Of a stretch of DNA of 64,000 nucleotides, positions 1-64,000 are shown one piece after another (positions within the stretch are counted from its first letter, which is position 1; each line of letters begins with the position of its first letter). The position numbers were made by a program, and so were the translations under genes. Under the pieces are notes generated by a model that ran no database searches, had not been told where the DNA came from, and worked only from the letters and a program-made list of their open reading frames with translations. The DNA is from Microbacterium sp. CSI-V. Lineage in GTDB: Bacteria; Actinomycetota; Actinomycetes; Actinomycetales; Microbacteriaceae. Location: contig NZ_MTQM01000008.1 of NCBI RefSeq assembly GCF_001984105.1, forward strand, positions 806,001 through 870,000, written 5' to 3'.

Positions 1-161
1 GCGGGCGATGCGGCGTCGTCGCGCGGTGCGCGGAGCTCGCTGCCGCCGGGGAGGCGGCGCGAGTCGGTGGGGACGCGGCGGTAGCCGTCGGTGCGGATCA
101 GCCAGACGGAGGCGCCGATCCCGATCAGGGCGAGGAGGCCGAAAGCGATGAAGTAAGCCAT
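1..161 (-). CDS. Small membrane protein, partial (C-terminus outside window)
   Basis: The first 53 codons are visible. The protein begins MAYFIAFGLLALIGIGASVW, which is one hydrophobic membrane segment at about residues 3-20, followed by a basic, Pro/Arg-rich tail starting LIRTDGYRRVPTDSRR. This suggests a single-pass protein with a cytoplasmic tail. Start: ATG at 161-159, with a TAGTTT box (minus strand, 174-169) 7 nt upstream and no Shine-Dalgarno sequence, consistent with leaderless expression. It is transcribed divergently from the GlxA-type regulator. No family is recognised and no function is proposed. Confidence 0.6.
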   Translation of the reverse strand, partial: MAYFIAFGLLALIGIGASVWLIRTDGYRRVPTDSRRLPGGSELRAPRDDAASP

Positions 162-186
162 GGCAGAGAAACTACGTCTGTACGAA

Positions 187-207
187 TCATGCCTGCGAGT
201 GGCATGA
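187..207. promoter_or_regulatory. Inverted repeat TCATGCC-N7-GGCATGA, candidate operator
   Basis: A perfect 7-bp inverted repeat with a 7-bp spacer lies between the two divergent genes, 40 bp upstream of the regulator start. Its position suits an autoregulatory site for the AraC-type regulator, possibly controlling the small membrane protein as well. The assignment is inferred from position only. Confidence 0.4.
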
Positions 208-246
208 TGGACGACATTCGATGTATTTCTGCCACCCGGAGGATCC

Positions 247-1236
247 ATGCGTTCCGTCGCCGTCGTCGTCCAGCCCGGCTTCGCCCCGTTCGAGTTCGGC
301 CTCGCGTGCGAGGCGTTCGGACTCGACCGCAGCGATGACGGCATCCCGAACTTCGACTTCCGTATCGTGAGCCCCGACCCGGGCGTGGTCCCGTCCAACA
401 TCGGGTTCTCCATCAACGTCGAGCACGGTCTCGACGCCGCCGACGACGTCGACATCCTCGTCCTGGCCCCGATCCCCCGCGCGCAGTGGGAGCACGTCGA
501 CGAACGCGTGATCGACCTCGTGCGCCGCGCCGACGCCCGCGGCGCGTGGCTGCTGAGCGTGTGCAGCGGCTCGTTCGTCCTCGCCGCCGCGGGCGTCCTC
601 GACGGGCGTCGCGCCACGACCCACTGGCGCTACGCCCACACGATGGCCCGCATGTACCCCGAGATCGAGGTCGACCCCGACGTGCTGTACGTCCAGTCGG
701 GCAACATCATCACGAGCGCCGGTACCGCGGCGGGGCTCGACGCGTGCCTGCACCTGCTCCGGCAGGAACTGGGAGCCGAACTCGCCAACCGCATCGCCCG
801 GCGGATGGTCGTCGCGCCGCAGCGCGACGGCGGGCAGGCGCAGTTCATCGCGGCCCCGATCCCGGTCGACACGTCGCTGTCGCTCGCCCCCGTCACCGAG
901 TGGATGATGCAGAACCTGCACGCCGACCTGTCGGTTGAGCGGCTCGCGGCCCGCGCGCACATGTCGCCGCGGACGTTCGCGCGCCGCTTCAAGGCCGACT
1001 TCGGTGCGACGCCGGCCGCGTGGTTGGCGCGGCAGCGGCTGCTGCACGCCCAGCGGCTCCTCGAGGAGACCGACCTCGGCCTCGACCGCATCGCGTCGGA
1101 GTGCGGCTTCGGCTCGGCGGCGGTGCTGCGGCAGAACTTCGCCCGCACGATGGGGCTCACCCCCACCGCGTACCGCGCCCGCTTCTCGTGCTCCGACGAC
1201 GTGGCCGTGCCCTCCCGGGAGGCCGTGCCGGCCTGA
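247..1236 (+). CDS. GlxA family transcriptional regulator (DJ-1/PfpI domain plus AraC HTH)
   Basis: A 329-aa cytoplasmic DNA-binding regulator. Residues 1 to about 190 form a DJ-1/PfpI (class I glutamine amidotransferase-like) domain with the elbow motif SVCSGSFVLAAAG (Cys near residue 106) and the family signature GRRATTHW. The C-terminal 90 residues form a double helix-turn-helix of AraC type (LSVERLAARAHMSPRTFARR, then LDRIASECGFGS). In this family the N-domain is a sensor and usually not catalytic. Start: ATG preceded by GGAGG at 6-nt spacing. A perfect inverted repeat at 187-207 is a likely target. The inducer is unknown. Confidence 0.9.
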   Translation: MRSVAVVVQPGFAPFEFGLACEAFGLDRSDDGIPNFDFRIVSPDPGVVPSNIGFSINVEHGLDAADDVDILVLAPIPRAQWEHVDERVIDLVRRADARGAWLLSVCSGSFVLAAAGVLDGRRATTHWRYAHTMARMYPEIEVDPDVLYVQSGNIITSAGTAAGLDACLHLLRQELGAELANRIARRMVVAPQRDGGQAQFIAAPIPVDTSLSLAPVTEWMMQNLHADLSVERLAARAHMSPRTFARRFKADFGATPAAWLARQRLLHAQRLLEETDLGLDRIASECGFGSAAVLRQNFARTMGLTPTAYRARFSCSDDVAVPSREAVPA

Positions 1237-1256
1237 GCTCGCCGGACCGCCCCGCC

Positions 1257-2633
1257 TCAGGCGTGCGCGGCGACGAAGGCGGCGTGGTCCGCGCGCGACA
1301 CGTCGGCGTACGCGAACGCCCAGGACGCCAGTGCCTCGGTCACCGCGCGACCGGAGCCGACGTAGCCCGCCACGGCGGCGGCATCCGGAGACTGCGCGTG
1401 CGCGCGCGCCAGGGTGACCCCGCACGCCTGGGCGTATCGGCGGAACGGCTGGTCGGCGAGCTCCACCATCTCGATGCCGCCCTTCATGTCGTGGAACTGG
1501 CGCACGTAGTAGTCGGCCTCGGCGCCCCGGACGTGCCCGAGGAACGGGTCGGACACGCCCTGGAGAACGCGCTGCAGCGACACGACCCGCGCCCCCTCCC
1601 CGTCGGACGCGATGAGCGCGACCAGCGATTCCGGCTGACGGATGCCGCCGAACTGCTGCAGCACGCTGGCGCCGGCCTGCTTCCCCTGGAGGACGAAGGC
1701 GTGAGCGTCCCCGTCCTGCAGGAGCAGGAGGTAGCAGCGGGTTCCGACGCTGCCCACGCCCACCACGCGACGCGCGACGTCGGTGATGCTGTACTGCTCG
1801 AGGGTCAGGCGCACGTCGACGTTCGCCGACGTCCGGTAGGCGCCGTCAACGGCGAGGACGCGCGCGGCGAGCTCCGCGTCGACGGGGGTCATGAGCGGCG
1901 GCTGGTGCACGAACGCGAGGCGTCCCGCCCCCACGTCGGTGGTGAGGCGGCGGACGGCGCGGGCGCCGGTCCGACGTTCAGCATCGGCCATGGCGTTCTT
2001 CAGCACGGCGCGCGACGCGCGGTCCAGCGAGTCGAGGACGTCCCGCGGCCCGAAGTGCTCGAAGTAGCGCTCGATCGGGTCCCGCTGGGCCAGCGCGCGG
2101 ATCGCGCGGATGTAGGAGCCGACCGTCGCCTCGACGGCATCCCGGACGACGGACTCGTCGCGTCCGGTCTCTGCGCCGGCGAGGACGACGCTGGTGAGGA
2201 GCCTCTTGAGATCCCATTCCCACGGCGCCCAGGCCGCTTCGTCGAAGTCGTTGAGGTCGAAGACGAGGGTGCGCTGCGGTGAGGCGTAGAAGCCGAAGTT
2301 CGCCACGTGGGCGTCGCCGCACGAGGCGACGTGGAACGGGGTGGACGGGTCGCGCGCGAGGTCGGCGGCCATGACGGCCGCGGAGCCGCGGTAGAAGGCG
2401 AACGGGTTCGCCGACATCCGCTCGATGCGCAACGGCACGAGTTCGGGGATGCGGGTCGCATTCTGCGCATCCAGGATGCCGAGCGGATCGCGGCCCTCGA
2501 CGGTGAGGCGTGCGAGATCGCGCCGCGGCAATCGCTTCCGCATCTCGCGACCCTGAGCGCGGCGCTCGGTCGACGAGGGCGGCGGGTTCCACGGGATGTC
2601 GGGGCGGGGCGCGGTGGCCGTACCTGTGCTCAC
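1257..2633 (-). CDS. DUF2252 domain-containing protein
   Basis: A 458-aa protein with the hallmarks of DUF2252: an N-terminal MRKRLPRRDLARLTVEGRDP stretch, then HVASCGDAHVANFGFYASP and FDLNDFDEAAWAPWEWDLKRLLTS. These resemble the HGDxHxxN and D-x-D catalytic segments of aminoglycoside-phosphotransferase-like kinases, so a small-molecule kinase role is plausible but unproven. The GTG at 2633 is preferred over an upstream ATG because a TATGGT box sits exactly 6 nt before it and the conserved region begins soon after. It is divergent from clpB. Confidence 0.85.
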   Translation of the reverse strand: MSTGTATAPRPDIPWNPPPSSTERRAQGREMRKRLPRRDLARLTVEGRDPLGILDAQNATRIPELVPLRIERMSANPFAFYRGSAAVMAADLARDPSTPFHVASCGDAHVANFGFYASPQRTLVFDLNDFDEAAWAPWEWDLKRLLTSVVLAGAETGRDESVVRDAVEATVGSYIRAIRALAQRDPIERYFEHFGPRDVLDSLDRASRAVLKNAMADAERRTGARAVRRLTTDVGAGRLAFVHQPPLMTPVDAELAARVLAVDGAYRTSANVDVRLTLEQYSITDVARRVVGVGSVGTRCYLLLLQDGDAHAFVLQGKQAGASVLQQFGGIRQPESLVALIASDGEGARVVSLQRVLQGVSDPFLGHVRGAEADYYVRQFHDMKGGIEMVELADQPFRRYAQACGVTLARAHAQSPDAAAVAGYVGSGRAVTEALASWAFAYADVSRADHAAFVAAHA

Positions 2634-2687
2634 GCGCTCACCATAGACCCGCCGATGCCGCAGCGGTGGTGGGTGTCCCGGCATCCA

Positions 2688-2716
2688 TTGCCCTTCCGAC
2701 CGGCCGCTGCTAAACT
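2688..2716 (+). promoter_or_regulatory. clpB promoter (-35 TTGCCC, 17-bp spacer, -10 TAAACT)
   Basis: TTGCCC at 2688-2693 and TAAACT at 2711-2716 are separated by 17 bp. This is a good vegetative-type promoter, and its -10 box is overlapped by the HspR-type inverted repeat. Confidence 0.6.
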
Positions 2717-2735
2717 TGAGTCAACGCAACTCAAG
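2715..2735. promoter_or_regulatory. HAIR element, HspR operator of clpB
   Basis: CTTGAGT-N7-ACTCAAG is an exact match to the HAIR consensus (HspR-associated inverted repeat) known from actinobacterial dnaK and clpB promoters. The symmetry extends three further bases on each side (AAA/TTT, 2712-2738). It overlaps the -10 box, so a bound repressor would block transcription, with relief on heat shock. hspR itself is not in this window. Confidence 0.93.
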
Positions 2736-2761
2736 TTTGCGAAAGATTTCCAGGAGACACC

Positions 2762-4960
<2,199 letters not shown>

Positions 4961-4975
4961 CCCGGTAGTCGGGTC

Positions 4976-5241
4976 CCCGGCCCCGGGCTTCGGCTCCGGC
5001 TCGGGCCCCGGCTTCGGCTCCCGGCCCCGGGCTCCCGCTCGGCACCCGGCTTCGGCGCCCGGCTCGGGCCCCTGGCTCCGGCCCCCGGCTCCGGCATAAA
5101 CGCGATCCACGCGTAGAAACGCGCTCTCCCCGTGTTTCTCGTCGTGGATCCCGTTTATGCGTGGGGTGGATGCCGGGAGCCGGCGCCGGTGGGGCGGGTG
5201 CCGGGAGCCGGCACCGCGTCGGGTGGATGCCGGGAGCCGGC
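4976..5241. repeat. Low-complexity GC-rich repeats between clpB and rraA
   Basis: The 335-bp gap between clpB and rraA holds no gene. Its left half (about 4976-5092) is a degenerate array of CCCGGCTTCGGCTCC-like units. Its right half has three copies of GGRTGCCGGGAGCCGGC (ending at 5184, 5212 and 5241; period 28-29 bp). The 67-bp palindrome at 5094-5160 sits between the two arrays. Confidence 0.75.
5094..5160. repeat. 67-bp intergenic palindrome, copy A
   Basis: The outer arms are 18 bp with one mismatch (GCATAAACG... and ...CGTTTATGC; 5094-5111 and 5143-5160). An inner imperfect repeat (AGAAACGCG / CGTGTTTCT) lies inside. The length matches other intergenic palindromes in this window although the sequence differs. 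It could fold into a cruciform or hairpin and may help to end clpB transcription. Confidence 0.8.
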
Positions 5242-5295
5242 GTCGCGGGGGATGCAGCGGAGCCTCGGACCCCCGCCCGCCGCTACCCTGGCCGC

Positions 5296-5763
5296 ATGAC
5301 GATCGCGACGGCCGACCTCTACGACGAGCGCGGTGAAGACCTCGACTCGCTCGCGCTGCAGCTGCTCGACCTCGGTGGTCGCGTCGCGTTCGCGGGCCCG
5401 ATCCGCACGGTGCGATGCCACCGCGACAACGCCCTGGTCAAGCAGGTCCTGGCCACGCCGGGCGAGGGTTCGGTGCTGGTGATCGACGGCGGCGGTTCGC
5501 TCGAGTCGGCGTTGGTCGGCGACCTCATCGCCGCCTCCGCCGTTGAGAACGGCTGGGCGGGGATCATCGTGAACGGCGCGATCCGTGACCGCACTGCCCT
5601 GGCCGGGTTGCCCCTCGGCGTGAAGGCGCTCGGTTCGAATCCGCGCAAGAGCGCGAAGGACGGCGTCGGCGAGATCGACGTGCCCGTGACGATCGCGGGC
5701 GTCGTCTTCACCCCCGGCCGGCACGTCTGGGCCGACGCCGACGGCGTGCTCGTCGAGCGCTGA
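5296..5763 (+). CDS. rraA: RraA-family protein (ribonuclease activity regulator / HMG aldolase-like)
   Basis: A 155-aa RraA fold protein, usual family length. Visible motifs include GEGSVLVIDGGGSLESALVGD, NGWAGIIVNGAIRDR (the G-x(20)-R-D signature region) and LGVKALGSNPRKSAKDGVGE. E. coli RraA inhibits RNase E; many relatives are instead HMG/CHA aldolases or oxaloacetate decarboxylases, and sequence alone does not separate these here. ATG at 5296 is chosen because TACCCT lies exactly 6 nt upstream (leaderless) and the conserved domain starts within 10 residues. The antiporter gene follows 13 bp after its stop. Confidence 0.88.
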   Translation: MTIATADLYDERGEDLDSLALQLLDLGGRVAFAGPIRTVRCHRDNALVKQVLATPGEGSVLVIDGGGSLESALVGDLIAASAVENGWAGIIVNGAIRDRTALAGLPLGVKALGSNPRKSAKDGVGEIDVPVTIAGVVFTPGRHVWADADGVLVER

Positions 5764-5776
5764 GACGCGGCATCCG

Positions 5777-7069
5777 GTGCCCGTCTTCTTCCTCGTCGGC
5801 ATCGCCGTCATCCTGCTGTGGTCGCTGGTCGCGCACCGCTTCGAACGCATCGGTGCGCTGGGCCCCGCGTTCCTCGCGCTGGCCGGGGCGGTGCTGGTCT
5901 TCGCCGACCCGGACGGCTTCTCGTCGGCTCTGGCGGGGTCGGAGGCCGAGCGCGTCGTCGAACTCGTGTTGGCGGTGCTGCTCTTCGTCGACGCGTGCGA
6001 CGTCCGCGGCGGCGTGTTCGGCGGGGTGGGGCGTGCGCTCGCGAGGCTCGTGCTGATCGCCCTGCCGCTCGCGCTGATCCTCGCCGTGCTCGCGGGGTTC
6101 GCGCTGCTGCCCGATGTGAACGTCCTCGTCCTCGTGGTGATCGCGTGCGTCGTGATGCCCACCGACTTCGCCCCCGCGGCGATGCTGCTGCGCTCACCGC
6201 GCATCCCCGAGCGCGTCCGGCGGATCCTCACCGTCGAGAGCGGCTACAACGACGGCCTCGTGTCGCCGATCTTCGGCGTGTTCCTCGCGGCGGCCGTCGC
6301 GCTCCCCGCGCTCCTCGCCGCCGCCGAGTCGGGAGCCGACCTCGACGCGCAGCCCGAGCTCGTGAAGAACCTCGAGGACATGTTCGACGCCTTCTTCGGT
6401 GCGGCCCCCGCCACGATCGCGGCGATCGTGATCGGCGGGGCCGTCGGTGGTGCGATCGGCATCCTCGCCCGCTGGACCGTGGCGCGCAGATGGGCGGATG
6501 CCAGTGGCATCCGGTACGTCATGCTCCTGACGCCGCTGCTCGCCTACGGGATCGCAACCCTCAGCGACGTCGCCGCGAACGGTTTCGTCGCCGCGTTCGT
6601 GGCGGGCATCGTCTATCGACTCACGCGCGCGAAGGACCTCGAGGGGCGCAACGTCCCCCATGCCGAGACGCTCCTCGTCGAGGAGGCGGGGACCCTCGCG
6701 GCCAACATCATCTGGTTCGTCATGGGGGCGGTGCTCACGGTCGTGATCCTCAACGGCGTCGATCTGCGCGTGGTGATCTTCGCGGCGCTCGCGGTCACGG
6801 TGCTGCGGGCGATCCCGGTCGGCATCGCCCTGCTGCGCTCGCCGATCTCGTGGCGCGACCGGGCGCTGATCGGGTTCGTCGGTCCGCGCGGGACGGCGAC
6901 CATCGTGTTCGGGCTCCTCGCGTACAACCGCCTCCCCGAGGACACGGGCGACGTCGTGCTGTCGACCATGGTGTTCACGGTGGTGCTCAGCATCCTGTTC
7001 CACGGGGTGGTGACCCCGTTCGCGGTGCGGCGGTTGCTTCCCGAGGCGTCGGGGAGCCAGATCACGTGA
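5777..7069 (+). CDS. Cation:proton antiporter (CPA1 / NhaP-like)
   Basis: A 430-aa membrane protein with about 12 hydrophobic segments. Family features are TDFAPAAMLLRSPRIPERVRRILTVESGYNDGLVSPIFGVF (the E-S-x-x-N-D core of CPA1 exchangers, here ESGYND), a long hydrophilic loop in the middle, and FVGPRGTATIVFGLLAYN near the C-terminus. It should exchange Na+ or K+ for protons at the cytoplasmic membrane. GTG start 13 bp after rraA, so probably co-transcribed. The last codons form the left arm of a large hairpin (7051-7141). Confidence 0.88.
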   Translation: MPVFFLVGIAVILLWSLVAHRFERIGALGPAFLALAGAVLVFADPDGFSSALAGSEAERVVELVLAVLLFVDACDVRGGVFGGVGRALARLVLIALPLALILAVLAGFALLPDVNVLVLVVIACVVMPTDFAPAAMLLRSPRIPERVRRILTVESGYNDGLVSPIFGVFLAAAVALPALLAAAESGADLDAQPELVKNLEDMFDAFFGAAPATIAAIVIGGAVGGAIGILARWTVARRWADASGIRYVMLLTPLLAYGIATLSDVAANGFVAAFVAGIVYRLTRAKDLEGRNVPHAETLLVEEAGTLAANIIWFVMGAVLTVVILNGVDLRVVIFAALAVTVLRAIPVGIALLRSPISWRDRALIGFVGPRGTATIVFGLLAYNRLPEDTGDVVLSTMVFTVVLSILFHGVVTPFAVRRLLPEASGSQIT

Positions 7070-7141
7070 TGTCGCCGAGGTGACCCGGCGTGTGCGCGCC
7101 CCGGCGGGTGGCCTCGCCCAGATCACGTGATGTGGCTCCCC
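7051..7141. terminator. Large inverted repeat between convergent genes, with twin ATCACGTGAT
   Basis: The arms 7051-7070 and 7122-7141 pair with a single mismatch over 20 bp. Each contains the perfect 10-bp palindrome ATCACGTGAT (7061-7070 and 7122-7131). A GC-rich inner stem lies between. The left arm includes the last codons and stop of the antiporter gene. It sits between convergent genes, so a bidirectional terminator is likely, but the twin palindromes could also be protein sites. Confidence 0.55.
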
Positions 7142-7223
7142 CCGGGACCCGCCGCAGACGCCTCCGCCCCCGTGCCGCGAGTGCGGGTACGGGGGCGGAG
7201 GGATGCCGGGGACCGGCGGGGCG

Positions 7224-7808
7224 TCAGGCGTCGAGCAGCAGCGACTCGGCGAGGGGACGGCGCGTGCGGGGCGCGGACTCGCGGGCGCGGACGGCCTCGT
7301 CGGCGGCATCCGGGTCTCCGAAGGCGCCGACGGCGATCACGGTCACGGGCGTGAAGCGGGCGTCGATGTCGAACGCGGCGCGCAGGTCGTCGGGGGAGAA
7401 GCCGCCCATGGTGTGGGTGGCGAGGCCGCGGGCGTGGGCCTCGACCGTGAAGAACGCGGCGGACTGGCCGGCGTCGTAGACGGCCCACGGGCGGGCGTTG
7501 CCCTCGTCGTCGACGGTCTCGGCGAGGACGACGAGCAGTGCGCCGGCGGACGGCGCCCAGCCCTGGTTGAACCCGACGAGCGACTCGACGACCTTCGCGT
7601 GCGCTTCGGTCCCGCGACGGGCGAGCAGGAAGCGCCACGGCTGGGTGTTGTTGGCCGAGGGCGACCAGCGGGCGGCCTCGAGGGCGGCGCGCAGTGCCTC
7701 CTCGTCGATGGGGGCGTCGGCGTCGAAGACGCGGGTGCTCCAGCGCTCGGCCAGGACGTCGAGGATCGGGACGTCGGTCTGCGCGGTGCGGTCGAGAACG
7801 TGGGACAT
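7224..7808 (-). CDS. Nitroreductase family oxidoreductase
   Basis: A 194-aa FMN-dependent nitroreductase-fold protein. It has the N-terminal RWSTRVFD (the R-S-x-R phosphate-binding motif), EAARWSPSANNTQPWRFLLAR (S-N-x-Q-P-W/F), and the C-terminal glycine-rich ARGLATHTMGGFSPDDLR followed by VTVIAVGAFGDP. Likely NAD(P)H-dependent reduction of nitro compounds or quinones. The ATG at 7808 is preferred over an upstream in-frame Met because GAGGAG precedes it at good spacing. It lies about 100 bp downstream of the glucose-6-phosphate dehydrogenase gene on the same strand. Confidence 0.87.
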   Translation of the reverse strand: MSHVLDRTAQTDVPILDVLAERWSTRVFDADAPIDEEALRAALEAARWSPSANNTQPWRFLLARRGTEAHAKVVESLVGFNQGWAPSAGALLVVLAETVDDEGNARPWAVYDAGQSAAFFTVEAHARGLATHTMGGFSPDDLRAAFDIDARFTPVTVIAVGAFGDPDAADEAVRARESAPRTRRPLAESLLLDA

Positions 7809-7906
7809 GGGGGTACTCCTCGGGGGTGAGAACGATGCCGGGGCTCCGTCGACCCGATCCATGGAACGCGGTCGAGCCGCCGGATGTTCCCGTGTGACGG
7901 AGAAAG

Positions 7907-9274
7907 TCACAGCCCCCAGGACGCCGGGCCGGCCGTGCCCGCCGGGTACTCGTCGAGCGGCACCTGATCGGCACGCCACGCGTCGATGACCGGCTGCACG
8001 ATGCGCCAGCACTGCTCGGCGGCGTCGCCGCGCACGGCGAGCATGGCGTCGCCGTCCAGGATGCCGGAGAGCACCTCGCCGTACGCCTTCAGGCCGCCCT
8101 CGCCGAGGTCGGCCGCGAGGGTCACGCGCTCGAGCTCGAGCGGGTCGTCGGCGCCGTTGACGTTCAGTCCGAGGCTCATCGTGTCGGGGCCGAGCGAGAA
8201 CGTGAGCACCGAGGGGGCGCTCTCGCCGACGAAGCCGTCGGGCAGGTGCCGAACGGGCTTGAAGGTGACGGTCACGGCCGGGTCTCCGGCATCCGGGCCC
8301 AGGGCCTTGCCCGACCGCAGCACGATCGGCACGCCCTGCCAGCGGGCGGTGCGCACCTCGACCGTCATCTCGGCGAGCGTCTCGGTCTGCCGCGCGGGGT
8401 CGACGCCGGGCTCGTCGGCGTAGGACGTGAAGTGGCGGTCGCCGATCGTGCCCTCGGTGTACCGGGCGCGGCGGGAGCTCTTCACCGGGTCGTCGCCCCA
8501 CACGTGGGTCGCGCGCAGCACCGCGGAGGTGGCATCCCGGAGGTCGAGCTGGTCGAGGGAGGACGGCGGCTCCATCGTCACGAACGCCATGACCTGCAGC
8601 AGGTGGCTTTGGATCATGTCGACGAGGGCGCCGGCGTGGTCGTAGTACCCCGCGCGGCCTTCGAGCCCGAGCTTCTCGGGGAAGTCGACCGTGATCGCGG
8701 CGATGTCGTCGGCCGACCACACGCTCTCGATGAGCCGGTTGGCGAAGCGGACGCCGAGGAGGTTGAGCACCGTCGACCGGCCGAGGAAGTGGTCGATGCG
8801 GAACACCTGGTTCTCGGGGACGAGCTTCGCGACCTGCTGGTTGAGCGCGTGGGCGCTGGCCTCGTCGGTGCCGAACGGCTTCTCGAGCGCGAGGATCGTG
8901 CCCTCGGGGATGGTCACGTCGGCCAGGGCCACGCACGCCTTCTCGGCGACGGCCGGCGGGACGGCGAAGTACAGCGCCGGCCGGCCCTCGGCGGCATCCA
9001 GGAGCTCCTGCAGATCGGATGCCTTCGTGATGTCGGCCTGGCTGTAGGTGGTCTCGGCGACCTTGTCGAAGGCCTTCTCGGCGCCCATCGTCGCGAACGA
9101 GGCGCGCACGGTGTCGCGCCACTTCTCGTCGGTCCAGTCCTCCATGCCCGCGCCGTGCAGCCGCACCGAGCGGTTCGGCTCGCGCGTGAGCAGCTGCCCG
9201 AGGGCGGGCAGCAGGAGACGCGAGGTGAGGTCGCCCGAAGCGCCCAGGATGATGAGGGTGGTGTCCGCCGGCAT
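7907..9274 (-). CDS. Glucose-6-phosphate dehydrogenase-like protein, divergent paralogue
   Basis: A 455-aa protein with the NADP-binding GASGDLTSRLLLPAL, LEKPFGTD, the active-site strand RIDHFLGRSTVLN and GYYDHAGALVDMIQSHLLQV. The overall family match is clear. Typical enzymes are about 490-515 aa and read RIDHYLGKETVQN; here Tyr is Phe, Lys is Arg (the Lys contacts the substrate in characterised enzymes) and the protein is shorter. opcA, transketolase and transaldolase are not nearby, so this looks like a second, non-operonic copy. It may use another sugar phosphate or have altered cofactor preference. ATG with TACGGT exactly 6 nt upstream (leaderless). Confidence 0.83.
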   Translation of the reverse strand: MPADTTLIILGASGDLTSRLLLPALGQLLTREPNRSVRLHGAGMEDWTDEKWRDTVRASFATMGAEKAFDKVAETTYSQADITKASDLQELLDAAEGRPALYFAVPPAVAEKACVALADVTIPEGTILALEKPFGTDEASAHALNQQVAKLVPENQVFRIDHFLGRSTVLNLLGVRFANRLIESVWSADDIAAITVDFPEKLGLEGRAGYYDHAGALVDMIQSHLLQVMAFVTMEPPSSLDQLDLRDATSAVLRATHVWGDDPVKSSRRARYTEGTIGDRHFTSYADEPGVDPARQTETLAEMTVEVRTARWQGVPIVLRSGKALGPDAGDPAVTVTFKPVRHLPDGFVGESAPSVLTFSLGPDTMSLGLNVNGADDPLELERVTLAADLGEGGLKAYGEVLSGILDGDAMLAVRGDAAEQCWRIVQPVIDAWRADQVPLDEYPAGTAGPASWGL

Positions 9275-9388
9275 GGGGCCACCGTAGCGTCCCGGTCCGA
9301 CACCGACGGGTCGCTTGCAGCCGGCCCACGGATGCCACTAGCGAGATGCACGGCCACGGTGTCGGCATCCCCTGCCACAATCACGAGG

Positions 9389-11158
9389 GTGAGCACCGCG
9401 ATCGAGGACTACGCCGTCCTCAGCAACTGTCGATCCGCCGCCCTGGTGTCCCGCTGGGGGAGCATCGACTGGCTCTGCCTGCCCCGGTATGACAGCGGAT
9501 CGATGTTCGGAGCGCTCCTGGGTGACGAGTCGCACGGGGCGTGGTCGTTGCGTCCGAGCGATCCGGATGCCACGGTCACCCGCCACTACGACGCCGACAC
9601 GTTCGTGCTGGTCACGCGCTGGGAGACGCCGACCGGGGTCGCCGAAGTGCACGATGCGATGCCCATCGACGAGGGCGTCGAGGCCGTGGTGCGTCGCGTC
9701 GTCGGGATCTCAGGCGAAGTCGACTTCGTCAGCGAGGTGCGCTTCCGGTTCGACTACGCCCGTGCGGTGCCGTGGGTGCGGCAGATCGGCACCGGTCGCG
9801 AGCACGCGATCCTCGCGGTGGCGGGCCCGGATGCCGTGGTGCTCCGCGGTCCGCGCCTGATCGCGGTCGACACCGCGCACCGCGCCCTGTGGACCACCGT
9901 CGCGGGCGAGAGCGTCGACTCGGTGCTGTCGTGGGGGCCGTCGTGGCAGGAGCCGCCCGCCCCGATCGACGTGGATGCCACCCTGAAACGCACCATTGAA
10001 TGGTGGGCCTCATGGGCGGAACGCGTGCAGGCGGCCGGCGAGCACGCGGACCTCGTCACGCGTTCGCTCCTGGTCCTCCGGGCGCTGACGCACGCCGAGA
10101 CGGGCGGCATCGTCGCCGCGGCCACCACGTCGCTCCCCGAGGCCTTCGGCGGCGGACGCAACTGGGACTACCGCTACGTCTGGCTGCGCGACGCGGCCCT
10201 CACTCTCGTCGCCTACATCGACCACGGCTACCTCGACGCCGCGCACCGCTGGCGCACGTGGCTGCTGCGCGCGATCGCCGGAGACCCCGCCGACGTGCAG
10301 ATCATGTACGGCATCGCGGGGGAGCGCGACCTCCCCGAGCGCGAGATCACGAGCCTCCCCGGGTACGACGGGGCGCGGCCCGTCCGCATCGGCAACGGGG
10401 CGGTGGACCAGTACCAGGCCGACGTGATCGGCGAGGTCATGGTCGCGCTCGAAGCCGCGCGCGCCGCGGGTGTGGCGGAGACCACGTTCTCGTGGGCGTT
10501 GCAGCGCGCGCTGCTCGACCAGCTCGTGGAGTGGGTCGACCGTCCCGACAACGGCATCTGGGAGATGCGCGGAGACCCGCACTTCTTCACCCACTCCCGC
10601 GCGATGGTGTGGGCGGCGTTCGATCGCGGCATCCGGGCCGTCGAAGAGAACGGTCTCGACGGTGAGGTCGACACGTGGCGGCAGCTGCGCGACCGCGTGC
10701 GGGCCGATATCGACGCGCACGGCGTGCACGCCGGCGGCTGGTTCACGCAGCACGCCGACACCGACGAGGTCGACGCATCGCTGCTGATCCTGCCCCAGGT
10801 CGGGTTCTGCGCCTACGACGACCCGCGCATGCTCGCCACGGTCGAGCGTATGGAGCAGACGCTCATGCCCGACGGCTGGCTCCTGCGGTACCGCACCACG
10901 GGTGTCGACGGACTCGCGGGAGACGAGCACCCGTTCCTCGCGTGCTCGTTCTGGCTCGTCGGCCAGTACGCGCGCACGGGTCGCCGCGACGATGCCGTCG
11001 CACTGATGCGGCGGCTGACCGCGGTCGCCAACGACGTCGGCCTGTTGTCCGAGGAGTACGACCCGCGCGGCGGGCGGCAGGCCGGCAACACCCCGCAGGC
11101 GCTCTCGCACCTCGCCCTCGTGGGGGCCGCCGACGCCCTGGGGGCCACGGCTCCCTGA
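9389..11158 (+). CDS. Glycoside hydrolase family 15 protein (glucoamylase/trehalase-like)
   Basis: A 589-aa cytoplasmic GH15 protein. The N-terminal beta-sandwich begins VSTAIEDYAVLSNCRSAALVSRWGSIDWLCLPRYDS, typical for the family. The catalytic (alpha/alpha)6 barrel contains GGRNWDYRYVWLRDAAL, and the C-terminal DEHPFLACSFWLVGQYAR and LLSEEYDPRGGRQAGNTPQALSHLA hold the usual catalytic-acid regions. Relatives hydrolyse trehalose, glucans or maltooligosaccharides. No signal peptide, so an intracellular substrate such as trehalose is plausible. GTG at 9389 is taken because the conserved N-terminus begins there; upstream in-frame sequence is a shadow of the divergent dehydrogenase gene. Confidence 0.9.
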   Translation: MSTAIEDYAVLSNCRSAALVSRWGSIDWLCLPRYDSGSMFGALLGDESHGAWSLRPSDPDATVTRHYDADTFVLVTRWETPTGVAEVHDAMPIDEGVEAVVRRVVGISGEVDFVSEVRFRFDYARAVPWVRQIGTGREHAILAVAGPDAVVLRGPRLIAVDTAHRALWTTVAGESVDSVLSWGPSWQEPPAPIDVDATLKRTIEWWASWAERVQAAGEHADLVTRSLLVLRALTHAETGGIVAAATTSLPEAFGGGRNWDYRYVWLRDAALTLVAYIDHGYLDAAHRWRTWLLRAIAGDPADVQIMYGIAGERDLPEREITSLPGYDGARPVRIGNGAVDQYQADVIGEVMVALEAARAAGVAETTFSWALQRALLDQLVEWVDRPDNGIWEMRGDPHFFTHSRAMVWAAFDRGIRAVEENGLDGEVDTWRQLRDRVRADIDAHGVHAGGWFTQHADTDEVDASLLILPQVGFCAYDDPRMLATVERMEQTLMPDGWLLRYRTTGVDGLAGDEHPFLACSFWLVGQYARTGRRDDAVALMRRLTAVANDVGLLSEEYDPRGGRQAGNTPQALSHLALVGAADALGATAP

Positions 11159-11199
11159 CGACCGCCCCACCCGCTCCCGGGCGGTTCTAGAGTCGGGGC

Positions 11200-11910
11200 A
11201 TGAGCGACGATGACGTCGAGCTGAACCATCTGCGGGAGCGCGTGTACGGCGACACCGCGACTCCGGCGACACCGGAGGAGATCGCGCGCCTCGCCGCGCT
11301 CGAGGAGGATGCCCGCGCGCGGCGCGCGCCGACGCCCGCGCCCGAGCGCGCACCGGCCGTCACCGCACCGACGGCCGCCGATCCGTCCGGCGCCGTCGAG
11401 CACATCCCCGTGGATGCCGCGCCTCCCCGCCACCGAGCTCTCGCGGTCATCGCCGCGGTCACGGCGGCGGGAGTGCTGCTGGGGGCGGGATACGCCGCGG
11501 GCGTGGCCTCGCCCGCCTTCGTCGGCGCGTCCGCCACCCCCTCGCCGACGCCGTCGACGCGGTATCCCGAGCTGGCGTTCCCGCAGACCGAGGATGACGT
11601 CATCTCGGCGAGCATCATCGACGACAGCGGAATCGATCCCGCCACGACCCGGTACATCGCCGTCATGCGCGGGTTCCGGGTGTTCCTCGCTCAGGCCGAG
11701 CGCGGCGAGGGGGTGTGCGTCGTGACGCTCATCGCGGTGAACGACCAGCCGTGGTCAGCGGGATGCACGACGGGAGGACCCTTCGACGACGGCGCCGTCT
11801 TCGGCATCGACCAGCACCTGAGCATCGGCCTCGGCGACACGTCCCGCATGTCGATCCGCGGCGCCCCCGTGCGACTGTCGGAGTCGGTCACGGCGTACGT
11901 CGTCGAGTGA
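11200..11910 (+). CDS. Membrane-anchored protein of unknown function, paralogue 1
   Basis: 236 aa. It has a short charged cytoplasmic start (SDDDVELNHLRERVYGD), a Pro/Ala-rich linker, one membrane helix at about residues 82-105 (ALAVIAAVTAAGVLLGAGYA), and an extracytoplasmic domain with two Cys (GVCVVT and SAGCTT) that could form a disulfide. It is followed by a clear paralogue. The two share the N-terminus, the ELAF-Q-x-EDVIS-A-I-x-DSGIDP-x-x-RYIA stretch, QPWSAGC/RPWSAGC and RLSESVTAYV. Leaderless: TAGAGT 6 nt before the ATG. No known domain is recognised. Confidence 0.8.
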   Translation: MSDDDVELNHLRERVYGDTATPATPEEIARLAALEEDARARRAPTPAPERAPAVTAPTAADPSGAVEHIPVDAAPPRHRALAVIAAVTAAGVLLGAGYAAGVASPAFVGASATPSPTPSTRYPELAFPQTEDDVISASIIDDSGIDPATTRYIAVMRGFRVFLAQAERGEGVCVVTLIAVNDQPWSAGCTTGGPFDDGAVFGIDQHLSIGLGDTSRMSIRGAPVRLSESVTAYVVE

Positions 11911-11949
11911 GGCAACGCCGGGCCCGTGCGACACGCCTAGAGTCGTGGC

Positions 11950-12630
11950 ATGAGCGACGTCGACGTCGAGCTGGGCCACCTGCGCGAGCGCGTGTACGGC
12001 GGACGCGGGAGTGCGCCCACCGAGGCCGAGATCGCGCGGCTCGCCGCCCTCGAGGATCGCGCGCGCGCCGGTACCGCTCCGGCCGTGCCCGACCCCGACC
12101 CCGAGGCGCCCGCCGACGACGCGCAGCCCCCGGACGAACCCGCCGTTCCCCGCGCTCCCACCCGCCCCGTCGCCCGCCGGGTGCTCACGGCCCTCGGCGC
12201 CGTGGCCCTCCTCGGACTCGGGGGCGCGATCGGCTTCGCGCTGGCCCACGTTCCCACCCCGGCCGACACGTCGGCGCCACTCCTCCCCGAACTCGCTTTC
12301 GTCCAGACCTCCGAGGATGTGATCTCCGCCGACATCCTGTCGGACAGCGGCATCGACCCGGCGAGCATCCGCTACATCGCCACCATCCGCGACTTCCGCA
12401 TCTACCTCGCCGTCCCCGATGACGGTGACGGCCGGTGCATCGCGGTCTTCACCTCCACCGACAACCGGCCGTGGTCGGCGGGGTGCGCGAGCGGCGGGGA
12501 GCCCGGCGCGGCGGTCTTCGGGGTGGACGAGAACCTCTCCGTCGCCATCGGCGACCCGGCCGACGACACCGTCGCGGGCACGCCGATCCGACTGTCCGAG
12601 AGCGTCACGGCCTACGTGAGGCCGAACTAG
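11950..12630 (+). CDS. Membrane-anchored protein of unknown function, paralogue 2
   Basis: A 226-aa tandem duplicate of the preceding gene with the same architecture: N-terminus SDVDVELGHLRERVYGG, Pro-rich linker, one membrane segment (RRVLTALGAVALLGLGGAIG), and an outer domain with DILSDSGIDPASIRYIATI and RPWSAGCASGG. The promoter was duplicated too: CTAGAGTCG-x-GGC precedes both starts. The linker and tail have diverged more than the outer domain, suggesting an old duplication kept under selection. Confidence 0.8.
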   Translation: MSDVDVELGHLRERVYGGRGSAPTEAEIARLAALEDRARAGTAPAVPDPDPEAPADDAQPPDEPAVPRAPTRPVARRVLTALGAVALLGLGGAIGFALAHVPTPADTSAPLLPELAFVQTSEDVISADILSDSGIDPASIRYIATIRDFRIYLAVPDDGDGRCIAVFTSTDNRPWSAGCASGGEPGAAVFGVDENLSVAIGDPADDTVAGTPIRLSESVTAYVRPN

Positions 12631-12645
12631 GGAAAGGGCACGACC

Positions 12646-13026
12646 ATGTTCCACTCCGACGGGGCGTTCTCCGGGTTCGCCGTCGACGACCTCGACGCCG
12701 CCCACCGCTTCTACGCCGACACGCTCGGCATCCGCGTGGAGGTGCTCGAGGGATCCGGCTTCCTCCGCCTCCATCTGGCATCCGGGGGGAGCGTGCTCGT
12801 CTACGGCAAACCGCACCACGTGCCGGCGACGTTCACGGTGCTGAACTTCCCCGTCTCCGACGTCGAGGCCGCCGTCGACGACCTCCGCTCACGCGGCGTC
12901 GAGACGAAGATCTACGACGACGCGGACTTCCCCACCGACTCCCGCGGCATCATGCGCGAGGGCGGCCCGTTGATCGCGTGGTTCCGCGACCCCGCCGGCA
13001 ACGTCCTGGCGGTCCTGGACGAGTGA
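12646..13026 (+). CDS. VOC (glyoxalase/bleomycin-resistance) family protein
   Basis: A 126-aa single-module vicinal-oxygen-chelate protein with two beta-alpha-beta-beta-beta repeats: FSGFAVDDLDAAHRFYADTLGIRVE at the start, and VLNFPVSDVEAAVDDLRSRGVE then GPLIAWFRDPAGNVLAVLDE at the end. Such proteins bind a metal at the dimer interface; substrates range from methylglyoxal adducts to antibiotics and cannot be told here. RBS GGAAAGGG. It lies 15 bp after paralogue 2 and ends before a strong hairpin. Confidence 0.85.
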   Translation: MFHSDGAFSGFAVDDLDAAHRFYADTLGIRVEVLEGSGFLRLHLASGGSVLVYGKPHHVPATFTVLNFPVSDVEAAVDDLRSRGVETKIYDDADFPTDSRGIMREGGPLIAWFRDPAGNVLAVLDE

Positions 13027-13052
13027 CGGCGTCCCGCGGCCGGACGCGAGAA

Positions 13053-13089
13053 GCGGGATGGATGCCAGAAGCCGTGGCATCCATCCCGC
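13053..13089. terminator. Bidirectional hairpin terminator
   Basis: A perfect 15-bp stem (13053-13067 with 13075-13089, arm beginning GCGGGATGGATG) with a 7-nt loop lies between the convergent VOC gene and ABC permease gene. No U-tract, as is common in actinobacteria. Confidence 0.85.
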
Positions 13090-13110
13090 CGGTGACCGGG
13101 CCCGAGCCGG

Positions 13111-14229
13111 TCAGCCCCGCAGCGCTTCTGCCAGCTTGACGCGGGCCCCCATGCGCAGCAGGGAGTTCTGGTAGATCCGGGCGGCGATCGCGATGGCGGC
13201 GACGCAGGATGCCATGAGGATCACGAGCGAGAGCACGGGCTCCCACCACTGGGCGTCACCGAGGTAGAGGCGCAGCGGCATCCCGACCGGTGCCGAGAAC
13301 GGCACGTACGACATGATCGTCAGCACGACGGGGTTGTCGTTGAAGAAGATCACGAGGAAGTACGGCGCCATCACCAGCATGGTGATGGGTGTGGTCGTCG
13401 CGCCGATGTCCTCCTGTCGCGACACCATCGCTGCGGCCGCGGCGAACAGCGACGCCAGCAGCACGAACCCGAACAGGAAGAAGATCGCGAACCAGGCGAT
13501 CGGTGCGCCGAGCGCCCCGAGCACGCCCACCTGGTCGGTCACGGCGAGCCCGATCACCGCCACGGCGGCGAGGAGGACGATCTGCGCCATCGCGAGGATC
13601 GTGTTGCCCAGCACCTTGCCCGCCAGCAGCGCCCGCACCGGGATCGCCGAGATGAGGATCTCGACGACGCGCGTCTGCTTCTCCTCCACGACGCTCTGGG
13701 CGATGGTTCCGCCGAACGTGCTCGCGGCGATCAGGAACACGATGCCGAAGCCCAGGGCGATGAAGTAGCGGAGCGCATCGGCCGCCCCGGCGCCGGGCTC
13801 GATGGTCTCGACCTCCGGGGTCTCGCTCAGCATCTGCAGGAGCGCGGGCGGGACCGAGTCCTTCACCACGACGGTGTAGTCGAACGCGGGGTTCGACGAT
13901 CCCGACACCAGGGCGGCATCCACCGTCCCGTCCTCGACCAGCGCGCGGGCGGTCGCGTCGGAATCGGCGACGGTCGCGTCCACGCCCTCGACCCCCGACA
14001 GCGCCGACTGCGTCTGGCTCGTGACGGCGACCGGGATGCCGCTGCCCCCGGCGTCACGGGCGGCGAAACCGCCCCACAGGACCGACGCGAGGGCGGCGAG
14101 CACGAGGATCGCCGTCGAGATGACGAAGACCTTGCTGCGCAGCTTCGAGCCGATCTCGCGCTCGGCCACCAGCCAGATGCTCTGCAGTTCGCTCGGGCCC
14201 GAGGCCCGTCGCGTCGTCGCGGTGCTCAC
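13111..14229 (-). CDS. ABC-2 type transporter permease (NatB-like)
   Basis: A 372-aa permease. It has one N-terminal helix (VFVISTAILVLAALASVLWGG), a roughly 120-residue outer domain, then about five helices from FIALGFGIVFLIAAS onward, containing SVVEEKQTRVVEILISAIPVRALLAGKVLG, a motif typical of NatB/YhaP-type permeases. GTG at 14229 overlaps the ATPase stop (GTGA), showing translational coupling. With the ATPase it should form an exporter; NatAB relatives expel Na+ or small lipophilic compounds, but the substrate here is unknown. Confidence 0.88.
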   Translation of the reverse strand: MSTATTRRASGPSELQSIWLVAEREIGSKLRSKVFVISTAILVLAALASVLWGGFAARDAGGSGIPVAVTSQTQSALSGVEGVDATVADSDATARALVEDGTVDAALVSGSSNPAFDYTVVVKDSVPPALLQMLSETPEVETIEPGAGAADALRYFIALGFGIVFLIAASTFGGTIAQSVVEEKQTRVVEILISAIPVRALLAGKVLGNTILAMAQIVLLAAVAVIGLAVTDQVGVLGALGAPIAWFAIFFLFGFVLLASLFAAAAAMVSRQEDIGATTTPITMLVMAPYFLVIFFNDNPVVLTIMSYVPFSAPVGMPLRLYLGDAQWWEPVLSLVILMASCVAAIAIAARIYQNSLLRMGARVKLAEALRG

Positions 14230-15110
14230 TGGATGACCTCCTTGAAGATGTCGGCGAGGGTCGGGCGCTGCGGCGCGAAGCTCGCGACGTCGCCGCGGGC
14301 GACCGCCGCGCGCAGAACGGATTGGGCCGCGGCGTCGTCGGCCGCGTCGAAGACGGCGTACCCACCGTCGAAGTCGAGCACCGTGATGCCGGGCTGGTCG
14401 CGGAGCCACCCCGCGTCGCCGCCGGAGAGGAGCTCGTAGCGGTGCGTCGCGTGCTCGGCGCGGAGCGCGTCGCGACTGCCGGCCGCGCGGATCGTCCCGC
14501 CGGCGATGATCACGAGGTCGTCGCAGAGTCGCTCGACCACGTCGAGCTGGTGCGACGAGAACAGCACCGCCGCGCCGGTGGCGGCCTTCTCCTGGAGGAC
14601 GCCCGCGACGACGTCGACCGCGAGCGGGTCGAGACCGGAGAACGGTTCGTCGAGGATCAGGACGTCGGGCTCGTGCACGAGCGACGCGGCGATCTGCGCG
14701 CGCTGCTGGTTGCCGAGCGAGAGCGTCTCGACGAGATCGTTCAGGCGCTCGCCGAGACCGAGGCGCTCGAGCAGCGCCGTCGCCTTCGCGGTGGCCTCGG
14801 CCTTGCCGAAGCCGTGCAGCCGGGCGAGGTAGGCGATGTGCTCGACGACCTTCATCTTCGGGTACAGCCCGCGTTCTTCGGGCATGTACCCGAAGCGACG
14901 CCGGTCGGCGGCGGTCAGCTCGGCGCCGTCGAGCGAGACCGTGCCGGCATCCTTCCCGAGCACGCCGAGCGCGATCCGCATGGTCGTGGTCTTTCCCGCG
15001 CCGTTGCCGCCGACGAATCCCGTCAGTCGTCCCGGGGCCACGGTGAAGGTCACGTCGTCGAGCACGCGGCGTCCGCCGTAGCTCTTGGTGATGCCGTTCA
15101 GTTCGAGCAC
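14226..15110 (-). CDS. ABC transporter ATP-binding protein (NatA-like)
   Basis: 294 aa. Walker A GGNGAGKTTTMR, Q-loop replaced by the FGYMPEERGLYP region typical of this subgroup, signature LSLGNQQRAQIAASL, Walker B VLILDEPFSGLDP and the switch His in LFSSHQLDVVERL. A C-terminal regulatory extension ends ADIFKEVIQ. GTG at 15110 is chosen because AGGGGTGGAG precedes it, whereas the upstream ATG of the longer frame has no such site. It is the first gene of a two-gene operon with the permease. Confidence 0.9.
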   Translation of the reverse strand: MLELNGITKSYGGRRVLDDVTFTVAPGRLTGFVGGNGAGKTTTMRIALGVLGKDAGTVSLDGAELTAADRRRFGYMPEERGLYPKMKVVEHIAYLARLHGFGKAEATAKATALLERLGLGERLNDLVETLSLGNQQRAQIAASLVHEPDVLILDEPFSGLDPLAVDVVAGVLQEKAATGAAVLFSSHQLDVVERLCDDLVIIAGGTIRAAGSRDALRAEHATHRYELLSGGDAGWLRDQPGITVLDFDGGYAVFDAADDAAAQSVLRAAVARGDVASFAPQRPTLADIFKEVIQ

Positions 15111-15354
15111 GCTCCACCCCTTTCTGGTGATGGCATCCACGCTACGGACACGGGTGGGGGCGCGGCATCCGTCCGGGGGAGGGTTCGGGGACTCCGCCGC
15201 GCGGGGGAGGGCCTGGACGTACTGACCCCGACCGCCGCTGTCTCGGTCGAGGGCAATGCCGACGATGCCGAGGGGGGCTGTGCTACCTGTGGTGGTCGAG
15301 CCAGACTGAGTGTGAAAACGTCAACCGTGTCCTGAGTCAGTAGGGAGATTTTCC

Positions 15355-15807
15355 ATGGCGGCATCCGCCGAGGTCGAACAGGAGATTCTCCGTGACTTGA
15401 TCTCGAAATGGATCTCTTTGGGTCTCGAGTACATCAGCGGCACGGAGGGTGTCCGGGCCATCTACATCTACGCGGCCAACGAGGTGCCGGGCTCGACGTA
15501 CGTGGGTATCGCATTCGAAAAGGATGGTGAGATTCAATATCCTGCGCGGGCGCGTGGAGGTGGCTCTCAGGCGACGAATCTGTCTGCTCACTTGATCAAA
15601 CTGCTATTCGAAGATCTAGCAGAAGCGCGACACAGCTTCGAGGAGACTGGTGTTCCGCCGCCTACGGAGTACCGCGTGTATTTCGAGATCGGGACACGAA
15701 AGCTGGACGTTCAGCTCTCGCGCGAGATCATTTATCGCGGTACGGGCAAGGCTCCCTCGGTGGACGGCTTCACCCTGTGGCTCGGGGACCGCGCCCCGAA
15801 ACTCTGA
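15355..15807 (+). CDS. Immunity-like protein, possibly YezG/DUF600-type
   Basis: A 150-aa acidic protein. It starts AASAEVEQEILRDLISKWIS, then has AIYIYAANEVPGSTYVGIAFEKDGEIQYPA and ends DGFTLWLGDRAPKL. The pattern helix, then IYIYA, then a beta-rich half resembles the YezG (DUF600) antitoxin/immunity group; this is a guess from pattern. RBS AGGGAG. Codon use is poorer in G+C than in its neighbours (AAA, ATT, CAA codons), suggesting transfer. A decayed second copy follows directly. No toxin gene is present, so it may be an orphan immunity gene. Confidence 0.6.
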   Translation: MAASAEVEQEILRDLISKWISLGLEYISGTEGVRAIYIYAANEVPGSTYVGIAFEKDGEIQYPARARGGGSQATNLSAHLIKLLFEDLAEARHSFEETGVPPPTEYRVYFEIGTRKLDVQLSREIIYRGTGKAPSVDGFTLWLGDRAPKL

Positions 15808-15902
15808 CAAGAGATCGGCCCGGGTGGCATGCTGAGGCCCCCGGGGCTTCGCGGCTGCGCCTCGGGAATGGATTCGAGTTTTCGCGGAGCGGGGGCTTGC
15901 GG

Positions 15903-16134
15903 GTGAGCGAGCAGGGCGTGTTGACGGATCTGGTCTCGAAGTGGGTCTCGCTGGCCTTGGAGTACGCGGGCGAGGCACCTAACGTCCTCGCGCTGTACAT
16001 CTACGGCGCGTCGGAGGTACCGGGAGCCACGTATGTCAACGTGCTGTTCGATCAAGCGGGAGAGATCGTCTACCCCACAGACCGACGGGTTCAGGCTGTG
16101 GCTCGGGGACCGAGCGCCCCGAGCCATCCCCTAG
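15903..16134 (+). pseudogene. Decayed tandem copy of the immunity-like gene
   Basis: GTG at 15903 opens SEQGVLTDLVSKWVSLALEY and continues LYIYGASEVPGATYVNVLFDQAGEIVYP, which aligns residue by residue with the N-terminal half of the 15355 gene. It then jumps, in another reading frame, to TDGFRLWLGDRAPRAIP and a stop at 16132-16134, matching the C-terminal end of that gene (DGFTLWLGDRAPKL). About 65 codons in the middle are missing and the frame is lost, so this is an internal deletion in a duplicate. Its stop shares the CTAG with the convergent response regulator. Confidence 0.8.
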
Positions 16135-16802
16135 GTCAGGCCGTGCCGATGCGCGAGCACGACGGCCTGGACGCGGTCGCGGGCGCCGAGCTTCTGCAGC
16201 ACGTTGGACACGTGGGTCTTGACCGTGGCCTCGCCGATGAACAGGCGCGCGGCGATCTCGGCGTTGCTCAGGGCCTCGGCGACGAGCCTCAGCACCTCGG
16301 CCTCGCGGTCCGTGAGGGGTTCCGCGAGGACGAGTGGCTCCACCGCGGGCGAAGGCGGCGCGACGTCGCCGCCGCGCCCGGCGAATCGTGAGATGACGCG
16401 GCGCGTCACCTCCGGCGCGAGGAGCGCATCGCCCGCGCCGACCACCCGCACCGCGCCCACGAGCTCTTCGGGCCCCGCGTTCTTCAGGAGGAACCCACTC
16501 GCCCCCGCCCCGAGCGCGTCGAAGAGGTAGTCGTCGCGGTCGAACGTCGTGACGATGAGCACCGCCGCGTCCGATTCGGGATCGGCGACGATGCGCCGCG
16601 TGGCCTCGAGCCCGTCCATGTCGGGCATCTGGACGTCCATGCAGATCACGTCAGGTCGGAGCGCCGCCGCCGCAGCGATCGCCTCGACGCCCGTGCCCGC
16701 TTCCCCGACCACCTCGATGTCGTCCTCGAGCGACAGGATCGTGCGGAATCCCGCCCGCATCATGGCGTGGTCGTCGACGAGCAGTACACGCAGGTCAGGC
16801 AT
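16131..16802 (-). CDS. NarL/LuxR-family response regulator
   Basis: 223 aa. The receiver domain has the acidic pair DD (10-11), the phospho-acceptor D56 in CMDVQMPDMDG, T85-86 in LIVTTFD and K106 in FLLKNAG. The LuxR-type HTH occupies the C-terminus (LTDREAEVLRLVAEALSNAEIAARLFIGEATVKTHVSNVLQKLGARDRVQAVV). Its start overlaps the kinase end by 8 bp, so the pair is one operon and should act together. The targets are not apparent. The upstream FMN reductase gene is divergent and might be one. Confidence 0.93.
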   Translation of the reverse strand: MPDLRVLLVDDHAMMRAGFRTILSLEDDIEVVGEAGTGVEAIAAAAALRPDVICMDVQMPDMDGLEATRRIVADPESDAAVLIVTTFDRDDYLFDALGAGASGFLLKNAGPEELVGAVRVVGAGDALLAPEVTRRVISRFAGRGGDVAPPSPAVEPLVLAEPLTDREAEVLRLVAEALSNAEIAARLFIGEATVKTHVSNVLQKLGARDRVQAVVLAHRHGLT

Positions 16803-18066
16803 GCGCCACCTCGACCTCGACCAGCGGAACTCGAACCCGCACGAGATACCCGCCGCGGGAACGCGGACCCATCTCGATGCTGCCGCCGGACACCGCGGCG
16901 CGCTCCCGCATTCCGAGCTGCCCGAGCCCCGGGGTCGCTGTCCCGCGCCGGCCGGTGTTGGTCACCTCGAGCTCGACCGACGTGTCGTCGAACCGGACGC
17001 GCACATCGGCCGTGGCATCCGGTCCCGCGTGCCGGCGGGCGTTCGTCAGCGCCTCCTGCGCGATCCGGAACAGGTTCACCTGCACGAGCGGCGGTGGTTC
17101 GACCGCCGGCTCGCCGATCACGGCGAACGTCGTCGGAAGCCCCGCGGCCGACGCCTCCTCAACGAGGGCCGGGATGGATGCCAGACCGTGAGTCGTCGGG
17201 GCGGTATCGGTGCCGGGTGGGTCACCGCCGGCGGCATCCGGGGTTCGAAGGGTCTCGAGCAGCTGCCGGAGCTCGCGCAGGGAGGTGCGCGCGGACTCCT
17301 CGATCCCGCTCAGCATCTCGCGGGACTTCGCCGGGTCGCGATCCATCACCGACCGGGCGACTCCGGCCTGGACGCCCATCAGCGAGACGTGGTGCGCGAC
17401 GACGTCGTGCAGCTCGCGGGCGATGCGCACCCTGTCGAGCGCGACCGCCTGCGACGCGGTGATCTCGCGCTCGGCTTCGAGCTCGGCGGTGCGCTCCTCC
17501 AGCGCGATGCGCTGCAGGCGCTGCTGGTGCGAACGCTCGCCGAAGAAGTAGGCCCCGCCGAAGAACAGGGCGTTCAAGCCCAGGCCGAGCAGCTGCGAGG
17601 CGACGAAGGGAGAGAACGCGCCCGTGCGGGAGGGGAAGCCTTCCGGCACCTGATCGACCGGCATCGTCGCATCCTGGAACATCACGACGAACAGCCACGC
17701 GAACATGCCGAGGATGATCGCCACCCGCACGATCGTGGCCCGGCGCCGGTTCGTCGACCACGCCCCGACCGTGTAGATGGCGATGAACATGGCGATGTTG
17801 CCCGCGTAGACCTCGGGGACCCGGAGCGTCACGGCCAAGAAGTACGCCACCGACACGATCACGGCCACGATGGACGGCCACCGGCGCCGGAACGCCAGGG
17901 GCACGGCCAGCACCGTGACGTACACGACCGCGAGGATGAATTCGGCCTGCTGGTCGCCGTAGATCCCCGCGACCGCGGAGAGCACGGCGCTGAGCAGTCC
18001 GCCGACGAACAGCACCGCGGCGAGCACGATGTCGCTCCGCCACTGCGCGCGCGTGAGGTTCGGCAT
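16795..18066 (-). CDS. Two-component sensor histidine kinase (HisKA_3 / DesK type)
   Basis: 423 aa. About five membrane helices in residues 10-180, then a coiled linker, the dimerisation/phospho-acceptor box RIARELHDVVAHHVSLMGVQAG (His in ELHD), and an HATPase_c domain ending GLGQLGMRERAAVSGGSIEMG. There is no separate periplasmic domain, so the membrane region itself is the likely sensor. The start ATG has TACCGT exactly 6 nt upstream (leaderless), though GGAAGG also lies close. It is followed by its response regulator with an 8-bp overlap. Confidence 0.92.
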   Translation of the reverse strand: MPNLTRAQWRSDIVLAAVLFVGGLLSAVLSAVAGIYGDQQAEFILAVVYVTVLAVPLAFRRRWPSIVAVIVSVAYFLAVTLRVPEVYAGNIAMFIAIYTVGAWSTNRRRATIVRVAIILGMFAWLFVVMFQDATMPVDQVPEGFPSRTGAFSPFVASQLLGLGLNALFFGGAYFFGERSHQQRLQRIALEERTAELEAEREITASQAVALDRVRIARELHDVVAHHVSLMGVQAGVARSVMDRDPAKSREMLSGIEESARTSLRELRQLLETLRTPDAAGGDPPGTDTAPTTHGLASIPALVEEASAAGLPTTFAVIGEPAVEPPPLVQVNLFRIAQEALTNARRHAGPDATADVRVRFDDTSVELEVTNTGRRGTATPGLGQLGMRERAAVSGGSIEMGPRSRGGYLVRVRVPLVEVEVAHA

Positions 18067-18210
18067 CCTTCCACGGTAGGGGGACCCCCGACGTTCGGCA
18101 TCCCCCGTCCGACGGAGTCAACCCCGACGGGGAATAGTCCGCGGAACGCAAAGCTTGCACGTGGATGTATTCGGACGTCTCGGCGTCCCCATGACACAGG
18201 AAGGATCATC

Positions 18211-18783
18211 GTGACCGACCACACCATCGGCTACATCGTCGGAAGCATCTCCAGCACGTCGATCAACCGTCGCCTCGCGAAGGCGCTCGAGAAGGTGGCA
18301 CCCGAGGGCGTGACGCTGAAGGAGATCCCGATCAAGGACCTCCCGTTCTACTCGCCCGACTACGACGGGAACTTCCCGCAGGTCGCAACGGACTTCAAGA
18401 ACGCGATCGAGGATGCCGACGCGGTCTTCATCGTGACCCCCGAGTACAGCCGGTCGATCCCGGGCGTGCTCAAGAACGCGCTGGACTGGTCGGCGCGTCC
18501 CTACGGTGAGGCGTCGTTCAACGACAAGCCCACCGCGGTCATCGGCACCTCGCAGGGCGGCATCGCGACCGCTGCCGGTCAGCAGCACCTGCGCTCGGTC
18601 CTCCTGCACTACAACGCTCTCGTGCTCGGACAGCCCGAGGGGTACATCCAGTCGACGCCCGGCCTGTTCGACGAGGACGGCACCGTCAACGACGAGGGCA
18701 CCGCGGCGTTCCTCCGCTCGATCATCGAGGCGCTCGTGACGCTCGCCGACCGCACCGCTCCCGCGGCGGTTCCGGCGGCCTGA
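18211..18783 (+). CDS. NADPH-dependent FMN reductase (flavodoxin-like fold)
   Basis: 190 aa. N-terminal phosphate-binding loop GSISSTSINRRLAKAL, central TPEYSRSIPGVLKNALDW (the P-E-Y-N/S motif of the family) and GTSQGGIATAAGQQHLRSVL. These enzymes reduce FMN, quinones, chromate or azo dyes. GTG at 18211 has GGAAGGA at 6-nt spacing. Divergent from the two-component operon. A 67-bp palindrome follows 14 bp after the stop. Confidence 0.88.
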   Translation: MTDHTIGYIVGSISSTSINRRLAKALEKVAPEGVTLKEIPIKDLPFYSPDYDGNFPQVATDFKNAIEDADAVFIVTPEYSRSIPGVLKNALDWSARPYGEASFNDKPTAVIGTSQGGIATAAGQQHLRSVLLHYNALVLGQPEGYIQSTPGLFDEDGTVNDEGTAAFLRSIIEALVTLADRTAPAAVPAA

Positions 18784-18797
18784 CGCACCGTTTCTCG

Positions 18798-18864
18798 GTT
18801 TGGGGCGCGTTTCGTGCTTCGGGGCGTGCAATTCACGCCCCAACGCACAGAACGCGCCCCAAAC
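18798..18864. repeat. 67-bp intergenic palindrome, copy B
   Basis: Outer arms GTTTGGGGCGCGTT / AACGCGCCCCAAAC (18798-18811, 18851-18864) are a perfect 14-bp inverted repeat. The inner arms GGGGCGTG / CACGCCCC (18821-18828, 18834-18841) repeat the GGGGCG core. It lies between the convergent FMN reductase and sigma factor genes and matches copy C at 61290-61356 position by position in its conserved parts. Confidence 0.88.
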
Positions 18865-18912
18865 CCGTGACACCCGCGCGGGAGCCACCCGCGCGCCGCG
18901 CCCCGCGCTGGT

Positions 18913-20151
18913 TCATCTACCCAGCGCCTCGGCCTTCCGCCGCAGCAGCGCCGCCTCGCGGGCGTGGCGGGTCAGCGCCGCGGCTTCGAACAACTGCGTG
19001 CGGGCCTCCTCGACGCGGCCCAGGCGCGCGAGCAGTTCGCCGCGCACCGAGGGCAGGAGGTGCGAGCCGCGCAAGGGTGTGGCATCGATTCCGTCGATGA
19101 CCGCGAGCCCCTCTTCCGGACCGGATGCCATCGACACGGCGACCGCGCGATTGAGCTCGACGACCGGGTTCGCGGTGATCCGGCCGAGCATCTCGTACAG
19201 GAGGACGATGCGGTCCCAGTCGGTGGCGTCGACGCTCGCGGCCTCGGCGTGACACAGCGCGATCGCGGCCTGCAGCTGGTACGGGCCGCGGCCCTTGCCG
19301 AGGGCGTCGGCCCGGTCGAGGAGCGCGCGGCCGCGGGCGATCGCCGAGTGGTCCCAGCGGCGACGGTCCTGGTCGGCCAGCAGCACGGCATCCCCGTTCC
19401 CGTCGACGCGGGCGGCGAAGCGGGATGCCTGGAACTCCATCAGTGCGGAGAGTCCCAGCACCTCGGGCTCGCGGGGCATCAGCCGGTCGAGGACCCGGCC
19501 AAGGCGCAGGGCCTCGTGCGCCAGCTCGGTGCGGAGGACCGCATCGCCCGTGCTCGCGACGTAGCCCTCGGTGAAGACGAGGTACACGACGGTGAGCACC
19601 GCCGTGCGCCGCGCGGGCCACTCGGCCGGCTCGGGGACGGCGAAGGGGACGCGCGCCGCGCTCAGCGCCTTCTTCGCACGGACGATCCGCTGCTGCATCG
19701 TCGGCACCGGGACGAGGAAGAGCCGCGCGATCGCCTCGGTGTCGAGGCCTCCGACGACCTTCAGCGTCAGAGCCACCTGCGCCTCACGCGAGAGCACGGG
19801 ATGACAGGCGGCGAAGACGAGACGCAGCACGTCGTCGTCGATCGGCTCCCACACGTCGTCGGCCACCTCGTCGAGGTCGGCGACGAGCAGGCGGTACTTC
19901 TCGCCGAGGCGCTGCTCGCGCCGCCAGCCGTCGATCGCGCGACGCTTCGCCACCGCCGTCAGCCACGCCCCGGGGTTCCGTGGGACGCCGTCGCGGGCCC
20001 ACTGTTCGACGGCTTCGACCAGCGCGTCCTGCGCGAGGTCTTCCGCGGTGCCGAGGTCGCCGACCACGCGGGCCAGCGCCGCGACGATCCGGGCGCCCTC
20101 GATGCGCCAGATCGCCGCGACGCGGCGCGAGAGGTCGGGGTCGGGGGTCAC
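18913..20151 (-). CDS. ECF sigma factor, ECF42-type with C-terminal TPR-like domain
   Basis: 412 aa. Sigma region 2 (AEDLAQDALVEAVEQWARDGVPRNPGAWLTAVAKRRAIDGWRRE) and region 4 (VALTLKVVGGLDTEAIARLFLVPVPTMQQRIVRAKKAL) occupy the first 180 residues. The remaining 230 are helical with a repeat-like pattern (LGKGRGPYQLQAAIALCHAEA). This long extension and the upstream DGPF/YCII gene are the marks of group ECF42, which lacks a classical anti-sigma factor. GTG at 20151 overlaps the YCII stop (GTGA), so the two are coupled. Confidence 0.92.
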   Translation of the reverse strand: MTPDPDLSRRVAAIWRIEGARIVAALARVVGDLGTAEDLAQDALVEAVEQWARDGVPRNPGAWLTAVAKRRAIDGWRREQRLGEKYRLLVADLDEVADDVWEPIDDDVLRLVFAACHPVLSREAQVALTLKVVGGLDTEAIARLFLVPVPTMQQRIVRAKKALSAARVPFAVPEPAEWPARRTAVLTVVYLVFTEGYVASTGDAVLRTELAHEALRLGRVLDRLMPREPEVLGLSALMEFQASRFAARVDGNGDAVLLADQDRRRWDHSAIARGRALLDRADALGKGRGPYQLQAAIALCHAEAASVDATDWDRIVLLYEMLGRITANPVVELNRAVAVSMASGPEEGLAVIDGIDATPLRGSHLLPSVRGELLARLGRVEEARTQLFEAAALTRHAREAALLRRKAEALGR

Positions 20152-20576
20152 CGCCCGGAGAGCTCCTCGCGCCAGCCCTCCTCTTTCTGGATGTACTCGT
20201 TGTCGGCGAACGCCGCGAAGTCGGTCTCGTCGGTCACCCGGCGCACCTCGAGCTTGTTGCCGGCGATGAGCGGCGCGCGCCGCGCCCACTCGATCGCCTC
20301 GTCGCGCGAGGACACCTCGATGATCCAGAAGCCGTTGAACAGCTCGTGCGTCTCGCCGTAGGGGCCGTCGGTGACCACGGGCTCCTCGCCGCCGAACTCG
20401 ACGACGAAGTTCTGGCTCATGTCTTCGGCGAGGCCATCGCCGGCGACGAGCACGCCCGCGGTGATCATCGACTCGTTGTACGCGCCCATGTCGTTGATGA
20501 TCTGCTCGAACGGGATCTGCTTGTACGCCGCGTACGCCTCGTCGGTGCCGCGCATGATCAGCATGTACTTCGTCAT
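20148..20576 (-). CDS. YCII/DGPF-family protein, partner of the ECF42 sigma factor
   Basis: 142 aa. It starts MTKYMLIMRGTDEAYAAY and has VVTDGPYGETHELFNGFWIIEVSSRDEAIEWARRAP; DGPYGE replaces the eponymous DGPF. This family resembles YCII enzymes and is consistently encoded beside ECF42 sigma factors. It may sense or process the inducing signal; the exact role is unknown. GGGAAGAGAAG precedes the ATG. A promoter matching ECF42 motifs lies about 60 bp upstream, which would make the operon self-activating. Confidence 0.88.
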   Translation of the reverse strand: MTKYMLIMRGTDEAYAAYKQIPFEQIINDMGAYNESMITAGVLVAGDGLAEDMSQNFVVEFGGEEPVVTDGPYGETHELFNGFWIIEVSSRDEAIEWARRAPLIAGNKLEVRRVTDETDFAAFADNEYIQKEEGWREELSGR

Positions 20577-20638
20577 GGTCTCTTCTCTTCCCTGCTGTCG
20601 TTCGTTCCGGGGGAGCGGATGCCTGCCCCTACTATCGC

Positions 20639-20665
20639 GTCGAACAGCGACGGGCGGAATCGACA
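20639..20665 (-). promoter_or_regulatory. Candidate ECF42-dependent promoter of the YCII-sigma operon
   Basis: On the minus strand TGTCGA (20665-20660) is followed after 17 bp by CGAC (20642-20639). ECF42 promoters are reported to carry TGTCGA at -35 and a CGAT/CGAC-like -10. The site is about 60 bp upstream of the YCII start. The family motif is recalled from the literature, not computed. Confidence 0.6.
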
Positions 20666-20708
20666 GAGCGTCGGAGAAAAGTTCCCGGATGCCGTCAGGC
20701 GGAGCGGA

Positions 20709-20942
20709 TCAGGTGTCGTCCCGGCTCGAGCCATCATCTTCGGCGGGCCCGGTCTTGGCCGATGTCTCTCGGCGAAGGTGCACCAAGCCCACGGCCATGA
20801 GGGCGACGCCGGCGACGAGGATCACGATTCGCAGCACGAGGTTCACGTCGGGGAAGAGCAGGTTCGGGAGGACCAGTACGAACACCGCCGCGACGAAATA
20901 CCAGACGGCGGTCGATCCCTGCGGATCCTTCGTGGATGCCAT
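20709..20942 (-). CDS. Small two-helix membrane protein, unknown
   Basis: A 77-aa protein, ASTKDPQGSTAVWYF at the N-terminus, with two membrane segments (about 14-33 and 37-56) separated by a short loop with PDVN, and a hydrophilic acidic tail ending EDDGSSRDDT. ATG at 20942 is chosen over the longer frame because GGAGGAG precedes it. No family recognised. It lies between the ECF42 operon and xth on the same strand. Confidence 0.65.
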   Translation of the reverse strand: MASTKDPQGSTAVWYFVAAVFVLVLPNLLFPDVNLVLRIVILVAGVALMAVGLVHLRRETSAKTGPAEDDGSSRDDT

Positions 20943-21024
20943 GGAGCTCCTCCCTCGCTGATCCGAGCCTACGAGCAGCTCCGGCGCCCGCGCCTCCCCC
21001 ACCCGACGGAGAAGAAGGATGCCG

Positions 21025-21870
21025 TCAGCCGAAGATCATCGGGAGGTCGTCGTCGTCCTCGCCGTGGGAGAAGTCGAGGTCGGCGACGACGGGCACATGG
21101 TCGCTGGGCGCCTCGCCCTTGCGCTCGTTGCGGTGGATCTCGGCGCCCTGCACGGCGTCGGCGAACGCCGTCGAGCCGAGGATGAAGTCGATGCGCAGTC
21201 CCTCGTTGCGGGGGAAGCGCAGCTGCTTGTAGTCCCAGTAGGTGTAACCGGTGGGGATGAGCGGACGCACGACGTCGGTGAGCCCCGTGGACTCGAACGC
21301 GGCGAACGCGGCGCGCTCGGGCGGCGACACGTGCGTGGTCACGCCCTCGATCACCGTGGGGTCGCCGTTGTCGGCATCCGTCGGGGCGATGTTGAAGTCG
21401 CCGGTCAGGGCCAGGGGCAGGCCGGGGTTCGCGGCCAGGGTGTCTTCGGTGTGGCGGCGGAGCGCCTCGAGCCAGTCGAGCTTGTAGTGGTAGTGCGGGT
21501 CGTCGAGCCCGCGGCCGTTCGGGACGTACAAGCTCCACACCTGCACGCCGTCGATGGTCGCGCCGAGCGCCCGCGCCTCTTTCGGGAGGTCGGGGCCTTC
21601 CTTGCCCTTCTCGAACCCGGGCATGCCGGGAAAGCCGATCTGGACGTCTTCGATCGGCTCACGGCTGGCGATCGCGACGCCGTTCCACTGGTTCAGCCCG
21701 TGTGCGACGACGTGATACCCGGCCTCTTCGAACGCCGCGTACGGGAACTGCTCCGTCTTGCACTTGATCTCCTGCATCGCCAGAACGTCGATGTGCTCGC
21801 GCACGGCGAACTCGACGGTACGGGCGACGCGGGCGCGGACGGAGTTGACGTTCCAGGTGGCCAGGCGCAT
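21025..21870 (-). CDS. xthA: Exodeoxyribonuclease III (AP endonuclease, EEP superfamily)
   Basis: 281 aa. Base-excision-repair nuclease with all family motifs: RLATWNVNSVRAR, LAMQEIKCK (metal-binding Glu), VPNGRGLDDPHYHYKLDWL, LTGDFNIAP (Asp/Asn), GLRIDFILGS and the catalytic SDHVPVVADL. Length is typical. ATG at 21870 is preferred because the conserved RLATWNVNS begins at residue 2 and TAGGCT lies 7 nt upstream (leaderless). Divergent from pyrE. Confidence 0.93.
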   Translation of the reverse strand: MRLATWNVNSVRARVARTVEFAVREHIDVLAMQEIKCKTEQFPYAAFEEAGYHVVAHGLNQWNGVAIASREPIEDVQIGFPGMPGFEKGKEGPDLPKEARALGATIDGVQVWSLYVPNGRGLDDPHYHYKLDWLEALRRHTEDTLAANPGLPLALTGDFNIAPTDADNGDPTVIEGVTTHVSPPERAAFAAFESTGLTDVVRPLIPTGYTYWDYKQLRFPRNEGLRIDFILGSTAFADAVQGAEIHRNERKGEAPSDHVPVVADLDFSHGEDDDDLPMIFG

Positions 21871-21977
21871 GGCATCCAGCCTACTTTCGGGCGGGGACAT
21901 CGCCGGGCGCGGCAGCGGAGGCTGATCTTCTCTGATCACGACCGACGTGATCCACATGAGCACATAAACTCGACGCC

Positions 21978-22556
21978 GTGACTGCCGCCTCCACTCCCGA
22001 GCTCGAAGCCGACCGCCAGGCCCTCATCGGCCTCATCAACGCCGAGGCGGTGTTCCACGGCCACTTCACGCTTTCGAGCGGCAAGAAGGCGACGTACTAC
22101 GTCGACATGCGCAAGCTCACGCTCGACCACCGTGCGGCCCCCGCGATCGGCCGTCTCGTGCTCGACCTCGTGAAGGACCTCGACGGTGTCGTGGCCGTCG
22201 GCGGGCTCACGCTCGGCGCCGACCCGATCGCCAACGCCGTGATGCACGAGTCGGTGCACGCGGGCCACCCGCTCGACGCCTTCGTCGTGCGCAAGGAGCC
22301 CAAGGACCACGGCCGCGGGCGCCAGATAGAGGGAGCCGACGTCAAGGGCAAGCGCGTCGTCGTCGTCGAAGACACCTCGACCACCGGTCAGTCCGCGCTC
22401 AAGGCCGTCGAGGCTCTGCGCCGCGAGGGCGCGGAGGTCGTCGCCGTCGCCGTGATCGTCGACCGCAAGACCGGCGCGCAGGCCGCGATCGAGGCCGAGG
22501 GCCTGCAGTGGCTGGCATCCATCGACCTCGACGACCTGGGCCTGCAGCCGCAGTAA
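21978..22556 (+). CDS. pyrE: Orotate phosphoribosyltransferase
   Basis: 192 aa. Pyrimidine biosynthesis: orotate plus PRPP to OMP. Motifs: HFTLSSGKKATYYVDMRKLTL, AVGGLTLGADPIANAV, FVVRKEPKDHGRGRQIEG (the flexible catalytic loop) and the PRPP-binding KRVVVVEDTSTTGQSAL. GTG at 21978 has TAAACT 7 nt upstream. Not linked to other pyr genes in the window. A palindrome (copy D) follows 20 bp after the stop. Confidence 0.95.
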   Translation: MTAASTPELEADRQALIGLINAEAVFHGHFTLSSGKKATYYVDMRKLTLDHRAAPAIGRLVLDLVKDLDGVVAVGGLTLGADPIANAVMHESVHAGHPLDAFVVRKEPKDHGRGRQIEGADVKGKRVVVVEDTSTTGQSALKAVEALRREGAEVVAVAVIVDRKTGAQAAIEAEGLQWLASIDLDDLGLQPQ

Positions 22557-22576
22557 TCCGCTCGCGGCCGTTCCGA

Positions 22577-22645
22577 GAACAGGCGCCGCGCCGGGAACAG
22601 GCCGTTTCGGCGCGGATCGCCCTGTTCCGGAGACATCGCCTGTTC
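22577..22645. repeat. 69-bp intergenic palindrome, copy D
   Basis: Outer arms GAACAGGCG / CGCCTGTTC (22577-22585, 22637-22645) and inner arms GGAACAGG / CCTGTTCC (22594-22601, 22621-22628) both carry the core GAACAGG, so the repeat is nested. It could end pyrE transcription. The rest of the 22557-22785 gap has no gene; it contains three CCGGATGCC boxes but nothing else clear. Confidence 0.8.
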
Positions 22646-22785
22646 CACGACACAGACCGGATGCCGCTGCCTCGCGCGTGCGAACCGTCACCGCGCTGCG
22701 CGACACGGGCCGGATGCCACCCACCCGGCGGCACGGGTCAGCCGCCGACTTCAGGACCGGATGCCATGCATTCCGGCCGAACGGG

Positions 22786-22914
22786 TCACTCCCCGCCGTC
22801 GAACGGGTCGCGGCGGTCGCCCTTCCGCGAGCGGCGCCACTGCACGATGAAGGCGACGAGCGTGCCCGCCGTGATCAGGAACGCGGTGAGGAGCCAGAGT
22901 GTGCGGTCGTCCAT
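22786..22914 (-). CDS. 42-aa single-span membrane protein
   Basis: A short protein, MDDRTLWLLTAFLITAGTLV and onward, with one membrane helix (about 6-25) and a basic then acidic tail (QWRRSRKGDRRDPFDGGE). GGGAGGA lies at good distance before the ATG, which supports real translation. It lies 17 bp downstream of the YdeI-like gene on the same strand, so the last gene of that operon. No family assigned. Confidence 0.6.
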   Translation of the reverse strand: MDDRTLWLLTAFLITAGTLVAFIVQWRRSRKGDRRDPFDGGE

Positions 22915-22931
22915 GCGTCGATCCTCCCCGA

Positions 22932-23507
22932 TCACACCGGGCGTTTGCCCGCGGCGGCATCGGCCACGATCTTCGCGACCCGCGCCTCGCGGGTCTGCGG
23001 CCGGACGGCCATCGCGATCTGCGTGAGCCCGAACTTGCGGACCGACGGCGGGAACGCGTCCCAGTTGGCGCGGGCGGCGGGCACCGCGTCGAGGGCGGCG
23101 GTGAGCTCGGGCGGTTCGATTCCCGCCTCGGGCCCGTCGAGGATCTCCCACGCACCGTTGGCTCGGGCGACCTCGAGCGCGCGGATGCCGGCCGGCCGGA
23201 GGCGCCCCTCGGCCTCGAGGCGGGCGATGCGCGCCTTGTTCGTCGCCGCCCAGCCGCTGGTCGCCCGACGCGGCGCGAACCACAGGCCCGAGCTGACCTC
23301 GTCGAACACGCGCACCGGGCCGTCGATCCAGCCGAAGCACAGCGCCTCGCAGATCGCCTCTTCGTATTCGACGTAGCGACCGGTGTGTTCGCCCCGACCG
23401 CGCAGCAGCCACGCGCCCTTCAACACGGTGTGGTTCTCGTCGAGCCAGCGGCCCCACTCGGCGGCGTCGACCGCCGCGACCTTCACCCCGTCGTCGAGCG
23501 CGCCCAC
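22932..23507 (-). CDS. YdeI/OmpD-associated family protein
   Basis: 191 aa. It has the family pattern WGRWLDENHTVLKGAWLL, VEYEEAICEALCFGWIDG and WFAPRRATSGWAATNKARIARLEAEGRLRPAG, with a C-terminal Ala/Arg-rich helix. Annotations in this family mention bacteriocin protection or OmpD association, but the biochemical role is unsettled. GTG at 23507, one base after the HAD stop, so the two are co-transcribed. Confidence 0.8.
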   Translation of the reverse strand: MGALDDGVKVAAVDAAEWGRWLDENHTVLKGAWLLRGRGEHTGRYVEYEEAICEALCFGWIDGPVRVFDEVSSGLWFAPRRATSGWAATNKARIARLEAEGRLRPAGIRALEVARANGAWEILDGPEAGIEPPELTAALDAVPAARANWDAFPPSVRKFGLTQIAMAVRPQTREARVAKIVADAAAGKRPV

Positions 23508-23508
23508 G

Positions 23509-24339
23509 TCACAGGCCTTCGGCCAGGCCCTCTTCGCCGTCGGCGAGGTCGGTCTCGACCGGCTCGTCGCGGACGAGATCGGCGACGGATGCCAGGATCT
23601 CGTCGGGCCGGAACGGGTACTTCTCGATCTCGTTCTGATCGCTGATGCCCGTCATCACCAGAACGGTGTGGAGGCCGGCCTCGATGCCGGCCACGATGTC
23701 GGTGTCCATGCGGTCGCCGATCATGCCGGTGTTCTCGGAGTGCGCGCCGATCCGGTTGAGGGCGGAGCGGAACATCATCGGGTTGGGCTTGCCGACGATA
23801 TAGGGCTCCTTGCCCGTGGCCTTCGTGATGAGGGCGGCGATCGCGCCCGTCGCGGGCAGCACGCCCTCGGTCGAGGGGCCCGTGGCATCCGGGTTCGTGG
23901 CGATGAAACGGGCACCGTCGCGGATGAAGCGGATGGCCTTCGTGATCGCCTCGAAGGAGTAGTTGCGCGTCTCGCCCACCACGACGTAGTCGGGGTGGGT
24001 CTCGGTCATGATGAAACCGGCCTCGTGCAGAGCGGTCGTGAGCCCGGCCTCGCCGATGACGAAGGCGGAGCCGCCCGGCATCTGCGATCGCAGGAAATCG
24101 GCGGTCGCGAGCGCGGAGGTCCAGATCGAGGACTCGGGCACCACGAGCCCCGACGACCGCAGCCGGGCGCTGAGGTCGCGGGGCGTGAAGATCGAGTTGT
24201 TCGTCAGAACGAGGAACGGGGTGCCCTCGGCCCGCCACTGCGCGAGCAGTTCGGAGGCGCCGGGGACGGGGGTGTTCTCATGGACGAGCACGCCGTCCAT
24301 GTCGGTGAGCCAGCACTCCACGTCGCCACGGGTTCGCAT
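23509..24339 (-). CDS. HAD-IIA family sugar-phosphate phosphatase (NagD-like)
   Basis: 276 aa. Motif I WLTDMDGVLVHE (nucleophile Asp and acid Asp), motif II FLVLTNNS, the cap domain in the middle, motif III around VGKPNPMMFRSAL and motif IV GMIGDRMDTDIVAGIEAGL. Relatives dephosphorylate nucleotides or sugar phosphates; the substrate is not clear. ATG with TAGGCT exactly 6 nt upstream (leaderless). First gene of an operon with the YdeI-like gene. Confidence 0.9.
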   Translation of the reverse strand: MRTRGDVECWLTDMDGVLVHENTPVPGASELLAQWRAEGTPFLVLTNNSIFTPRDLSARLRSSGLVVPESSIWTSALATADFLRSQMPGGSAFVIGEAGLTTALHEAGFIMTETHPDYVVVGETRNYSFEAITKAIRFIRDGARFIATNPDATGPSTEGVLPATGAIAALITKATGKEPYIVGKPNPMMFRSALNRIGAHSENTGMIGDRMDTDIVAGIEAGLHTVLVMTGISDQNEIEKYPFRPDEILASVADLVRDEPVETDLADGEEGLAEGL

Positions 24340-24387
24340 GGGTTCAGCCTATCCCCGGGGTCGGACACGGCCACCGGGCGAAACGAC

Positions 24388-24423
24388 GCACGGGCCGCCC
24401 GCCCGGAGGCTGACGGCCCGTGC
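24388..24423 (-). terminator. Hairpin terminator of csbD
   Basis: The stem GCACGGGCCG / CGGCCCGTGC (10 bp, perfect) with a 16-nt loop lies 12 bp past the csbD stop on the minus strand and is followed by a short T-containing tract (GTCGTTTCG). Confidence 0.75.
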
Positions 24424-24435
24424 GAGCGTCGCGGA

Positions 24436-24606
24436 TTACTTGAACGAGTCCTTGACGTTCTCGCCGGCCTTCTTCGCGTCGGCCTTGACCTGGTCGGCCT
24501 TGCCCTCAGCGGCGAGCTTGTCGTTGTCGGTGGCGTTGCCGATGGCTTCCTTCGCCTTGCCCACGATGTCCTGGGCGGCGTTCTTGATCTTGTCGTCGAG
24601 ACCCAT
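24436..24606 (-). CDS. CsbD-like stress-response protein
   Basis: A 56-aa, highly charged helical protein beginning MGLDDKIKNAAQDIVGKAKE, followed by AIGNATDNDKLAAEGKADQVKADAKKAGENVKDSF. This is the CsbD family (general stress proteins, sigma-B dependent in Bacillus), small and lacking a defined enzymatic role. AAGGGAAGGA lies before the ATG. Monocistronic with its own hairpin terminator. The 188-bp gap upstream to the SDR gene holds only promoter sequence. Confidence 0.92.
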   Translation of the reverse strand: MGLDDKIKNAAQDIVGKAKEAIGNATDNDKLAAEGKADQVKADAKKAGENVKDSFK

Positions 24607-24794
24607 GAGGGGTTCCTTCCCTTGAATGAAGACGTCGCGCCGGGTGATGGCGGCGGCGGAGCCGGTGTGCTCACTAATCAGACGCAGCGACAGCGCGATT
24701 CGTCACGCGGGGGAGCGAAAAAGTTCACGAGATCGGTATTCCCGATCCGGAATGCACCGGTGACGGGGCCGAGCGATCTCGTTAGGGTCGAAGG

Positions 24795-25742
24795 GTGGCG
24801 CGCGACGAGTGGGACCCCCGGAACCTTCCCGACCTCTCGGGGCGCGCGTACCTCGTCACCGGCGCGACCCGCGGGCTCGGCTATTTCGCGTGCGAGCAGC
24901 TGGCGGGCGCGGGCGCGCACGTCCTGCTCACCGGCCGCAACCCCAATCGCCTCGTCCTGGCGAAGGAGGCCGTCCGACGGACGCATCCGGATGCCTCGAT
25001 CGAGACGCTCCTGCTCGACACCAGCAACCTCGGCTCGGTGCGCGCCGCCGCGGCGACGGTCCGCGCGCGCGGACGGCTGCACGGCCTGCTGATGAACGCG
25101 GGGATCGTGCACCCCCCGAAGACGCGCGAATTGGCGGGCGGGCACGAGAAGGTCTTCGCCACGAACGTGCTCGGACACTTCGCCCTCGCCGGCGAGCTCC
25201 TGACGCCGCTCGCGACGGCGCGCGGCCGGATGGTCTGGGTGGGCAGCATGTCGACCTCGCTCTGGAAGCACGTCCCCACCGACCCCGAGCTCGTCGAGGG
25301 GTACACGCCGTGGCGCGCCTACGTGCAGTCCAAGGCCGCGACCACGATGCTCGCGCTCGAGGCGGACCGACGGCTGAAAGCGCACAGCGTGCCGGTCGAG
25401 AGCCTCGTCGCCCACCCCGGATACTCCACGAGCGGCCGGACCCGTGGCATCCGGGGCGTGAACGAACCCACGCGGCTGACGCGCTTCGTCGACAACCTGC
25501 AGGCCCCGATCACGCAGTCCAAGGACGAAGGGGCCTGGGCCCTCGTGCGCGCGCTGATCGATCCGCTCGCCGAGGGCGGCGCGATGTACGGCCCCGCACG
25601 GATCGTCCGGGGCACGCCGCGCCGGGCGACTCCCGCCCGTCTCACGCGCGACGGCGGCCTCAGCGCCGACCTGTGGCGCGCGTGCGAGACCGCGACGCAC
25701 GTCCGGTGGCCGTTCGAGCGGGTGCGCCGTACGGCATCCTGA
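24795..25742 (+). CDS. Short-chain dehydrogenase/reductase
   Basis: 315 aa. Rossmann motif TGATRGLGYFACEQLAGAG, LMNAGIVHPP (N-A-G), VGSMST with the catalytic Ser and YVQSKAATTM (Y-x-x-x-K). The chain is longer than a simple SDR (about 250 aa), with a C-terminal part rich in Arg, similar to light-dependent protochlorophyllide reductase-like or retinol-dehydrogenase-like SDRs. The substrate is unknown. GTG with TAGGGT exactly 6 nt upstream. A perfect hairpin (CGCCGCGA / TCGCGGCG) lies just after the stop. Confidence 0.88.
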   Translation: MARDEWDPRNLPDLSGRAYLVTGATRGLGYFACEQLAGAGAHVLLTGRNPNRLVLAKEAVRRTHPDASIETLLLDTSNLGSVRAAAATVRARGRLHGLLMNAGIVHPPKTRELAGGHEKVFATNVLGHFALAGELLTPLATARGRMVWVGSMSTSLWKHVPTDPELVEGYTPWRAYVQSKAATTMLALEADRRLKAHSVPVESLVAHPGYSTSGRTRGIRGVNEPTRLTRFVDNLQAPITQSKDEGAWALVRALIDPLAEGGAMYGPARIVRGTPRRATPARLTRDGGLSADLWRACETATHVRWPFERVRRTAS

Positions 25743-25748
25743 ATCCTC

Positions 25749-25766
25749 CGCCGCGATGTCGCGGCG
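25749..25766. terminator. Short perfect hairpin between SDR and P-type ATPase genes
   Basis: CGCCGCGA-TG-TCGCGGCG, an 8-bp stem, starts 7 bp after the SDR stop. It could terminate the SDR transcript. It also lies just upstream of the ATPase -10 box. Confidence 0.4.
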
Positions 25767-25784
25767 TGCGCCTACAGTGATCGC

Positions 25785-28277
25785 ATGGAGCCCCCCACCG
25801 CCATCGAGACCGTGGCCGACGATCGCGGGCTGACCGAGGCCGAGGTCGCCGAGCGGGTCGCCGCCGGGCAGACGAACGCCTTCGTCGCCGACAGCAGCCG
25901 GTCGGCGTGGAACATCGTCCGGGCCAACGTCTTCACGCTGTTCAACGGGATCGTGGGCGCGTGCTTCCTCGTGCTCCTCCTGCTCGGCCGGTGGCAGGAC
26001 GCGCTGTTCGGCGTCGCGGCGCTCTCCAACGCCGTCATCGGATGCGTGCAGGAGTTCCGTGCGAAAGCCGCGCTCGACCGGCTCGCGCTGCTCAATGCGC
26101 CGCGTGCGCGTGTGCGCCGCGACGGTGTCGACGCCGAGATCGCCCCGGCCGAGGTGGTCCGCGACGATCTGCTCGTGCTGCGCGCGGGGGATCAGGTGCC
26201 CGCCGACGCCGTCGTCGCAGAGTCGCGCGCGCTGCAGATCGACGAGTCGATGCTGACGGGCGAATCGGATGCTGTCGACAAGAGGCCGGGCGACGAGGCG
26301 TTGTCGGGGTCGATCGTCGTCGCCGGCGAGGGGACGGCCCGCGTCACGCGCGTCGGCGCCGAGTCGTACGCCAACGCGTTCGCGGCCGAGGCCAAGCGGT
26401 TCCAGCTCGTCTCGAGCGAACTGCGCACCTCGATCGACCGCGTGCTCCGGTGGGTCGGGTGGGGGATCGGGCCGATCGGCCTCCTGGTGCTGAACGCGCA
26501 GATGATGGTGGCGGGCGGCTGGGTCGAGGCGTGGCGGCAGGGCACGTGGTCGCAGGCCGTCGTCAACACGATCGCGGCGCTGACCGCGATGATCCCGCTC
26601 GGCCTCGTGCTCATGACCTCGATCGCCTTCGCCGTCGGAGCCGCCCGGCTCGCGGGCAAGAAGGTGCTCGTCAACGAGCTGCCCGCGGTCGAGGGGCTCG
26701 CTCGCGTCGACGTCATCTGCCTCGACAAGACGGGCACGCTCACCGCGGGGGAGATCCGCTTCGACGCGGCTCTCGAGATGCAGTCGGCCGACGGCTGGCG
26801 CGACGTGCTCGCCTGGTACGGAGCGGCCGACGACGCCAACGCCACCGCCCAGTGCCTGCGCGACCCCTTCCCCGTCACGGCGCCGCTGGCGGTGGCGCAC
26901 CGGATCCCGTTCTCGTCGGCCCGCAAATGGAGCGCCATGTCGTTCGAGGGCTCCGCGCCCGGAACCTGGGTGCTCGGGGCGCCCGAGATGGTCTTCGGCG
27001 ATACCGCGGCCGACGCGACGAGCGAACTGGGTGCGGCGGTGACGAGACTGGCCTCGTCCGGCCGCCGCACGCTCGTGCTCGCCCACACCGCCGACCCGCT
27101 CGGCGACGCCGACGTCGCCGCGGAACGGTTCCCCGGCGGCGCGGTCCCCGTCGCCGTCCTGACCTTCGTCGAGGCGGTGCGCCCCGACGCCGCCGAGGCG
27201 CTCGCCTACTTCCGCGCGCAGGGCGTGGGCGTCCGGGTGATCTCGGGGGACAACCCGCGCACGGTCGCGGCGATCGCCCGCGAGGTCGGCCTCGAGGTCG
27301 ACGAGGGGTACGACGCGCGGGGCCTCCCCGACGACGACGTCGAGCTCGGACGCATCCTCGAGGACCACACGGTGTTCGGGCGCGTCACCCCCGACCAGAA
27401 GAAGCGCATGGTGACGGCCCTCCAGGCGCGCGGACACGTCGTGGCGATGACCGGCGACGGCGTCAACGACGCGTTGGCGATCAAGACCGCCGACATCGGT
27501 ATCGCGATGAACTCGGGGGCCGCGGCGACCAAGGCGGTGGCGCGGCTCGTGCTGCTCGACGGGCGCTTCTCGCACCTCCCGTCGGTCGTCGCGGAGGGGC
27601 GCCAGGTGATCGCCAACATCGAGCGCGTCTCGATGCTCTTCCTCACCAAGACGGTCTACGCCACGGGCCTCGCCGTGCTCTTCGGCGCGCTCGTCATGGA
27701 GTTCCCGTTCCTGCCGCGACAGCTGTCGATCACCGACGGTCTGACCATCGGCATCCCGGCCTTCTTCCTCGCGCTGCTGCCGAACACGCAGCGCTACGTT
27801 CCCGGCTTCCTGCGCCGTTCGCTGAGTTTCGCGATCCCGGCGGGCCTCGTGATCGCGATCGCGCTCACGCTCTACACGCGTGCCGCGATGGCGATGGGGC
27901 TGAGCGTCGAGCAGCTGCGGACCGGGGCCACCATCATCCTCGCGATCGTGGCGATCTGGGTGCTGACGGTGCTCTCCCGCCCCGTGACCCGCGTGAAAGT
28001 GCTCGTCATCGGGGCGATGTTCATCGCGCTCACCGCGATCTTCACGATCCCGCCGCTGGGGCAGTTCTTCCAGCTGCAGGACCCGGGTGAAGACGGCGCC
28101 TGGCTCATCACCGGTGTCGTGATCGTCGCCGTCGGCGCGATCGAGATCGTGCGGTTCGCGCATCGGCGCTTCGTGCGGTGGATGCTCCGGATGCCGCCGG
28201 CGGGACCCCGCGACGCGCGTCCGACTCAGAGCATCGGCGAGGGTTCCCCCGCGGGGGGCGCCGCGCGGCGGAAGTAG
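25785..28277 (+). CDS. P-type cation-transporting ATPase (CtpE-like)
   Basis: 830 aa. Actuator motif MLTGES, phosphorylation site CLDKTGTLTAGE, P-domain GDNPRTVAAIAREVGL and MTGDGVNDALAIKTADIGIAM, with about 10 membrane helices. The N-terminus (ERVAAGQTNAF ... NIVRANVFTLFNGIVG) and the small N-domain resemble mycobacterial CtpE, which is linked to calcium uptake; this is a family-level guess and the metal is not proven. Leaderless: TACAGT 6 nt before the ATG. The last 52 bp overlap the convergent membrane-protein gene. Confidence 0.88.
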   Translation: MEPPTAIETVADDRGLTEAEVAERVAAGQTNAFVADSSRSAWNIVRANVFTLFNGIVGACFLVLLLLGRWQDALFGVAALSNAVIGCVQEFRAKAALDRLALLNAPRARVRRDGVDAEIAPAEVVRDDLLVLRAGDQVPADAVVAESRALQIDESMLTGESDAVDKRPGDEALSGSIVVAGEGTARVTRVGAESYANAFAAEAKRFQLVSSELRTSIDRVLRWVGWGIGPIGLLVLNAQMMVAGGWVEAWRQGTWSQAVVNTIAALTAMIPLGLVLMTSIAFAVGAARLAGKKVLVNELPAVEGLARVDVICLDKTGTLTAGEIRFDAALEMQSADGWRDVLAWYGAADDANATAQCLRDPFPVTAPLAVAHRIPFSSARKWSAMSFEGSAPGTWVLGAPEMVFGDTAADATSELGAAVTRLASSGRRTLVLAHTADPLGDADVAAERFPGGAVPVAVLTFVEAVRPDAAEALAYFRAQGVGVRVISGDNPRTVAAIAREVGLEVDEGYDARGLPDDDVELGRILEDHTVFGRVTPDQKKRMVTALQARGHVVAMTGDGVNDALAIKTADIGIAMNSGAAATKAVARLVLLDGRFSHLPSVVAEGRQVIANIERVSMLFLTKTVYATGLAVLFGALVMEFPFLPRQLSITDGLTIGIPAFFLALLPNTQRYVPGFLRRSLSFAIPAGLVIAIALTLYTRAAMAMGLSVEQLRTGATIILAIVAIWVLTVLSRPVTRVKVLVIGAMFIALTAIFTIPPLGQFFQLQDPGEDGAWLITGVVIVAVGAIEIVRFAHRRFVRWMLRMPPAGPRDARPTQSIGEGSPAGGAARRK

Positions 28278-28657
28278 CGTCGCGCCGTCGGGGGGATCCA
28301 GATCGCGGCGATCACCGCGAGTGCCGCGAGGAGCGCAGTGATGATCGTGGGATCGAGCTCGGTGAGCGCCAGCGCCAGGCCCTGCAGGATGACCAGCAGC
28401 GACAGATACGCGGTCAGGAGCGTGCGTGCCAGTCGGCTGCCCCGGGCGAGCGACGATCCGCCGGCCACGGTGAGCAGCCCCAGCAGGATCGTCGCGGCGC
28501 CCACCAACGACACCGGCAGCACGTCGTCGGCATCCACCTGATATCGCGACAGCAGGACGAGCACCCCGAGCGCGGTGTTGGCGAACCCGCCCACGTAGAC
28601 GAGCACGACCGCGACGGTGACGGGGACGGGTCGACGGACCTCGACGGTGCTGGTCAT
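28226..28657 (-). CDS. Four-helix membrane protein, unknown
   Basis: 143 aa with four hydrophobic segments: VTVAVVLVYVGGFANTALGVLVLL, PVSLVGAATILLGLLTVAGG, LARTLLTAYLSLLVILQGLA and IITALLAALAVIAAIWI. The tail is basic. Family not recognised. Its 3' end overlaps the convergent P-type ATPase gene by 52 bp, so both transcripts form an antisense pair at their ends. Confidence 0.75.
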   Translation of the reverse strand: MTSTVEVRRPVPVTVAVVLVYVGGFANTALGVLVLLSRYQVDADDVLPVSLVGAATILLGLLTVAGGSSLARGSRLARTLLTAYLSLLVILQGLALALTELDPTIITALLAALAVIAAIWIPPTARRYFRRAAPPAGEPSPML

Positions 28658-28732
28658 GGCTGCCTCACGCTCGGCGGCTCCGGGAGCCGATGGGGTCAGC
28701 GTAACCGGGGAGCGGGTGACGCGGGGCCCGGG

Positions 28733-29368
28733 TCAGCGCGTGAGCCACACCGAACCGCCGGCGCCCTCGGGCAGCGTCACCTCGACGCCGTCGGCGCGGA
28801 CGACGTCTTCCGAGACGACCTCGAGCTCGTGGCCCACGTCGATCCGGCGTTCCACCAGGGCGCGCAGGAGCTCCGGGTCGCGGTCGCTCACGCGCAGGAC
28901 GCGCCCGGAGTGACCGGATGCCGCGTCCCGCAGCAGCACGAAGGGTTCGCGGTGCACCGCACCCGTGGCATCCGGGATCGCGTCGCCATGCGGGTCGAAC
29001 CGCGGACGACCGAGCCGCTCGTCGATGCCCTCGAGGAGCCGGTCGCTGAGCGAATGCTCGAGGACCTCGGCCTCGTCGTGCACCTCGTCCCACGAATAGT
29101 GGAACTCGCGGACCAGCCACGTCTCGATGAGGCGGTGCCGGCGGATCACCGACGCCGCGCGCCGCGCGCCCGCGGGCGTCAGCGACACGGGACCGTACGG
29201 GCGGTGACTCACAAGTCCCTGCGCCGCGAGCTTCTTCACCATCTCGGTGACGCTGGAGGGTGCGAGGCTCAGCACGCCGGCCAGCTGCGAGGGCGTGATG
29301 GGGTCGTCCTGCCACTCGGTGTGGTGGTAGATCGCCTTGAGATAGTCGTCGGCCACGGGCGATTCCAC
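28733..29368 (-). CDS. mntR: Manganese-responsive DtxR-family repressor
   Basis: 211 aa. An N-terminal winged HTH (DDYLKAIYHHTEW ... SQLAGVLSLAPSSVTEMVKKLAAQGLVSHRPYG), a dimerisation/metal domain (HDEAEVLEHSLSDRLLEGIDERLG) and a C-terminal FeoA/SH3-like domain. In DtxR the primary metal site uses Cys102 in the C-x-x-E-H context; here that position is Glu (EVLEH), as in manganese-specific MntR. It lies 9 bp downstream of mntH on the same strand and has its own TAGGCT box 6 nt before the GTG. Expected to repress mntH when Mn2+ is sufficient. Confidence 0.9.
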   Translation of the reverse strand: MESPVADDYLKAIYHHTEWQDDPITPSQLAGVLSLAPSSVTEMVKKLAAQGLVSHRPYGPVSLTPAGARRAASVIRRHRLIETWLVREFHYSWDEVHDEAEVLEHSLSDRLLEGIDERLGRPRFDPHGDAIPDATGAVHREPFVLLRDAASGHSGRVLRVSDRDPELLRALVERRIDVGHELEVVSEDVVRADGVEVTLPEGAGGSVWLTR

Positions 29369-29377
29369 GCGCTCAGC

Positions 29378-30655
29378 CTAACCGCCGCTGAACACCAGCC
29401 ACAGGAGAACGGCGTTCAGCGCGACCAGGAACACGGATGCCGCCACCCCCGCCACCGTCGTGAGGGTGCGGTTGCGGTGCACGCCGAGCACGTCGCGCCG
29501 GGCGGTGAGGACCACGAGCGGGATGAGGGCGAACGGGATGCCGAACGACAGCACGACCTGACTCAGGACGAGGGCCAGCGTCGGGTCGATGCCGGCCCCC
29601 AGGATCAGCAGCGCCGGGATCAGGGTCACCAGACGGCGCGCGAGAAGCGGGACGCGGACCCGCAGCAGGCCGTGCATGATCTCGGCGCCCGCATACGCCC
29701 CGACCGACGTGGAGGCGAGCCCGCTCGCGAGCAGCCCGATCGCGAAGAGGGTCGCGACGAGAGGGCCGAGTCCGTCGCGCAAGGCCGCATAGGCGCCCTC
29801 GAGACTGTCCGTGCCCTCGACGCCGGTGAGGTTCGCGGCGGCGAGCAGCAGGATCGCGAGGTTCACGGTGCCGGCGACGGCGAGGGCGATCGTCACGTCC
29901 CACCGGGTCGCGCGGAGCAGCCGCGGAGTCGACAGGCCCCGCGCCGCTTCGAGATCGGCGGCGGCGGTCGGCACGGCGGGCGCGAAGCGGTCACGGGTCA
30001 GTGCGGAGTGGGCGTAGATCGCGTGGGGCATGATCGTGGCGCCGAGGATCGACGCGGCCAGCAGCACGGAGGTGGCCCCGTCGAATCGGGGAACGAGTCC
30101 TCCGACCACGGCGGCCGCGTCGGGCGGGGCGAAGAAGAGTCCCGCGGTGAACCCCACCGCGATGATGATGAGGAGGCCGATCACGACGGTCTCGAACGCA
30201 CGGGCCCCACGGCGCGACTGCACCAGGAGCAGCGCGATCGACACCACCCCCGTGATCGCCCCGCCCCACAGCAGGGGGATGCCGAACAACAGGTTGAGGG
30301 CGACGGCGCCGCCGATCACCTCGGCGACGTCGGTGGCCATGGCCACCAGCTCGGCCTGCAGCCAGTACGCCCGGCGGGCCCAGGGGCGGCGGATCCGCCG
30401 GCCGAGCAGCTGGGGCAGGCTCTCGCCGGTCACGATGCCGAGCTTCGCCGAGAGGTACTGGATGAGCCAGGCCATCACGTTGCCCAGCACCACGACCCAC
30501 ACGAGGAGGTAGCCGAACACCGCCCCGGCCGTCATGTTGCTGGCGACGTTGCCGGGGTCGAGGTAGGCGACTCCCGCGACCATCGCCGGGCCGAGGAGCC
30601 AGGCCGCGCGGCCGGTGGTGCGGCGCGGGAGCGTGGCATCCAGATTTTTCGGCAT
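29378..30655 (-). CDS. mntH: Nramp-family Mn2+/H+ symporter
   Basis: 425 aa, 11 predicted helices. The helix-1 motif AYLDPGNVASNM (D-P-G-N) and the helix-6 motif ATIMPHAIYAHSAL (M-P-H) supply the metal ligands of Nramp transporters, and the intracellular loop GIVTGESLPQLLGRR is conserved. It should import Mn2+ (also Fe2+) with protons. The start codon lies within a perfect 16-bp palindrome, a twin of which covers the upstream promoter region. The regulator gene is directly downstream, forming an mntH-mntR module. Confidence 0.94.
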   Translation of the reverse strand: MPKNLDATLPRRTTGRAAWLLGPAMVAGVAYLDPGNVASNMTAGAVFGYLLVWVVVLGNVMAWLIQYLSAKLGIVTGESLPQLLGRRIRRPWARRAYWLQAELVAMATDVAEVIGGAVALNLLFGIPLLWGGAITGVVSIALLLVQSRRGARAFETVVIGLLIIIAVGFTAGLFFAPPDAAAVVGGLVPRFDGATSVLLAASILGATIMPHAIYAHSALTRDRFAPAVPTAAADLEAARGLSTPRLLRATRWDVTIALAVAGTVNLAILLLAAANLTGVEGTDSLEGAYAALRDGLGPLVATLFAIGLLASGLASTSVGAYAGAEIMHGLLRVRVPLLARRLVTLIPALLILGAGIDPTLALVLSQVVLSFGIPFALIPLVVLTARRDVLGVHRNRTLTTVAGVAASVFLVALNAVLLWLVFSGG

Positions 30656-30662
30656 GCCGAAA
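30647..30662. promoter_or_regulatory. MntR operator O1, TTTCGG-N4-CCGAAA
   Basis: TTTCGGCATGCCGAAA is a perfect 16-bp palindrome that contains the mntH start codon (30655-30653) and ends at the first base of its TAGGGT -10 box (minus strand 30667-30662). Confidence 0.75.
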
Positions 30663-30673
30663 CCCTAGCGATA

Positions 30674-30689
30674 TTTCGGGCGACCGAAA
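30674..30689. promoter_or_regulatory. MntR operator O2, TTTCGG-N4-CCGAAA
   Basis: TTTCGG-GCGA-CCGAAA has the same half-sites and spacing as O1, with centres 27 bp apart. It lies over the expected -35 region of mntH. Two sites flanking the -10 box suggest strong repression by the neighbouring MntR. Confidence 0.75.
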
Positions 30690-30730
30690 ACAGCGGACGC
30701 CGCTCGGGTCCCGGCGGATAGCCTGGGGAA

Positions 30731-31381
30731 GTGACCCACGGCGACGCGACCCCGGACTCCGAGGACGCTCCGCCCGTCCCCACGCACGGCGTGGGTCCGT
30801 GGCCCGGCGGGCCGGACGCCTGGCCCGACGACCCGCGCTACGACCGCGAACTGCTCGCCGAGGGCGATCGGCGCAACGTCGTCGACCCGTACCGCTACTG
30901 GACGATGGAGGCCATCGTCGCCGATCTCGACGCCCGGCGGCATCCGTTCCACGTGGCGATCGAGAACTGGCAGCACGACCTCAACATCGGTTCGATCGTC
31001 CGCAGCGCCAACGCGTTCCTGGCGGCGGAGGTGCACATCATCGGCAAGCGCCGCTGGAACCGCCGCGGCGCGATGGTGACCGACCGGTACCAGCACGTCC
31101 GACACCACGAGGACGTCGCCGCGTTCGTGGAATGGGCGCAGGGAGAGGATCTGCCCGTCCTCGCGATCGACAACGTCGACGGATCGGTGCCCGTCGACCG
31201 CGCCGAGCTGCCCGAGGCGTGCGTCCTCCTCTTCGGTCAGGAGGGGCCGGGGCTGTCGCCCGAGGCGCTCGCCGCCGCGACCGGCGTCGTCGAGATCACG
31301 CAGTACGGTTCGACGCGATCCATCAACGCCGCGTCGGCCGCGGCCGTGGTCATGTACGAGTGGTGTCGCCGCTGGGCATGA
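30731..31381 (+). CDS. TrmH/SpoU-family RNA 2'-O-methyltransferase
   Basis: 216 aa, knotted SPOUT methyltransferase. Motif 1 IENWQHDLNIGSIVRSANAFLAAEVHIIG, motif 2 LLFGQEGPGLSPEAL and motif 3 EITQYGSTRSINAASAAAVVMYEW. It methylates a ribose in tRNA or rRNA using S-adenosylmethionine; which site is unclear. GTG with TAGCCT exactly 6 nt upstream. Divergent from mntH. Confidence 0.9.
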   Translation: MTHGDATPDSEDAPPVPTHGVGPWPGGPDAWPDDPRYDRELLAEGDRRNVVDPYRYWTMEAIVADLDARRHPFHVAIENWQHDLNIGSIVRSANAFLAAEVHIIGKRRWNRRGAMVTDRYQHVRHHEDVAAFVEWAQGEDLPVLAIDNVDGSVPVDRAELPEACVLLFGQEGPGLSPEALAAATGVVEITQYGSTRSINAASAAAVVMYEWCRRWA

Positions 31382-31411
31382 GAGCTTTCTCATCGGGGAG
31401 AGGGTGAGAAA
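31376..31411. promoter_or_regulatory. Two overlapping inverted repeats after the methyltransferase stop
   Basis: ATGAGA-GCTT-TCTCAT and TTTCTCA-N12-TGAGAAA share the same TCTCA strand and cannot form together. They may be a weak terminator or a regulatory site for the next gene. Confidence 0.3.
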
Positions 31412-31464
31412 CGCCCCCGGGTGTCGCAGACTACCCCTGCTGTTCGAACTCCCCCCTTCGACGG

Positions 31465-32529
31465 ATGGATCCCCTCGCCATGTCCGATTCCCCTCAAACG
31501 ACCCGTTCGCCGCGCGGTGTCGCGCGTCGCTCCGTCCTGAAGGCGGGTGCGTGGTCCGTCCCGGTGGTCGCGGTCGCGGTGGCGGCCCCCGCGGTGAGCG
31601 CCAGCACGACGGCGAACCTCGCCCTGCTCCCCCCGCAGTTCGGCAGCGGGGTGCCCCTGTTCACTCCCGCCCTCACCGAACGCTACGTCGCCAGCGAACC
31701 CGTGGGCGTGGTGGTCGGCAACACGACGGGACAGGTCTACACCGGCCCGGTCATCCTCCGGCTGGAGGTCGATCGCCGACTCTGGGACGTGACCGGCTTC
31801 ACGTACGACGCCCGCGACGGTGAGGGAGCTCGGAGCGCCGGCTTCAGCGGTCCCTCGGTCACGGGCGACCGCGCCGTCTACACCGCCACGTTCGCCGCGA
31901 CGGTCGTCCCGAACGCCGATCCGTACACGGGGATCCTCGTTCGTCCGGACCTGACGTTCCTCGGCGACTACCCGGATGACACTCTCGAGCCGGCCGATTC
32001 GGTCAGCACCTGGACACTCGTCGAACCGGCCGACCTCGACGCCTCCGACAACGTCCACGTCAACGGCCCCGGGGCCACGGAGGAGTCCTCACCGTTCGGC
32101 GCGACCGTGACGGCGGACTTCGCGCAGGTCACCTCGGGCTCGGGCTCCGCGTATCGACCGACGCAGGCGACCCTGACGTCGGTGGGGCCCAATCCCACCG
32201 CGGTGGGAGACACCGTCCGCGTCACCTTCGATGCGGCACTCGGCGACCTCGTCTCCCTCGAGGGCGTCGCCCTCAACGGAACGCCCGCGCCCGACCTGGT
32301 GTCCGAGCAGAGCAACACCGTCTCCGGCGCCTTCCGGTCGGTGCTGTTCTCGCTGACGTCGCCGCTGGCCTCCGGTGACGTCGTCACCTTCGCGCTGTCC
32401 TACTCGGATCCGACCGGCGCGACGCCGCAGGTGGGATCGTCGCCGCAGATCGGCTACAGCGCGGCCGTCCCCAACGACCCCGATCAGCGCGCCCTGTCGC
32501 GAAGCTACGTCAACGGCCCCCAGAGCTGA
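31465..32529 (+). CDS. Tat-exported protein of unknown function
   Basis: 354 aa. The N-terminus has a twin-arginine signal: RSPRGVARRSVLKAGAWSVP followed by VVAVAVAAPAVSAS, with a likely A-x-A-type cleavage. The mature part is rich in Thr, Ser, Val and Asp with beta-strand patterns resembling tandem immunoglobulin-like folds, and has no sorting signal or second membrane helix, so it is probably secreted. ATG at 31465; a second ATG at 31480 would give a five-residue shorter signal. The 3' end overlaps the convergent gene by 20 bp. Confidence 0.75.
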   Translation: MDPLAMSDSPQTTRSPRGVARRSVLKAGAWSVPVVAVAVAAPAVSASTTANLALLPPQFGSGVPLFTPALTERYVASEPVGVVVGNTTGQVYTGPVILRLEVDRRLWDVTGFTYDARDGEGARSAGFSGPSVTGDRAVYTATFAATVVPNADPYTGILVRPDLTFLGDYPDDTLEPADSVSTWTLVEPADLDASDNVHVNGPGATEESSPFGATVTADFAQVTSGSGSAYRPTQATLTSVGPNPTAVGDTVRVTFDAALGDLVSLEGVALNGTPAPDLVSEQSNTVSGAFRSVLFSLTSPLASGDVVTFALSYSDPTGATPQVGSSPQIGYSAAVPNDPDQRALSRSYVNGPQS

Positions 32530-32854
32530 GCGAAGGCGACCCGGCATCGGGCTCGACCGCATCGGAGCGCCCCGCCCTCCCGGAGAGCTGCGGGCACTCG
32601 TCGACGACGGGCCGGCCGTGGACGCGGCCCGTCCGAAGCAGCAGGAGCGCCGCTCCGAAGAGCACGCCCGCGCTCACCAGCACCGAGACGGCGAGTACCG
32701 CGCCCGAGAAGGGTCTGTTGCGGTACACCCACGTCGACGACGCGGCGTCCCACGCCTGATACTCGACGTAGTAATAGCCGCCCGCGCAGAAGATGACCAT
32801 GGCCACGATCAGCGCGACGGCCACGATCAGCGTTCCCGCCACATGCCCCCGCAT
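32510..32854 (-). CDS. Two-helix membrane protein, unknown
   Basis: 114 aa with two membrane segments (GTLIVAVALIVAMVIFCAGG and GAVLAVSVLVSAGVLFGAAL), an outer loop of about 25 residues rich in Trp/Tyr (YYYVEYQAWDAASSTWVYRN) and a cytoplasmic tail. The ATG at 32854 has TATCCT exactly 6 nt upstream (leaderless), which favours it over the longer frame. Convergent overlap of 20 bp with the Tat-exported protein gene. Confidence 0.72.
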   Translation of the reverse strand: MRGHVAGTLIVAVALIVAMVIFCAGGYYYVEYQAWDAASSTWVYRNRPFSGAVLAVSVLVSAGVLFGAALLLLRTGRVHGRPVVDECPQLSGRAGRSDAVEPDAGSPSLSSGGR

Positions 32855-32903
32855 GCGACCAGGATAGGGATCGCAAGTGTCGGGCGTGTGAAATCGGCGG
32901 GAA

Positions 32904-33446
32904 TCAGGTTCCCGCGCGCGGATGCACTTCGTAAACGAACACGGCCTGCGTCTTCGAGTCGACGCGCAGGGTGGCGGAGGTGGCGGCATCCCATCGGAGG
33001 GTCGTCGGCGCGGCACCGGGCTGGCCGGGGAGACCGCACGCGACGTCGGCCGACGTGCCGTCGACGCCGCCGATCTGGACGGTGAGGGGCGCGCCCGTGG
33101 CGCTCTCGCACGCGACGACGACATCCCACGATCCGCCGACGGGCTGGAGGTCCACGCTCGCCCCGGCCGATCCGACCTCGCCGGTGCCGCGGGCGACGGC
33201 GGTGCTGCCGCCGAGACCGTTCTCGGGCAGCGCGGTCGCCGCCCACTGTTCCAGCGTCGCGGCGTCGCTCGGCAGCGCTTCGCCGGGAGACGGTGCCGAC
33301 GGGGAGAGCGACGGCGTGGAGGGAGGCGGGGTCGACGCCGAGGGAGCGGGCGACGCCGCGTCCGTCGACGTGCATCCCGCGAGCAGGATCAGCGCAGGGA
33401 ACAGCAGGGCGGGAAGGGCCGCGCGGGCCGGGGGGTTCGACCTCAT
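32904..33446 (-). CDS. Lipoprotein of unknown function
   Basis: 180 aa. Type II signal peptide with lipobox LAGC (ALPALLFPALILLAGC), then a Ser/Pro/Thr-rich linker (about 25-55) that would cross the cell wall, and a beta-rich C-terminal domain with two Cys (VVACES, ADVACGLPG). Anchored on the outer face of the membrane. No family recognised. Same strand as the two-helix protein downstream. Confidence 0.78.
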   Translation of the reverse strand: MRSNPPARAALPALLFPALILLAGCTSTDAASPAPSASTPPPSTPSLSPSAPSPGEALPSDAATLEQWAATALPENGLGGSTAVARGTGEVGSAGASVDLQPVGGSWDVVVACESATGAPLTVQIGGVDGTSADVACGLPGQPGAAPTTLRWDAATSATLRVDSKTQAVFVYEVHPRAGT

Positions 33447-33488
33447 GACGGCACGGTACGCGCGAGTCCTGGGAGTCGCGTGGGCATC

Positions 33489-34817
33489 TCAGGCGCCCGC
33501 GGTCATCCACGCCCTGCCGCGCACGCGGAGTCCCAGCGTCGTGGCGCGGGCCAGCATGTAGACCCCGAAGAACGCGGCGGCGAGCCAGGCCAGACCCGCC
33601 GGGCCACCGCCCGCGAACACGGCCACGAGCACGAGCGCCGGAACGTACGGCACGAGGTTGAGCAGCCCCGCGATCGCGAGGTAGCGCGCGTCGCCGGCGC
33701 CGATCAGGACGCCGTCGAGCACGAACACGAACGACGCGAGCGGCTGCGCGACGGCGAGGACGAGGAGCGCCGGCTGGATCAGGGTGGCGATCTCGGGATC
33801 GCCCGTGAACACCAGACCGAGGACCCCGGATGCCGCGGCCACGAGCGCCCCGACCGCGACGCCGAACCACAGGCCCCACGCCACCGTGCGCGAGAGCACG
33901 TGCCGCGCCCCGGCGACGTCGCCCGCGCCGAGCGATTTGCCGACGAGCGCCTGCGCCGCGATCGCGAGCGCGTCCAGCGCGAAGGCCGCGGTCGAGAAGA
34001 TCGTGAAGGCGATCTGCCAACCCGCCAGCTCGGCCGAGCCGAGGCCGGTGGCCACCGCCACCGTCGCGAGGAACGCGGCGCGCAGGCTCAGCGTGCGCAG
34101 GAACAGCCAGCCGCCCGAGCGCGCCGTGCCGCGGAGCCCGCCGGGCTCGGGGCGCAGCGACGCCGCGTGCGTGCGGGCCAGGCGCGTGGCGATGACGACG
34201 TAGGCGCCCACCATGCCCCACTGCGCGACGACGGTGCCGATCGCGGAACCGGCGATGCCCCAGCCGAAGCCGTAGATGAAGAGGAAGTTCAGAAGCGCGT
34301 TGGCGCCGAAGCCGAGACCGGCGATCCACAGGGGGGTCACGGTGTCCTGCATTCCGCGCAACAGCCCGGTCGCGGCGAACACGACGAGCATCGCGGGGAG
34401 TCCCCACATCGAGATCGACAGGTACACGCGGGCGTTCTCGGCCACATCGGGTGCCGCGCCGAACACGTCGACCAGCGCCGGGGTGGCGAGGACGCCCGCG
34501 GCGGCGAGGACGGCGCCGATCGTCAGCGCGAACCACATGCCGTCGATGCCGACGGACACCGCACGACCCAGCTCGCCGGCACCGAACCGACGCGCCACGG
34601 CGGGTGTGGTCGCGTACGCCAGGAACACCATCAGCCCGACCACCGTCTGCAGGACCGCGCCGGCGATCCCCAGCCCGGCGAGCGGCGCCACGCCGAGGTG
34701 GCCCACCATGGCGCCGTCGACGATGAGGAACAGCGGCTCGGCGATCAGCGCGCCCAGGGCCGGCACGGCCAACCGCACGATCGCGCGGTTCAGCGTCGCC
34801 GGTGCGGGGGTGGTCAC
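33489..34817 (-). CDS. MATE family efflux transporter (DinF-like)
   Basis: 442 aa, 12 helices in two bundles. N-terminal RLAVPALGALIAEPLFLIVDGAMVGHLGVAPLAGLGIAG is the conserved first pair of helices of the DinF branch. It exports cationic or drug-like compounds by H+ or Na+ antiport. GTG with TAGGCT exactly 6 nt upstream. Divergent from the M13 peptidase gene. Confidence 0.9.
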   Translation of the reverse strand: MTTPAPATLNRAIVRLAVPALGALIAEPLFLIVDGAMVGHLGVAPLAGLGIAGAVLQTVVGLMVFLAYATTPAVARRFGAGELGRAVSVGIDGMWFALTIGAVLAAAGVLATPALVDVFGAAPDVAENARVYLSISMWGLPAMLVVFAATGLLRGMQDTVTPLWIAGLGFGANALLNFLFIYGFGWGIAGSAIGTVVAQWGMVGAYVVIATRLARTHAASLRPEPGGLRGTARSGGWLFLRTLSLRAAFLATVAVATGLGSAELAGWQIAFTIFSTAAFALDALAIAAQALVGKSLGAGDVAGARHVLSRTVAWGLWFGVAVGALVAAASGVLGLVFTGDPEIATLIQPALLVLAVAQPLASFVFVLDGVLIGAGDARYLAIAGLLNLVPYVPALVLVAVFAGGGPAGLAWLAAAFFGVYMLARATTLGLRVRGRAWMTAGA

Positions 34818-34890
34818 CGTTCGAGCCTACGGCCGCCCCCCGACACGACATGCTGAGCCCGCGTGGAGCGGAGGGATTTATCCTGTCTCC

Positions 34891-36864
34891 ATGACCCAGA
34901 CCCCCCGATCCGGTCTCGCGCTCGACGAACTGAGCGACGAGATCCGCCCCCAGGACGACCTGTTCCGCCACGTGAACGGCCGCTGGCTGGAGCGCACCGA
35001 AATCCCCGACGACAAAGCCCGATGGGGCAGCTTCCATCTCATCGCCGAACAGGCGGAGAAGGACGTCCGCACCATCGTGGAGGAGTCGCAGCAGGCCGAG
35101 CCGGGCAGCGAAGCCCGCAAGATCGGCGACCTGTTCGCGAGCTTCCTGGACACCGACCGCATCGAGGAGGCGGGAGCGGCGCCGCTGGCGGATCAGCTCG
35201 CCCGCGTCGACGCCGTGACCGACGTGCCCGGCTTCCTCCGTCTCGTCGGGGAGCTCGAGCGCGACGGCGTGAGCGGCCTGCTGACCCTGTTCGTCGAGCC
35301 CGACCCGGGCGACCCCACCCGCTACGTCCCCGTGATCTACCAGGGCGGCCTGTCGCTCCCCGATGAGAGCTACTACCGGCTCGAGAACTTCGCCGAGACG
35401 CGTGCCGCCTACCGCGCGCACATCCAGCGCATGTTCGAGCTGGCCGGGGTCGCCGAGCCGGCGGCATCCGCCGATCGTGTCTTCGCCCTCGAGACCGAGC
35501 TCGCGACGCACCACTGGTCGCGCGAAGACAGCCGCGACGCCGTGAAGACCTACAACCTGCGCACGTGGGACGAGATGGTCGGCCTCGCCGGCCTCGACCT
35601 CGTGCCGTGGCGCGCGGGTGTCGCCCCGGGGCACGAGGACGCCTTCGCCGAGGTCGTCGTCTACCAGCCGAGCTTCATCGAGTCCCTCGGCGCACTGCTG
35701 GTCGACGAGCGCCTCGAGGACTGGAAGGCGTGGCTGCGGTTCGCCGTCGTGCACTCCGCCGCGGCGTTCCTGTCGGAGGAGTTCGTGGCCGAGAACTTCG
35801 CGTTCTACGGCACGCAGCTCACCGGTGTGCCGGTGAACCGCGAGCGGTGGAAGCGCGGCGTCGGCCTCGTCGAGGCGGCGCTCGGCGAAGCCGTCGGCAA
35901 GGTGTACGTCGAGCGGCACTTCCCGCCCGCGGCGAAGGATGCCATGGACGTCCTCGTGAAGAACCTGATCGAGGCCTACCGCGAGTCGATCACCGCGCTG
36001 GAGTGGATGACGCCCGAGACCCGGGAGCGCGCGCTCGTCAAGCTCGACGCGTTCACGCCCAAGATCGGTTACCCGGTGAAGTGGAAGGACTACTCCGACC
36101 TCGAGATCGAGGCCGGCGACCTCGTCGGGAACGTCCGCCGCGCCCACGTGTGGGAGCACGACCGGCAGCTCGCGAAGGTCGGTCAGCCGATCGACCGCGA
36201 CGAGTGGTACATGACCCCGCAGACCGTCAACGCGTACTACAACCCGCTGATGAACGAGATCGTGTTCCCCGCGGCGATCCTGCAGTACCCGTTCTTCGAC
36301 GCCGAGCGCGATGCGGCCGCCAACTACGGCGGGATCGGCGCGGTCATCGGCCACGAGATCGGTCACGGGTTCGACGACCAGGGCAGCCGCTTCGACGGCG
36401 ACGGGTCGCTGCGCGACTGGTGGACGGATGCCGACCGCTCGGCGTTCGAGGAGCGCACCAAGGCGCTCATCGCCCAGTACGAGGCGCTCGTCCCCGAGGG
36501 CCTGAGCGAGGAGCACCACGTCAACGGCGCCCTCACGATCGGCGAGAACATCGGCGACCTCGGGGGCCTGGGCATCGCGCTCCGCGCCTACCGGCTGTCG
36601 CTCGGTGCGGACGAGCCCGCCGACGGTCCCGAGGTCGACGGGTACAGCGGCATCCAGAGGCTCCTGCTCAGCTGGGCGCAGATCTGGCAGCAGAAGGGCC
36701 GGGATGCCGAGACCATCCGCCTGCTGACGATCGACCCGCACTCGCCGAACGAATTCCGTTGCAACCAGATCGTGCGCAACATCGATGCGTTCTACGACGC
36801 GTTCGAGGTCACCGAGGGCGATGCCCTGTGGCTCGACGCGGACCAGCGCGTCACCATTTGGTGA
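34891..36864 (+). CDS. M13 family metallopeptidase (neprilysin-like)
   Basis: 657 aa. Zinc site IGHEIGHGFDDQGSRFDGDG (H-E-x-x-H), third ligand in ENIGDLGGLGIALRAY (E-x-x-x-D), and NAYYNP (N-A-x-Y) for substrate binding; the N-terminal peptidase_M13_N domain is present. No signal peptide, so it acts in the cytoplasm, probably on small peptides. TATCCT lies 6 nt before the ATG (leaderless). Length is normal for bacterial members. Confidence 0.93.
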   Translation: MTQTPRSGLALDELSDEIRPQDDLFRHVNGRWLERTEIPDDKARWGSFHLIAEQAEKDVRTIVEESQQAEPGSEARKIGDLFASFLDTDRIEEAGAAPLADQLARVDAVTDVPGFLRLVGELERDGVSGLLTLFVEPDPGDPTRYVPVIYQGGLSLPDESYYRLENFAETRAAYRAHIQRMFELAGVAEPAASADRVFALETELATHHWSREDSRDAVKTYNLRTWDEMVGLAGLDLVPWRAGVAPGHEDAFAEVVVYQPSFIESLGALLVDERLEDWKAWLRFAVVHSAAAFLSEEFVAENFAFYGTQLTGVPVNRERWKRGVGLVEAALGEAVGKVYVERHFPPAAKDAMDVLVKNLIEAYRESITALEWMTPETRERALVKLDAFTPKIGYPVKWKDYSDLEIEAGDLVGNVRRAHVWEHDRQLAKVGQPIDRDEWYMTPQTVNAYYNPLMNEIVFPAAILQYPFFDAERDAAANYGGIGAVIGHEIGHGFDDQGSRFDGDGSLRDWWTDADRSAFEERTKALIAQYEALVPEGLSEEHHVNGALTIGENIGDLGGLGIALRAYRLSLGADEPADGPEVDGYSGIQRLLLSWAQIWQQKGRDAETIRLLTIDPHSPNEFRCNQIVRNIDAFYDAFEVTEGDALWLDADQRVTIW

Positions 36865-36906
36865 GGTCGCGTTTGTTGCTCTCCTGACCCGGAAGGAGCC
36901 ACGCTC

Positions 36907-37875
36907 GTGGGCATGCCACCGGTTCCCGAGCCTGCCGCACCCGAACCTTCCGGAGGGTCCGTGGAATCGTCGCGACGCGACGCCCCGGCCCTCCGGGGTT
37001 CGGCGCGGAAGGGACCTCGACGCCTGCCGCGACGGGCGGCCGCCGGTCGCCGATCGTTCACGGCGACGCTTCGCGCGCTCGACGAGCTCGCGGCATCCGG
37101 GGCGAAGGTGTCGGTGCGCATCGACGATCTCGACGGTGGCTCCGCGGTGCTCGAGGGCGACGATTTCGTCACGCTGCCGGTCGCCGGACTGGGCGTCGTC
37201 CCGCTGCTGGTCGAGGTGGCCGCGGCGATCGAGGCCGGCCGTGTCGAGGCTCTCGAGATCATCGACCGCGCCACGGTCCACACCGCGTCGGCCGGGGGAG
37301 TGTGGCAGCACCTGAAGGCTCCGGCGCTGCCGCTGGCGGACGTGGCGGTGCTCGCGGCGTCCGCCGGGGACGCGCTGGCGGCGAACGCGCTCCTGCAACG
37401 GGTGGGGCTGCCCGCAGTCCGCGCGCGCATCGAGCAGCTGGGGCTGCGGCGCACCGCCCTCCTCGACCGCTTCCGCGACGACCGCGGACCCGACGACGCT
37501 CCGCACGTCGCGCTGTCGACCGCGCGCGAGATGGCCTCCGTGTTCGCCGGACTCGTCAACTCCACGGTCGTGTCACCGGGGGTCAGTGCCCAGGTCGCGG
37601 AATGGCTGAGCCTGAACCACGACCTGTCGCTGGTGGCATCCGCGACCGGTCTCGACCCGTTCGCCCACGAGAACGACCGCCACGGTCTGCTGTTCGTCAA
37701 CAAGACCGGCCGATCCGAGGGCGTGCGCGCCGAAGCGGGCGTGCTCGGCGGCCCGCGCGCGGGAGTCGCCTACGCGCTCATCGCGAACTTCGACGACCTC
37801 TCGATCGCGCACCGTCTGCGCGCGCACGACGCGTTCCGCGTGCTGGGCGTGGAGCTGATGGAGTACGTGTACTGA
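36907..37875 (+). CDS. Class A beta-lactamase-fold protein lacking the active-site Ser and Lys
   Basis: 322 aa. The overall pattern matches serine beta-lactamase-like hydrolases: the segment before helix 2 (LPVAGLGVVPLLVEVAAAIEAG), AANALLQRVGLPAVRARIEQLGLRRTALL, LSTAREMASVFAGLV and the third motif NKTGRSEGVRAEAGVL. Where active enzymes have S-x-x-K, this protein has G-L-G-V, and the S-D-N loop is also altered. KTG is intact. It is therefore probably a binding or scaffolding pseudoenzyme. There is no clear signal peptide; the first 45 residues are Pro/Arg-rich. GTG with GAAGGAG upstream. Confidence 0.8.
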   Translation: MGMPPVPEPAAPEPSGGSVESSRRDAPALRGSARKGPRRLPRRAAAGRRSFTATLRALDELAASGAKVSVRIDDLDGGSAVLEGDDFVTLPVAGLGVVPLLVEVAAAIEAGRVEALEIIDRATVHTASAGGVWQHLKAPALPLADVAVLAASAGDALAANALLQRVGLPAVRARIEQLGLRRTALLDRFRDDRGPDDAPHVALSTAREMASVFAGLVNSTVVSPGVSAQVAEWLSLNHDLSLVASATGLDPFAHENDRHGLLFVNKTGRSEGVRAEAGVLGGPRAGVAYALIANFDDLSIAHRLRAHDAFRVLGVELMEYVY

Positions 37876-37942
37876 CGGCGGGTTATCCCGCAACTCGCCC
37901 CGGAACGCAATCCCTCCGTGCGCAATGCGGCCCGGTGGGAAT

Positions 37943-37962
37943 CTGGTGCCCCCGAACACCAG
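37943..37962. promoter_or_regulatory. Small hairpin just before a ribosome binding site
   Basis: CTGGTG / CACCAG with an 8-nt loop ends directly against AGAAAGGA, the RBS of the 37977 gene. It could modulate translation or be the end of a processed leader. A short palindrome GCGGG-TTAT-CCCGC at 37878-37891 follows the upstream stop and may terminate that transcript. Confidence 0.3.
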
Positions 37963-37976
37963 AAAGGACTGGGACG

Positions 37977-38252
37977 ATGTCCGACACCACCGCATCCACC
38001 GACCCGTTCGCCGACTCCGCCGGCCCCGAGGGGCACTCGATCACCGATTGGACCGACCTCGGTCGCGAGATGTGGTCGTACCTCACCGGCCGCGGCGCCG
38101 CGGTCAACTACTCGTTCGTCGACATGACCGTCGAGGTGCCCCGCGACATCGGCCCCGACGCCCCCCGCGCGACGTGGAAGCTCAACGGCACCCTCCGCGT
38201 CACCACGAGCGACGACACCGCGCCGGGCTCCGACCCGTACCGCGGCAACTGA
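37977..38252 (+). CDS. Conserved-looking 91-aa protein, unknown
   Basis: 91 aa, acidic: SDTTASTDPFADSAGPEGHS, then ITDWTDLGREMWSYLTGRGAAVNYSFVDMTVEVPRDIG and a beta-strand end WKLNGTLRVTTSD. No membrane segment. AGAAAGGA precedes the ATG. It is 14 bp upstream of the FHA gene and likely co-transcribed, suggesting a joint role, but no domain is recognised. Confidence 0.7.
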   Translation: MSDTTASTDPFADSAGPEGHSITDWTDLGREMWSYLTGRGAAVNYSFVDMTVEVPRDIGPDAPRATWKLNGTLRVTTSDDTAPGSDPYRGN

Positions 38253-38266
38253 GAGCGGGCGCCGTC

Positions 38267-39154
38267 ATGGTGCGCCTCGACATCGACCTCGCCTTCTCCG
38301 AGAAGGAGACGGGGACGGATGCCGCGCTCCCCCCGTTCGAGGGAACGATCACCGCCGCGGGTTCCGAGGTGCGCGTGACCATCAGCGACCCGTCGCGGCT
38401 GCCCGGCAACGGTCGCCGCACCCTCGCCGAGCTCTCCACGGTCGCCGACGCGCTCGCTGCCCGCGGAATCTCGGTGCGCGTGGAGGGGCCGGACGGCCCG
38501 ATCCTGCACCTCGGCGACGTCAAGAGCAGTCTCCTGCAGCGGGTCGTGACCGGCTCGCCGCACATCCGACTCGGGTCCGTCGCGGCGCTGGCACCGCTGC
38601 TCACCCGCCGCAACGGGGGCCAGGCGCTCACGTTCCCGGTGCCGCCGGGGACGCCGCTGCCGCTCGTGCCGACCGTCAACCGGTTCGTTCCGCGCCGGAT
38701 CACGACGACGCACTACACCCCCGGGTCGGGCCGGCCGCGCCTGATCTTCGCCGTCGGCTCCTCATCGTGGAACGGATCGCGCCCGCGCGAGTTCGACCTG
38801 CTCCCGACGAAGACCGTGATCGGGTCCGGCGACGAGGCCGACCTGCGTCTGCCCGGCCTCGCGCCCGTCCACGCCGAGATCCGGCACGAGGGCGACGACG
38901 AGTACGTCCTGTACGGATTCGACGTCGTCGGCGGCGGCGGTGCCGCGGTCGAGGGGCGTCGCGGTAACGGCCGCATCCTGCGCACGGGCGCGCGGATCGA
39001 GCTCGGCGACTGGCGCCTGGCGTACTTCCGCGCGGAGTGGGCCGATCACGGCCGTCCGTACGGCGGTCGTGTCGGCGGCGAGCTCGCGCGTCAGCGCAAG
39101 CAACCGCCGCGGGGAGGCACGGGCCCCCTGGCCGCGGCATCCGACCCCGACTGA
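38267..39154 (+). CDS. FHA domain-containing protein
   Basis: 295 aa. The N-terminal 170 residues are beta-rich and unassigned. The C-terminal part (about 190-265) has the FHA layout: TKTVIGSGDEADLRLPGLAPVHAEIRHEGDDEYVLYGF and a late ARIELGDWRLAYFR strand. FHA domains bind phosphothreonine. The usual S-R-x-H core appears as A-P-V-H-A, so binding strength is uncertain. ATG at 38267; no Ser/Thr kinase gene is nearby. Confidence 0.8.
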   Translation: MVRLDIDLAFSEKETGTDAALPPFEGTITAAGSEVRVTISDPSRLPGNGRRTLAELSTVADALAARGISVRVEGPDGPILHLGDVKSSLLQRVVTGSPHIRLGSVAALAPLLTRRNGGQALTFPVPPGTPLPLVPTVNRFVPRRITTTHYTPGSGRPRLIFAVGSSSWNGSRPREFDLLPTKTVIGSGDEADLRLPGLAPVHAEIRHEGDDEYVLYGFDVVGGGGAAVEGRRGNGRILRTGARIELGDWRLAYFRAEWADHGRPYGGRVGGELARQRKQPPRGGTGPLAAASDPD

Positions 39155-39194
39155 GTCGACCCGCGCACGCCGAGACCGCATCCGTCGGACAGTG

Positions 39195-40424
39195 TCAGGC
39201 GGATGCCGTCTCGGCGGGCCCGCTCTCGGGCGCCACCACCCGCCACACGCTCCGCGTCGACGCGGCCACGAGCGTCGCCGCCACGACGAGCGCGGCGCAG
39301 GTCCACAGCACCGGGGTCGTTCCGACCGCGTGGGCGGCCGGACCGACGACCGCCTCGCCCAGGGGCACGGCGATGAACGACCCGACCATGTCGTAGGAGT
39401 AGACGCGCGAGAGCGCGTCGCGGGGGATGTGCGACTGCAGCGATTGGTCCCAGGCGATCGCGAAGAGCTCGATGGCGAAGCCGCCGAGCGCGAAGCCGAC
39501 GAGCAGCACGGGCACCACGGGAGCCGCCGCGAGGGTCGCGACCGGAACCGCGGCGAACGCCATCGCGGCGACGCCGATCCCGAGGGCGCGACGGGGCCGC
39601 CAGCGCAGCGCGACCACCGCCCCCAGCGCGAGGCCCAGCGTCTGCGCGCCGATGACGAACCCCCACGCCGAGCGACCGATCGTCTCGTCCGCCACGACCG
39701 GCCCGAGCACCGCGACCGCACCGGTGAACGCGGCGTTCAGGACGGCGAACTGCAGGACCACGATCCACACCCAGGAGCGGCTCGTGAACTCCCGCCACCC
39801 CTCGCGCAGGTCCGCGATCATCGATGTCCGCGGCGCCGCAGCGCGTTCGGGCAGGCGCAGCCGGGAGAAGAACACGGCTGCGGCCGCGAACGCGGCGGCA
39901 TCCACGGCCAGTCCCCAGCCCGGTCCGACCGAGGCGATCAGGATGCCACCCGCCGAGGCGCCGAGGATCGTGCCGCCGTTGAGTCCCAGGCGCAGCAGCG
40001 CGTTGGCCGAGCGCAGCTGGTCGGGCGGGACGGTGTCGGGCACGAGCGCGGCGGACGCGGGCAGGCTCACGCCGGCCACCGCGCCGTTGAGGATGCTCAA
40101 CACGACCAACGCGGGCACGGTCGCGGACCCGGTCACGACGAGGGCGGCGACAGCGCCCTGCGTGAGCGCGGCCGCGACTGACGTCCCGACGAGCAGGAGA
40201 TTGCGGGGGAGGCGGTCGGCGAGGACCCCGCCGAAGAGCAGGACGGCGACGTTCGCGATCGAACGGGCCGCGACGACGAGCCCCAGGTCGGCGGCCGAGC
40301 CCGTGAGGTCGAGCACGGCGAAGGCGAGGGCGATCGGGGCGACGGCGTTGCCCACGATGCTCGTCGTCCGCGCCGCGAGCAGCCACCGGAAGGCGGCGTG
40401 GCGCCACGGGCCCCAGCCGCTCAC
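39195..40424 (-). CDS. MFS transporter (MFS_3 / EntS-like)
   Basis: 409 aa, about 12 helices. N-terminal FRWLLAARTTSIVGNAVAPIALAFAVLDLTGSAADLGLVVAARSIANV and LADRLPRNLLLVGT (loop 2-3 motif). Such exporters move siderophores, drugs or other small molecules. GTG at 40424 overlaps the ArsR stop (GTGA), so it is translationally coupled with and probably controlled by that regulator. Confidence 0.87.
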   Translation of the reverse strand: MSGWGPWRHAAFRWLLAARTTSIVGNAVAPIALAFAVLDLTGSAADLGLVVAARSIANVAVLLFGGVLADRLPRNLLLVGTSVAAALTQGAVAALVVTGSATVPALVVLSILNGAVAGVSLPASAALVPDTVPPDQLRSANALLRLGLNGGTILGASAGGILIASVGPGWGLAVDAAAFAAAAVFFSRLRLPERAAAPRTSMIADLREGWREFTSRSWVWIVVLQFAVLNAAFTGAVAVLGPVVADETIGRSAWGFVIGAQTLGLALGAVVALRWRPRRALGIGVAAMAFAAVPVATLAAAPVVPVLLVGFALGGFAIELFAIAWDQSLQSHIPRDALSRVYSYDMVGSFIAVPLGEAVVGPAAHAVGTTPVLWTCAALVVAATLVAASTRSVWRVVAPESGPAETASA

Positions 40425-40945
40425 GGGCGTTCCAGCCGGAAGAGCGCGGCTGTCATCGAGACCGGCTGCGTCCCGGGGCTCCGCGGCGGCCGGGCGGCGG
40501 CGTGCAGGAGGGCGGAGGCCTCGGCGACGTGGTGCACCACCCGTCGCCACACCTCGGGATCGACCCACAGTTCGGCGTCGGTCGTGACGCCGGGACCGTC
40601 GGCGCGCCGACGTGCGCGACGCCGCAGCTCCTCGATGAGCGCTTCGACGTAGGACGCCTCGTCCTCGGCGGGGACGCGCGGCGCCGGGGGCGCGTCGGGA
40701 TCGATCCGGCGCGAGGACGACTCGTGGCGGTAGCGCTTGGCATCCCCGCCCCGGAGGCGCACGGTCTCGACGACGCGGATCAGACCCACCCGCTCGAGCA
40801 CGCGGAGGTGGTAGCTCGCCGAAGCCTGCGAAACGCCGAGCTCCCGCCCGACCTCGGCGGCGCTCATGGCCGCTCCGGTCAGCAGGGACAGCATTCGGAG
40901 CCGGAGCGGGTGCGCCGTGGTGCGAAGCTCGTCGATGCGGGACAT
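40421..40945 (-). CDS. ArsR-type winged-helix transcriptional regulator
   Basis: 174 aa. HTH at residues 5-75: LRTTAHPLRLRMLSLLTGAAMSAAEVGRELGVSQASASYHLRVLERVGLIRVVE. The metal-binding C-V-C motif of true ArsR is absent, so the signal is probably not an arsenic-type metal. A C-terminal helical region follows. Co-transcribed with the MFS exporter, a usual repressor-pump arrangement. Confidence 0.88.
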   Translation of the reverse strand: MSRIDELRTTAHPLRLRMLSLLTGAAMSAAEVGRELGVSQASASYHLRVLERVGLIRVVETVRLRGGDAKRYRHESSSRRIDPDAPPAPRVPAEDEASYVEALIEELRRRARRRADGPGVTTDAELWVDPEVWRRVVHHVAEASALLHAAARPPRSPGTQPVSMTAALFRLERP

Positions 40946-41010
40946 CCCCCGATGCTCGCGCGGCGGGGGCCGACCGTCAAATGTCTCTTTGGGGGTCGGT
41001 GACCCCGGCC

Positions 41011-41898
41011 TCAGGACGTGAAGACGATGGTGTGGTTGCCGCTGCGGATGATGCGGTCCTCGGCGTGCCACAGCACGGCTCGCGAGAGCACCTGACGCTC
41101 GACGTCGGCACCGCGGCGCGCGAGCTCGGCGGCCGAGTCGGCGTGGGTGACGCGGATCGTGTCCTGCTCGATGATCGGACCCTCGTCGAGGTCGCCGGTG
41201 ACGTAGTGCGAGGTCGCGCCGATGAGCTTGACGCCGCGTTCCTTGGCCTTCTTGTACGGCTCCGCGCCGATGAAGGCGGGCAGGAAGGAGTGGTGGATGT
41301 TGATCACCGGCACCCCGATCTTCTCGAGGAAGTCGGGCGAGAGGATCTGCATGTACCGCGCGAGCACGACGAAGTCGACGTTGCCGACGAGCAGCTCGAG
41401 GATGCGGGCCTCGGATGCCGACTTGTCGGGGCCGGGGGTCGAGGGGACGTGGAAGAACGGCACGCCGAACGAGCGGACGTCCTCCGCCGAGGTCGTGTGG
41501 TTGGACACGACCATGGGGATGCTCACGGGCAGGTCGCCGCGGCGGTGGCGCCACAGCAGGTCGAGCAGGCAGTGGTCCTGCTTGGACGCGAGGATCGCCA
41601 TGCGCTTCGGGGTGGCGAGGTCGGTGAGCTTCCACTCGAGCTCGAACCCGTCGCGGAGCGTGCGGTGGAGATCCGCCTGGATCTCGGGCAGGGATGCCGC
41701 GAGGTCGGGGCGGTGGAACACCACGCGCTGGAAGTACGCCCCACCGCGCGTGCCGTCGGAGTACTGGTCGAAGGCGACGATGTTGCCGCCCTGACGGGCG
41801 ATGAGAGCCGAGACCGCGGCGATGATGCCGGGGGTGTCGCTGCCGTGGACGATGAGGCACGCGTGATCGGGCTGCAGGTGGGGGCTCGCGGAGACCAT
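41011..41898 (-). CDS. purU: Formyltetrahydrofolate deformylase
   Basis: 295 aa. N-terminal ACT domain (HACLIVHGSDTPGIIAAVSALIARQGGNIVAFDQYSD) and a formyltransferase-like domain with SNHTTSAEDVRSFGVPFFHVP, the catalytic INIHHSFLPAFIG and IGATSHYVTGDLDEGPIIEQD. It hydrolyses 10-formyl-THF to formate and THF, balancing one-carbon pools. ATG at 41898 with CAGAAT exactly 6 nt upstream. Confidence 0.95.
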   Translation of the reverse strand: MVSASPHLQPDHACLIVHGSDTPGIIAAVSALIARQGGNIVAFDQYSDGTRGGAYFQRVVFHRPDLAASLPEIQADLHRTLRDGFELEWKLTDLATPKRMAILASKQDHCLLDLLWRHRRGDLPVSIPMVVSNHTTSAEDVRSFGVPFFHVPSTPGPDKSASEARILELLVGNVDFVVLARYMQILSPDFLEKIGVPVINIHHSFLPAFIGAEPYKKAKERGVKLIGATSHYVTGDLDEGPIIEQDTIRVTHADSAAELARRGADVERQVLSRAVLWHAEDRIIRSGNHTIVFTS

Positions 41899-41939
41899 CG
41901 GACCATTCTGCCGTGCCCCGGTGACGGCGATGACCACCG

Positions 41940-42002
41940 CCCCCGCCCTCGGCCGACCCGCCCCCGCCCTCGGCCGACCCGCCTCCGCCCTCAGCCGACT
42001 CG
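41940..42002. repeat. Three 21-bp tandem repeats upstream of purU
   Basis: Three copies of CCCCCGCCCTCGGCCGACC-type units (41940-41960, 41961-41981, 41982-42002), the first two identical and the third with four changes. They lie between divergent genes and may affect either promoter or be neutral. Confidence 0.75.
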
Positions 42003-42098
42003 CGCGCGGCCGCGCGGACCGCGGTGTCGGCGCCCGCGACTAGCCTGGTGGATGCCGCTGTGTGCGGCATCCCCTCCCCTCTTCTCCCAGGAACCACC

Positions 42099-43415
42099 GT
42101 GATCAGCAGCCTCGAACGCCCCGGCTGGCGGACGTGGACGCTGTGGGGCGTGGGCGTCCTCGCCTACGTCGTGTCGATCGTCAACCGCACGTCGCTGTCG
42201 GCGGTGGGCGTGGATGCCGCCACCCGGTTCCAGGCCGACGCCTCGGCGCTGTCGATGTTCGCGGTGATCCAGCTGTTCGTCTACGGCGCGATGCAGATCC
42301 CCGTCGGACTGCTGCTCGACCGCTTCGGCGCACGACCGATGATCGCGATCGGCATGCTGCTCATGGCGGCGGGCCAGTTGGTCATGGCGTTCGCGGACGC
42401 GGTGGGGATCGGCATCCTCGCCCGCGTCCTCATCGGCGCGGGCGACGCGATGATCTTCCCGAGCGTCCTGCGCGTGATCGCGACGTGGTTCCCGGCGCAA
42501 CGTGCGCCGGTGCTCGTGCAGCTGACGGGGATCATCGGTCAGCTCGGCCAGATCGTCGCCGTGGTGCCGCTCGCCGCGCTCCTGCACGCGACGAGCTGGA
42601 GCGTCGCCTTCGGCAGCGTCGCGGGGCTCGGCGTGCTGTTCGCCGTCCTCACGTACGCGATCATCCGCAACCGTCCGCCCGAGCGGCGCGACGATGCGGT
42701 CGACACGTCAGTCGACACCCAGACCGGCACGATCCGCGTCGTCACCTCGGCAGCCGATCTGCGGCAGGGCTTTCGAGAGTCGTGGGCGCACCCCGGCACC
42801 CGTCTCGGATTCTGGTCGCACTTCGCCACGCCCTTCGCCGGCACGGCGTTCATGCTGCTGTGGGGCTTCCCCTTCCTCACCGCCGGTGAGGGGCTGCCTC
42901 CCGCGACCGCGTCGGGCATCATGACGCTCTTCGTGCTGTTCGGCATCGTGAGCGGGCCGGTGATCGGAGCCCTGTCCAGTCGGCATCCGCGTCGCCGGTC
43001 GCGCTGGCTCGTGCTGCCCACCGTGGTGTTCCAGGCGCTCGTCTGGATCGTCGTCGCGGCCTGGCCGGGACCGGCGCCCCTGTGGCTGCTGATCGTGCTG
43101 ATGTTCGCGCTCGCGACCGGTGGCCCGGCGTCGATGATCGCGTTCGACCACGCGCGCACCTTCACGCCCAGCCATCGCCTGAGCACCGCGACCGGCATCG
43201 TGAACGGCGGCGGCTTCCTCGCCGCGCTCCTCGCAATCCTCTTCATCGGTATCGCGATGGACGTGCAGGGCGCGGGCACCCCCGACACCTACTCTCTGGA
43301 TGCCTTCCGCCTGGCGTTCCTCACGCAGGTGCCGCTGTGGCTGCTCGGGGGGATCGCGATCGTCGTCGAGCGCGGTCGCACGATCCGACACGTCGGCGGG
43401 ACGCTCCCGCGCTGA
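42099..43415 (+). CDS. MFS transporter
   Basis: 438 aa with 12 helices and a central cytoplasmic loop rich in Arg/Asp. N-terminal WGVGVLAYVVSIVNRTSLSAVGVDAATRF and the loop 2-3 motif LLLDRFGARPMI place it with the anion:cation symporter/nitrate-sugar-phosphate type MFS. The substrate is unknown. GTG at 42099 preceded by CAGGA. Divergent from purU across the 21-bp repeats. Confidence 0.85.
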   Translation: MISSLERPGWRTWTLWGVGVLAYVVSIVNRTSLSAVGVDAATRFQADASALSMFAVIQLFVYGAMQIPVGLLLDRFGARPMIAIGMLLMAAGQLVMAFADAVGIGILARVLIGAGDAMIFPSVLRVIATWFPAQRAPVLVQLTGIIGQLGQIVAVVPLAALLHATSWSVAFGSVAGLGVLFAVLTYAIIRNRPPERRDDAVDTSVDTQTGTIRVVTSAADLRQGFRESWAHPGTRLGFWSHFATPFAGTAFMLLWGFPFLTAGEGLPPATASGIMTLFVLFGIVSGPVIGALSSRHPRRRSRWLVLPTVVFQALVWIVVAAWPGPAPLWLLIVLMFALATGGPASMIAFDHARTFTPSHRLSTATGIVNGGGFLAALLAILFIGIAMDVQGAGTPDTYSLDAFRLAFLTQVPLWLLGGIAIVVERGRTIRHVGGTLPR

Positions 43416-43424
43416 GCCGCCCGC

Positions 43425-43829
43425 TCAGCCCTGCCCGGTGAGGCGGCCCCACAGGTCGCCGACGATGGGCGCCAGGTCGGACGCGCGTTCCGCCGACCCG
43501 GTGGCCACGGCGACCAGCGGGAACGCCGTCACCGCCAGCGCGACCATCACGGCCAGGACGGTCCACACGATCGCGGTCGCCGTGCGGCGGCGGGTCAGGG
43601 CAGCGAGGAGGAGTCCCGCGCAGACGACGACCCCGGCCAGTGCCACGAGGGTCACGCTCGCCGCCGGGAAGGGGACGAGCCCGACCGTGGATGCCGTGGC
43701 CCCGGCGAGGAACCCGACGAGCGGCAGGAACAGTCCCGCCGCGATCACGACGACGAGAACGGTCCCGATCCCCGCCGTCACGAGGACTCCGCGCGGTCGG
43801 CGGGCGGTCGTGATGCGTCCGGCTCTCAT
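43425..43829 (-). CDS. Membrane protein, unknown (three helices)
   Basis: 134 aa with segments VLVTAGIGTVLVVVIAAGLFLP, FPAASVTLVALAGVVVCAGLLLA and AIVWTVLAVMVALAVTAFPLVAV. The N-terminus is basic. ATG at 43829 with GAGGACGAC upstream is preferred over an earlier in-frame start. Family not recognised. Convergent with the MFS gene, 9 bp apart. Confidence 0.7.
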   Translation of the reverse strand: MRAGRITTARRPRGVLVTAGIGTVLVVVIAAGLFLPLVGFLAGATASTVGLVPFPAASVTLVALAGVVVCAGLLLAALTRRRTATAIVWTVLAVMVALAVTAFPLVAVATGSAERASDLAPIVGDLWGRLTGQG

Positions 43830-43939
43830 GTGTCGTCCTCTCGTCCGGGCCCGGGCGATCCGGGGCTTCACGGATAGGACGGTGTGCGCGGGCGCTTCGT
43901 CACGCCGCGGCGGGATCCCGCGTGGCTCGGCGCGGCATC

Positions 43940-44015
43940 CTCATCCCACTTCATGCGGGTTTCGGCGTGCGGGAGCAGCAAGAAGGGGGACATGATCCGC
44001 CAGAAGTGGGACGAG
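43940..44015. repeat. 76-bp inverted repeat in the gap before the GNAT gene
   Basis: Arms CTCATCCCACTTC / GAAGTGGGACGAG (43940-43952, 44003-44015) pair at 12 of 13 positions. The even total length and weak inner pairing set it apart from the 67-bp class. The 43830-44083 gap holds no gene. Confidence 0.55.
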
Positions 44016-44083
44016 GGGGTGCTGCGTGTTCCGTGGGCAAACGGGGCGAGGCGCGCGCGGGCCGTGGATGCCAGACTCGGACC

Positions 44084-44776
44084 ATGAGCACGTCCGGCAT
44101 CGACATCCGCCCGCTCGACACCCTCGAGGCCATCGTCGTCGCGGCGCAGGTGTTCGACGACGTCTGGGTCGGTGATCGCGCGACGATGCCGGCGAACATC
44201 CTGCGGGCGCTCGAGCACTCCGGCAACTACGTCGTCGGCCTATACGACGGTGACCGGATGATCGGGGCGTCCGCGGCGTTCTTCGGACCTCCTGCGGAGC
44301 GCACGATGCACTCCCACATCACCGGCATCCTGCCCGGGTATCAGGGGCGCGGTCTCGGGCGTCAGCTCAAGGTGCACCAGCGCGAGTGGGCGCTCGAGCG
44401 CGGGATCGGCCGCATCACCTGGACGTTCGACCCGCTGATCCGCCGCAACGCGCACTTCAACCTCGCCGTCCTCGGCGCGAGCGCCACTGAGTACCTGGTG
44501 AACCAGTACGGCGAGATGCCCGACGACGTCAATCGCGGCGATGAGTCCGACCGGCTGATGGTGTCGTGGGCCGTGGCCGAGCCGCCCGCCCCGACGCCCG
44601 CCGGTGATGCGGTGCGGGCGGTCGTCGAGATCCCGGATGACATCGAGGCGCTCCGCCGCAGCGACCCGGCCGCAGCCGCCGAGTGGCGGTACCGCGTCCG
44701 CGACGAGCTCCGGGGGCACCTGGCATCCGGTCTCCGCATCGGCGGCGTCGACGCCCGCGGGTACCTGCTCGTCTGA
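44084..44776 (+). CDS. GNAT acetyl/succinyltransferase (COG3375-like)
   Basis: 230 aa. It has the family pattern SHITGILPGYQGRGLGRQLKVHQREWALERGI (acyl-CoA binding Q/R-G-x-G), ITWTFDPLIRRNAHFNLAVLGAS and VNQYGEMPDDVNRGDESDRLMVSW, characteristic of the group that accompanies N-succinylamino-acid racemases. In Geobacillus a member of this group N-succinylates D-amino acids. The enolase-superfamily gene at 45955 is close by, so the same role is likely. CAGACT lies 6 nt before the ATG (leaderless). Confidence 0.85.
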   Translation: MSTSGIDIRPLDTLEAIVVAAQVFDDVWVGDRATMPANILRALEHSGNYVVGLYDGDRMIGASAAFFGPPAERTMHSHITGILPGYQGRGLGRQLKVHQREWALERGIGRITWTFDPLIRRNAHFNLAVLGASATEYLVNQYGEMPDDVNRGDESDRLMVSWAVAEPPAPTPAGDAVRAVVEIPDDIEALRRSDPAAAAEWRYRVRDELRGHLASGLRIGGVDARGYLLV

Positions 44777-44777
44777 G

Positions 44778-44987
44778 TCAGTCGCCCGAGACGGGCACGT
44801 CCTTCTCCGCGGCGGGGTCGCCCTGCCCGGGACCCGGACGTACGGCCGCGTCGTCGCGCACGTCGATGCGGGTGACGCCGTCGTGCTTCGTGACGTCGAT
44901 GCGCGGGGCCGCGTCGGCCTCCGTCGCCTTCGGAGCGCTCGTCAGCTGGTCGTGACGGTTCTCTTCGAAGCTCTTCTCGTCGCTCAT
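44778..44987 (-). CDS. Small acidic protein, unknown
   Basis: 69 aa, highly charged and lacking hydrophobic stretches: SDEKSFEENRHDQLTSAPKA, then ITVTKHDGV-like repeats (RIDVTKHDGVTRIDVRDDAAV) and a Gly/Pro tail. Probably disordered. AAGGAG lies within the end of the upstream SDR gene, whose stop is 4 bp before this ATG, so the two form an operon. Function unknown. Confidence 0.65.
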   Translation of the reverse strand: MSDEKSFEENRHDQLTSAPKATEADAAPRIDVTKHDGVTRIDVRDDAAVRPGPGQGDPAAEKDVPVSGD

Positions 44988-44991
44988 CGCC

Positions 44992-45801
44992 TCACTCCTT
45001 TCCGGCCGAACGCCACGCGTCCGACTCCATGTGCGATCCCGCCTGCGGGCCCATCTGCAGCATGCCGCCATCCACGACCCAGCTCGCGCCCGTCACGTAC
45101 GAGCCCGACGGCGACGCGAGGAACCGGATCACGTCGGCGACCTCGTCCGGCTTGCCCGGGCGACCGAGGGGGATGCCGGGACGGTGGATGCGGTCGGCAT
45201 CCTCGGCATCCATGTCGTTGATGGGGGTGGCGATCTCGCCCGGCGCGACGGCGTTCGCGGTGATGCCGTACTGCCCGAGTTCGAGCGCCATGGTCTTGAT
45301 GAGGCCGCCGAGGCCGTGCTTCGCCGCGACGTACGGCGCCGAGCCGACGCGGGGCTGGTGCTCGTGCACGCTGGACACGGCGATGAGGCGCCCGCCGTTC
45401 CCGGCCGCGACCATGCGCTTCGCGGCGGTGTGCAGGGCGAGGAAGGCGCCGTCGAGGTTCAGGGCGATGTCGGTGCGCCAGGTGTCGAGGTCGAGGTCGA
45501 GGAAGGCTCCGCCGATGCCGCCGCCGGCGTTGTTGACGAAGACGTCGAGGCCGCCGAGTTCGTCGGCCATGGCGTTCACCGCCCCGGGGACCGAGCCGAA
45601 GTCGGTGGCGTCGAACTGCGCGACGACGGCACGGCCGCCGCGGGCGCGCACGCCCTCGGCCGTCTCCTCGGCGCCGTCCTTGTCGGAGTGGTAGGTGATG
45701 GCGACGTCGAGGCCGGCCTCGGCGAGCGCGAGCGCGGTGGCCGCGCCGATGCCCGAGTCCGAACCGGTGACGATCGCGTGGCGGGGAGTGAAGTCGCTCA
45801 T
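44992..45801 (-). CDS. Short-chain dehydrogenase/reductase (classical)
   Basis: 269 aa. TGSDSGIGAATALALAEAG (T-G-x3-G-x-G), FVNNAGGGIGG (N-N-A-G), AVSSVHEHQ with the catalytic Ser, YVAAKHGLGG (Y-x-x-x-K) and AVAPGEIATPIND. Classical SDR similar to glucose-1-dehydrogenase or 3-oxoacyl-ACP reductase forms; the substrate is unknown. ATG at 45801 is preferred (TAGCGT 7 nt upstream) over an earlier in-frame start. Confidence 0.88.
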   Translation of the reverse strand: MSDFTPRHAIVTGSDSGIGAATALALAEAGLDVAITYHSDKDGAEETAEGVRARGGRAVVAQFDATDFGSVPGAVNAMADELGGLDVFVNNAGGGIGGAFLDLDLDTWRTDIALNLDGAFLALHTAAKRMVAAGNGGRLIAVSSVHEHQPRVGSAPYVAAKHGLGGLIKTMALELGQYGITANAVAPGEIATPINDMDAEDADRIHRPGIPLGRPGKPDEVADVIRFLASPSGSYVTGASWVVDGGMLQMGPQAGSHMESDAWRSAGKE

Positions 45802-45954
45802 GCCCGCGACGCTACGCGGCGGGTTCGGCCCCGACACCGGCCTTGCCACGCCGCGTGCGAGGGGTTACGGCGGGCAGGACCCCGGCAGAACCGGCGGTGC
45901 CGTGGCATCCGGGTCCCGTCGAGGACGGCTGCGGTCGCCCGATACCCTGCCCTC

Positions 45955-47088
45955 ATGCCGCCCCGCACCCCCGCCGCCCCCGTGACCCTGGATGCCGTGG
46001 AGCTTCGCGTCCTGCAGATCCCGCTGGTGTCGCCGTTCACGACGTCCTTCGGCACCGAGACGGTGCGCGAGGTCATCGTCGTCACCGCCGAAACCCCCGA
46101 CGGGCGCGGGTGGGGCGAGGTGGTCACGCAGGCGGAGCCGTCGTACTCCAGCGAGTACACGCAGGGCGCGTGGGACGTCCTCACCCGCTTCCTCGCGCCG
46201 GCCCTGCTCGAGCGCCGCACGGTCGCGCCGGAGGAGGTCGCCGGCATCCTGGCCCCGGTCGTCGGGCATCGCATGGCCAAGGCGGGGCTCGAGCTCGCCG
46301 TCGTCGACGCCGCGCTCCGCGCCGAGGGCCGGAGCTTCGGCGCGTACCTCGGCGCCGAGAAGGACCGCGTGCCCTCGGGCGTCTCAGTCGGCATCCAGCG
46401 CGATCCCGCCGCGCTCGTCCACACCGTCGGCGGGTACCTCGACGAGGGCTACGTCCGCATCAAGATCAAGATCAAGCCCGGACGCGACATCGACGACACC
46501 GCCGCCGTGCGGGCGGCGTTCGGCGGCATTCCTCTTCAGGTGGATGCCAACTCCGCGTACACCCTCGCGGATGCCGACACGCTCCAGGGCCTCGACGCCT
46601 TCGACCTGCTCCTCATCGAGCAGCCGCTGCAGGAGGACGACCTCGTCGACCACGCGACCCTGGCGAAGCGTCTCACCACACCGGTGTGCCTGGACGAGTC
46701 GATCGTGTCGGACAAGGCCGCGGCCGACGCACTGCAACTCGGTGCCGCGGCGATCATCAACATCAAGGCCGGCCGCGTCGGCGGCTACCTCGAAGCCCTC
46801 GCGATCCACGACCGGTGCCGCGCCGCCGGGGTCCCCGTGTGGTGCGGCGGCATGCTCGAGACGGGCATCGGGCGGGCCGCCAACGCGGCGCTCGCGGCTC
46901 TCCCCGGGTTCTTGCTGCCCGGTGACATCTCGGCATCCGCCCGCTTCTACGACCGTGACATCGTCACCGAGCCCGCGGTGATCGAGGACGGGCACGTGCG
47001 CGTCCCGACGGGGCCGGGGCTCGGCGTCGAGATCGACGAGGCGGCACTCGAGGAGTTCACCGTGCACCGCGAGCGGATCACCCGATGA
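45955..47088 (+). CDS. Enolase-superfamily N-succinylamino-acid racemase / o-succinylbenzoate synthase-like
   Basis: 377 aa. Muconate-lactonizing subgroup: catalytic K-x-K in VRIKIKIKPGRD, metal ligands VDANSAY (Asp), LIEQPL (Glu) and DESIVS (Asp), the second catalytic Lys in NIKAGRVGGYLEAL and WCGGMLETGIGRAANAAL. The stretch GFLLPGDISASARFYDRDI matches actinomycete N-succinylamino-acid racemases, which can also make o-succinylbenzoate for menaquinone. No men genes are adjacent, while a COG3375 GNAT gene is, favouring racemisation. TACCCT lies 6 nt before the ATG. Confidence 0.87.
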   Translation: MPPRTPAAPVTLDAVELRVLQIPLVSPFTTSFGTETVREVIVVTAETPDGRGWGEVVTQAEPSYSSEYTQGAWDVLTRFLAPALLERRTVAPEEVAGILAPVVGHRMAKAGLELAVVDAALRAEGRSFGAYLGAEKDRVPSGVSVGIQRDPAALVHTVGGYLDEGYVRIKIKIKPGRDIDDTAAVRAAFGGIPLQVDANSAYTLADADTLQGLDAFDLLLIEQPLQEDDLVDHATLAKRLTTPVCLDESIVSDKAAADALQLGAAAIINIKAGRVGGYLEALAIHDRCRAAGVPVWCGGMLETGIGRAANAALAALPGFLLPGDISASARFYDRDIVTEPAVIEDGHVRVPTGPGLGVEIDEAALEEFTVHRERITR

Positions 47089-47786
47089 GCAGCGCGCGGT
47101 CGGGACTCTCGGAGACCGACCGCGACGACGTGCCCTGGGGGCGGGCGCCCGTCGGGGGCATCCCGATCCCGCCCTTCGCGGATGCCGCGGAGCACCGCAC
47201 CTACCTTCGTGCCCTCCAGACGTTCCTGCTGCTGCTCGACCGGGGCGAGCCGTCGGCCGCGACGATCGCGCTGGCCGCCGCGCTCGAAGCGGAGCTCCCG
47301 CGGACCTCGGGCGAGGCTCCGACGCACCTGTCGCCGCTGGCGCTGCGGGTCAGCCTGTCGACCTTCTTCCCGGCCCCGTGGACGCCCGAGGCGCTCGCGT
47401 CGGCGCTCGACGGCTTCGGCTACGGCGTGCCCGTCCGTGGCCGGGGTGGGTGGTCCTGGGGCGGGGATCCCGACTACGCCGCGCGGCCCGCGCGGCAGGG
47501 GTGGGAGATCGAGCGGCACGAGCGCGGCTCGTTCAGCCACGCGATGCTCGCGCACGAGGGCGATCTCGTGCTGCTGTGGATGGACATGTTCCGCAACCGC
47601 TTCCCGTATCCGATCGCGCACGTCGTCGACCCCGCAGCGCCGGCGCTCGGCTCCCTCTCGGACGCCGCCCGCGCCACCCTGGCCGCCCACGCTACGAACG
47701 TCGCGATGCCCTATCTGCAGAACTGGATCCGCGAGCGCGACGACGCCCGAGACGGCGGGCCCGGCGTGGCGGGATCGCTTCGATAA
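47085..47786 (+). CDS. Conserved hypothetical protein, 233 aa
   Basis: 233 aa, soluble. It begins SSARSGLSETDRDDVPWGRA and has LRALQTFLLLLDRGEPSAATIALAAALEAEL and HEGDLVLLWMDMFRNRFPYPIAHVVDP. ATG overlaps the enolase-superfamily stop (ATGA), so they are translationally coupled, which hints at a shared pathway. No family recognised and no catalytic motif seen. Confidence 0.75.
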   Translation: MSSARSGLSETDRDDVPWGRAPVGGIPIPPFADAAEHRTYLRALQTFLLLLDRGEPSAATIALAAALEAELPRTSGEAPTHLSPLALRVSLSTFFPAPWTPEALASALDGFGYGVPVRGRGGWSWGGDPDYAARPARQGWEIERHERGSFSHAMLAHEGDLVLLWMDMFRNRFPYPIAHVVDPAAPALGSLSDAARATLAAHATNVAMPYLQNWIRERDDARDGGPGVAGSLR

Positions 47787-47843
47787 ACTGGATGCCGCGC
47801 ACTCGCGCTCGCACCCACAGCTTTCCCGACCATTGGAGCCACC

Positions 47844-49232
47844 GTGGCCGAACAGTCCCGCCTCGACAAGGTCATCTCGCTCGCTCGCCACCGCGGGTTC
47901 GTGTTCCAGGCCGGTGAGATCTACGGCGGTTCGCGTTCGGCGTGGGACTACGGCCCCCTCGGCACCGAGCTGAAGGAGAACATCCGTCGCCAGTGGTGGC
48001 AGACGTTCGTGCGCGGCCGCGGCGACATGGTGGGCCTCGACTCGAGCATCATCCTGCCCAAGCGCGTCTGGGAGGCGTCGGGCCACGTCGCGACCTTCAC
48101 CGACCCGCTGGTCGAGTGCCTGCACTGCCACAAGCGCTTCCGCTCCGACAACCTCATCGAGGACTTCGAAGCCCGCAAGGGCCGCAAGGCCGAGAACGGC
48201 CTCGCCGACATCCCGTGCCCCAACTGCGGTACGAAGGGTCAGTACACCGAGCCGAAGGCGTTCTCGGGTCTCGTGAAGACGTACCTCGGCGTCGTCGACG
48301 ACGAGTCGGGCCTGTACTTCCTGCGTCCCGAGACCGCGCAGGGCATCTTCGTGAACTTCTCCAACGTGCTCACGGCATCCCGTCGCAAGCCTCCGTTCGG
48401 CGTCGGCCAGGTGGGCAAGGCGTTCCGCAACGAGATCACCCCCGGCAACTTCATCTTCCGCACGCGCGAGTTCGAGCAGATGGAGATCGAGTACTTCACG
48501 CCCCCGGCCGAGGCGCAGGAGTGGTTCGAGCACTGGGTCGAGGCGTGCTGGAACTGGTTCGTCGACCTGGGGATCGACCCCGAGAACATGAAGCGGTTCG
48601 ACGTCCCCGAGGACGACCGCGCGCACTACTCCGCCGGCACGATCGACGTCGAGTACCGCTTCGGCTTCCCGGGCAAGGAGTGGGGCGAGCTCATGGGCGT
48701 CGCGAACCGCACCGATTACGACCTGAAGAGCCACTCGGATGCCTCGGGCTCGAGCCTCACGTACTTCGACCAGGCCTCGGGTGAGAAGTACACCCCGTAC
48801 GTCATCGAGCCGTCGTTCGGTCTCACGCGCGCGATGATGGCCTTCCTCGTCGACGCGTACCGCGAGGAAGAGGTGCCCAACGCGAAGGGCGGCACCGACA
48901 CCCGCACGGTGCTGAAGCTCGACCCGCGCCTCGCGCCGGTGAAGGCCGCCGTCCTCCCCCTGTCGCGCAACGAGCGTCTGTCGCCGCTGGCGCGCGAGGT
49001 CGCCGACACTCTGCGCGCGGCCGGCTGGAACGTCGACTTCGACGACGCCGGGGCGATCGGCCGCCGCTACCGCCGTCAGGACGAGATCGGCACGCCGTAC
49101 TGCGTCACGATCGACTTCGACTCGCTCGACGACAACGCCGTGACCGTCCGCGACCGCGACACGATGGGCCAGGAGCGCATCCCGCTCGACGGCCTGCACG
49201 CCTACCTCTCCGAGCGCCTGCGCGGCGCCTGA
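47844..49232 (+). CDS. glyS: Glycyl-tRNA synthetase (dimeric, class II)
   Basis: 462 aa. Class II motifs: [25 protein letters not shown] at the N-terminus, motif 2 [25 protein letters not shown] and motif 3 region [16 protein letters not shown], with the C-terminal anticodon-binding domain ([21 protein letters not shown]). Zinc-type pairs CLHCHKRF and CPNCGTKG are present. This is the alpha2 form, as usual in actinobacteria. GTG with GGAG upstream; a TAAACT box overlaps the end of the preceding gene. Confidence 0.96.
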
Positions 49233-49236
49233 GATC

Positions 49237-50340
49237 GTGACGGGCTCCGAGGACTTCGTCGAGATCATCCGGGCGGCCGTCGAGGCCGACCCGGGCAACG
49301 TCGGTCTGCGCGTCGACCTCGTCGAGCTGCTTCTGCAGGACCGCCTCGACGAGGCTGCGGCCGAGATCGAACAGCTCTCATCGATCGGAGCGAACGCGGC
49401 CACCGTGCTCGTGCTGAGGGCGCGGCTGGCGGCGGCGCGTCTGCGGGCGGGTCAGGTTCCGGATGCCGCGCCCCCGGTGTCCGCGGAACCCTCCGCGCCG
49501 GAGCGGCCCGCGCCGCCTGCCCCCCACATCAACGGCTCGTTCCTCCTGCCGATGCGCAATCCCGAGATGGCGCGCATGTTCGGCAAGGCTCCGCGAGGCA
49601 GCCTGTTGATGTACGGCCCACCCGGATGCGGCAAGACCTTCATCGCGCGCGCGATCGCCGGCGAGTTGGATGCCAACTTCGTCCACGCCACGCTCGCCGA
49701 CATCGTGCGGCCGCACTTCGGCGAGACCGAGCAGGCCATCCACTCGTTGTTCGAGGCCGCACGTGCCGCCCGCCCCTGCGTGGTGTTCATCGACGAGTTC
49801 GACGCCATCGGCGGGCGACGTTCGTCCGGCAGTTCCTCGGCCCAGTCGTTGCGCATGTTCACCAGTCAGCTCCTCGAGGAGTTCGACGGGGTGGATGCCG
49901 ACAACGACGGCGTCTACATCCTCGCGGCGACGAACCGCCCGTGGGACATCGATCCCGCCCTGCGCCGCCCGGGTCGCGTCGACCGCACCGTCCTCGTGCT
50001 CCCGCCCGACGAGCCCGCGAGGCGCGCGATCATCGAGATCGCTCTGCGCGACAAGCCCGCGGCATCCGTCGACGCGGGCGATCTCGCGCGGCGCACCACC
50101 GAGTTCTCCGGGGCCGACATCGCGTACATCGTCGATCAGGCCGTCGAGACCGCGTTCACGGAGTCGGTGGCCAGCGGCGTGCCGCGGATGATCGGGACGG
50201 CCGATCTGGAGCGCGCCGCCGCGCGCATCATCCCGTCCACCCGCGAGTGGTTCGAGCAGATCAAGCCGGTGCTCGAGTACGGCGTCGATGACGGAACCTT
50301 CGGCCAGCTGCGCACCTACCTCAAACGTCACCGCATCTGA
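49237..50340 (+). CDS. AAA+ ATPase with N-terminal repeat-like region (CDC48/p97-type AAA)
   Basis: 367 aa. Residues 1-65 look like a helical TPR-type hairpin pair (EIIRAAVEADPGNVGLRVDLVELLLQDRLDEAAAEI), then a Pro-rich linker. The AAA domain has Walker A MYGPPGCGKTFIARAIAGEL, Walker B VVFIDEFDAIGGRR, the second region of homology ILAATNRPWDIDPALRRPGRVDR with Arg fingers, and the sensor-2 helix SGADIAYIVDQAVETAF. Such AAA proteins remodel or unfold protein partners. It lies 4 bp after glyS and 1 bp before the TPR-membrane gene, just left of the toxin/immunity-like island. Confidence 0.88.
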   Translation: MTGSEDFVEIIRAAVEADPGNVGLRVDLVELLLQDRLDEAAAEIEQLSSIGANAATVLVLRARLAAARLRAGQVPDAAPPVSAEPSAPERPAPPAPHINGSFLLPMRNPEMARMFGKAPRGSLLMYGPPGCGKTFIARAIAGELDANFVHATLADIVRPHFGETEQAIHSLFEAARAARPCVVFIDEFDAIGGRRSSGSSSAQSLRMFTSQLLEEFDGVDADNDGVYILAATNRPWDIDPALRRPGRVDRTVLVLPPDEPARRAIIEIALRDKPAASVDAGDLARRTTEFSGADIAYIVDQAVETAFTESVASGVPRMIGTADLERAAARIIPSTREWFEQIKPVLEYGVDDGTFGQLRTYLKRHRI

Positions 50341-50341
50341 C

Positions 50342-51391
50342 ATGGCATCCCATCCCCTCGCGGAAGCGCGGCGGTACCTCGTTCTCGGGGAACCGCACAA
50401 AGCGCGGCTCATCCTCGAGCTCGTGCTGTCGCAGCATCCGGACTACGGGCCGGCCCTTCTCGTCATGTCCTACGTGCGTGTGGAGCTCGGAGATCTCGCG
50501 GCGGCCGAGCGCGACGCGCGACTGGCGCTTGCCCACCCCGAACTGCGGGCGGAAGCCGCCTCGGCACTCGCACAGATCATCGCGACGCGTGATCTCGATG
50601 AAGCGGTGACCTGGGCCGTCGAGGCCGTGAACCTGGAACCGTCGCGGTCGGAGCACCGCCTCGTGCTCGCCCGCGTGCTCCGCGAGCGCGGTGCGCTGGC
50701 GGAGGCGAGAGAACAAGCCGACGCCGGGCTGATGACCGCGGTGTCTCCGGAGGAACGCCTGCAGGCGCTGATCACCGCAGGGTCGATCGCGGTGCGTGAC
50801 CCTGGGCGGTACGGTGAGGCGCTGCTCGTCGCGCAGGACGCGGTCCGGATCGACCCGACCGATGCGGTCGCGACGCAGTTGCTCGCCACCGCTCAGATGG
50901 TGGCCGGGCGGCGAGCCGAGGCCGCGGCGACCGCGTTGCGGGTCCTCCGCGAGAATCCGCTCGCACGGTTGCCGCCCTATCTGGCGCAGCTGTCAGTCGC
51001 GATGCTCCTACGCCGACTGCTCGGCTGTGTCGCCGTCGTCGCGGTCCTCACCGCCGGGTTCGGGCTGGGGAGTCTGAGCGAGCCGTATCTCGGGCAGATC
51101 GGTCCACGCGTGGCCGCCGCGATCGGAGCGTTCGCCATCGGCGTTCTGACTGCGGTCGTGCTAGGGCCGCTCCGTGATCGTGCGACGGCTCGCGCGGTAT
51201 GGCTGTTCGCACGGCGACGGAGGATCGAAGTCGTCTCTGCCGCCACCGTCGTCGTCATCTTCCTCGGCTACATCGTGACAGCGGTGACGGGCCTTCTCGC
51301 TCCTCTGGGACTCGCGCCCCTGGTCTCCCTGGTGGTCTGGACCGTCCACGAGGTGAAGCTCAACGGATTGCGGATGCCGACGCCTCGCTGA
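50342..51391 (+). CDS. TPR-repeat membrane protein
   Basis: 349 aa. The N-terminal 215 residues are TPR-like helical repeats (AEARRYLVLGEPHKARLILELVLSQHPDYGPAL and similar). Then come about four membrane helices (LLGCVAVVAVLTAGFGLGSL, AAAIGAFAIGVLTAVVLGPL, VVSAATVVVIFLGYIV, LLAPLGLAPLVSLVVWTV). The TPR part would face the cytoplasm and could dock the AAA ATPase encoded one base upstream. Partners unknown. The last gene before the composition change at about 51.48 kb. Confidence 0.82.
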   Translation: MASHPLAEARRYLVLGEPHKARLILELVLSQHPDYGPALLVMSYVRVELGDLAAAERDARLALAHPELRAEAASALAQIIATRDLDEAVTWAVEAVNLEPSRSEHRLVLARVLRERGALAEAREQADAGLMTAVSPEERLQALITAGSIAVRDPGRYGEALLVAQDAVRIDPTDAVATQLLATAQMVAGRRAEAAATALRVLRENPLARLPPYLAQLSVAMLLRRLLGCVAVVAVLTAGFGLGSLSEPYLGQIGPRVAAAIGAFAIGVLTAVVLGPLRDRATARAVWLFARRRRIEVVSAATVVVIFLGYIVTAVTGLLAPLGLAPLVSLVVWTVHEVKLNGLRMPTPR

Positions 51392-51410
51392 GGCGCGGCG
51401 TCAGCCGCGT

Positions 51411-51482
51411 CCGTCGGGCGCCAGGTCGTGGGCGATCCCACCCGAGACCGCGGCCAGGGCGGCGATCACGGACTCCGTGGGC
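51411..51482 (-). pseudogene. Possible 3' remnant of a minus-strand gene at the island edge
   Basis: On the minus strand the frame ESVIAALAAVSGGIAHDLAPDGRG then stop reads like normal high-G+C coding sequence, but no gene body exists upstream because the composition changes abruptly at about 51,482. It may be the tail of a gene cut by insertion of the island. The evidence is slight. Confidence 0.25.
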
Positions 51483-51905
51483 GGTTTTGTTGCTCGATTG
51501 CAGGATGTCGCTCATCTTCGGGATTCGCAGGCTGTTTTCAGCGGTCTCCGCCTTGACTACCAATCGTCTCCGTTCCATTCGCTTCTCGACGGCCCGATCC
51601 AGATGATTCGATATCGGCGGGAAGCGGGCACTCTCGAAGTACCCTTCGATGAATTTGTCGCCGGTCACCCCACGGGTTTCACCGACCTGGACCCGTTCAC
51701 GGGTAAGGGGTATACAGCGTCTGGGATACCGATTCGCGATGGAGATCTCATCCCCGCGTTCTATGCCTCCCGCGGCACGCGGATGCAGACGGGGGCGGAG
51801 ATGTGGGAAGTGACACCAGGAGGGACATACCGGATGCTCGCAATCCTCGATGACCTCACCGGAGGATGGGTCTCGGTAGGTGGATGGAAGCCGGACCTCC
51901 CGTGA
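51477..51905 (+). CDS. Immunity-like protein, probably 5'-truncated
   Basis: Up to 142 aa, with no RBS before the GTG at 51477, so the true start is uncertain and the 5' end may be lost at the island boundary. The C-terminal part YTASGIPIRDGDLIPAFYAS, then AEMWEVTPGGTYRMLAILDDLTGGWVSVGGW, resembles LRTGLVPVWDIAATVV and AEIWRIFADGHQDLVASYGGPAIGWRGS in the 52348 gene, so they are paralogues. Lower G+C than flanking genes. The stop overlaps the next start (TGATG). Confidence 0.55.
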   Translation: MGGFVARLQDVAHLRDSQAVFSGLRLDYQSSPFHSLLDGPIQMIRYRREAGTLEVPFDEFVAGHPTGFTDLDPFTGKGYTASGIPIRDGDLIPAFYASRGTRMQTGAEMWEVTPGGTYRMLAILDDLTGGWVSVGGWKPDLP

Positions 51906-52351
51906 TGGTGCGCGAATTGCATCAGCGTGGGATGTTCGCTTTCGTCGACGATGTCGAGGTGCCGATCATCGGGTCGGGAAGCGCGGGAACAGGAGGTACC
52001 CCGGTGGACTGGGTGACCATTCCCCGCGTATGTCTGCCCCCCGGATGGGCGCCGCTACCTGCCGACGATGTGCCGGGGGCGCCAAACGTCAGGATCCGGC
52101 GCTCATCGGTGCGTGATGTGCGCCTCTGGGACTGGTACGCCCTGTTCGACGGCGAGTGGTGCTGGGTGGGAAACGTTCGCGAGGGGCAACTCCTCATCCA
52201 GGCCGGGCCTTCCGCAGCATCGTCTGATCCCTCGTGGGAGGGGAACGTGAGAGACGGCTGGCATCGCTGGGTGAACATCGATGACGTCGAGGTGGAGTCG
52301 CGATGGCAACCGGTTGTCACTGCGGCGGGAGAGGCCGGGACCACTCAGTGA
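51905..52351 (+). CDS. Immunity-like protein, paralogue of the 54316 gene
   Basis: 148 aa. The stretch VRDVRLWDWYALFDGEWCWVGNVREG ... SDPSWEGNVRDGWHRWVNIDDVEVESRWQPVV matches VRDVRSWQWYVLYGGEWWWVGSVRDG ... SDPAWEGHRNDGWHLWVPADQLEMEARSEPLV in the 54316 gene. The N-terminal LHQRGMFAFVDDVEVPIIG motif also recurs in both. Trp-rich, soluble, no catalytic motif. Start and stop overlap both neighbours (TGATG, GTGA), so expression is coupled. Family not recognised; immunity role inferred from context. Confidence 0.7.
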   Translation: MVRELHQRGMFAFVDDVEVPIIGSGSAGTGGTPVDWVTIPRVCLPPGWAPLPADDVPGAPNVRIRRSSVRDVRLWDWYALFDGEWCWVGNVREGQLLIQAGPSAASSDPSWEGNVRDGWHRWVNIDDVEVESRWQPVVTAAGEAGTTQ

Positions 52352-53157
52352 CGCCGATGCAGAAGCTCATCTGGCCAGCGGCTGAGAAAGCCTATCTGGA
52401 GCACGGGGACTCTCTTCTCGTCGGTCCTGCGGTTCGTATCGGCGACGCGGTTCAATGGCGCACGCCCGGCCAAGTGCTTGCGGCATACGGCATATCGGAC
52501 CCGGCAACGCCGTTCGTCGATGTCCTCCGATTTGCGCCGACGCCCCTGACTCGCGTGTCCATCCCGCGGGTCGGAGACCCCACATCGGTCGCCGGCTACG
52601 CCACGGGTTACCTCCGCACGGGCCTCGTGCCCGTCTGGGACATTGCGGCAACGGTGGTGCCGCGCGACGCGGAGATCTGGCGGATCTTCGCCGACGGACA
52701 CCAGGACCTCGTGGCCTCCTACGGCGGACCCGCCATCGGTTGGCGCGGCAGCACCGTCTTTGCTCCGCCCACTATGCTCGTCGGCCCTCGAGCGGAATGG
52801 GGTGGTCGGGAGTGGCACGTCTCGTGGGTCGATGACGCTCAGGTGGAGCTGGTGACTCTGAGTGATGTGCCCATCGAAGGATGCGTGCAGACGCGACCAT
52901 ACGTCTACAGCCGCGTGGTCGACGCCTCGTCTTGCACACGCATGTTCGAACTGGGGTTCACCGCCCGATGGGGCGATGTCGAGTGCGTGCTGCTGCAGTC
53001 GAACAACGAAGACACGGCTGTCCTGCTCTCGACCGATGCGGCCACGGCCGCAGAGGTCGGTGCGACAATCCTCGAGCCCGGCGTGTTCTGGCACCTCGTC
53101 CCGAGCGACGAGGTGAGCGACATCCAAGCGATCCAGCGGGAGCTCCCGCGCGGGTGA
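52348..53157 (+). CDS. Two-part immunity-like protein
   Basis: 269 aa. The first part (about 70-150) is related to the 51477 protein. The second contains RMFELGFTARWGDVECVLLQ and FWHLVPSDEVSDIQ, echoing the G-F/L-x5-E-V/I-P-L-L and V-x-x-x-x-V-x-D-V/I pattern of the 51905 and 54316 proteins. It therefore looks like a fusion of the two modules that are separate genes upstream. No catalytic residues are evident. The GTG start overlaps the previous stop (GTGA). Confidence 0.65.
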   Translation: MTPMQKLIWPAAEKAYLEHGDSLLVGPAVRIGDAVQWRTPGQVLAAYGISDPATPFVDVLRFAPTPLTRVSIPRVGDPTSVAGYATGYLRTGLVPVWDIAATVVPRDAEIWRIFADGHQDLVASYGGPAIGWRGSTVFAPPTMLVGPRAEWGGREWHVSWVDDAQVELVTLSDVPIEGCVQTRPYVYSRVVDASSCTRMFELGFTARWGDVECVLLQSNNEDTAVLLSTDAATAAEVGATILEPGVFWHLVPSDEVSDIQAIQRELPRG

Positions 53158-53159
53158 GA

Positions 53160-53216
53160 CCGCTGCGCGAAGTGTGTGAGGAGTTGAACCATGACCGATG
53201 GTCTCGGGCGTCTGCG
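53160..53216 (+). pseudogene. Duplication scar: 3' end of a 53241-like gene plus 5' end of an ART-like gene
   Basis: This stretch is nearly identical to 53790-53846. One frame reads PLREVCEELNHD, like PRLREVYEELNRD at the end of the 53241 gene; an overlapping ATG frame reads MTDGLGRLRE, like the start of the 53821 gene (TDGPGRLED). It then runs into the RBS of the 53241 gene. This is what remains of an earlier copy of the two-gene unit after deletion. Confidence 0.8.
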
Positions 53217-53240
53217 TGAGATCCCTACTCCAGGAGCACA

Positions 53241-53828
53241 ATGAACTCTTCGCAATATGTCGACGACGTCGCAATCGCCCTATACGACTCGATGAGCTCC
53301 GAACTCCTCGCAAGTTACGGGGGCGGCGTGAGTATTGCGAAGTTCCTGGGCGAGCTCGACGACGACGGGGCGCGGCAGTCGTGGTCGACCCGAATCTCGC
53401 GGGAGCTCGCCGAACTCCCGCCGAATGCGCTGAACAGCCTCGTCATCTATCAGGGCTCCGCGGCGGTGAGCGTGTCGAATGAGGTGGTAGCGAGATTCGG
53501 GCTGGGTGAGGTGACGGTGTCGATCTCCGGAGACGATGTCTGGGAGGCGGCCTTGCGTCCCGGTTTCAGCGTCGCGATCATCGCTGGTCTCGGCTGGAGC
53601 CGCTGGGGTCAACGGTGGGTGGACGAACTTCGACATGTGGGCCTGAGGCGGGGCCCGATCGTTGATATAGGGGACGGCCGTGCGCTGCACTGGGTCGCTC
53701 AGCGTCCCGACGAACCCGGGCCGTGGACCTGTGCGCGTTCTGCGGAGGGCGCGGCTCTCATCAGTGATGCGGAGTCGCTGGGGACCCCGCGCCTGCGGGA
53801 AGTGTATGAGGAGTTGAACCGTGACTGA
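53241..53828 (+). CDS. Unknown protein, first gene of a duplicated unit
   Basis: 195 aa, soluble, acidic. N-terminus NSSQYVDDVAIALYDSMSSE, then LAELPPNALNSLVIYQGSAAVSVSNEVVARFGLGEVTVSISGDDVWEAAL and WSRWGQRWVDELRHVGLRRG. AGGAG precedes the ATG. The stop overlaps the ART gene by 8 bp, so both are translated together. It could be the cognate immunity protein or an accessory part of the transferase, but no family is recognised. Confidence 0.7.
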   Translation: MNSSQYVDDVAIALYDSMSSELLASYGGGVSIAKFLGELDDDGARQSWSTRISRELAELPPNALNSLVIYQGSAAVSVSNEVVARFGLGEVTVSISGDDVWEAALRPGFSVAIIAGLGWSRWGQRWVDELRHVGLRRGPIVDIGDGRALHWVAQRPDEPGPWTCARSAEGAALISDAESLGTPRLREVYEELNRD

Positions 53829-54267
53829 TGGTCCTGGGCGTCTGGAGGACGCCCTCGCGAAATTGCCGATCTTCCGCGGTGTGGTGTGGAGGGGGGCGGG
53901 CTTCGAGCTGACGACGCCGTTCACCCTGCAGGCGCCTCTTCCCACGTCGAAGGATGCGCGGGTGGCGTCCGAGAACTTCCGCGCTCCCTCCCTTCACGCG
54001 ATCGTCTCGGTTTCGGGACGCGAGATCGGGCCGCTCTCCCGTCACCCCGCGGAGGCCGAGGTTGCGCTCCTTCCAGGGTCCACGCTCACCCCGGCCACCG
54101 GGGTGCATCTCGTCGGGGGATTCAGCGTGCAAGTCGTGAGGGAGGTATCCCCGAGCGGGGAAATCGCCCCCATGGTCTCGGACGACGACCTGGCACTCAT
54201 ACTCGAGGCGGCTCGCTTTGCACCTCCGGTCGACATCGCGAGCCCGGGCCGCTTCTTCGCCGAGTGA
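53821..54267 (+). CDS. ADP-ribosyltransferase-fold protein (polymorphic-toxin-type domain)
   Basis: 148 aa. It shows the R-S-E layout of arginine-type ADP-ribosyltransferases: LEDALAKLPIFRGVVWRGAG (first strand with the NAD-binding Arg), PLPTSKDARVASENF (the S-T-S strand, here P-T-S, with the following V-A-x-x-F), and SRHPAEAEVALLPGSTL (the ARTT-loop E-x-E). The N-terminal helical lobe of full toxins is absent, so it may be a compact or truncated toxin. GTG at 53821. No signal or trafficking domain. Target unknown. This is the only gene in the island with a recognisable catalytic signature. Confidence 0.75.
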   Translation: MTDGPGRLEDALAKLPIFRGVVWRGAGFELTTPFTLQAPLPTSKDARVASENFRAPSLHAIVSVSGREIGPLSRHPAEAEVALLPGSTLTPATGVHLVGGFSVQVVREVSPSGEIAPMVSDDDLALILEAARFAPPVDIASPGRFFAE

Positions 54268-54315
54268 AGTCGACGAGGGAGAGCGCGTCCGCTGGGCGGG
54301 GCGGAGCTGAAGACC

Positions 54316-54762
54316 GTGACCGGTGAGGGGTTGCATCCGCGGGGTCTGTTCGGGCGTATCTGGGGCCATGAGATTCCTCTGCTCTCCATGGGCGAGGCGG
54401 GCCTATTCGACGCGCCGGTTGGCTGGGTCTCGCTAGACCGAGAGCACCTCCCTCGCGGTACCGCCACCCTCCCCCATTCCGGGCTCTCGGGCGCATCGAC
54501 GGTCATGGTCGACCGCGAACTGGTTCGAGACGTCCGATCCTGGCAGTGGTACGTCCTCTACGGCGGTGAGTGGTGGTGGGTCGGGAGCGTCCGAGACGGC
54601 GATGTCCTCATCCACACGGACTCGGCGCTTGTCGCGGCGTCCGATCCGGCGTGGGAGGGGCATAGAAATGACGGCTGGCACCTATGGGTCCCCGCGGACC
54701 AGCTCGAAATGGAGGCTCGATCCGAGCCCCTGGTCGATCCTCGTGGGCCTGGTATGGAATGA
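54316..54762 (+). CDS. Immunity-like protein, paralogue of the 51905 gene
   Basis: 148 aa, the same length as its paralogue. N-terminal LHPRGLFGRIWGHEIPLLSMG parallels LHQRGMFAFVDDVEVPIIG, and the Trp-rich second half is strongly alike (see the 51905 entry). GTG at 54316 with GGAG upstream, 48 bp after the ART gene. Being directly downstream of the transferase gene, it is a candidate for its immunity protein. No enzyme motif. Confidence 0.7.
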   Translation: MTGEGLHPRGLFGRIWGHEIPLLSMGEAGLFDAPVGWVSLDREHLPRGTATLPHSGLSGASTVMVDRELVRDVRSWQWYVLYGGEWWWVGSVRDGDVLIHTDSALVAASDPAWEGHRNDGWHLWVPADQLEMEARSEPLVDPRGPGME

Positions 54763-54805
54763 GTCGCGTTGCGCGCCATGGGGGCCACGACAGGAAGGAA
54801 TGCCG

Positions 54806-55162
54806 ATGCGAGAGCCGCAATCCAACACTCCAGCGCTCGACCTGGCTAAGGAGGTCGCTTCGTCGCTGAGGCACTACTTCGGCGACCGGGTGACCGCGCT
54901 GGGGATCAGCAACGTTATCAACGATCGCAATCACGTGGAGTTCTCAGTCCGGTTCGAGGCCTACAGCTTCTTCCTCATCATCTTCAACTACGACCGCGGG
55001 TCCTTCGGGTTCGGCATCGTCTACGGGGACGGAGCCGTTGGGGTCGAACCGCAACACGGTCAGTGGGCTCCGTTCCGCGAATTCGAACGTGTCCTGGCGC
55101 AACTGGACCAGGAGCTCCGGCTCCGAATCCCCGACAAGTACCTGGATGCCAAGGGGTGGTAA
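54806..55162 (+). CDS. Small immunity-like protein, unknown
   Basis: 118 aa. N-terminal helix (SNTPALDLAKEVASSLRHYFG), a beta-rich middle (HVEFSVRFEAYSFFLIIFNYDRGSFGFGIVYGDG) and a C-terminal helix (FREFERVLAQLDQELRLRIPDKYLD). Length and layout are typical of immunity proteins but no family is recognised. ATG at 54806 has AGGAAGGA at good spacing; an ATG two codons earlier is too close to it. Last gene of the island, 22 bp before palindrome F. Confidence 0.65.
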   Translation: MREPQSNTPALDLAKEVASSLRHYFGDRVTALGISNVINDRNHVEFSVRFEAYSFFLIIFNYDRGSFGFGIVYGDGAVGVEPQHGQWAPFREFERVLAQLDQELRLRIPDKYLDAKGW

Positions 55163-55184
55163 GCCGTTCCGGGCACTACCCCCG

Positions 55185-55251
55185 CGAGACTGCATCCGCC
55201 TGACACCCCCATTGCAGGCTGCCGCGGTCTCGTCAGCGGCATGCAGTCTCG
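55185..55251. repeat. 67-bp intergenic palindrome, copy F
   Basis: Outer arms CGAGACTGCAT... and ...ATGCAGTCTCG (11 bp perfect), with TGAC / GTCA at the arms' inner ends (55201-55204, 55232-55235). Same family as copy G at 60079-60145, aligning without gaps. It marks the right edge of the toxin/immunity-like island and the left edge of the exporter/SARP module. Confidence 0.87.
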
Positions 55252-55288
55252 GCGAATCGCACTGCCCCGCCCCCACCCCGCCGCGGCC

Positions 55289-55341
55289 CTGACAGCGCCG
55301 TGACAGCACCACCCCCGCCGTGACAGCGGCGCGACAGAGCC
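55289..55341 (+). promoter_or_regulatory. SARP-type operator: four 11-bp units with TGACAGC heptads
   Basis: TGACAGC occurs at 55290, 55301 and 55321 and a variant CGACAGA at 55332, giving steps of 11, 20 and 11 bp. A CATCCT -10 box (55349-55354) follows 10 bp after the last heptad, and the ATG lies 6 nt further. Heptads on an 11-bp (one-turn) period just upstream of -10 are the hallmark of SARP binding sites. Confidence 0.75.
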
Positions 55342-55360
55342 CGCGGCGCATCCTGTCGTC

Positions 55361-56371
55361 ATGACCACCTCATCCACCCGCGTTCCCGCGGTGCGAGCCG
55401 AAGGGCTCGTCAAGACGTTCGGCTCGAACAGGGCCGTCGACGGCGTCGACCTCGTCGTCGAAGCCGGGACCGTCTACGGCGTTCTCGGCCCCAACGGTGC
55501 CGGCAAGACCACCACCATCAGCATGCTCACGACGCTGCTGCGTCCCGACGGCGGGCGGGCCGAGATCTTCGGCCACGACGTCGTCAAGGACGCGCACATC
55601 GTCCGGCAGCTCATCGGCCTCACGGGGCAGTTCGCCTCGGTCGACGAGAAGCTCTCGGCCACCGAGAACCTCATCATCTTCGCGCGCCTGCTCGGCCTGT
55701 CGCGGGCCGATGCCCGCCGCAAGTCGACCGAGCTCCTCGAGGAGTTCGGCCTCACCGAGGCGGCATCCAGGCCCCTGGCGAAGTTCTCCGGAGGCATGCG
55801 GCGCCGGCTCGACCTCGCGGCATCCCTCATCGCCCAACCGCCGCTCATCTTCCTCGACGAGCCGACGACGGGCCTCGACCCCCGCACCCGCGGACAGATG
55901 TGGGACACGATCCGGCGGCTGGTCTCGACCGGCTCCACCGTCGTGCTCACCACGCAGTACCTCGACGAGGCCGACCAGCTCGCCGACCGCATCGCCGTGA
56001 TCGACCGCGGACGCGTCGTCGCCGAGGGCACGGCGCTCGAGCTCAAGGCATCCGTCGGTCAGGCGTCGCTGGTGCTGCGCCTGCAGCCGGGCTCCGACCT
56101 CGAGGTCGCCCGCGCCACCATCGCGCGCGTCCTGGATGCCACGGCCGTCGTTTCTCCGGAGGCGGCGCGCCTCACGGTGCCGATGTCCGACCCCGACGAG
56201 GTCACCGACCTGCTCGTGGCGTTCCGCGCGGCCGGCGTGCACCTGAGCGAGTTCAGCGTGCAGCAGCCGACCCTCGACGAGGTGTTCCTCACGCTCACCG
56301 GCAGCGGAGTGCCGGCCGACGACGACGCGGCGCGCGAAAACGCCGCCGACCTGGAAGGAGTCCGCTCATGA
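55361..56371 (+). CDS. ABC exporter ATP-binding protein (DrrA-like)
   Basis: 336 aa. Walker A GVLGPNGAGKTTTISML, Q-loop GLTGQFASVDEKLSATENL (typical of daunorubicin-resistance DrrA), signature KFSGGMRRRLDLAASL, Walker B LIFLDEPTTGLDP, switch region VVLTTQYLDEADQLADRIAVI and the DrrA C-terminal extension (FSVQQPTLDEVFLTLTG). It energises an efflux pump with the coupled permease. Substrate unknown, probably a hydrophobic or antibiotic-like compound. Likely leaderless and activated by the SARP regulator. Confidence 0.93.
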   Translation: MTTSSTRVPAVRAEGLVKTFGSNRAVDGVDLVVEAGTVYGVLGPNGAGKTTTISMLTTLLRPDGGRAEIFGHDVVKDAHIVRQLIGLTGQFASVDEKLSATENLIIFARLLGLSRADARRKSTELLEEFGLTEAASRPLAKFSGGMRRRLDLAASLIAQPPLIFLDEPTTGLDPRTRGQMWDTIRRLVSTGSTVVLTTQYLDEADQLADRIAVIDRGRVVAEGTALELKASVGQASLVLRLQPGSDLEVARATIARVLDATAVVSPEAARLTVPMSDPDEVTDLLVAFRAAGVHLSEFSVQQPTLDEVFLTLTGSGVPADDDAARENAADLEGVRS

Positions 56372-57171
56372 CCGCGATCACGATTCCGCGCGACCTGCCG
56401 CACACCGCGGGGCTCGGGCAGACGTTCCGCAACACCCTGACGATGGCCTGGCGCGGTCTTCTGAAGATCCGCCGCACCCCCGAGCAGCTCATCGACGTCA
56501 CGGTGCAGCCGATCCTCTTCACCCTGATGTTCACGTACATCTTCGGCGGCGCGATCGCCGGTGACGTCGCGAGCTACCTGCCGATCATCATCCCCGGCAT
56601 CCTCGTGCAGACCGTCATCACGACCTCGGTCGTGACGGGCGTGCAGCTGCGCGAAGACATGGACAAGGGCGTATTCGACCGGTTCCGGTCGCTCCCGATC
56701 GCGCGCATCGCGCCGCTGTCGGGAGCGCTGCTCGCCGACACCGTGCGGTACGCGATCGCCACGACTTTGACGTTCACGATGGGCTTCATCATGGGCTTCC
56801 GGCCCGAGGGCGGCCTCGGAGCGGTCGTGCTCGCCGGCATCCTGGTCATCGTCTGCTCGTGGGCGATCAGCTGGATCTTCGCGTTCTTCGGCGTGATCGC
56901 GCGGACCGCGTCGAGCGTGCAGGGCGTGTCGATCCTGATCCTGTTCCCGCTGACGTTCCTCTCGAACGCCTTCGTGCCCTCGAACACGATGCCCTCGTGG
57001 CTGCAGTGGTTCGTCGACATCAACCCGGTGTCGCACCTGGTCACCGCGGTCCGTGACCTCGTGAACTCCGGGACGCTCGGCTCGGACGCCGTCCTGTCGC
57101 TGGTCGGTGCGGCCGTCATCGTGGCGGTGTTCGCGCCTCTGACGGTGCGCGCCTACATGCGGAAGGCCTAG
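56368..57171 (+). CDS. ABC-2 exporter permease (DrrB-like)
   Basis: 267 aa, six helices. Signature segments LKIRRTPEQLIDVTVQPILFTLMFTYIFGGAI, REDMDKGVFDRFRSLPIARIAPLSGALLADTVRY (the ABC-2 motif) and LTFLSNAFVPSNTMPSWLQWFVDINPVSHLVTAVRDL. ATG overlaps the ATPase stop (ATGA). Its TAG stop shares a CTAG palindrome with the stop of the convergent regulator gene. Confidence 0.92.
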   Translation: MTAITIPRDLPHTAGLGQTFRNTLTMAWRGLLKIRRTPEQLIDVTVQPILFTLMFTYIFGGAIAGDVASYLPIIIPGILVQTVITTSVVTGVQLREDMDKGVFDRFRSLPIARIAPLSGALLADTVRYAIATTLTFTMGFIMGFRPEGGLGAVVLAGILVIVCSWAISWIFAFFGVIARTASSVQGVSILILFPLTFLSNAFVPSNTMPSWLQWFVDINPVSHLVTAVRDLVNSGTLGSDAVLSLVGAAVIVAVFAPLTVRAYMRKA

Positions 57172-59999
57172 TCGAGCAGCGCCAGGAGCACGTCGGCATC
57201 CACTTCTCCCAGAGGGATGCCGGGCGCGGATGCCGGAGCCTCTCCGGTGTCCGCGCTCAGGCGTTCGTCGACCCAGCGCCGGAACGGATCGCGTTCGTCC
57301 GCCGCGCCGCGGACGGCTTCGGCCCGGGCCAGCGCTTCGCGCGCGACGTCGGGGCGGCCCGACGCGGCGCTCCATCCGGCGACGGCGACGAGGACGGCCG
57401 CGACGATCGGGTGGTCGTGCGACCGGACCGCGAGGGGCAGCGCTTCCCGGAGGGCGGCGCGGGACTCATCGAGGCGGTCGAGGAGGATGAGCGCTTGCGC
57501 GCCCTGCGCGCCGGCCCACGCCGTGATCTGGTCGGGGAATCCCGGTTCGAGGCGGATCGCCTGTGACTGGCGCAGAGCCGCCGCGCCGTCTCCCGCCGAG
57601 ATCTCGACCTGGGCCGCCGCCATCCGCGCCTGGGACAGGGCGCGGACCGAGCCGTCGGCGGCGGCGACCGTCTCCATCTCGACCGCGCGCGTCCGTGCCT
57701 CGTCGAGCCGGCCGAGCCGGAGCAGGATGCCGACGGACTGCGCCCGCATCTGCAGGAGGTCGGACACCGACGACAGGCCGTCCACGATCCGCGCGGCGTC
57801 GTCGCTCACGACCAGTGCATCCTCGAGTCGACCCGCGAGGATGAGCCACTCGGACCGCAGCTGACTGGCGATGCCCGTGCCCCACGGGTCTCCCACCTCG
57901 GTGAAGAGGCGCAGCGCCCGCTCGCTCTCGACGCCGAGGGCCGCCGCGTCGCCGGCGTTCTGCGCGGCGCCGGCGCGCAGCATGTGGAGCGTCGCCCGCG
58001 ACCACGGGGGCGTCGACGTGATCTCGTCGTCCGTGACATCGACGTGCCACGCGCGGCCGGCCGGTGAGCCGTGCGCCTGCAGCACGGTCTCGGCGAGGCG
58101 GAGGAGCGGGGCCACCAGGACGGTGATCTCGGAGGGATGACGCGGTGCCGCCTGTTCGAGCGCGCGGCGCCGTGCCCGGAATCGCGCGGGATCGAACGTC
58201 GGAGTCTCGCCCGGCTCGGGGAAGGAGGCCGAGAACAGCGCGAGCGACTCGATCACGACGCTCGGCTCGTCGTCGAGCGGAGCGTCCGGATCGGCGAAGG
58301 CCGCGAGAGCGGGGCGCAGTTCCTCGACGCGTTCGCGCACCGCCCACGCCCAGAGCAGCGCGCGCAGCAGACGCCGGCCCGGTCGCCGGTCCGGGCCGAC
58401 CGTGCGCGTGCGCAGCGCGGACGACAGGTTCTCCTCGTTGGCGTCGAACCACGCGAGCCCGGCCCGCAGGCCCGGTCCGCGCATCGTGCTCTCGCGGTCG
58501 GCGGCGAGGACGGTGAGCACGTCGGCCGCGCGTTCGCGGAACCCGGTCTCGGCGCCCTCGGCGCGCAGCCGGTCGAGCCCGTACTCGCGGACCGTCTCGA
58601 GCAGCCGGAACCGTCCGTCGCGCCGCACGAGCAGGGAGCGGTCCACGAGGGCGTCGAACACCGTGGCATCCACCCCGAAGGCGCCGGCGATCGCGTCGGC
58701 GTCGCCGCTGCCGATCCCGTCGGGGAACACCGACGACGCGCGCAGAGCTACCCGCTCGGCGTCGGTGAGGGTGTCCCAGCTCCAGTCGATGAGGGCGCGG
58801 AGCGTCCGGTGGCGGCCGGGGCTGAGGCGCGGACCGTTCGCGAGCAGCGCGAAGCGGTCGCTGAGGCCCGCGTCGATCTCGGCGAGCGTGAGGGTGCGGG
58901 CACGGGCCGCGGCCAACTCGATCGCGAGGGGGAGGCCGTCGAGGCGCTGCACGATGCTCGCGGCCGTCTCGCGCTCGTCGGGGGAGGGCGGGATGCCGCG
59001 TGCCGAGCGGACGCGCCGGGCGAACAGCTCGTCGGCGTCGAGGGCGGGCAGGGGGCCGAGATCGACGAAGGCTTCGCCGACGACGCCCAGCGGCTCGCGG
59101 CTCGTCGCGAGGATCCGCAGGTCCGGCGTGCGGAGGAGCAGCGTCTGTGCGACTTCGGCGGCCTCACGGATCACGTGCTCGCAATTGTCGAGGACGACGA
59201 CCACGTCGCGCCCGGCGACGGCCTCGAGCACGCGCTCGCGCGGCGACATCGGCGGGGTCGTGGTCGTCTCGTTCAGCCGGATGCCGTGTCCGACAGCGCC
59301 TGCGAGAGCGCCCCAGACCTCTCCGGCGGCGGCCGGCGCGAGCTCGACGACCAGGACGTCGGGGGTGGCGCGCACGGTCTCGAGCGCGAGCGTGGTCTTG
59401 CCGGCGCCACCCGGTCCGATGATCGTGACGAGGCGGTCGGTGCCGAGGCGGTCGCGGATCGCCCCCAGCTCGGCCGCGCGACCGACGAGCCCGGCGATCG
59501 CGGCGGGGACCCTCGCGGCCTCCGGGGCGGGGGGAGGGGATGCCACCACCAGACGTTCCGCGTGGCCGCGGTCCTGCCAGAGATCGCGCACGAGCCAGTC
59601 GAAGCCGTCGTGCGGGATCCACGGGTCGCCGGTCCACAGCGCGAGCGCGTCGCGGGCGAGGGCGGAGTCGCCGTCCGCGCGCGCCGCGGCGACGAGATCC
59701 TGGAACCGCGTGATGTCGACGGCGTCGCGCGCGAGGTCGAGCCGGTAGCCGCCCGGAACCGACGCGAGCATCCCGTCGGGGAGGGCCCGGCGCAGGCGGG
59801 ATGCGAGCGACTGCAGAGCGGCGCGGGGATCCTCCGGGGAGTCGGCGGGCCAGACGTCGTCGGCGAGGGCCCGGTATCCGACAGTGGTCCCGGCGTCGAC
59901 GGCGAGACGCAGCAGCAGCGCCTGCTGCCCGCGTCCGGGGATCGCTCCCTCGTCCGCGCCCGACGACACGGAGAGGCCGCCGAAGAACCTCACCTGCAC
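57168..59999 (-). CDS. SARP/AfsR-type regulator with NB-ARC ATPase
   Basis: 943 aa. Order: OmpR-type winged HTH (1-90; RFFGGLSVSSGADEGAIPGRGQQALLLRLAV ... YRALADDVWP), a shortened bacterial transcriptional activation region (about 93-150), an NB-ARC-type ATPase with P-loop IIGPGGAGKTTLAL (195-202) and Walker B VVVVLDNCEHV, then GLPLAIELAAARARTL and a winged-helix segment, and a long TPR-like C-terminal half. Such proteins activate efflux or secondary-metabolite genes. It faces the DrrAB-like exporter, whose promoter holds SARP-type repeats. GTG at 59999 with TAGAGT 7 nt upstream. Confidence 0.88.
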   Translation of the reverse strand: MQVRFFGGLSVSSGADEGAIPGRGQQALLLRLAVDAGTTVGYRALADDVWPADSPEDPRAALQSLASRLRRALPDGMLASVPGGYRLDLARDAVDITRFQDLVAAARADGDSALARDALALWTGDPWIPHDGFDWLVRDLWQDRGHAERLVVASPPPAPEAARVPAAIAGLVGRAAELGAIRDRLGTDRLVTIIGPGGAGKTTLALETVRATPDVLVVELAPAAAGEVWGALAGAVGHGIRLNETTTTPPMSPRERVLEAVAGRDVVVVLDNCEHVIREAAEVAQTLLLRTPDLRILATSREPLGVVGEAFVDLGPLPALDADELFARRVRSARGIPPSPDERETAASIVQRLDGLPLAIELAAARARTLTLAEIDAGLSDRFALLANGPRLSPGRHRTLRALIDWSWDTLTDAERVALRASSVFPDGIGSGDADAIAGAFGVDATVFDALVDRSLLVRRDGRFRLLETVREYGLDRLRAEGAETGFRERAADVLTVLAADRESTMRGPGLRAGLAWFDANEENLSSALRTRTVGPDRRPGRRLLRALLWAWAVRERVEELRPALAAFADPDAPLDDEPSVVIESLALFSASFPEPGETPTFDPARFRARRRALEQAAPRHPSEITVLVAPLLRLAETVLQAHGSPAGRAWHVDVTDDEITSTPPWSRATLHMLRAGAAQNAGDAAALGVESERALRLFTEVGDPWGTGIASQLRSEWLILAGRLEDALVVSDDAARIVDGLSSVSDLLQMRAQSVGILLRLGRLDEARTRAVEMETVAAADGSVRALSQARMAAAQVEISAGDGAAALRQSQAIRLEPGFPDQITAWAGAQGAQALILLDRLDESRAALREALPLAVRSHDHPIVAAVLVAVAGWSAASGRPDVAREALARAEAVRGAADERDPFRRWVDERLSADTGEAPASAPGIPLGEVDADVLLALLD

Positions 60000-60078
60000 G
60001 GTGTTCACTCTAGGTCGCGCGGCGTCCCGGCCGGGCGACCGCCGGAGTGCCGGGGCGCGCGGCGGGGCGCCCGACCCG

Positions 60079-60145
60079 CGGGACTGCATCCGCGTGACGA
60101 ACCCACGGCAGCGTGCCGTGGCTTTGTCAGCCGGATGCAGTCTCG
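60079..60145. repeat. 67-bp intergenic palindrome, copy G
   Basis: Outer arms share GACTGCATCCG / CGGATGCAGTC with TGAC / GTCA inside, and inner arms CCACGGCA / TGCCGTGG (60102-60109, 60113-60120). Gap-free alignment with copy F at 55185. It lies between the SARP gene promoter and the LacI gene end. Confidence 0.88.
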
Positions 60146-60186
60146 GCGATGCGGCGACCGGGGTCGGCGACCCGGCCCGCACCGCG

Positions 60187-61185
60187 TCAGCGCGCCCGCG
60201 AGGTGCTGTCGCGCACGAGGAGTCGCGGCTGGACGGCGCGGACGCGGTCGTGGGGGTCGGCATCCCACACCTCCGCGAGCAGTGCGACGCAGGCGGCGCC
60301 GACGTCGCGGGGCTCGAGGTCGAACGACGTGACGCTGGGCGTGAGCAATCCGTGCACGGGCTCGTCGACGTACGCGGCCAGGAGCAGGTCTTCCCCGACG
60401 CGCCGGCCCGCGCGCAGGGCGGAGTCCAGGGCCGGAGCCGCAGATCCGCTCGGGACGACGACGATCGCGTCGACCTCCGCGACGGTCAGCAGGTCGCCGA
60501 CGGCCGCCGTGACCTCGGCCGCCGTGGGGATGAATCCGATGCGGCGCGACAGCGGTTCGTCGCCGCGCCCCGCGGTCCACGCGACGTACGCGTCCGCCAC
60601 GTCCCGGCTCCACACGGTTCCGTCCGGCGGCAGCACGGCGGCGATCCGGTGCGCGCCGGCGGCGGCGAGATGGTCGAGCAGTCGGGTCGTCGCCGTGACG
60701 TGGTCGTAGACGACGCTGCCGCTGACCCGTTCGTCACCGCCGAGCACGTGCTCGCCGCTCACGACCGGTCGCCCCGCGTCGAGGATGCTCCGGATGCCGG
60801 CATCCTCGGTCGTGGCATCCACGACGATGTACCCGTCGACGAAGGCGGTCGGCGGGGAGGCGTCGTCGGTGTCGCGGTGGGGCAGCAGGATGACGGAGAA
60901 TCCGAGGCGGTCGGCGGCATCCACGACGCCGAAGGCGAACTCGGTGTAGTACGGCAGCCGGGTCGATCCGGGCGGCAGGTACAGACCGATCGCGCCGTAC
61001 CGGGAGGTGCGGAGGCTGCGCGCGGGGACGTTGACCGTGTACCCGAGTTCGCTCGCGGCGGCGAGCACCCGGTCCTTCGTCTCGGTCGAGACGCCCGGCT
61101 TGTCGCGCAGGGCGAAGGACACCGCCGCGATCGACACGCCCGCGGCGGCGGCCACGTCGTGGAGCGTCGGCTTGCGGGGGGTCAC
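60187..61185 (-). CDS. LacI-family transcriptional repressor
   Basis: 332 aa. N-terminal HTH TLHDVAAAAGVSIAAVSFALRDKPGVSTETKDRVLAAASELGY with hinge VNVPARSLRTSRYGAIGLYLP, then a periplasmic-binding-protein-like sensor domain. The GTG at 61185 begins TPRKPTLHDVA, the usual register for the family. Divergent from the agmatine deiminase gene, with a TTAAACGTTTAA operator between them. The effector is probably a small molecule linked to that pathway, which is inferred from location. Confidence 0.9.
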   Translation of the reverse strand: MTPRKPTLHDVAAAAGVSIAAVSFALRDKPGVSTETKDRVLAAASELGYTVNVPARSLRTSRYGAIGLYLPPGSTRLPYYTEFAFGVVDAADRLGFSVILLPHRDTDDASPPTAFVDGYIVVDATTEDAGIRSILDAGRPVVSGEHVLGGDERVSGSVVYDHVTATTRLLDHLAAAGAHRIAAVLPPDGTVWSRDVADAYVAWTAGRGDEPLSRRIGFIPTAAEVTAAVGDLLTVAEVDAIVVVPSGSAAPALDSALRAGRRVGEDLLLAAYVDEPVHGLLTPSVTSFDLEPRDVGAACVALLAEVWDADPHDRVRAVQPRLLVRDSTSRAR

Positions 61186-61215
61186 GCAGGCCGACGATAC
61201 CCGATGGATCGGGTC

Positions 61216-61246
61216 TTGCAAGGGATTCACTTAAACGTTTAATGTG
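61216..61246 (+). promoter_or_regulatory. LacI operator and promoter for the agmatine deiminase operon
   Basis: TTAAACGTTTAA (61231-61242) is a perfect 12-bp palindrome of the central-CG type bound by LacI proteins. It overlaps a promoter with -35 TTGCAA (61216-61221) and -10 TAATGT (61240-61245; 18-bp spacer), so binding would repress transcription of the plus-strand operon. Confidence 0.75.
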
Positions 61247-61289
61247 TGACGCGACGGAGAGGCCGCGACCCCGCGGTGCCCTCCCCGGG

Positions 61290-61356
61290 CTTTGGGGCGC
61301 GTTACTCCTGTTGGGGCGCGGTTCTTCCGCCCCAAAGCGAAGAACCCGCCCCAAAC
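61290..61356. repeat. 67-bp intergenic palindrome, copy C
   Basis: Outer arms TTTGGGGCGCGTT / AACCCGCCCCAAA (one mismatch) and inner TTGGGGCG / CGCCCCAA (61311-61318, 61328-61335). Aligns gap-free with copy B at 18798. Here it lies inside the leader region between promoter and RBS of the agmatine deiminase gene, so it may affect that mRNA. Confidence 0.87.
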
Positions 61357-61385
61357 GGCCACGACGACCCACGAGAGGACCCCCG

Positions 61386-62420
61386 ATGACCTGGCGCATG
61401 CCGTCCGAGACGGCCCCGCACTCCCGCACATGGATGGCGTTCCCGAGCGAGGGTCCGACCCTCGGTGAGACGGATGCCGAGCGCGAGGCGGGCTACGCCG
61501 CGTGGACCGCGGTCGCCCACGCCGTCGCCGCCTTCGAGCCGGTGTCGATGCTCGTCGACCCGTCCGAGCTCGCTCGCGCCCGCCGTCTGCTGTCGAGCGA
61601 GATCGAGGTCGTCGAGGCGCCGGTCGACGAGTTCTGGATGCGGGACTCCGGTCCGACGTTCGTCGTCGACCCCGAGCGCCCCGGCGTCCTCGGGGCCGTG
61701 GACTGGATCTTCAACGGCTGGGGCGACCACGATTGGTCGGTGTGGCAGAAGGCCGCGCACCACGGCCGGATCATCGCCGAGGCCGCCGGTGCCGAGCTCG
61801 TCCCGTCGCTGTTCGTGAACGAGGGCGGCGGCATCCACGTCGACGGTGAGGGAACCGTCCTGCTGACCGAGACCGTGCAGCTCGATCCGCGCCGCAACCG
61901 GTACGCGACCCGGGAGCGGGTCGAGGCCGAGATGCTCCGGACACTCGGCGCGACGCACGCCGTGTGGCTGCCGCGGGGCCTCACCCGCGACTACGGCGAC
62001 TTCGGAACCAGCGGACACGTCGACATCGTCGCGACGATCCCCTCGCCCGGCGTGCTGCTCCTCCACGATCAGCGCAACGCCGCGCACCCCGACCACGCGG
62101 TCACCCGCACGCTGCGCGCCTTCCTCGAGACGCAGACGGATGCCGCGGGCCGCCCGTTCGACATCCGCGACCTGCCCGCGCCGGCCACCGTCCGCGACGC
62201 CGACGGCGACACCGACTGGAGCTACGTGAACCACCTCGTGGTCAACGGCGGCGTGATCGCCTGCGGTTTCGGCGAGGAGGAAGCGGATGCCACGGCCCGT
62301 GGCATCCTCGAGGAGGTCTACCCGGGTCGCCGGGTCGTGACCGTCGACGCCCGCGAGATCTTCGCGCGCGGCGGCGGCATCCACTGCATCACCCAGCAGC
62401 AGCCGGAGGTGTCCGCATGA
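61386..62420 (+). CDS. aguA: Agmatine deiminase (peptidylarginine-deiminase-like)
   Basis: 344 aa. Converts agmatine to N-carbamoylputrescine. Motifs: WMAFPSEGPT, EFWMRDSGPTFVVD (Asp in W-x-R-D-x-G-P), SLFVNEGGGIHVDGEGTVLLTE, DFGTSGHVDIVATIPSPGVLL (catalytic His) and the C-terminal catalytic Cys in FARGGGIHCITQQQP. ATG with GAGAGGAC upstream. First gene of an operon under the LacI-type operator; the amidase gene overlaps its stop. Confidence 0.92.
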   Translation: MTWRMPSETAPHSRTWMAFPSEGPTLGETDAEREAGYAAWTAVAHAVAAFEPVSMLVDPSELARARRLLSSEIEVVEAPVDEFWMRDSGPTFVVDPERPGVLGAVDWIFNGWGDHDWSVWQKAAHHGRIIAEAAGAELVPSLFVNEGGGIHVDGEGTVLLTETVQLDPRRNRYATRERVEAEMLRTLGATHAVWLPRGLTRDYGDFGTSGHVDIVATIPSPGVLLLHDQRNAAHPDHAVTRTLRAFLETQTDAAGRPFDIRDLPAPATVRDADGDTDWSYVNHLVVNGGVIACGFGEEEADATARGILEEVYPGRRVVTVDAREIFARGGGIHCITQQQPEVSA

Positions 62421-64000
62421 TCGATGTGGTCGAGGCATCCATCGCCGATCTCGCCGCCGCCCTCGCCGAGGGGCGCACCACCGCCGTCGAGCTGGTCGAG
62501 GCACACCTCGCGCGCATCGACGCGTACGACGGCCCCGACACCGAGACGAAGCTCAACGCCGTCGTGGTCCGCAACCCCGACGCGCTCGCCGAGGCGCAGG
62601 CGTCGGACGCGCGCCGCGCCGCGGGCCAGGCGCGGGGGCTGCTCGACGGCATCCCGTACACCGCGAAGGACAGCTACATGGTGCGCGGCCTCACGGTCGC
62701 TGCCGGGAGCCCGGCGTTCGCCGACCTCGTCGCGCAGAACGACGCGTTCACGATCGCGCGGCTGCGCGAGGCCGGTGCGATCTGCCTGGGACTCACGAAC
62801 ATGCCGCCGATGGCGAACGGCGGCATGCAGCGCGGGCTGTACGGCCGGGCCGAGAGCCCGTACAACGCCGACTTCCTGACGTCGGCGTTCGCGTCCGGCT
62901 CGTCCAACGGCTCGGGCACGGCGACCGCCGCGTCGTTCGGCGTCTTCGGCCTGGGCGAGGAGACGTGGTCGAGCGGCCGCGCCCCCGCGGCGTGCAACGG
63001 CCTGTGCGCGTACACGCCGTCGCGGGGCATGATCTCGGTGCGCGGCAACTGGCCGCTCGTGCCGACCATGGACGTCGTCGTGCCGCACACGCGCTCGATG
63101 GCCGACCTGCTCGCGGTGCTCGACGTCATTGTCGCCGACGACCCCGAGACGCGCGGTGATTTCTGGCGCGCGCAGCCGTGGGTTCCGCTCCCCACGGTGG
63201 ACGAGGTGCGGCCGCCGTCGTTCGCCGAGCTCGCCGAGGGGTCCTCGCTGCGGGGCAAGCGCATCGGCATCCCGCGCATGTTCCTCGGGGACGATCCGCT
63301 GGTGGGGACCGGTCCGCGCGGCGTCGGCGGGCCGACCGGTGAGCCGATCGAGCTGCGGCCGTCGCTGCGCGAGCTCTTCGATGTGGCCCGCGCGGATCTC
63401 GAGGCCGCGGGCGCGATCGTGGTCGACTGCGACTTCCCGCTCGTCAGCAACTACGAGGGCGACCGTCCGGGGGCGCCGACGATCAAGACGCGGGGTCTGG
63501 TGTCGGAGGAGTTCCTGCACCGCGAGATCGTCGACCTGTCGGCGTGGGCGTGGGACGACTTCCTCCGCGGCACCGGCCACCCCGGTCTGGCCGCGGTGGA
63601 CGGCGCGGCGATCTTCCCGCACCCGGAGGGAGCGCTGCCCGACCGGTACACCGGTTTCGACGACGACATCCCTCTCTACCCCTCGCACGTTCGCGAGCAT
63701 CCGGTCGGTTCGTTCTCCGAGATCCCGGCGCTCGCCGAGGGGGTGCGCGGTCTCGAGGAGACACGGCGCCGCGATCTGGAGGAGTGGATGGATGCCAACG
63801 GCTTCGCCGCCGTGGTCTTCCCGACGCTCAGCGACGTGGCGCCCGCCGACGCCGACGTGAACGAGGCCTCGGCCGACATCGCGTGGCGCAACGGCGTGTG
63901 GGTCGCGACGGGCAACCTCGCGATCCGCCACTGCGGGGTGCCGACGGTGACAGTGCCGCTCGGGACGATGCCCGACATCGGGATGCCGGCGGGTGTGACG
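62417..64000 (+). CDS. Amidase (amidase-signature family), partial at window end
   Basis: 528 codons are visible, with no stop before the window edge. Ser-Ser-Lys triad region: GIPYTAKDSYMV (Lys), SGSSNGSGTATAASFGVFGLGEETWSSGRAPAACNGLC (cis-Ser and the nucleophile Ser), and PTVTVPLGTMPDIGMP at the end. The second half of the signature deviates from the common GGSIRIPA. ATG overlaps the agmatine deiminase stop (ATGA). It may hydrolyse N-carbamoylputrescine in place of the nitrilase-type AguB; this is inferred from the coupling. Confidence 0.88.
   Translation, partial: MIDVVEASIADLAAALAEGRTTAVELVEAHLARIDAYDGPDTETKLNAVVVRNPDALAEAQASDARRAAGQARGLLDGIPYTAKDSYMVRGLTVAAGSPAFADLVAQNDAFTIARLREAGAICLGLTNMPPMANGGMQRGLYGRAESPYNADFLTSAFASGSSNGSGTATAASFGVFGLGEETWSSGRAPAACNGLCAYTPSRGMISVRGNWPLVPTMDVVVPHTRSMADLLAVLDVIVADDPETRGDFWRAQPWVPLPTVDEVRPPSFAELAEGSSLRGKRIGIPRMFLGDDPLVGTGPRGVGGPTGEPIELRPSLRELFDVARADLEAAGAIVVDCDFPLVSNYEGDRPGAPTIKTRGLVSEEFLHREIVDLSAWAWDDFLRGTGHPGLAAVDGAAIFPHPEGALPDRYTGFDDDIPLYPSHVREHPVGSFSEIPALAEGVRGLEETRRRDLEEWMDANGFAAVVFPTLSDVAPADADVNEASADIAWRNGVWVATGNLAIRHCGVPTVTVPLGTMPDIGMPAGVT

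Follow-up and report, generated by a model that had tools for sequence, protein, structure and literature searches.

Is the array of short direct repeats upstream of an exporter operon in Microbacterium sp. CSI-V the landing site of the large regulator encoded next to it, and would that regulator switch the exporter on? The window, that is, the whole stretch of 64,000 nucleotides that was analyzed, carries the following features, with regulator residues counted from an in-frame GTG at 60008 that would give 946 aa.

55290 to 55296, + strand: heptad 1, TGACAGC (pair 1; read directly and found by pattern; conserved)
55301 to 55307, + strand: heptad 2, TGACAGC (pair 1, step 11; read directly and found by pattern; conserved)
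55321 to 55327, + strand: heptad 3, TGACAGC (pair 2, step 20; read directly and found by pattern; conserved)
55332 to 55338, + strand: heptad 4, CGACAGA, degenerate, 5/7 (pair 2, step 11; direct reading)
55349 to 55354, + strand: putative -10 box CATCCT, 10 bp 3' of heptad 4 and 6 nt 5' of the drrA ATG
55361 to 56371, + strand: drrA, exporter ATPase, 336 aa (ABC_tran, DrrA1-3_C; TIGR01188 above cut-off)
56368 to 57171, + strand: drrB, ABC-2 type permease, 267 aa, 4-nt overlap with drrA (ABC2_membrane)
57168 to 59999, - strand: regulator gene, 943 aa when read from its probable GTG start at 59999
59739 to 59999, - strand: OmpR-type winged-helix DNA-binding domain, residues 4-90 (predicted structure; AfsR and EmbR matches)
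59541 to 59717, - strand: three-helix BTA remnant, residues 98-156, BTA helices 4-7 absent (predicted structure and profile searches)
59139 to 59441, - strand: P-loop part of the NB-ARC/STAND ATPase, residues 190-290 (AAA_22 match)
57312 to 57500, - strand: TPR match, residues 837-899
60007 to 60012, - strand: putative -10 box TAGAGT of the regulator, 7 nt 5' of the GTG at 59999, with a heptad-free upstream region

The exporter locus and its promoter

The exporter ATPase scores 356.9 bits against TIGR01188 (cut-off 312.45), in agreement with the DrrA-like identity proposed in a preliminary description of this DNA, and DrrB scores below the cut-offs of TIGR00025 and of the drrB models. The regulator gene is convergent to drrAB, with stop codons overlapping at 57168-57171. 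No biosynthetic gene is found among the nine neighboring ORFs scanned (50.3 to 63.9 kb), and the placement of the pump outside a biosynthetic cluster holds for that scope. The DrrAB exporter of the daunorubicin producer has in common a DrrA above the TIGR01188 cut-off, the DrrA1-3_C domain and an ATPase and permease in one operon, but the Microbacterium DrrB falls below the drrB subfamily cut-offs and its gene lies apart from biosynthetic genes over those nine neighbors. As a side observation, a palindromic repeat flanks the exporter–regulator module on both sides; we read it as a dispersed repeat because nothing in G184, a genome of the same species, matches the window from 54267 to 55283 and because further copies lie elsewhere in the genome, and a composite mobile unit was rejected on these two observations.

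Upstream of drrA, four one-turn-spaced copies of TGACAGC in steps of 11, 20 and 11 bp had been reported. The steps are as given and three copies are exact, but the fourth reads CGACAGA (relatives keep it as YGACAG or TGACGG), and the wording "one-turn-spaced" is loose because the middle step spans some two turns. Likewise, the heptamer period of SARP sites is recovered in the 11-bp pairs, but not in the middle step of 20 bp, which is neither 11 nor 22. Direct reading places the last heptad 10 bp before CATCCT, as had been said, and the distance of about 8 bp given for known sites fails here: of 61 promoters, 53 have a CANNNT box exactly 10 bp 3' of a heptad, gaps of any other length between 4 and 17 bp occurring in 0 to 5 of them. 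This difference of 10 versus 8 bp may be insignificant, as authors differ in heptamer register. The first base of the -10 is C in 52/53 promoters, and the start codon follows at 6-7 nt in 28 of the 55 promoters measured; a leaderless drrA start is likely in this clade. At normal spacing, no -35 stands above shuffles, the best match reaching at most 3/6 in 52 of 53 promoters and 5/6 in one. With its CANNNT -10 and absent -35, the promoter therefore fits an activator.

Across the 3.7-Mb genome, YGACAGNNNNNYGACAG has four matches versus one for its backwards control, two of them within the exporter array. The other two are lone pairs elsewhere, and the wider regulon that we looked for in this genome was not found. 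The genome-wide search for TGACAGC arrays that had been suggested returns the exporter promoter alone, the array being a single occurrence in its own genome.

Conservation of the array across exporter loci

To describe conservation, we call type A the Microbacterium genomes with an orthologous regulator and type B the exporter loci without that regulator, 34 of 35 of which have a diverged regulator nearby. Heptad pairs with 10- or 11-bp steps precede drrA in 60/61 type A and 34/35 type B promoters, and heptad pairs are also found in both type C promoters and in 17/18 loci from the remaining genera of Microbacteriaceae, a set that may overlap the Homoserinibacter, Cryobacterium and Subtercola promoters, where the array was found in 3/3. 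Such pairs are absent from all 96 upstream control stretches (0/61 type A and 0/35 type B) and from the six testable distant drrA genes that have no such regulator as a neighbor, and their rate in shuffled sequences is 0.1-0.2%. The preliminary description had tied the heptads to the neighboring regulator and had named poor conservation in promoters keeping that regulator as evidence to the contrary; the orthologous promoters, the distant exporters and the single genomic occurrence all bear the tie out. Among the type A loci fetched, regulator and exporter are convergent in 59/60, the 60th having drrAB about 7.4 kb away. Homology begins 3-7 bp 5' of heptad 1 in two of four genomes compared, and one genome (G023) has the array and no drrA.

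With regard to layout, the arrays of type B and of other genera mix 10- and 11-bp steps, and the 20-bp signature occurs in 51/61 type A versus 8/35 type B promoters, the four type B cases inspected being 10+10 with a heptad in between. A link between array layout and regulator type is at most tentative, as the two switched together in only two to three independent cases. The type A exporters as one clade are weakly rejected (AU p 0.031), and this group was already split in an earlier tree.

Beyond Microbacteriaceae, a rule of at least three linked heptads, fixed in advance, was applied to 39 new loci, which may overlap the first 74 loci; in seven of them the 5' end of drrA could be read, and contig ends cut some stretches short. 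All seven were convergent, with at least three linked heptads in 3/7 and at least two in 4/7. Judging from these sequences, other actinobacteria have similar convergent pairs with heptads, whose sequence appears to drift. By eye, the other three loci carry 11-bp repeats of an altered heptad, which were left uncounted.

A large regulator with half a BTA domain

The neighboring protein had been described as AfsR/SARP-type, which is borne out for its AfsR-like N-terminus, its AAA/NB-ARC part and its TPR, but not for a full BTA domain. Indeed, the structure prediction, which covered residues 1-178, returns an OmpR-type domain (pLDDT 91.4) whose best structural matches are AfsR and EmbR; the lower matches rest on the winged helix alone, and we draw no conclusion from them. 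The profile Trans_reg_C is matched below its cut-off here and at E <= 1 in 57/57 members. Further along, AAA_22 and TPR_12 are above cut-off and NB-ARC is below, giving the NB-ARC/TPR composition of large SARPs. The BTA domain, as predicted, ends after the third of seven helices, and PF03704 has no match in the regulator of the window at E up to 10. Among members, this profile matches 41/57 at E <= 1; in 8/10 other type A/Microbacteriaceae members scanned the match starts at profile position 1 and reaches no further than 65 of 146 (half-length matches that pass the Pfam cut-off in L139 and L042), in contrast to the type B/C set, where it is present in 32/32 and complete (1-146) in L213. With a BTA domain cut short halfway, the regulator does not qualify as a canonical AfsR/SARP, and the predicted structure is without most of the part that in AfsR receives sigma region 4 and anchors alphaCTD. 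Nor is it AfsR proper, scoring 72.1 bits against the NF053617 cut-off of 1430.

The closest known parallel in site and protein is AfsR of Streptomyces coelicolor at afsS (a large SARP; 8HVR, 8JKE, 8K60), which has in common the OmpR-type domain, NB-ARC and TPR, as well as the DNA-contact residues, retained in the Microbacterium regulator. The afsS promoter likewise has 11-bp direct repeats, with the absent -35 on one side and a poor -10 box (CACTGT vs CATCCT here) on the other. However, in Microbacterium the BTA domain is cut after three helices, the heptad is TGACAGC, two pairs lie 31 bp apart and the target is an exporter, not afsS. PimR of Streptomyces natalensis (a SARP-LAL) also has heptamers at 11- and 10-bp steps, separated by 4-nt or 3-nt spacers and with two required for binding (PMC5930380), but it activates the regulator gene of a polyene cluster, has another C-terminal half and has CGGCAAG as its heptad. 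The fold of the Microbacterium OmpR-type domain and of the first BTA helices recurs in EmbR of Mycobacterium tuberculosis (2FEZ, 2FF4; Z 19.6), which differs by its other targets and by a full BTA plus FHA domain (the latter from PMC10936776).

A proposed two-part control module and its alternatives

On the sequence evidence, the heptads are very probably the landing site of the neighboring regulator, and we consider it likely that the two form an exporter-control module, in which the regulator would activate drrAB through the heptads upon a presumed signal. Sequence or prediction shows the array and how well it is conserved, its restriction to one place in the genome, the convergent pairing and the half BTA domain, and from there we infer binding, activation and cooperativity, together with the signal and the substrate. 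The regulator would be expressed from a promoter of its own that has no heptads and is probably leaderless (heptad-based autoregulation was rejected, as no heptad pair lies within 200 nt of that promoter in 60/60 loci) and would be kept off by its NB-ARC/TPR part. A signal, presumably a compound handled by the exporter, together with ATP binding, would let the OmpR-type domains bind the heptads pairwise; at the heptad pair closest to the -10 they would then substitute for the missing -35, in the manner of AfsR at afsS, and bring RNA polymerase to the poor CANNNT box, so that drrAB is expressed. The second pair, which sits 31 bp (some three helical turns) further upstream and faces the same side of the DNA, could provide cooperativity. 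As BTA helices 4-7 are gone, either the OmpR-type domain together with the BTA remnant or the NB-ARC/TPR part would have to supply the contacts to sigma region 4, the beta flap and beta'. Such an activator would be unusual because, according to PMC10936776, AfsR depends for activation on contacts made by the half that is missing here. Also counting against this model are the 10-bp gap (vs 8 in the literature), the type B exporter locus L231, genome G023 and the two to three switches.

The same binding could serve repression, the half-BTA protein blocking the drrA promoter until released by a ligand. Most of the sigma region 4 seat and alphaCTD face of AfsR is indeed missing, and the array covers the -35 region, where a bound protein would block polymerase; but a promoter with a CANNNT -10 and a best -35 mostly at or below 3/6 hardly seems strong enough to require a repressor, and full-BTA type B neighbors have sites of this kind in front of related exporters, which makes repression unlikely. 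Still less probable is that a protein encoded elsewhere reads the heptads and that the neighboring regulator is a bystander. Binding by the neighbor is something we infer, and L231 has heptads with no regulator match within 7.3 kb; yet the type A regulator is present in 39 of the 42 genomes whose array has three heptads (vs 62/366 overall), the array stays with the exporter–regulator pair despite differing flanks and, in some loci, genes inserted between, and SARP-like heptads match the regulator type. Finally, chance repeats or a neutral tandem repeat, which the background frequency of the word TGACAGC in the window (7 observed vs 7.01 expected) might suggest, are ruled out by conservation in 60/61 promoters with diverged flanks, by the upstream (0/61) and shuffle (about 0.1%) controls, by the single genomic occurrence of the array and by heptad columns more conserved than spacers in an alignment anchored on heptad 4 and the -10.

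In the open-licence PubMed Central literature, we found no description of this module or of a BTA-truncated SARP. A broader reading of the activation model, which we offer tentatively, is that a convergent DrrAB and large AfsR-like regulator, linked through heptads, form an old actinobacterial module, undescribed in the literature found, and that its Microbacteriaceae form, without the half seating sigma region 4 and alphaCTD, could activate by the OmpR-type domain and three-helix remnant alone, on two stacked site pairs, as a minimal SARP sigma adaptation. SARP activators are treated in the literature found as switches of Streptomyces antibiotic clusters, and their site logic would here be conserved as the dedicated control of one exporter. 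A search for heptads before drrA with a regulator converging on drrB may also point to exporters with likely sensors. The Microbacteriaceae regulators would be natural deletion variants of the activation domain, and could therefore be used to probe which AfsR contacts are truly needed for activation.

The exporter locus and its heptad array

In the window, the drrAB exporter operon is convergent to the gene of an AfsR-like regulator, the stop codons of both overlapping, and the drrA promoter carries TGACAGC-like repeats (heptads), the whole set of which we call the array and, together with drrAB and the regulator, the module.

55361-56371, + strand: drrA (exporter operon)
56368-57171, + strand: drrB (exporter operon)
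57168-59999, − strand: regulator gene
Starts 55290, 55301 and 55321, upstream of drrA: exact TGACAGC heptads 1-3
Start 55332: heptad 4, CGACAGA, a degenerate copy
55349-55354: putative -10, CATCCT, with the drrA ATG at 55361

The preliminary description had announced four heptads at steps of 11, 20 and 11 bp, the last one 10 bp before the CATCCT -10; on reading the sequence, the steps and the gap are exact, although the fourth copy is degenerate. It is the arrangement of heptads, unlike the TGACAGC word alone, that is enriched: the word is found 7 times versus 7.01 expected across the window, and the pattern YGACAGNNNNNYGACAG has 4 occurrences in the 3.7-Mb genome versus 1 for its backwards control. 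Two of these 4 lie inside the drrA array and the remaining two are lone pairs, which is all that the suggested search for arrays elsewhere in the genome returned.

The exporter -10 is CANNNT, with C as first base in 52/53 promoters, and the best -35 at 16-19 bp matches at most 3 of 6 positions in 52/53 and 5 of 6 in one, which does not exceed shuffles (n=53). CANNNT stands exactly 10 bp past a heptad in 53/61 promoters, alternative gaps of 4 to 17 bp being found in 0-5 of 61. The promoter of afsS, at which the large Streptomyces coelicolor SARP AfsR acts, is similar to that of drrA here, with a CACTGT -10, a poor -35 and repeats across the spacer (PMC10936776, as excerpted). On the regulator's own 5' side, heptad pairs are found in 0/60 loci, and TANNNT lies 6-7 nt before a start codon in 21/60 (1.3% of shuffles). 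As a side observation, the distance from -10 to the drrA ATG is 6-7 nt in 28 of the 55 promoters measured in L119-L178, loci with the window's regulator type beside drrAB (type A), and ranges from 13 to 47 nt in the rest, many of which have a ribosome site resembling AGAAAGG; the type A drrA promoter seems to alternate between leaderless and leadered forms across loci.

Conservation of the array across exporters and families

A regulator search of 366 Microbacterium genomes (E <= 1e-60) returned 62 genomes, the window's own counted; 60 further loci were fetched, one for each genome, and the 62nd genome (G111), a weak match, was added afterwards together with the diverged group. drrB lies within the fetched stretch and convergent to the regulator in 59/60 loci; in G358, drrAB stands ~7.4 kb from the regulator, still convergent and with its array intact. 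With longer stretches used for 5 loci lacking the drrA 5' end, a heptad pair (10- or 11-bp step, at most 165 nt upstream of the start codon) is present in 60/61 type A promoters, versus 0/61 control stretches (-300 to -165) and 0.1% of shuffles, the sole miss (L171) having its copies 20-21 bp apart. Poor conservation in orthologous promoters beside the regulator had been named as the outcome speaking against direct activation; the repeats are kept there. When 52 type A promoters are aligned with the last heptad and the -10 as anchor, information content is 1.0-2.0 bits in most columns of heptads 1-3 and mostly <1 in the long spacer and upstream region.

Comparison of four near genomes with the window indicates that flank homology does not everywhere account for this conservation (2 of 4): the homology block starts at 55283 in G184 (same species), 7 bp before heptad 1, and at 55287 in G315, 3 bp before it, and extends further upstream in the other two, to 55177 and 54825. 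In G315, the module directly follows a stretch matching window 48174-49232, which we take to be glycyl-tRNA synthetase; since these adjoin in G315, the window has ~6 kb of other DNA between them. This variable stretch (~49300-55180, from the glycyl-tRNA synthetase-like ORF to the module) holds four small ORFs (51866-55159) without match in a Pfam search, and the blocks flanking it lie within ~160 bp of one another in G315. A ~70-bp palindromic element with a nested inner palindrome brackets the module (55183-55256 and 60075-60150), with related copies at at least 5 other genome places; it resembles dispersed repeats of the REP or MITE kind.

DrrB relatives were found at E <= 1e-50 in 104/366 genomes and sort into type A (61), type B (35), type C (2) and distant (6). 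Type B exporters are close to the window's, with a diverged AfsR-like regulator nearby in 34/35 loci (best segments 32-46% identical); in L231 the regulator search of the fetched stretch gave no match. Heptad pairs are present in 34/35 type B promoters, the miss (L230) showing TGTCAG copies by eye. The layout of the two types is not the same, with steps of 11 (61) and 10 (38) in type B versus 11 (113) and 20 (54) for type A. Both type C loci show two TGAAAG copies at an 11-bp step; among 7 distant drrA loci, 6 testable, pairs are found in 0/6. The three-heptad pattern occurs in 42/366 genomes (backwards pattern: 9), 39 of which carry the type A regulator; it lies in 38 type A promoters, the match of the 39th genome (G085) being on another contig. 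Elsewhere, the array precedes a drrA-like start in G004 (a 4.1-kb stretch at a contig end), where just ~48 residues align with the window drrA and the exporter is perhaps broken or divergent; in G023, the array is complete, the -10 is CACTCT, the fetched stretch gave no drrA match, and the promoter probably remains from a lost exporter; the G260 match looks like chance. In L126 (drrA) and in L172 and L178 (regulator), the match is split in two pieces in different frames, possibly through frameshift or mis-assembly.

In a family sample of 398 genomes, the regulator (E <= 1e-90) was found in 21, 19 of them outside Microbacterium; 18 of these loci were fetched, a contig end truncating the remaining one. 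Every fetched locus is convergent and 17 of the 18 have heptad pairs, mostly as a 10,11 triple, L264 showing altered copies at 11-bp steps by eye. Upstream of drrA in L280 stand nine heptad-like TGACAG matches (steps 6, 10, 16), as if an array had expanded through duplication. In other families, 36 of 74 relatives have a drrA-type match in the flank, on the opposite strand in 35/36; chains of TGNCRG-type heptads precede 22 (at least two) and 15 (at least three) of the 35 readable drrA 5' ends, versus 0/34 upstream control stretches and 1.4% of shuffles (at least two). Of 39 new loci from a phylum sample, read under a rule of at least three heptads fixed beforehand, 7 have a readable drrA, all convergent, with at least three heptads in 3/7 and at least two in 4/7 (controls 0/7). 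Judging from these loci, the module extends beyond Microbacteriaceae, about half of the promoters there failing the fixed motif and many relatives having no such exporter nearby.

The fold of the regulator

The claim of an AfsR/SARP-type neighbour holds for the AfsR-like fold and for AAA_22 and TPR_12, but only half of the SARP activation domain (BTA; Pfam BTAD) is there. In the window regulator, Pfam places AAA_22 and TPR_12 above cut-off and Trans_reg_C weakly, and BTAD is not found at E 10; BTAD is matched in 32/32 of the type B/C set, at full length in L213 (1-146 of 146). Among type A members, 41/57 match BTAD at E <= 1 (best 5e-6), which seemed contrary to BTA loss, so ten were rescanned: 8/10 match, each solely over a part that begins at position 1 and ends somewhere from 41 to 65 of 146, and two exceed the cut-off on the first half alone.

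The structure predicted for residues 1-178, counted from the GTG at 60008 (pLDDT 91.4, 47 sequences), is a winged helix followed by three more helices and a linker. Foldseek ranks AfsR first (E 1.1e-8), and the model superposes on AfsR 23-194 (Z 19.1, 159 residues, 2.6 Å) and on 8-187 of the Mycobacterium tuberculosis relative EmbR (Z 19.6). As excerpted, PMC10936776 places the AfsR BTA domain at 120 to 270, with helices 3-7 as the seat of sigma region 4 and an alphaCTD face made of residues within 240-263; most of this seat and the alphaCTD face are located past AfsR 194 and are absent from the window regulator. Equivalents of the AfsR DNA contacts are retained on manual alignment reading, including base contacts R92 (R71 here) and T88 (S67). 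The wing-to-P-loop distance, measured in 62/67 type A, 22/34 type B and 27 of 74 regulators from other families, agrees with a missing BTA part in type A: its median is 119 residues in type A and 196 in type B, and it is 115-124 in Homoserinibacter, Cryobacterium and Subtercola and 198-274 in 26/27 relatives from other families (L095, of unsure start, has 45). On the predicted model, the window regulator is half a SARP, its BTA cut after three helices.

Evolution and proposed control of the exporter

In the exporter tree (125 rows), five classes change 7 times versus 56.5 in shuffles, and the type A exporters probably do not form a single clade (AU p 0.031), which makes regulator-class switches likely. 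For a layout that follows the regulator, the 2-3 independent pairs give too small a sample.

Site logic and fold are already known: SARP repeats stand 11 or 22 bp apart with an 8-bp gap to the -10 (PMC10936776), with spacers of 4-15 nt (PMC10972967), or of 3 and 4 nt for PimR (PMC5930380). For the exporter of the rishirilide cluster, control is by a MarR repressor rather than by a SARP (PMC7917814). The open-licence PubMed Central literature searched held no description of such an exporter-regulator module or of a BTA-truncated SARP, so that, as far as searched, neither the dedicated pairing with an exporter nor the half BTA is known.

We propose that the regulator would be produced constitutively and gated by its NB-ARC/TPR part, by analogy with AfsR, which is gated by ATP (PMC10936776, as excerpted), and that it probably activates drrAB by substituting for the absent -35; since the pair starts are 31 bp apart, about three turns, the two pairs would lie on one DNA face. 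The main rival is that the regulator represses drrAB, for which a truncated BTA without the known activator contacts speaks. The signal would be a compound that the exporter handles.
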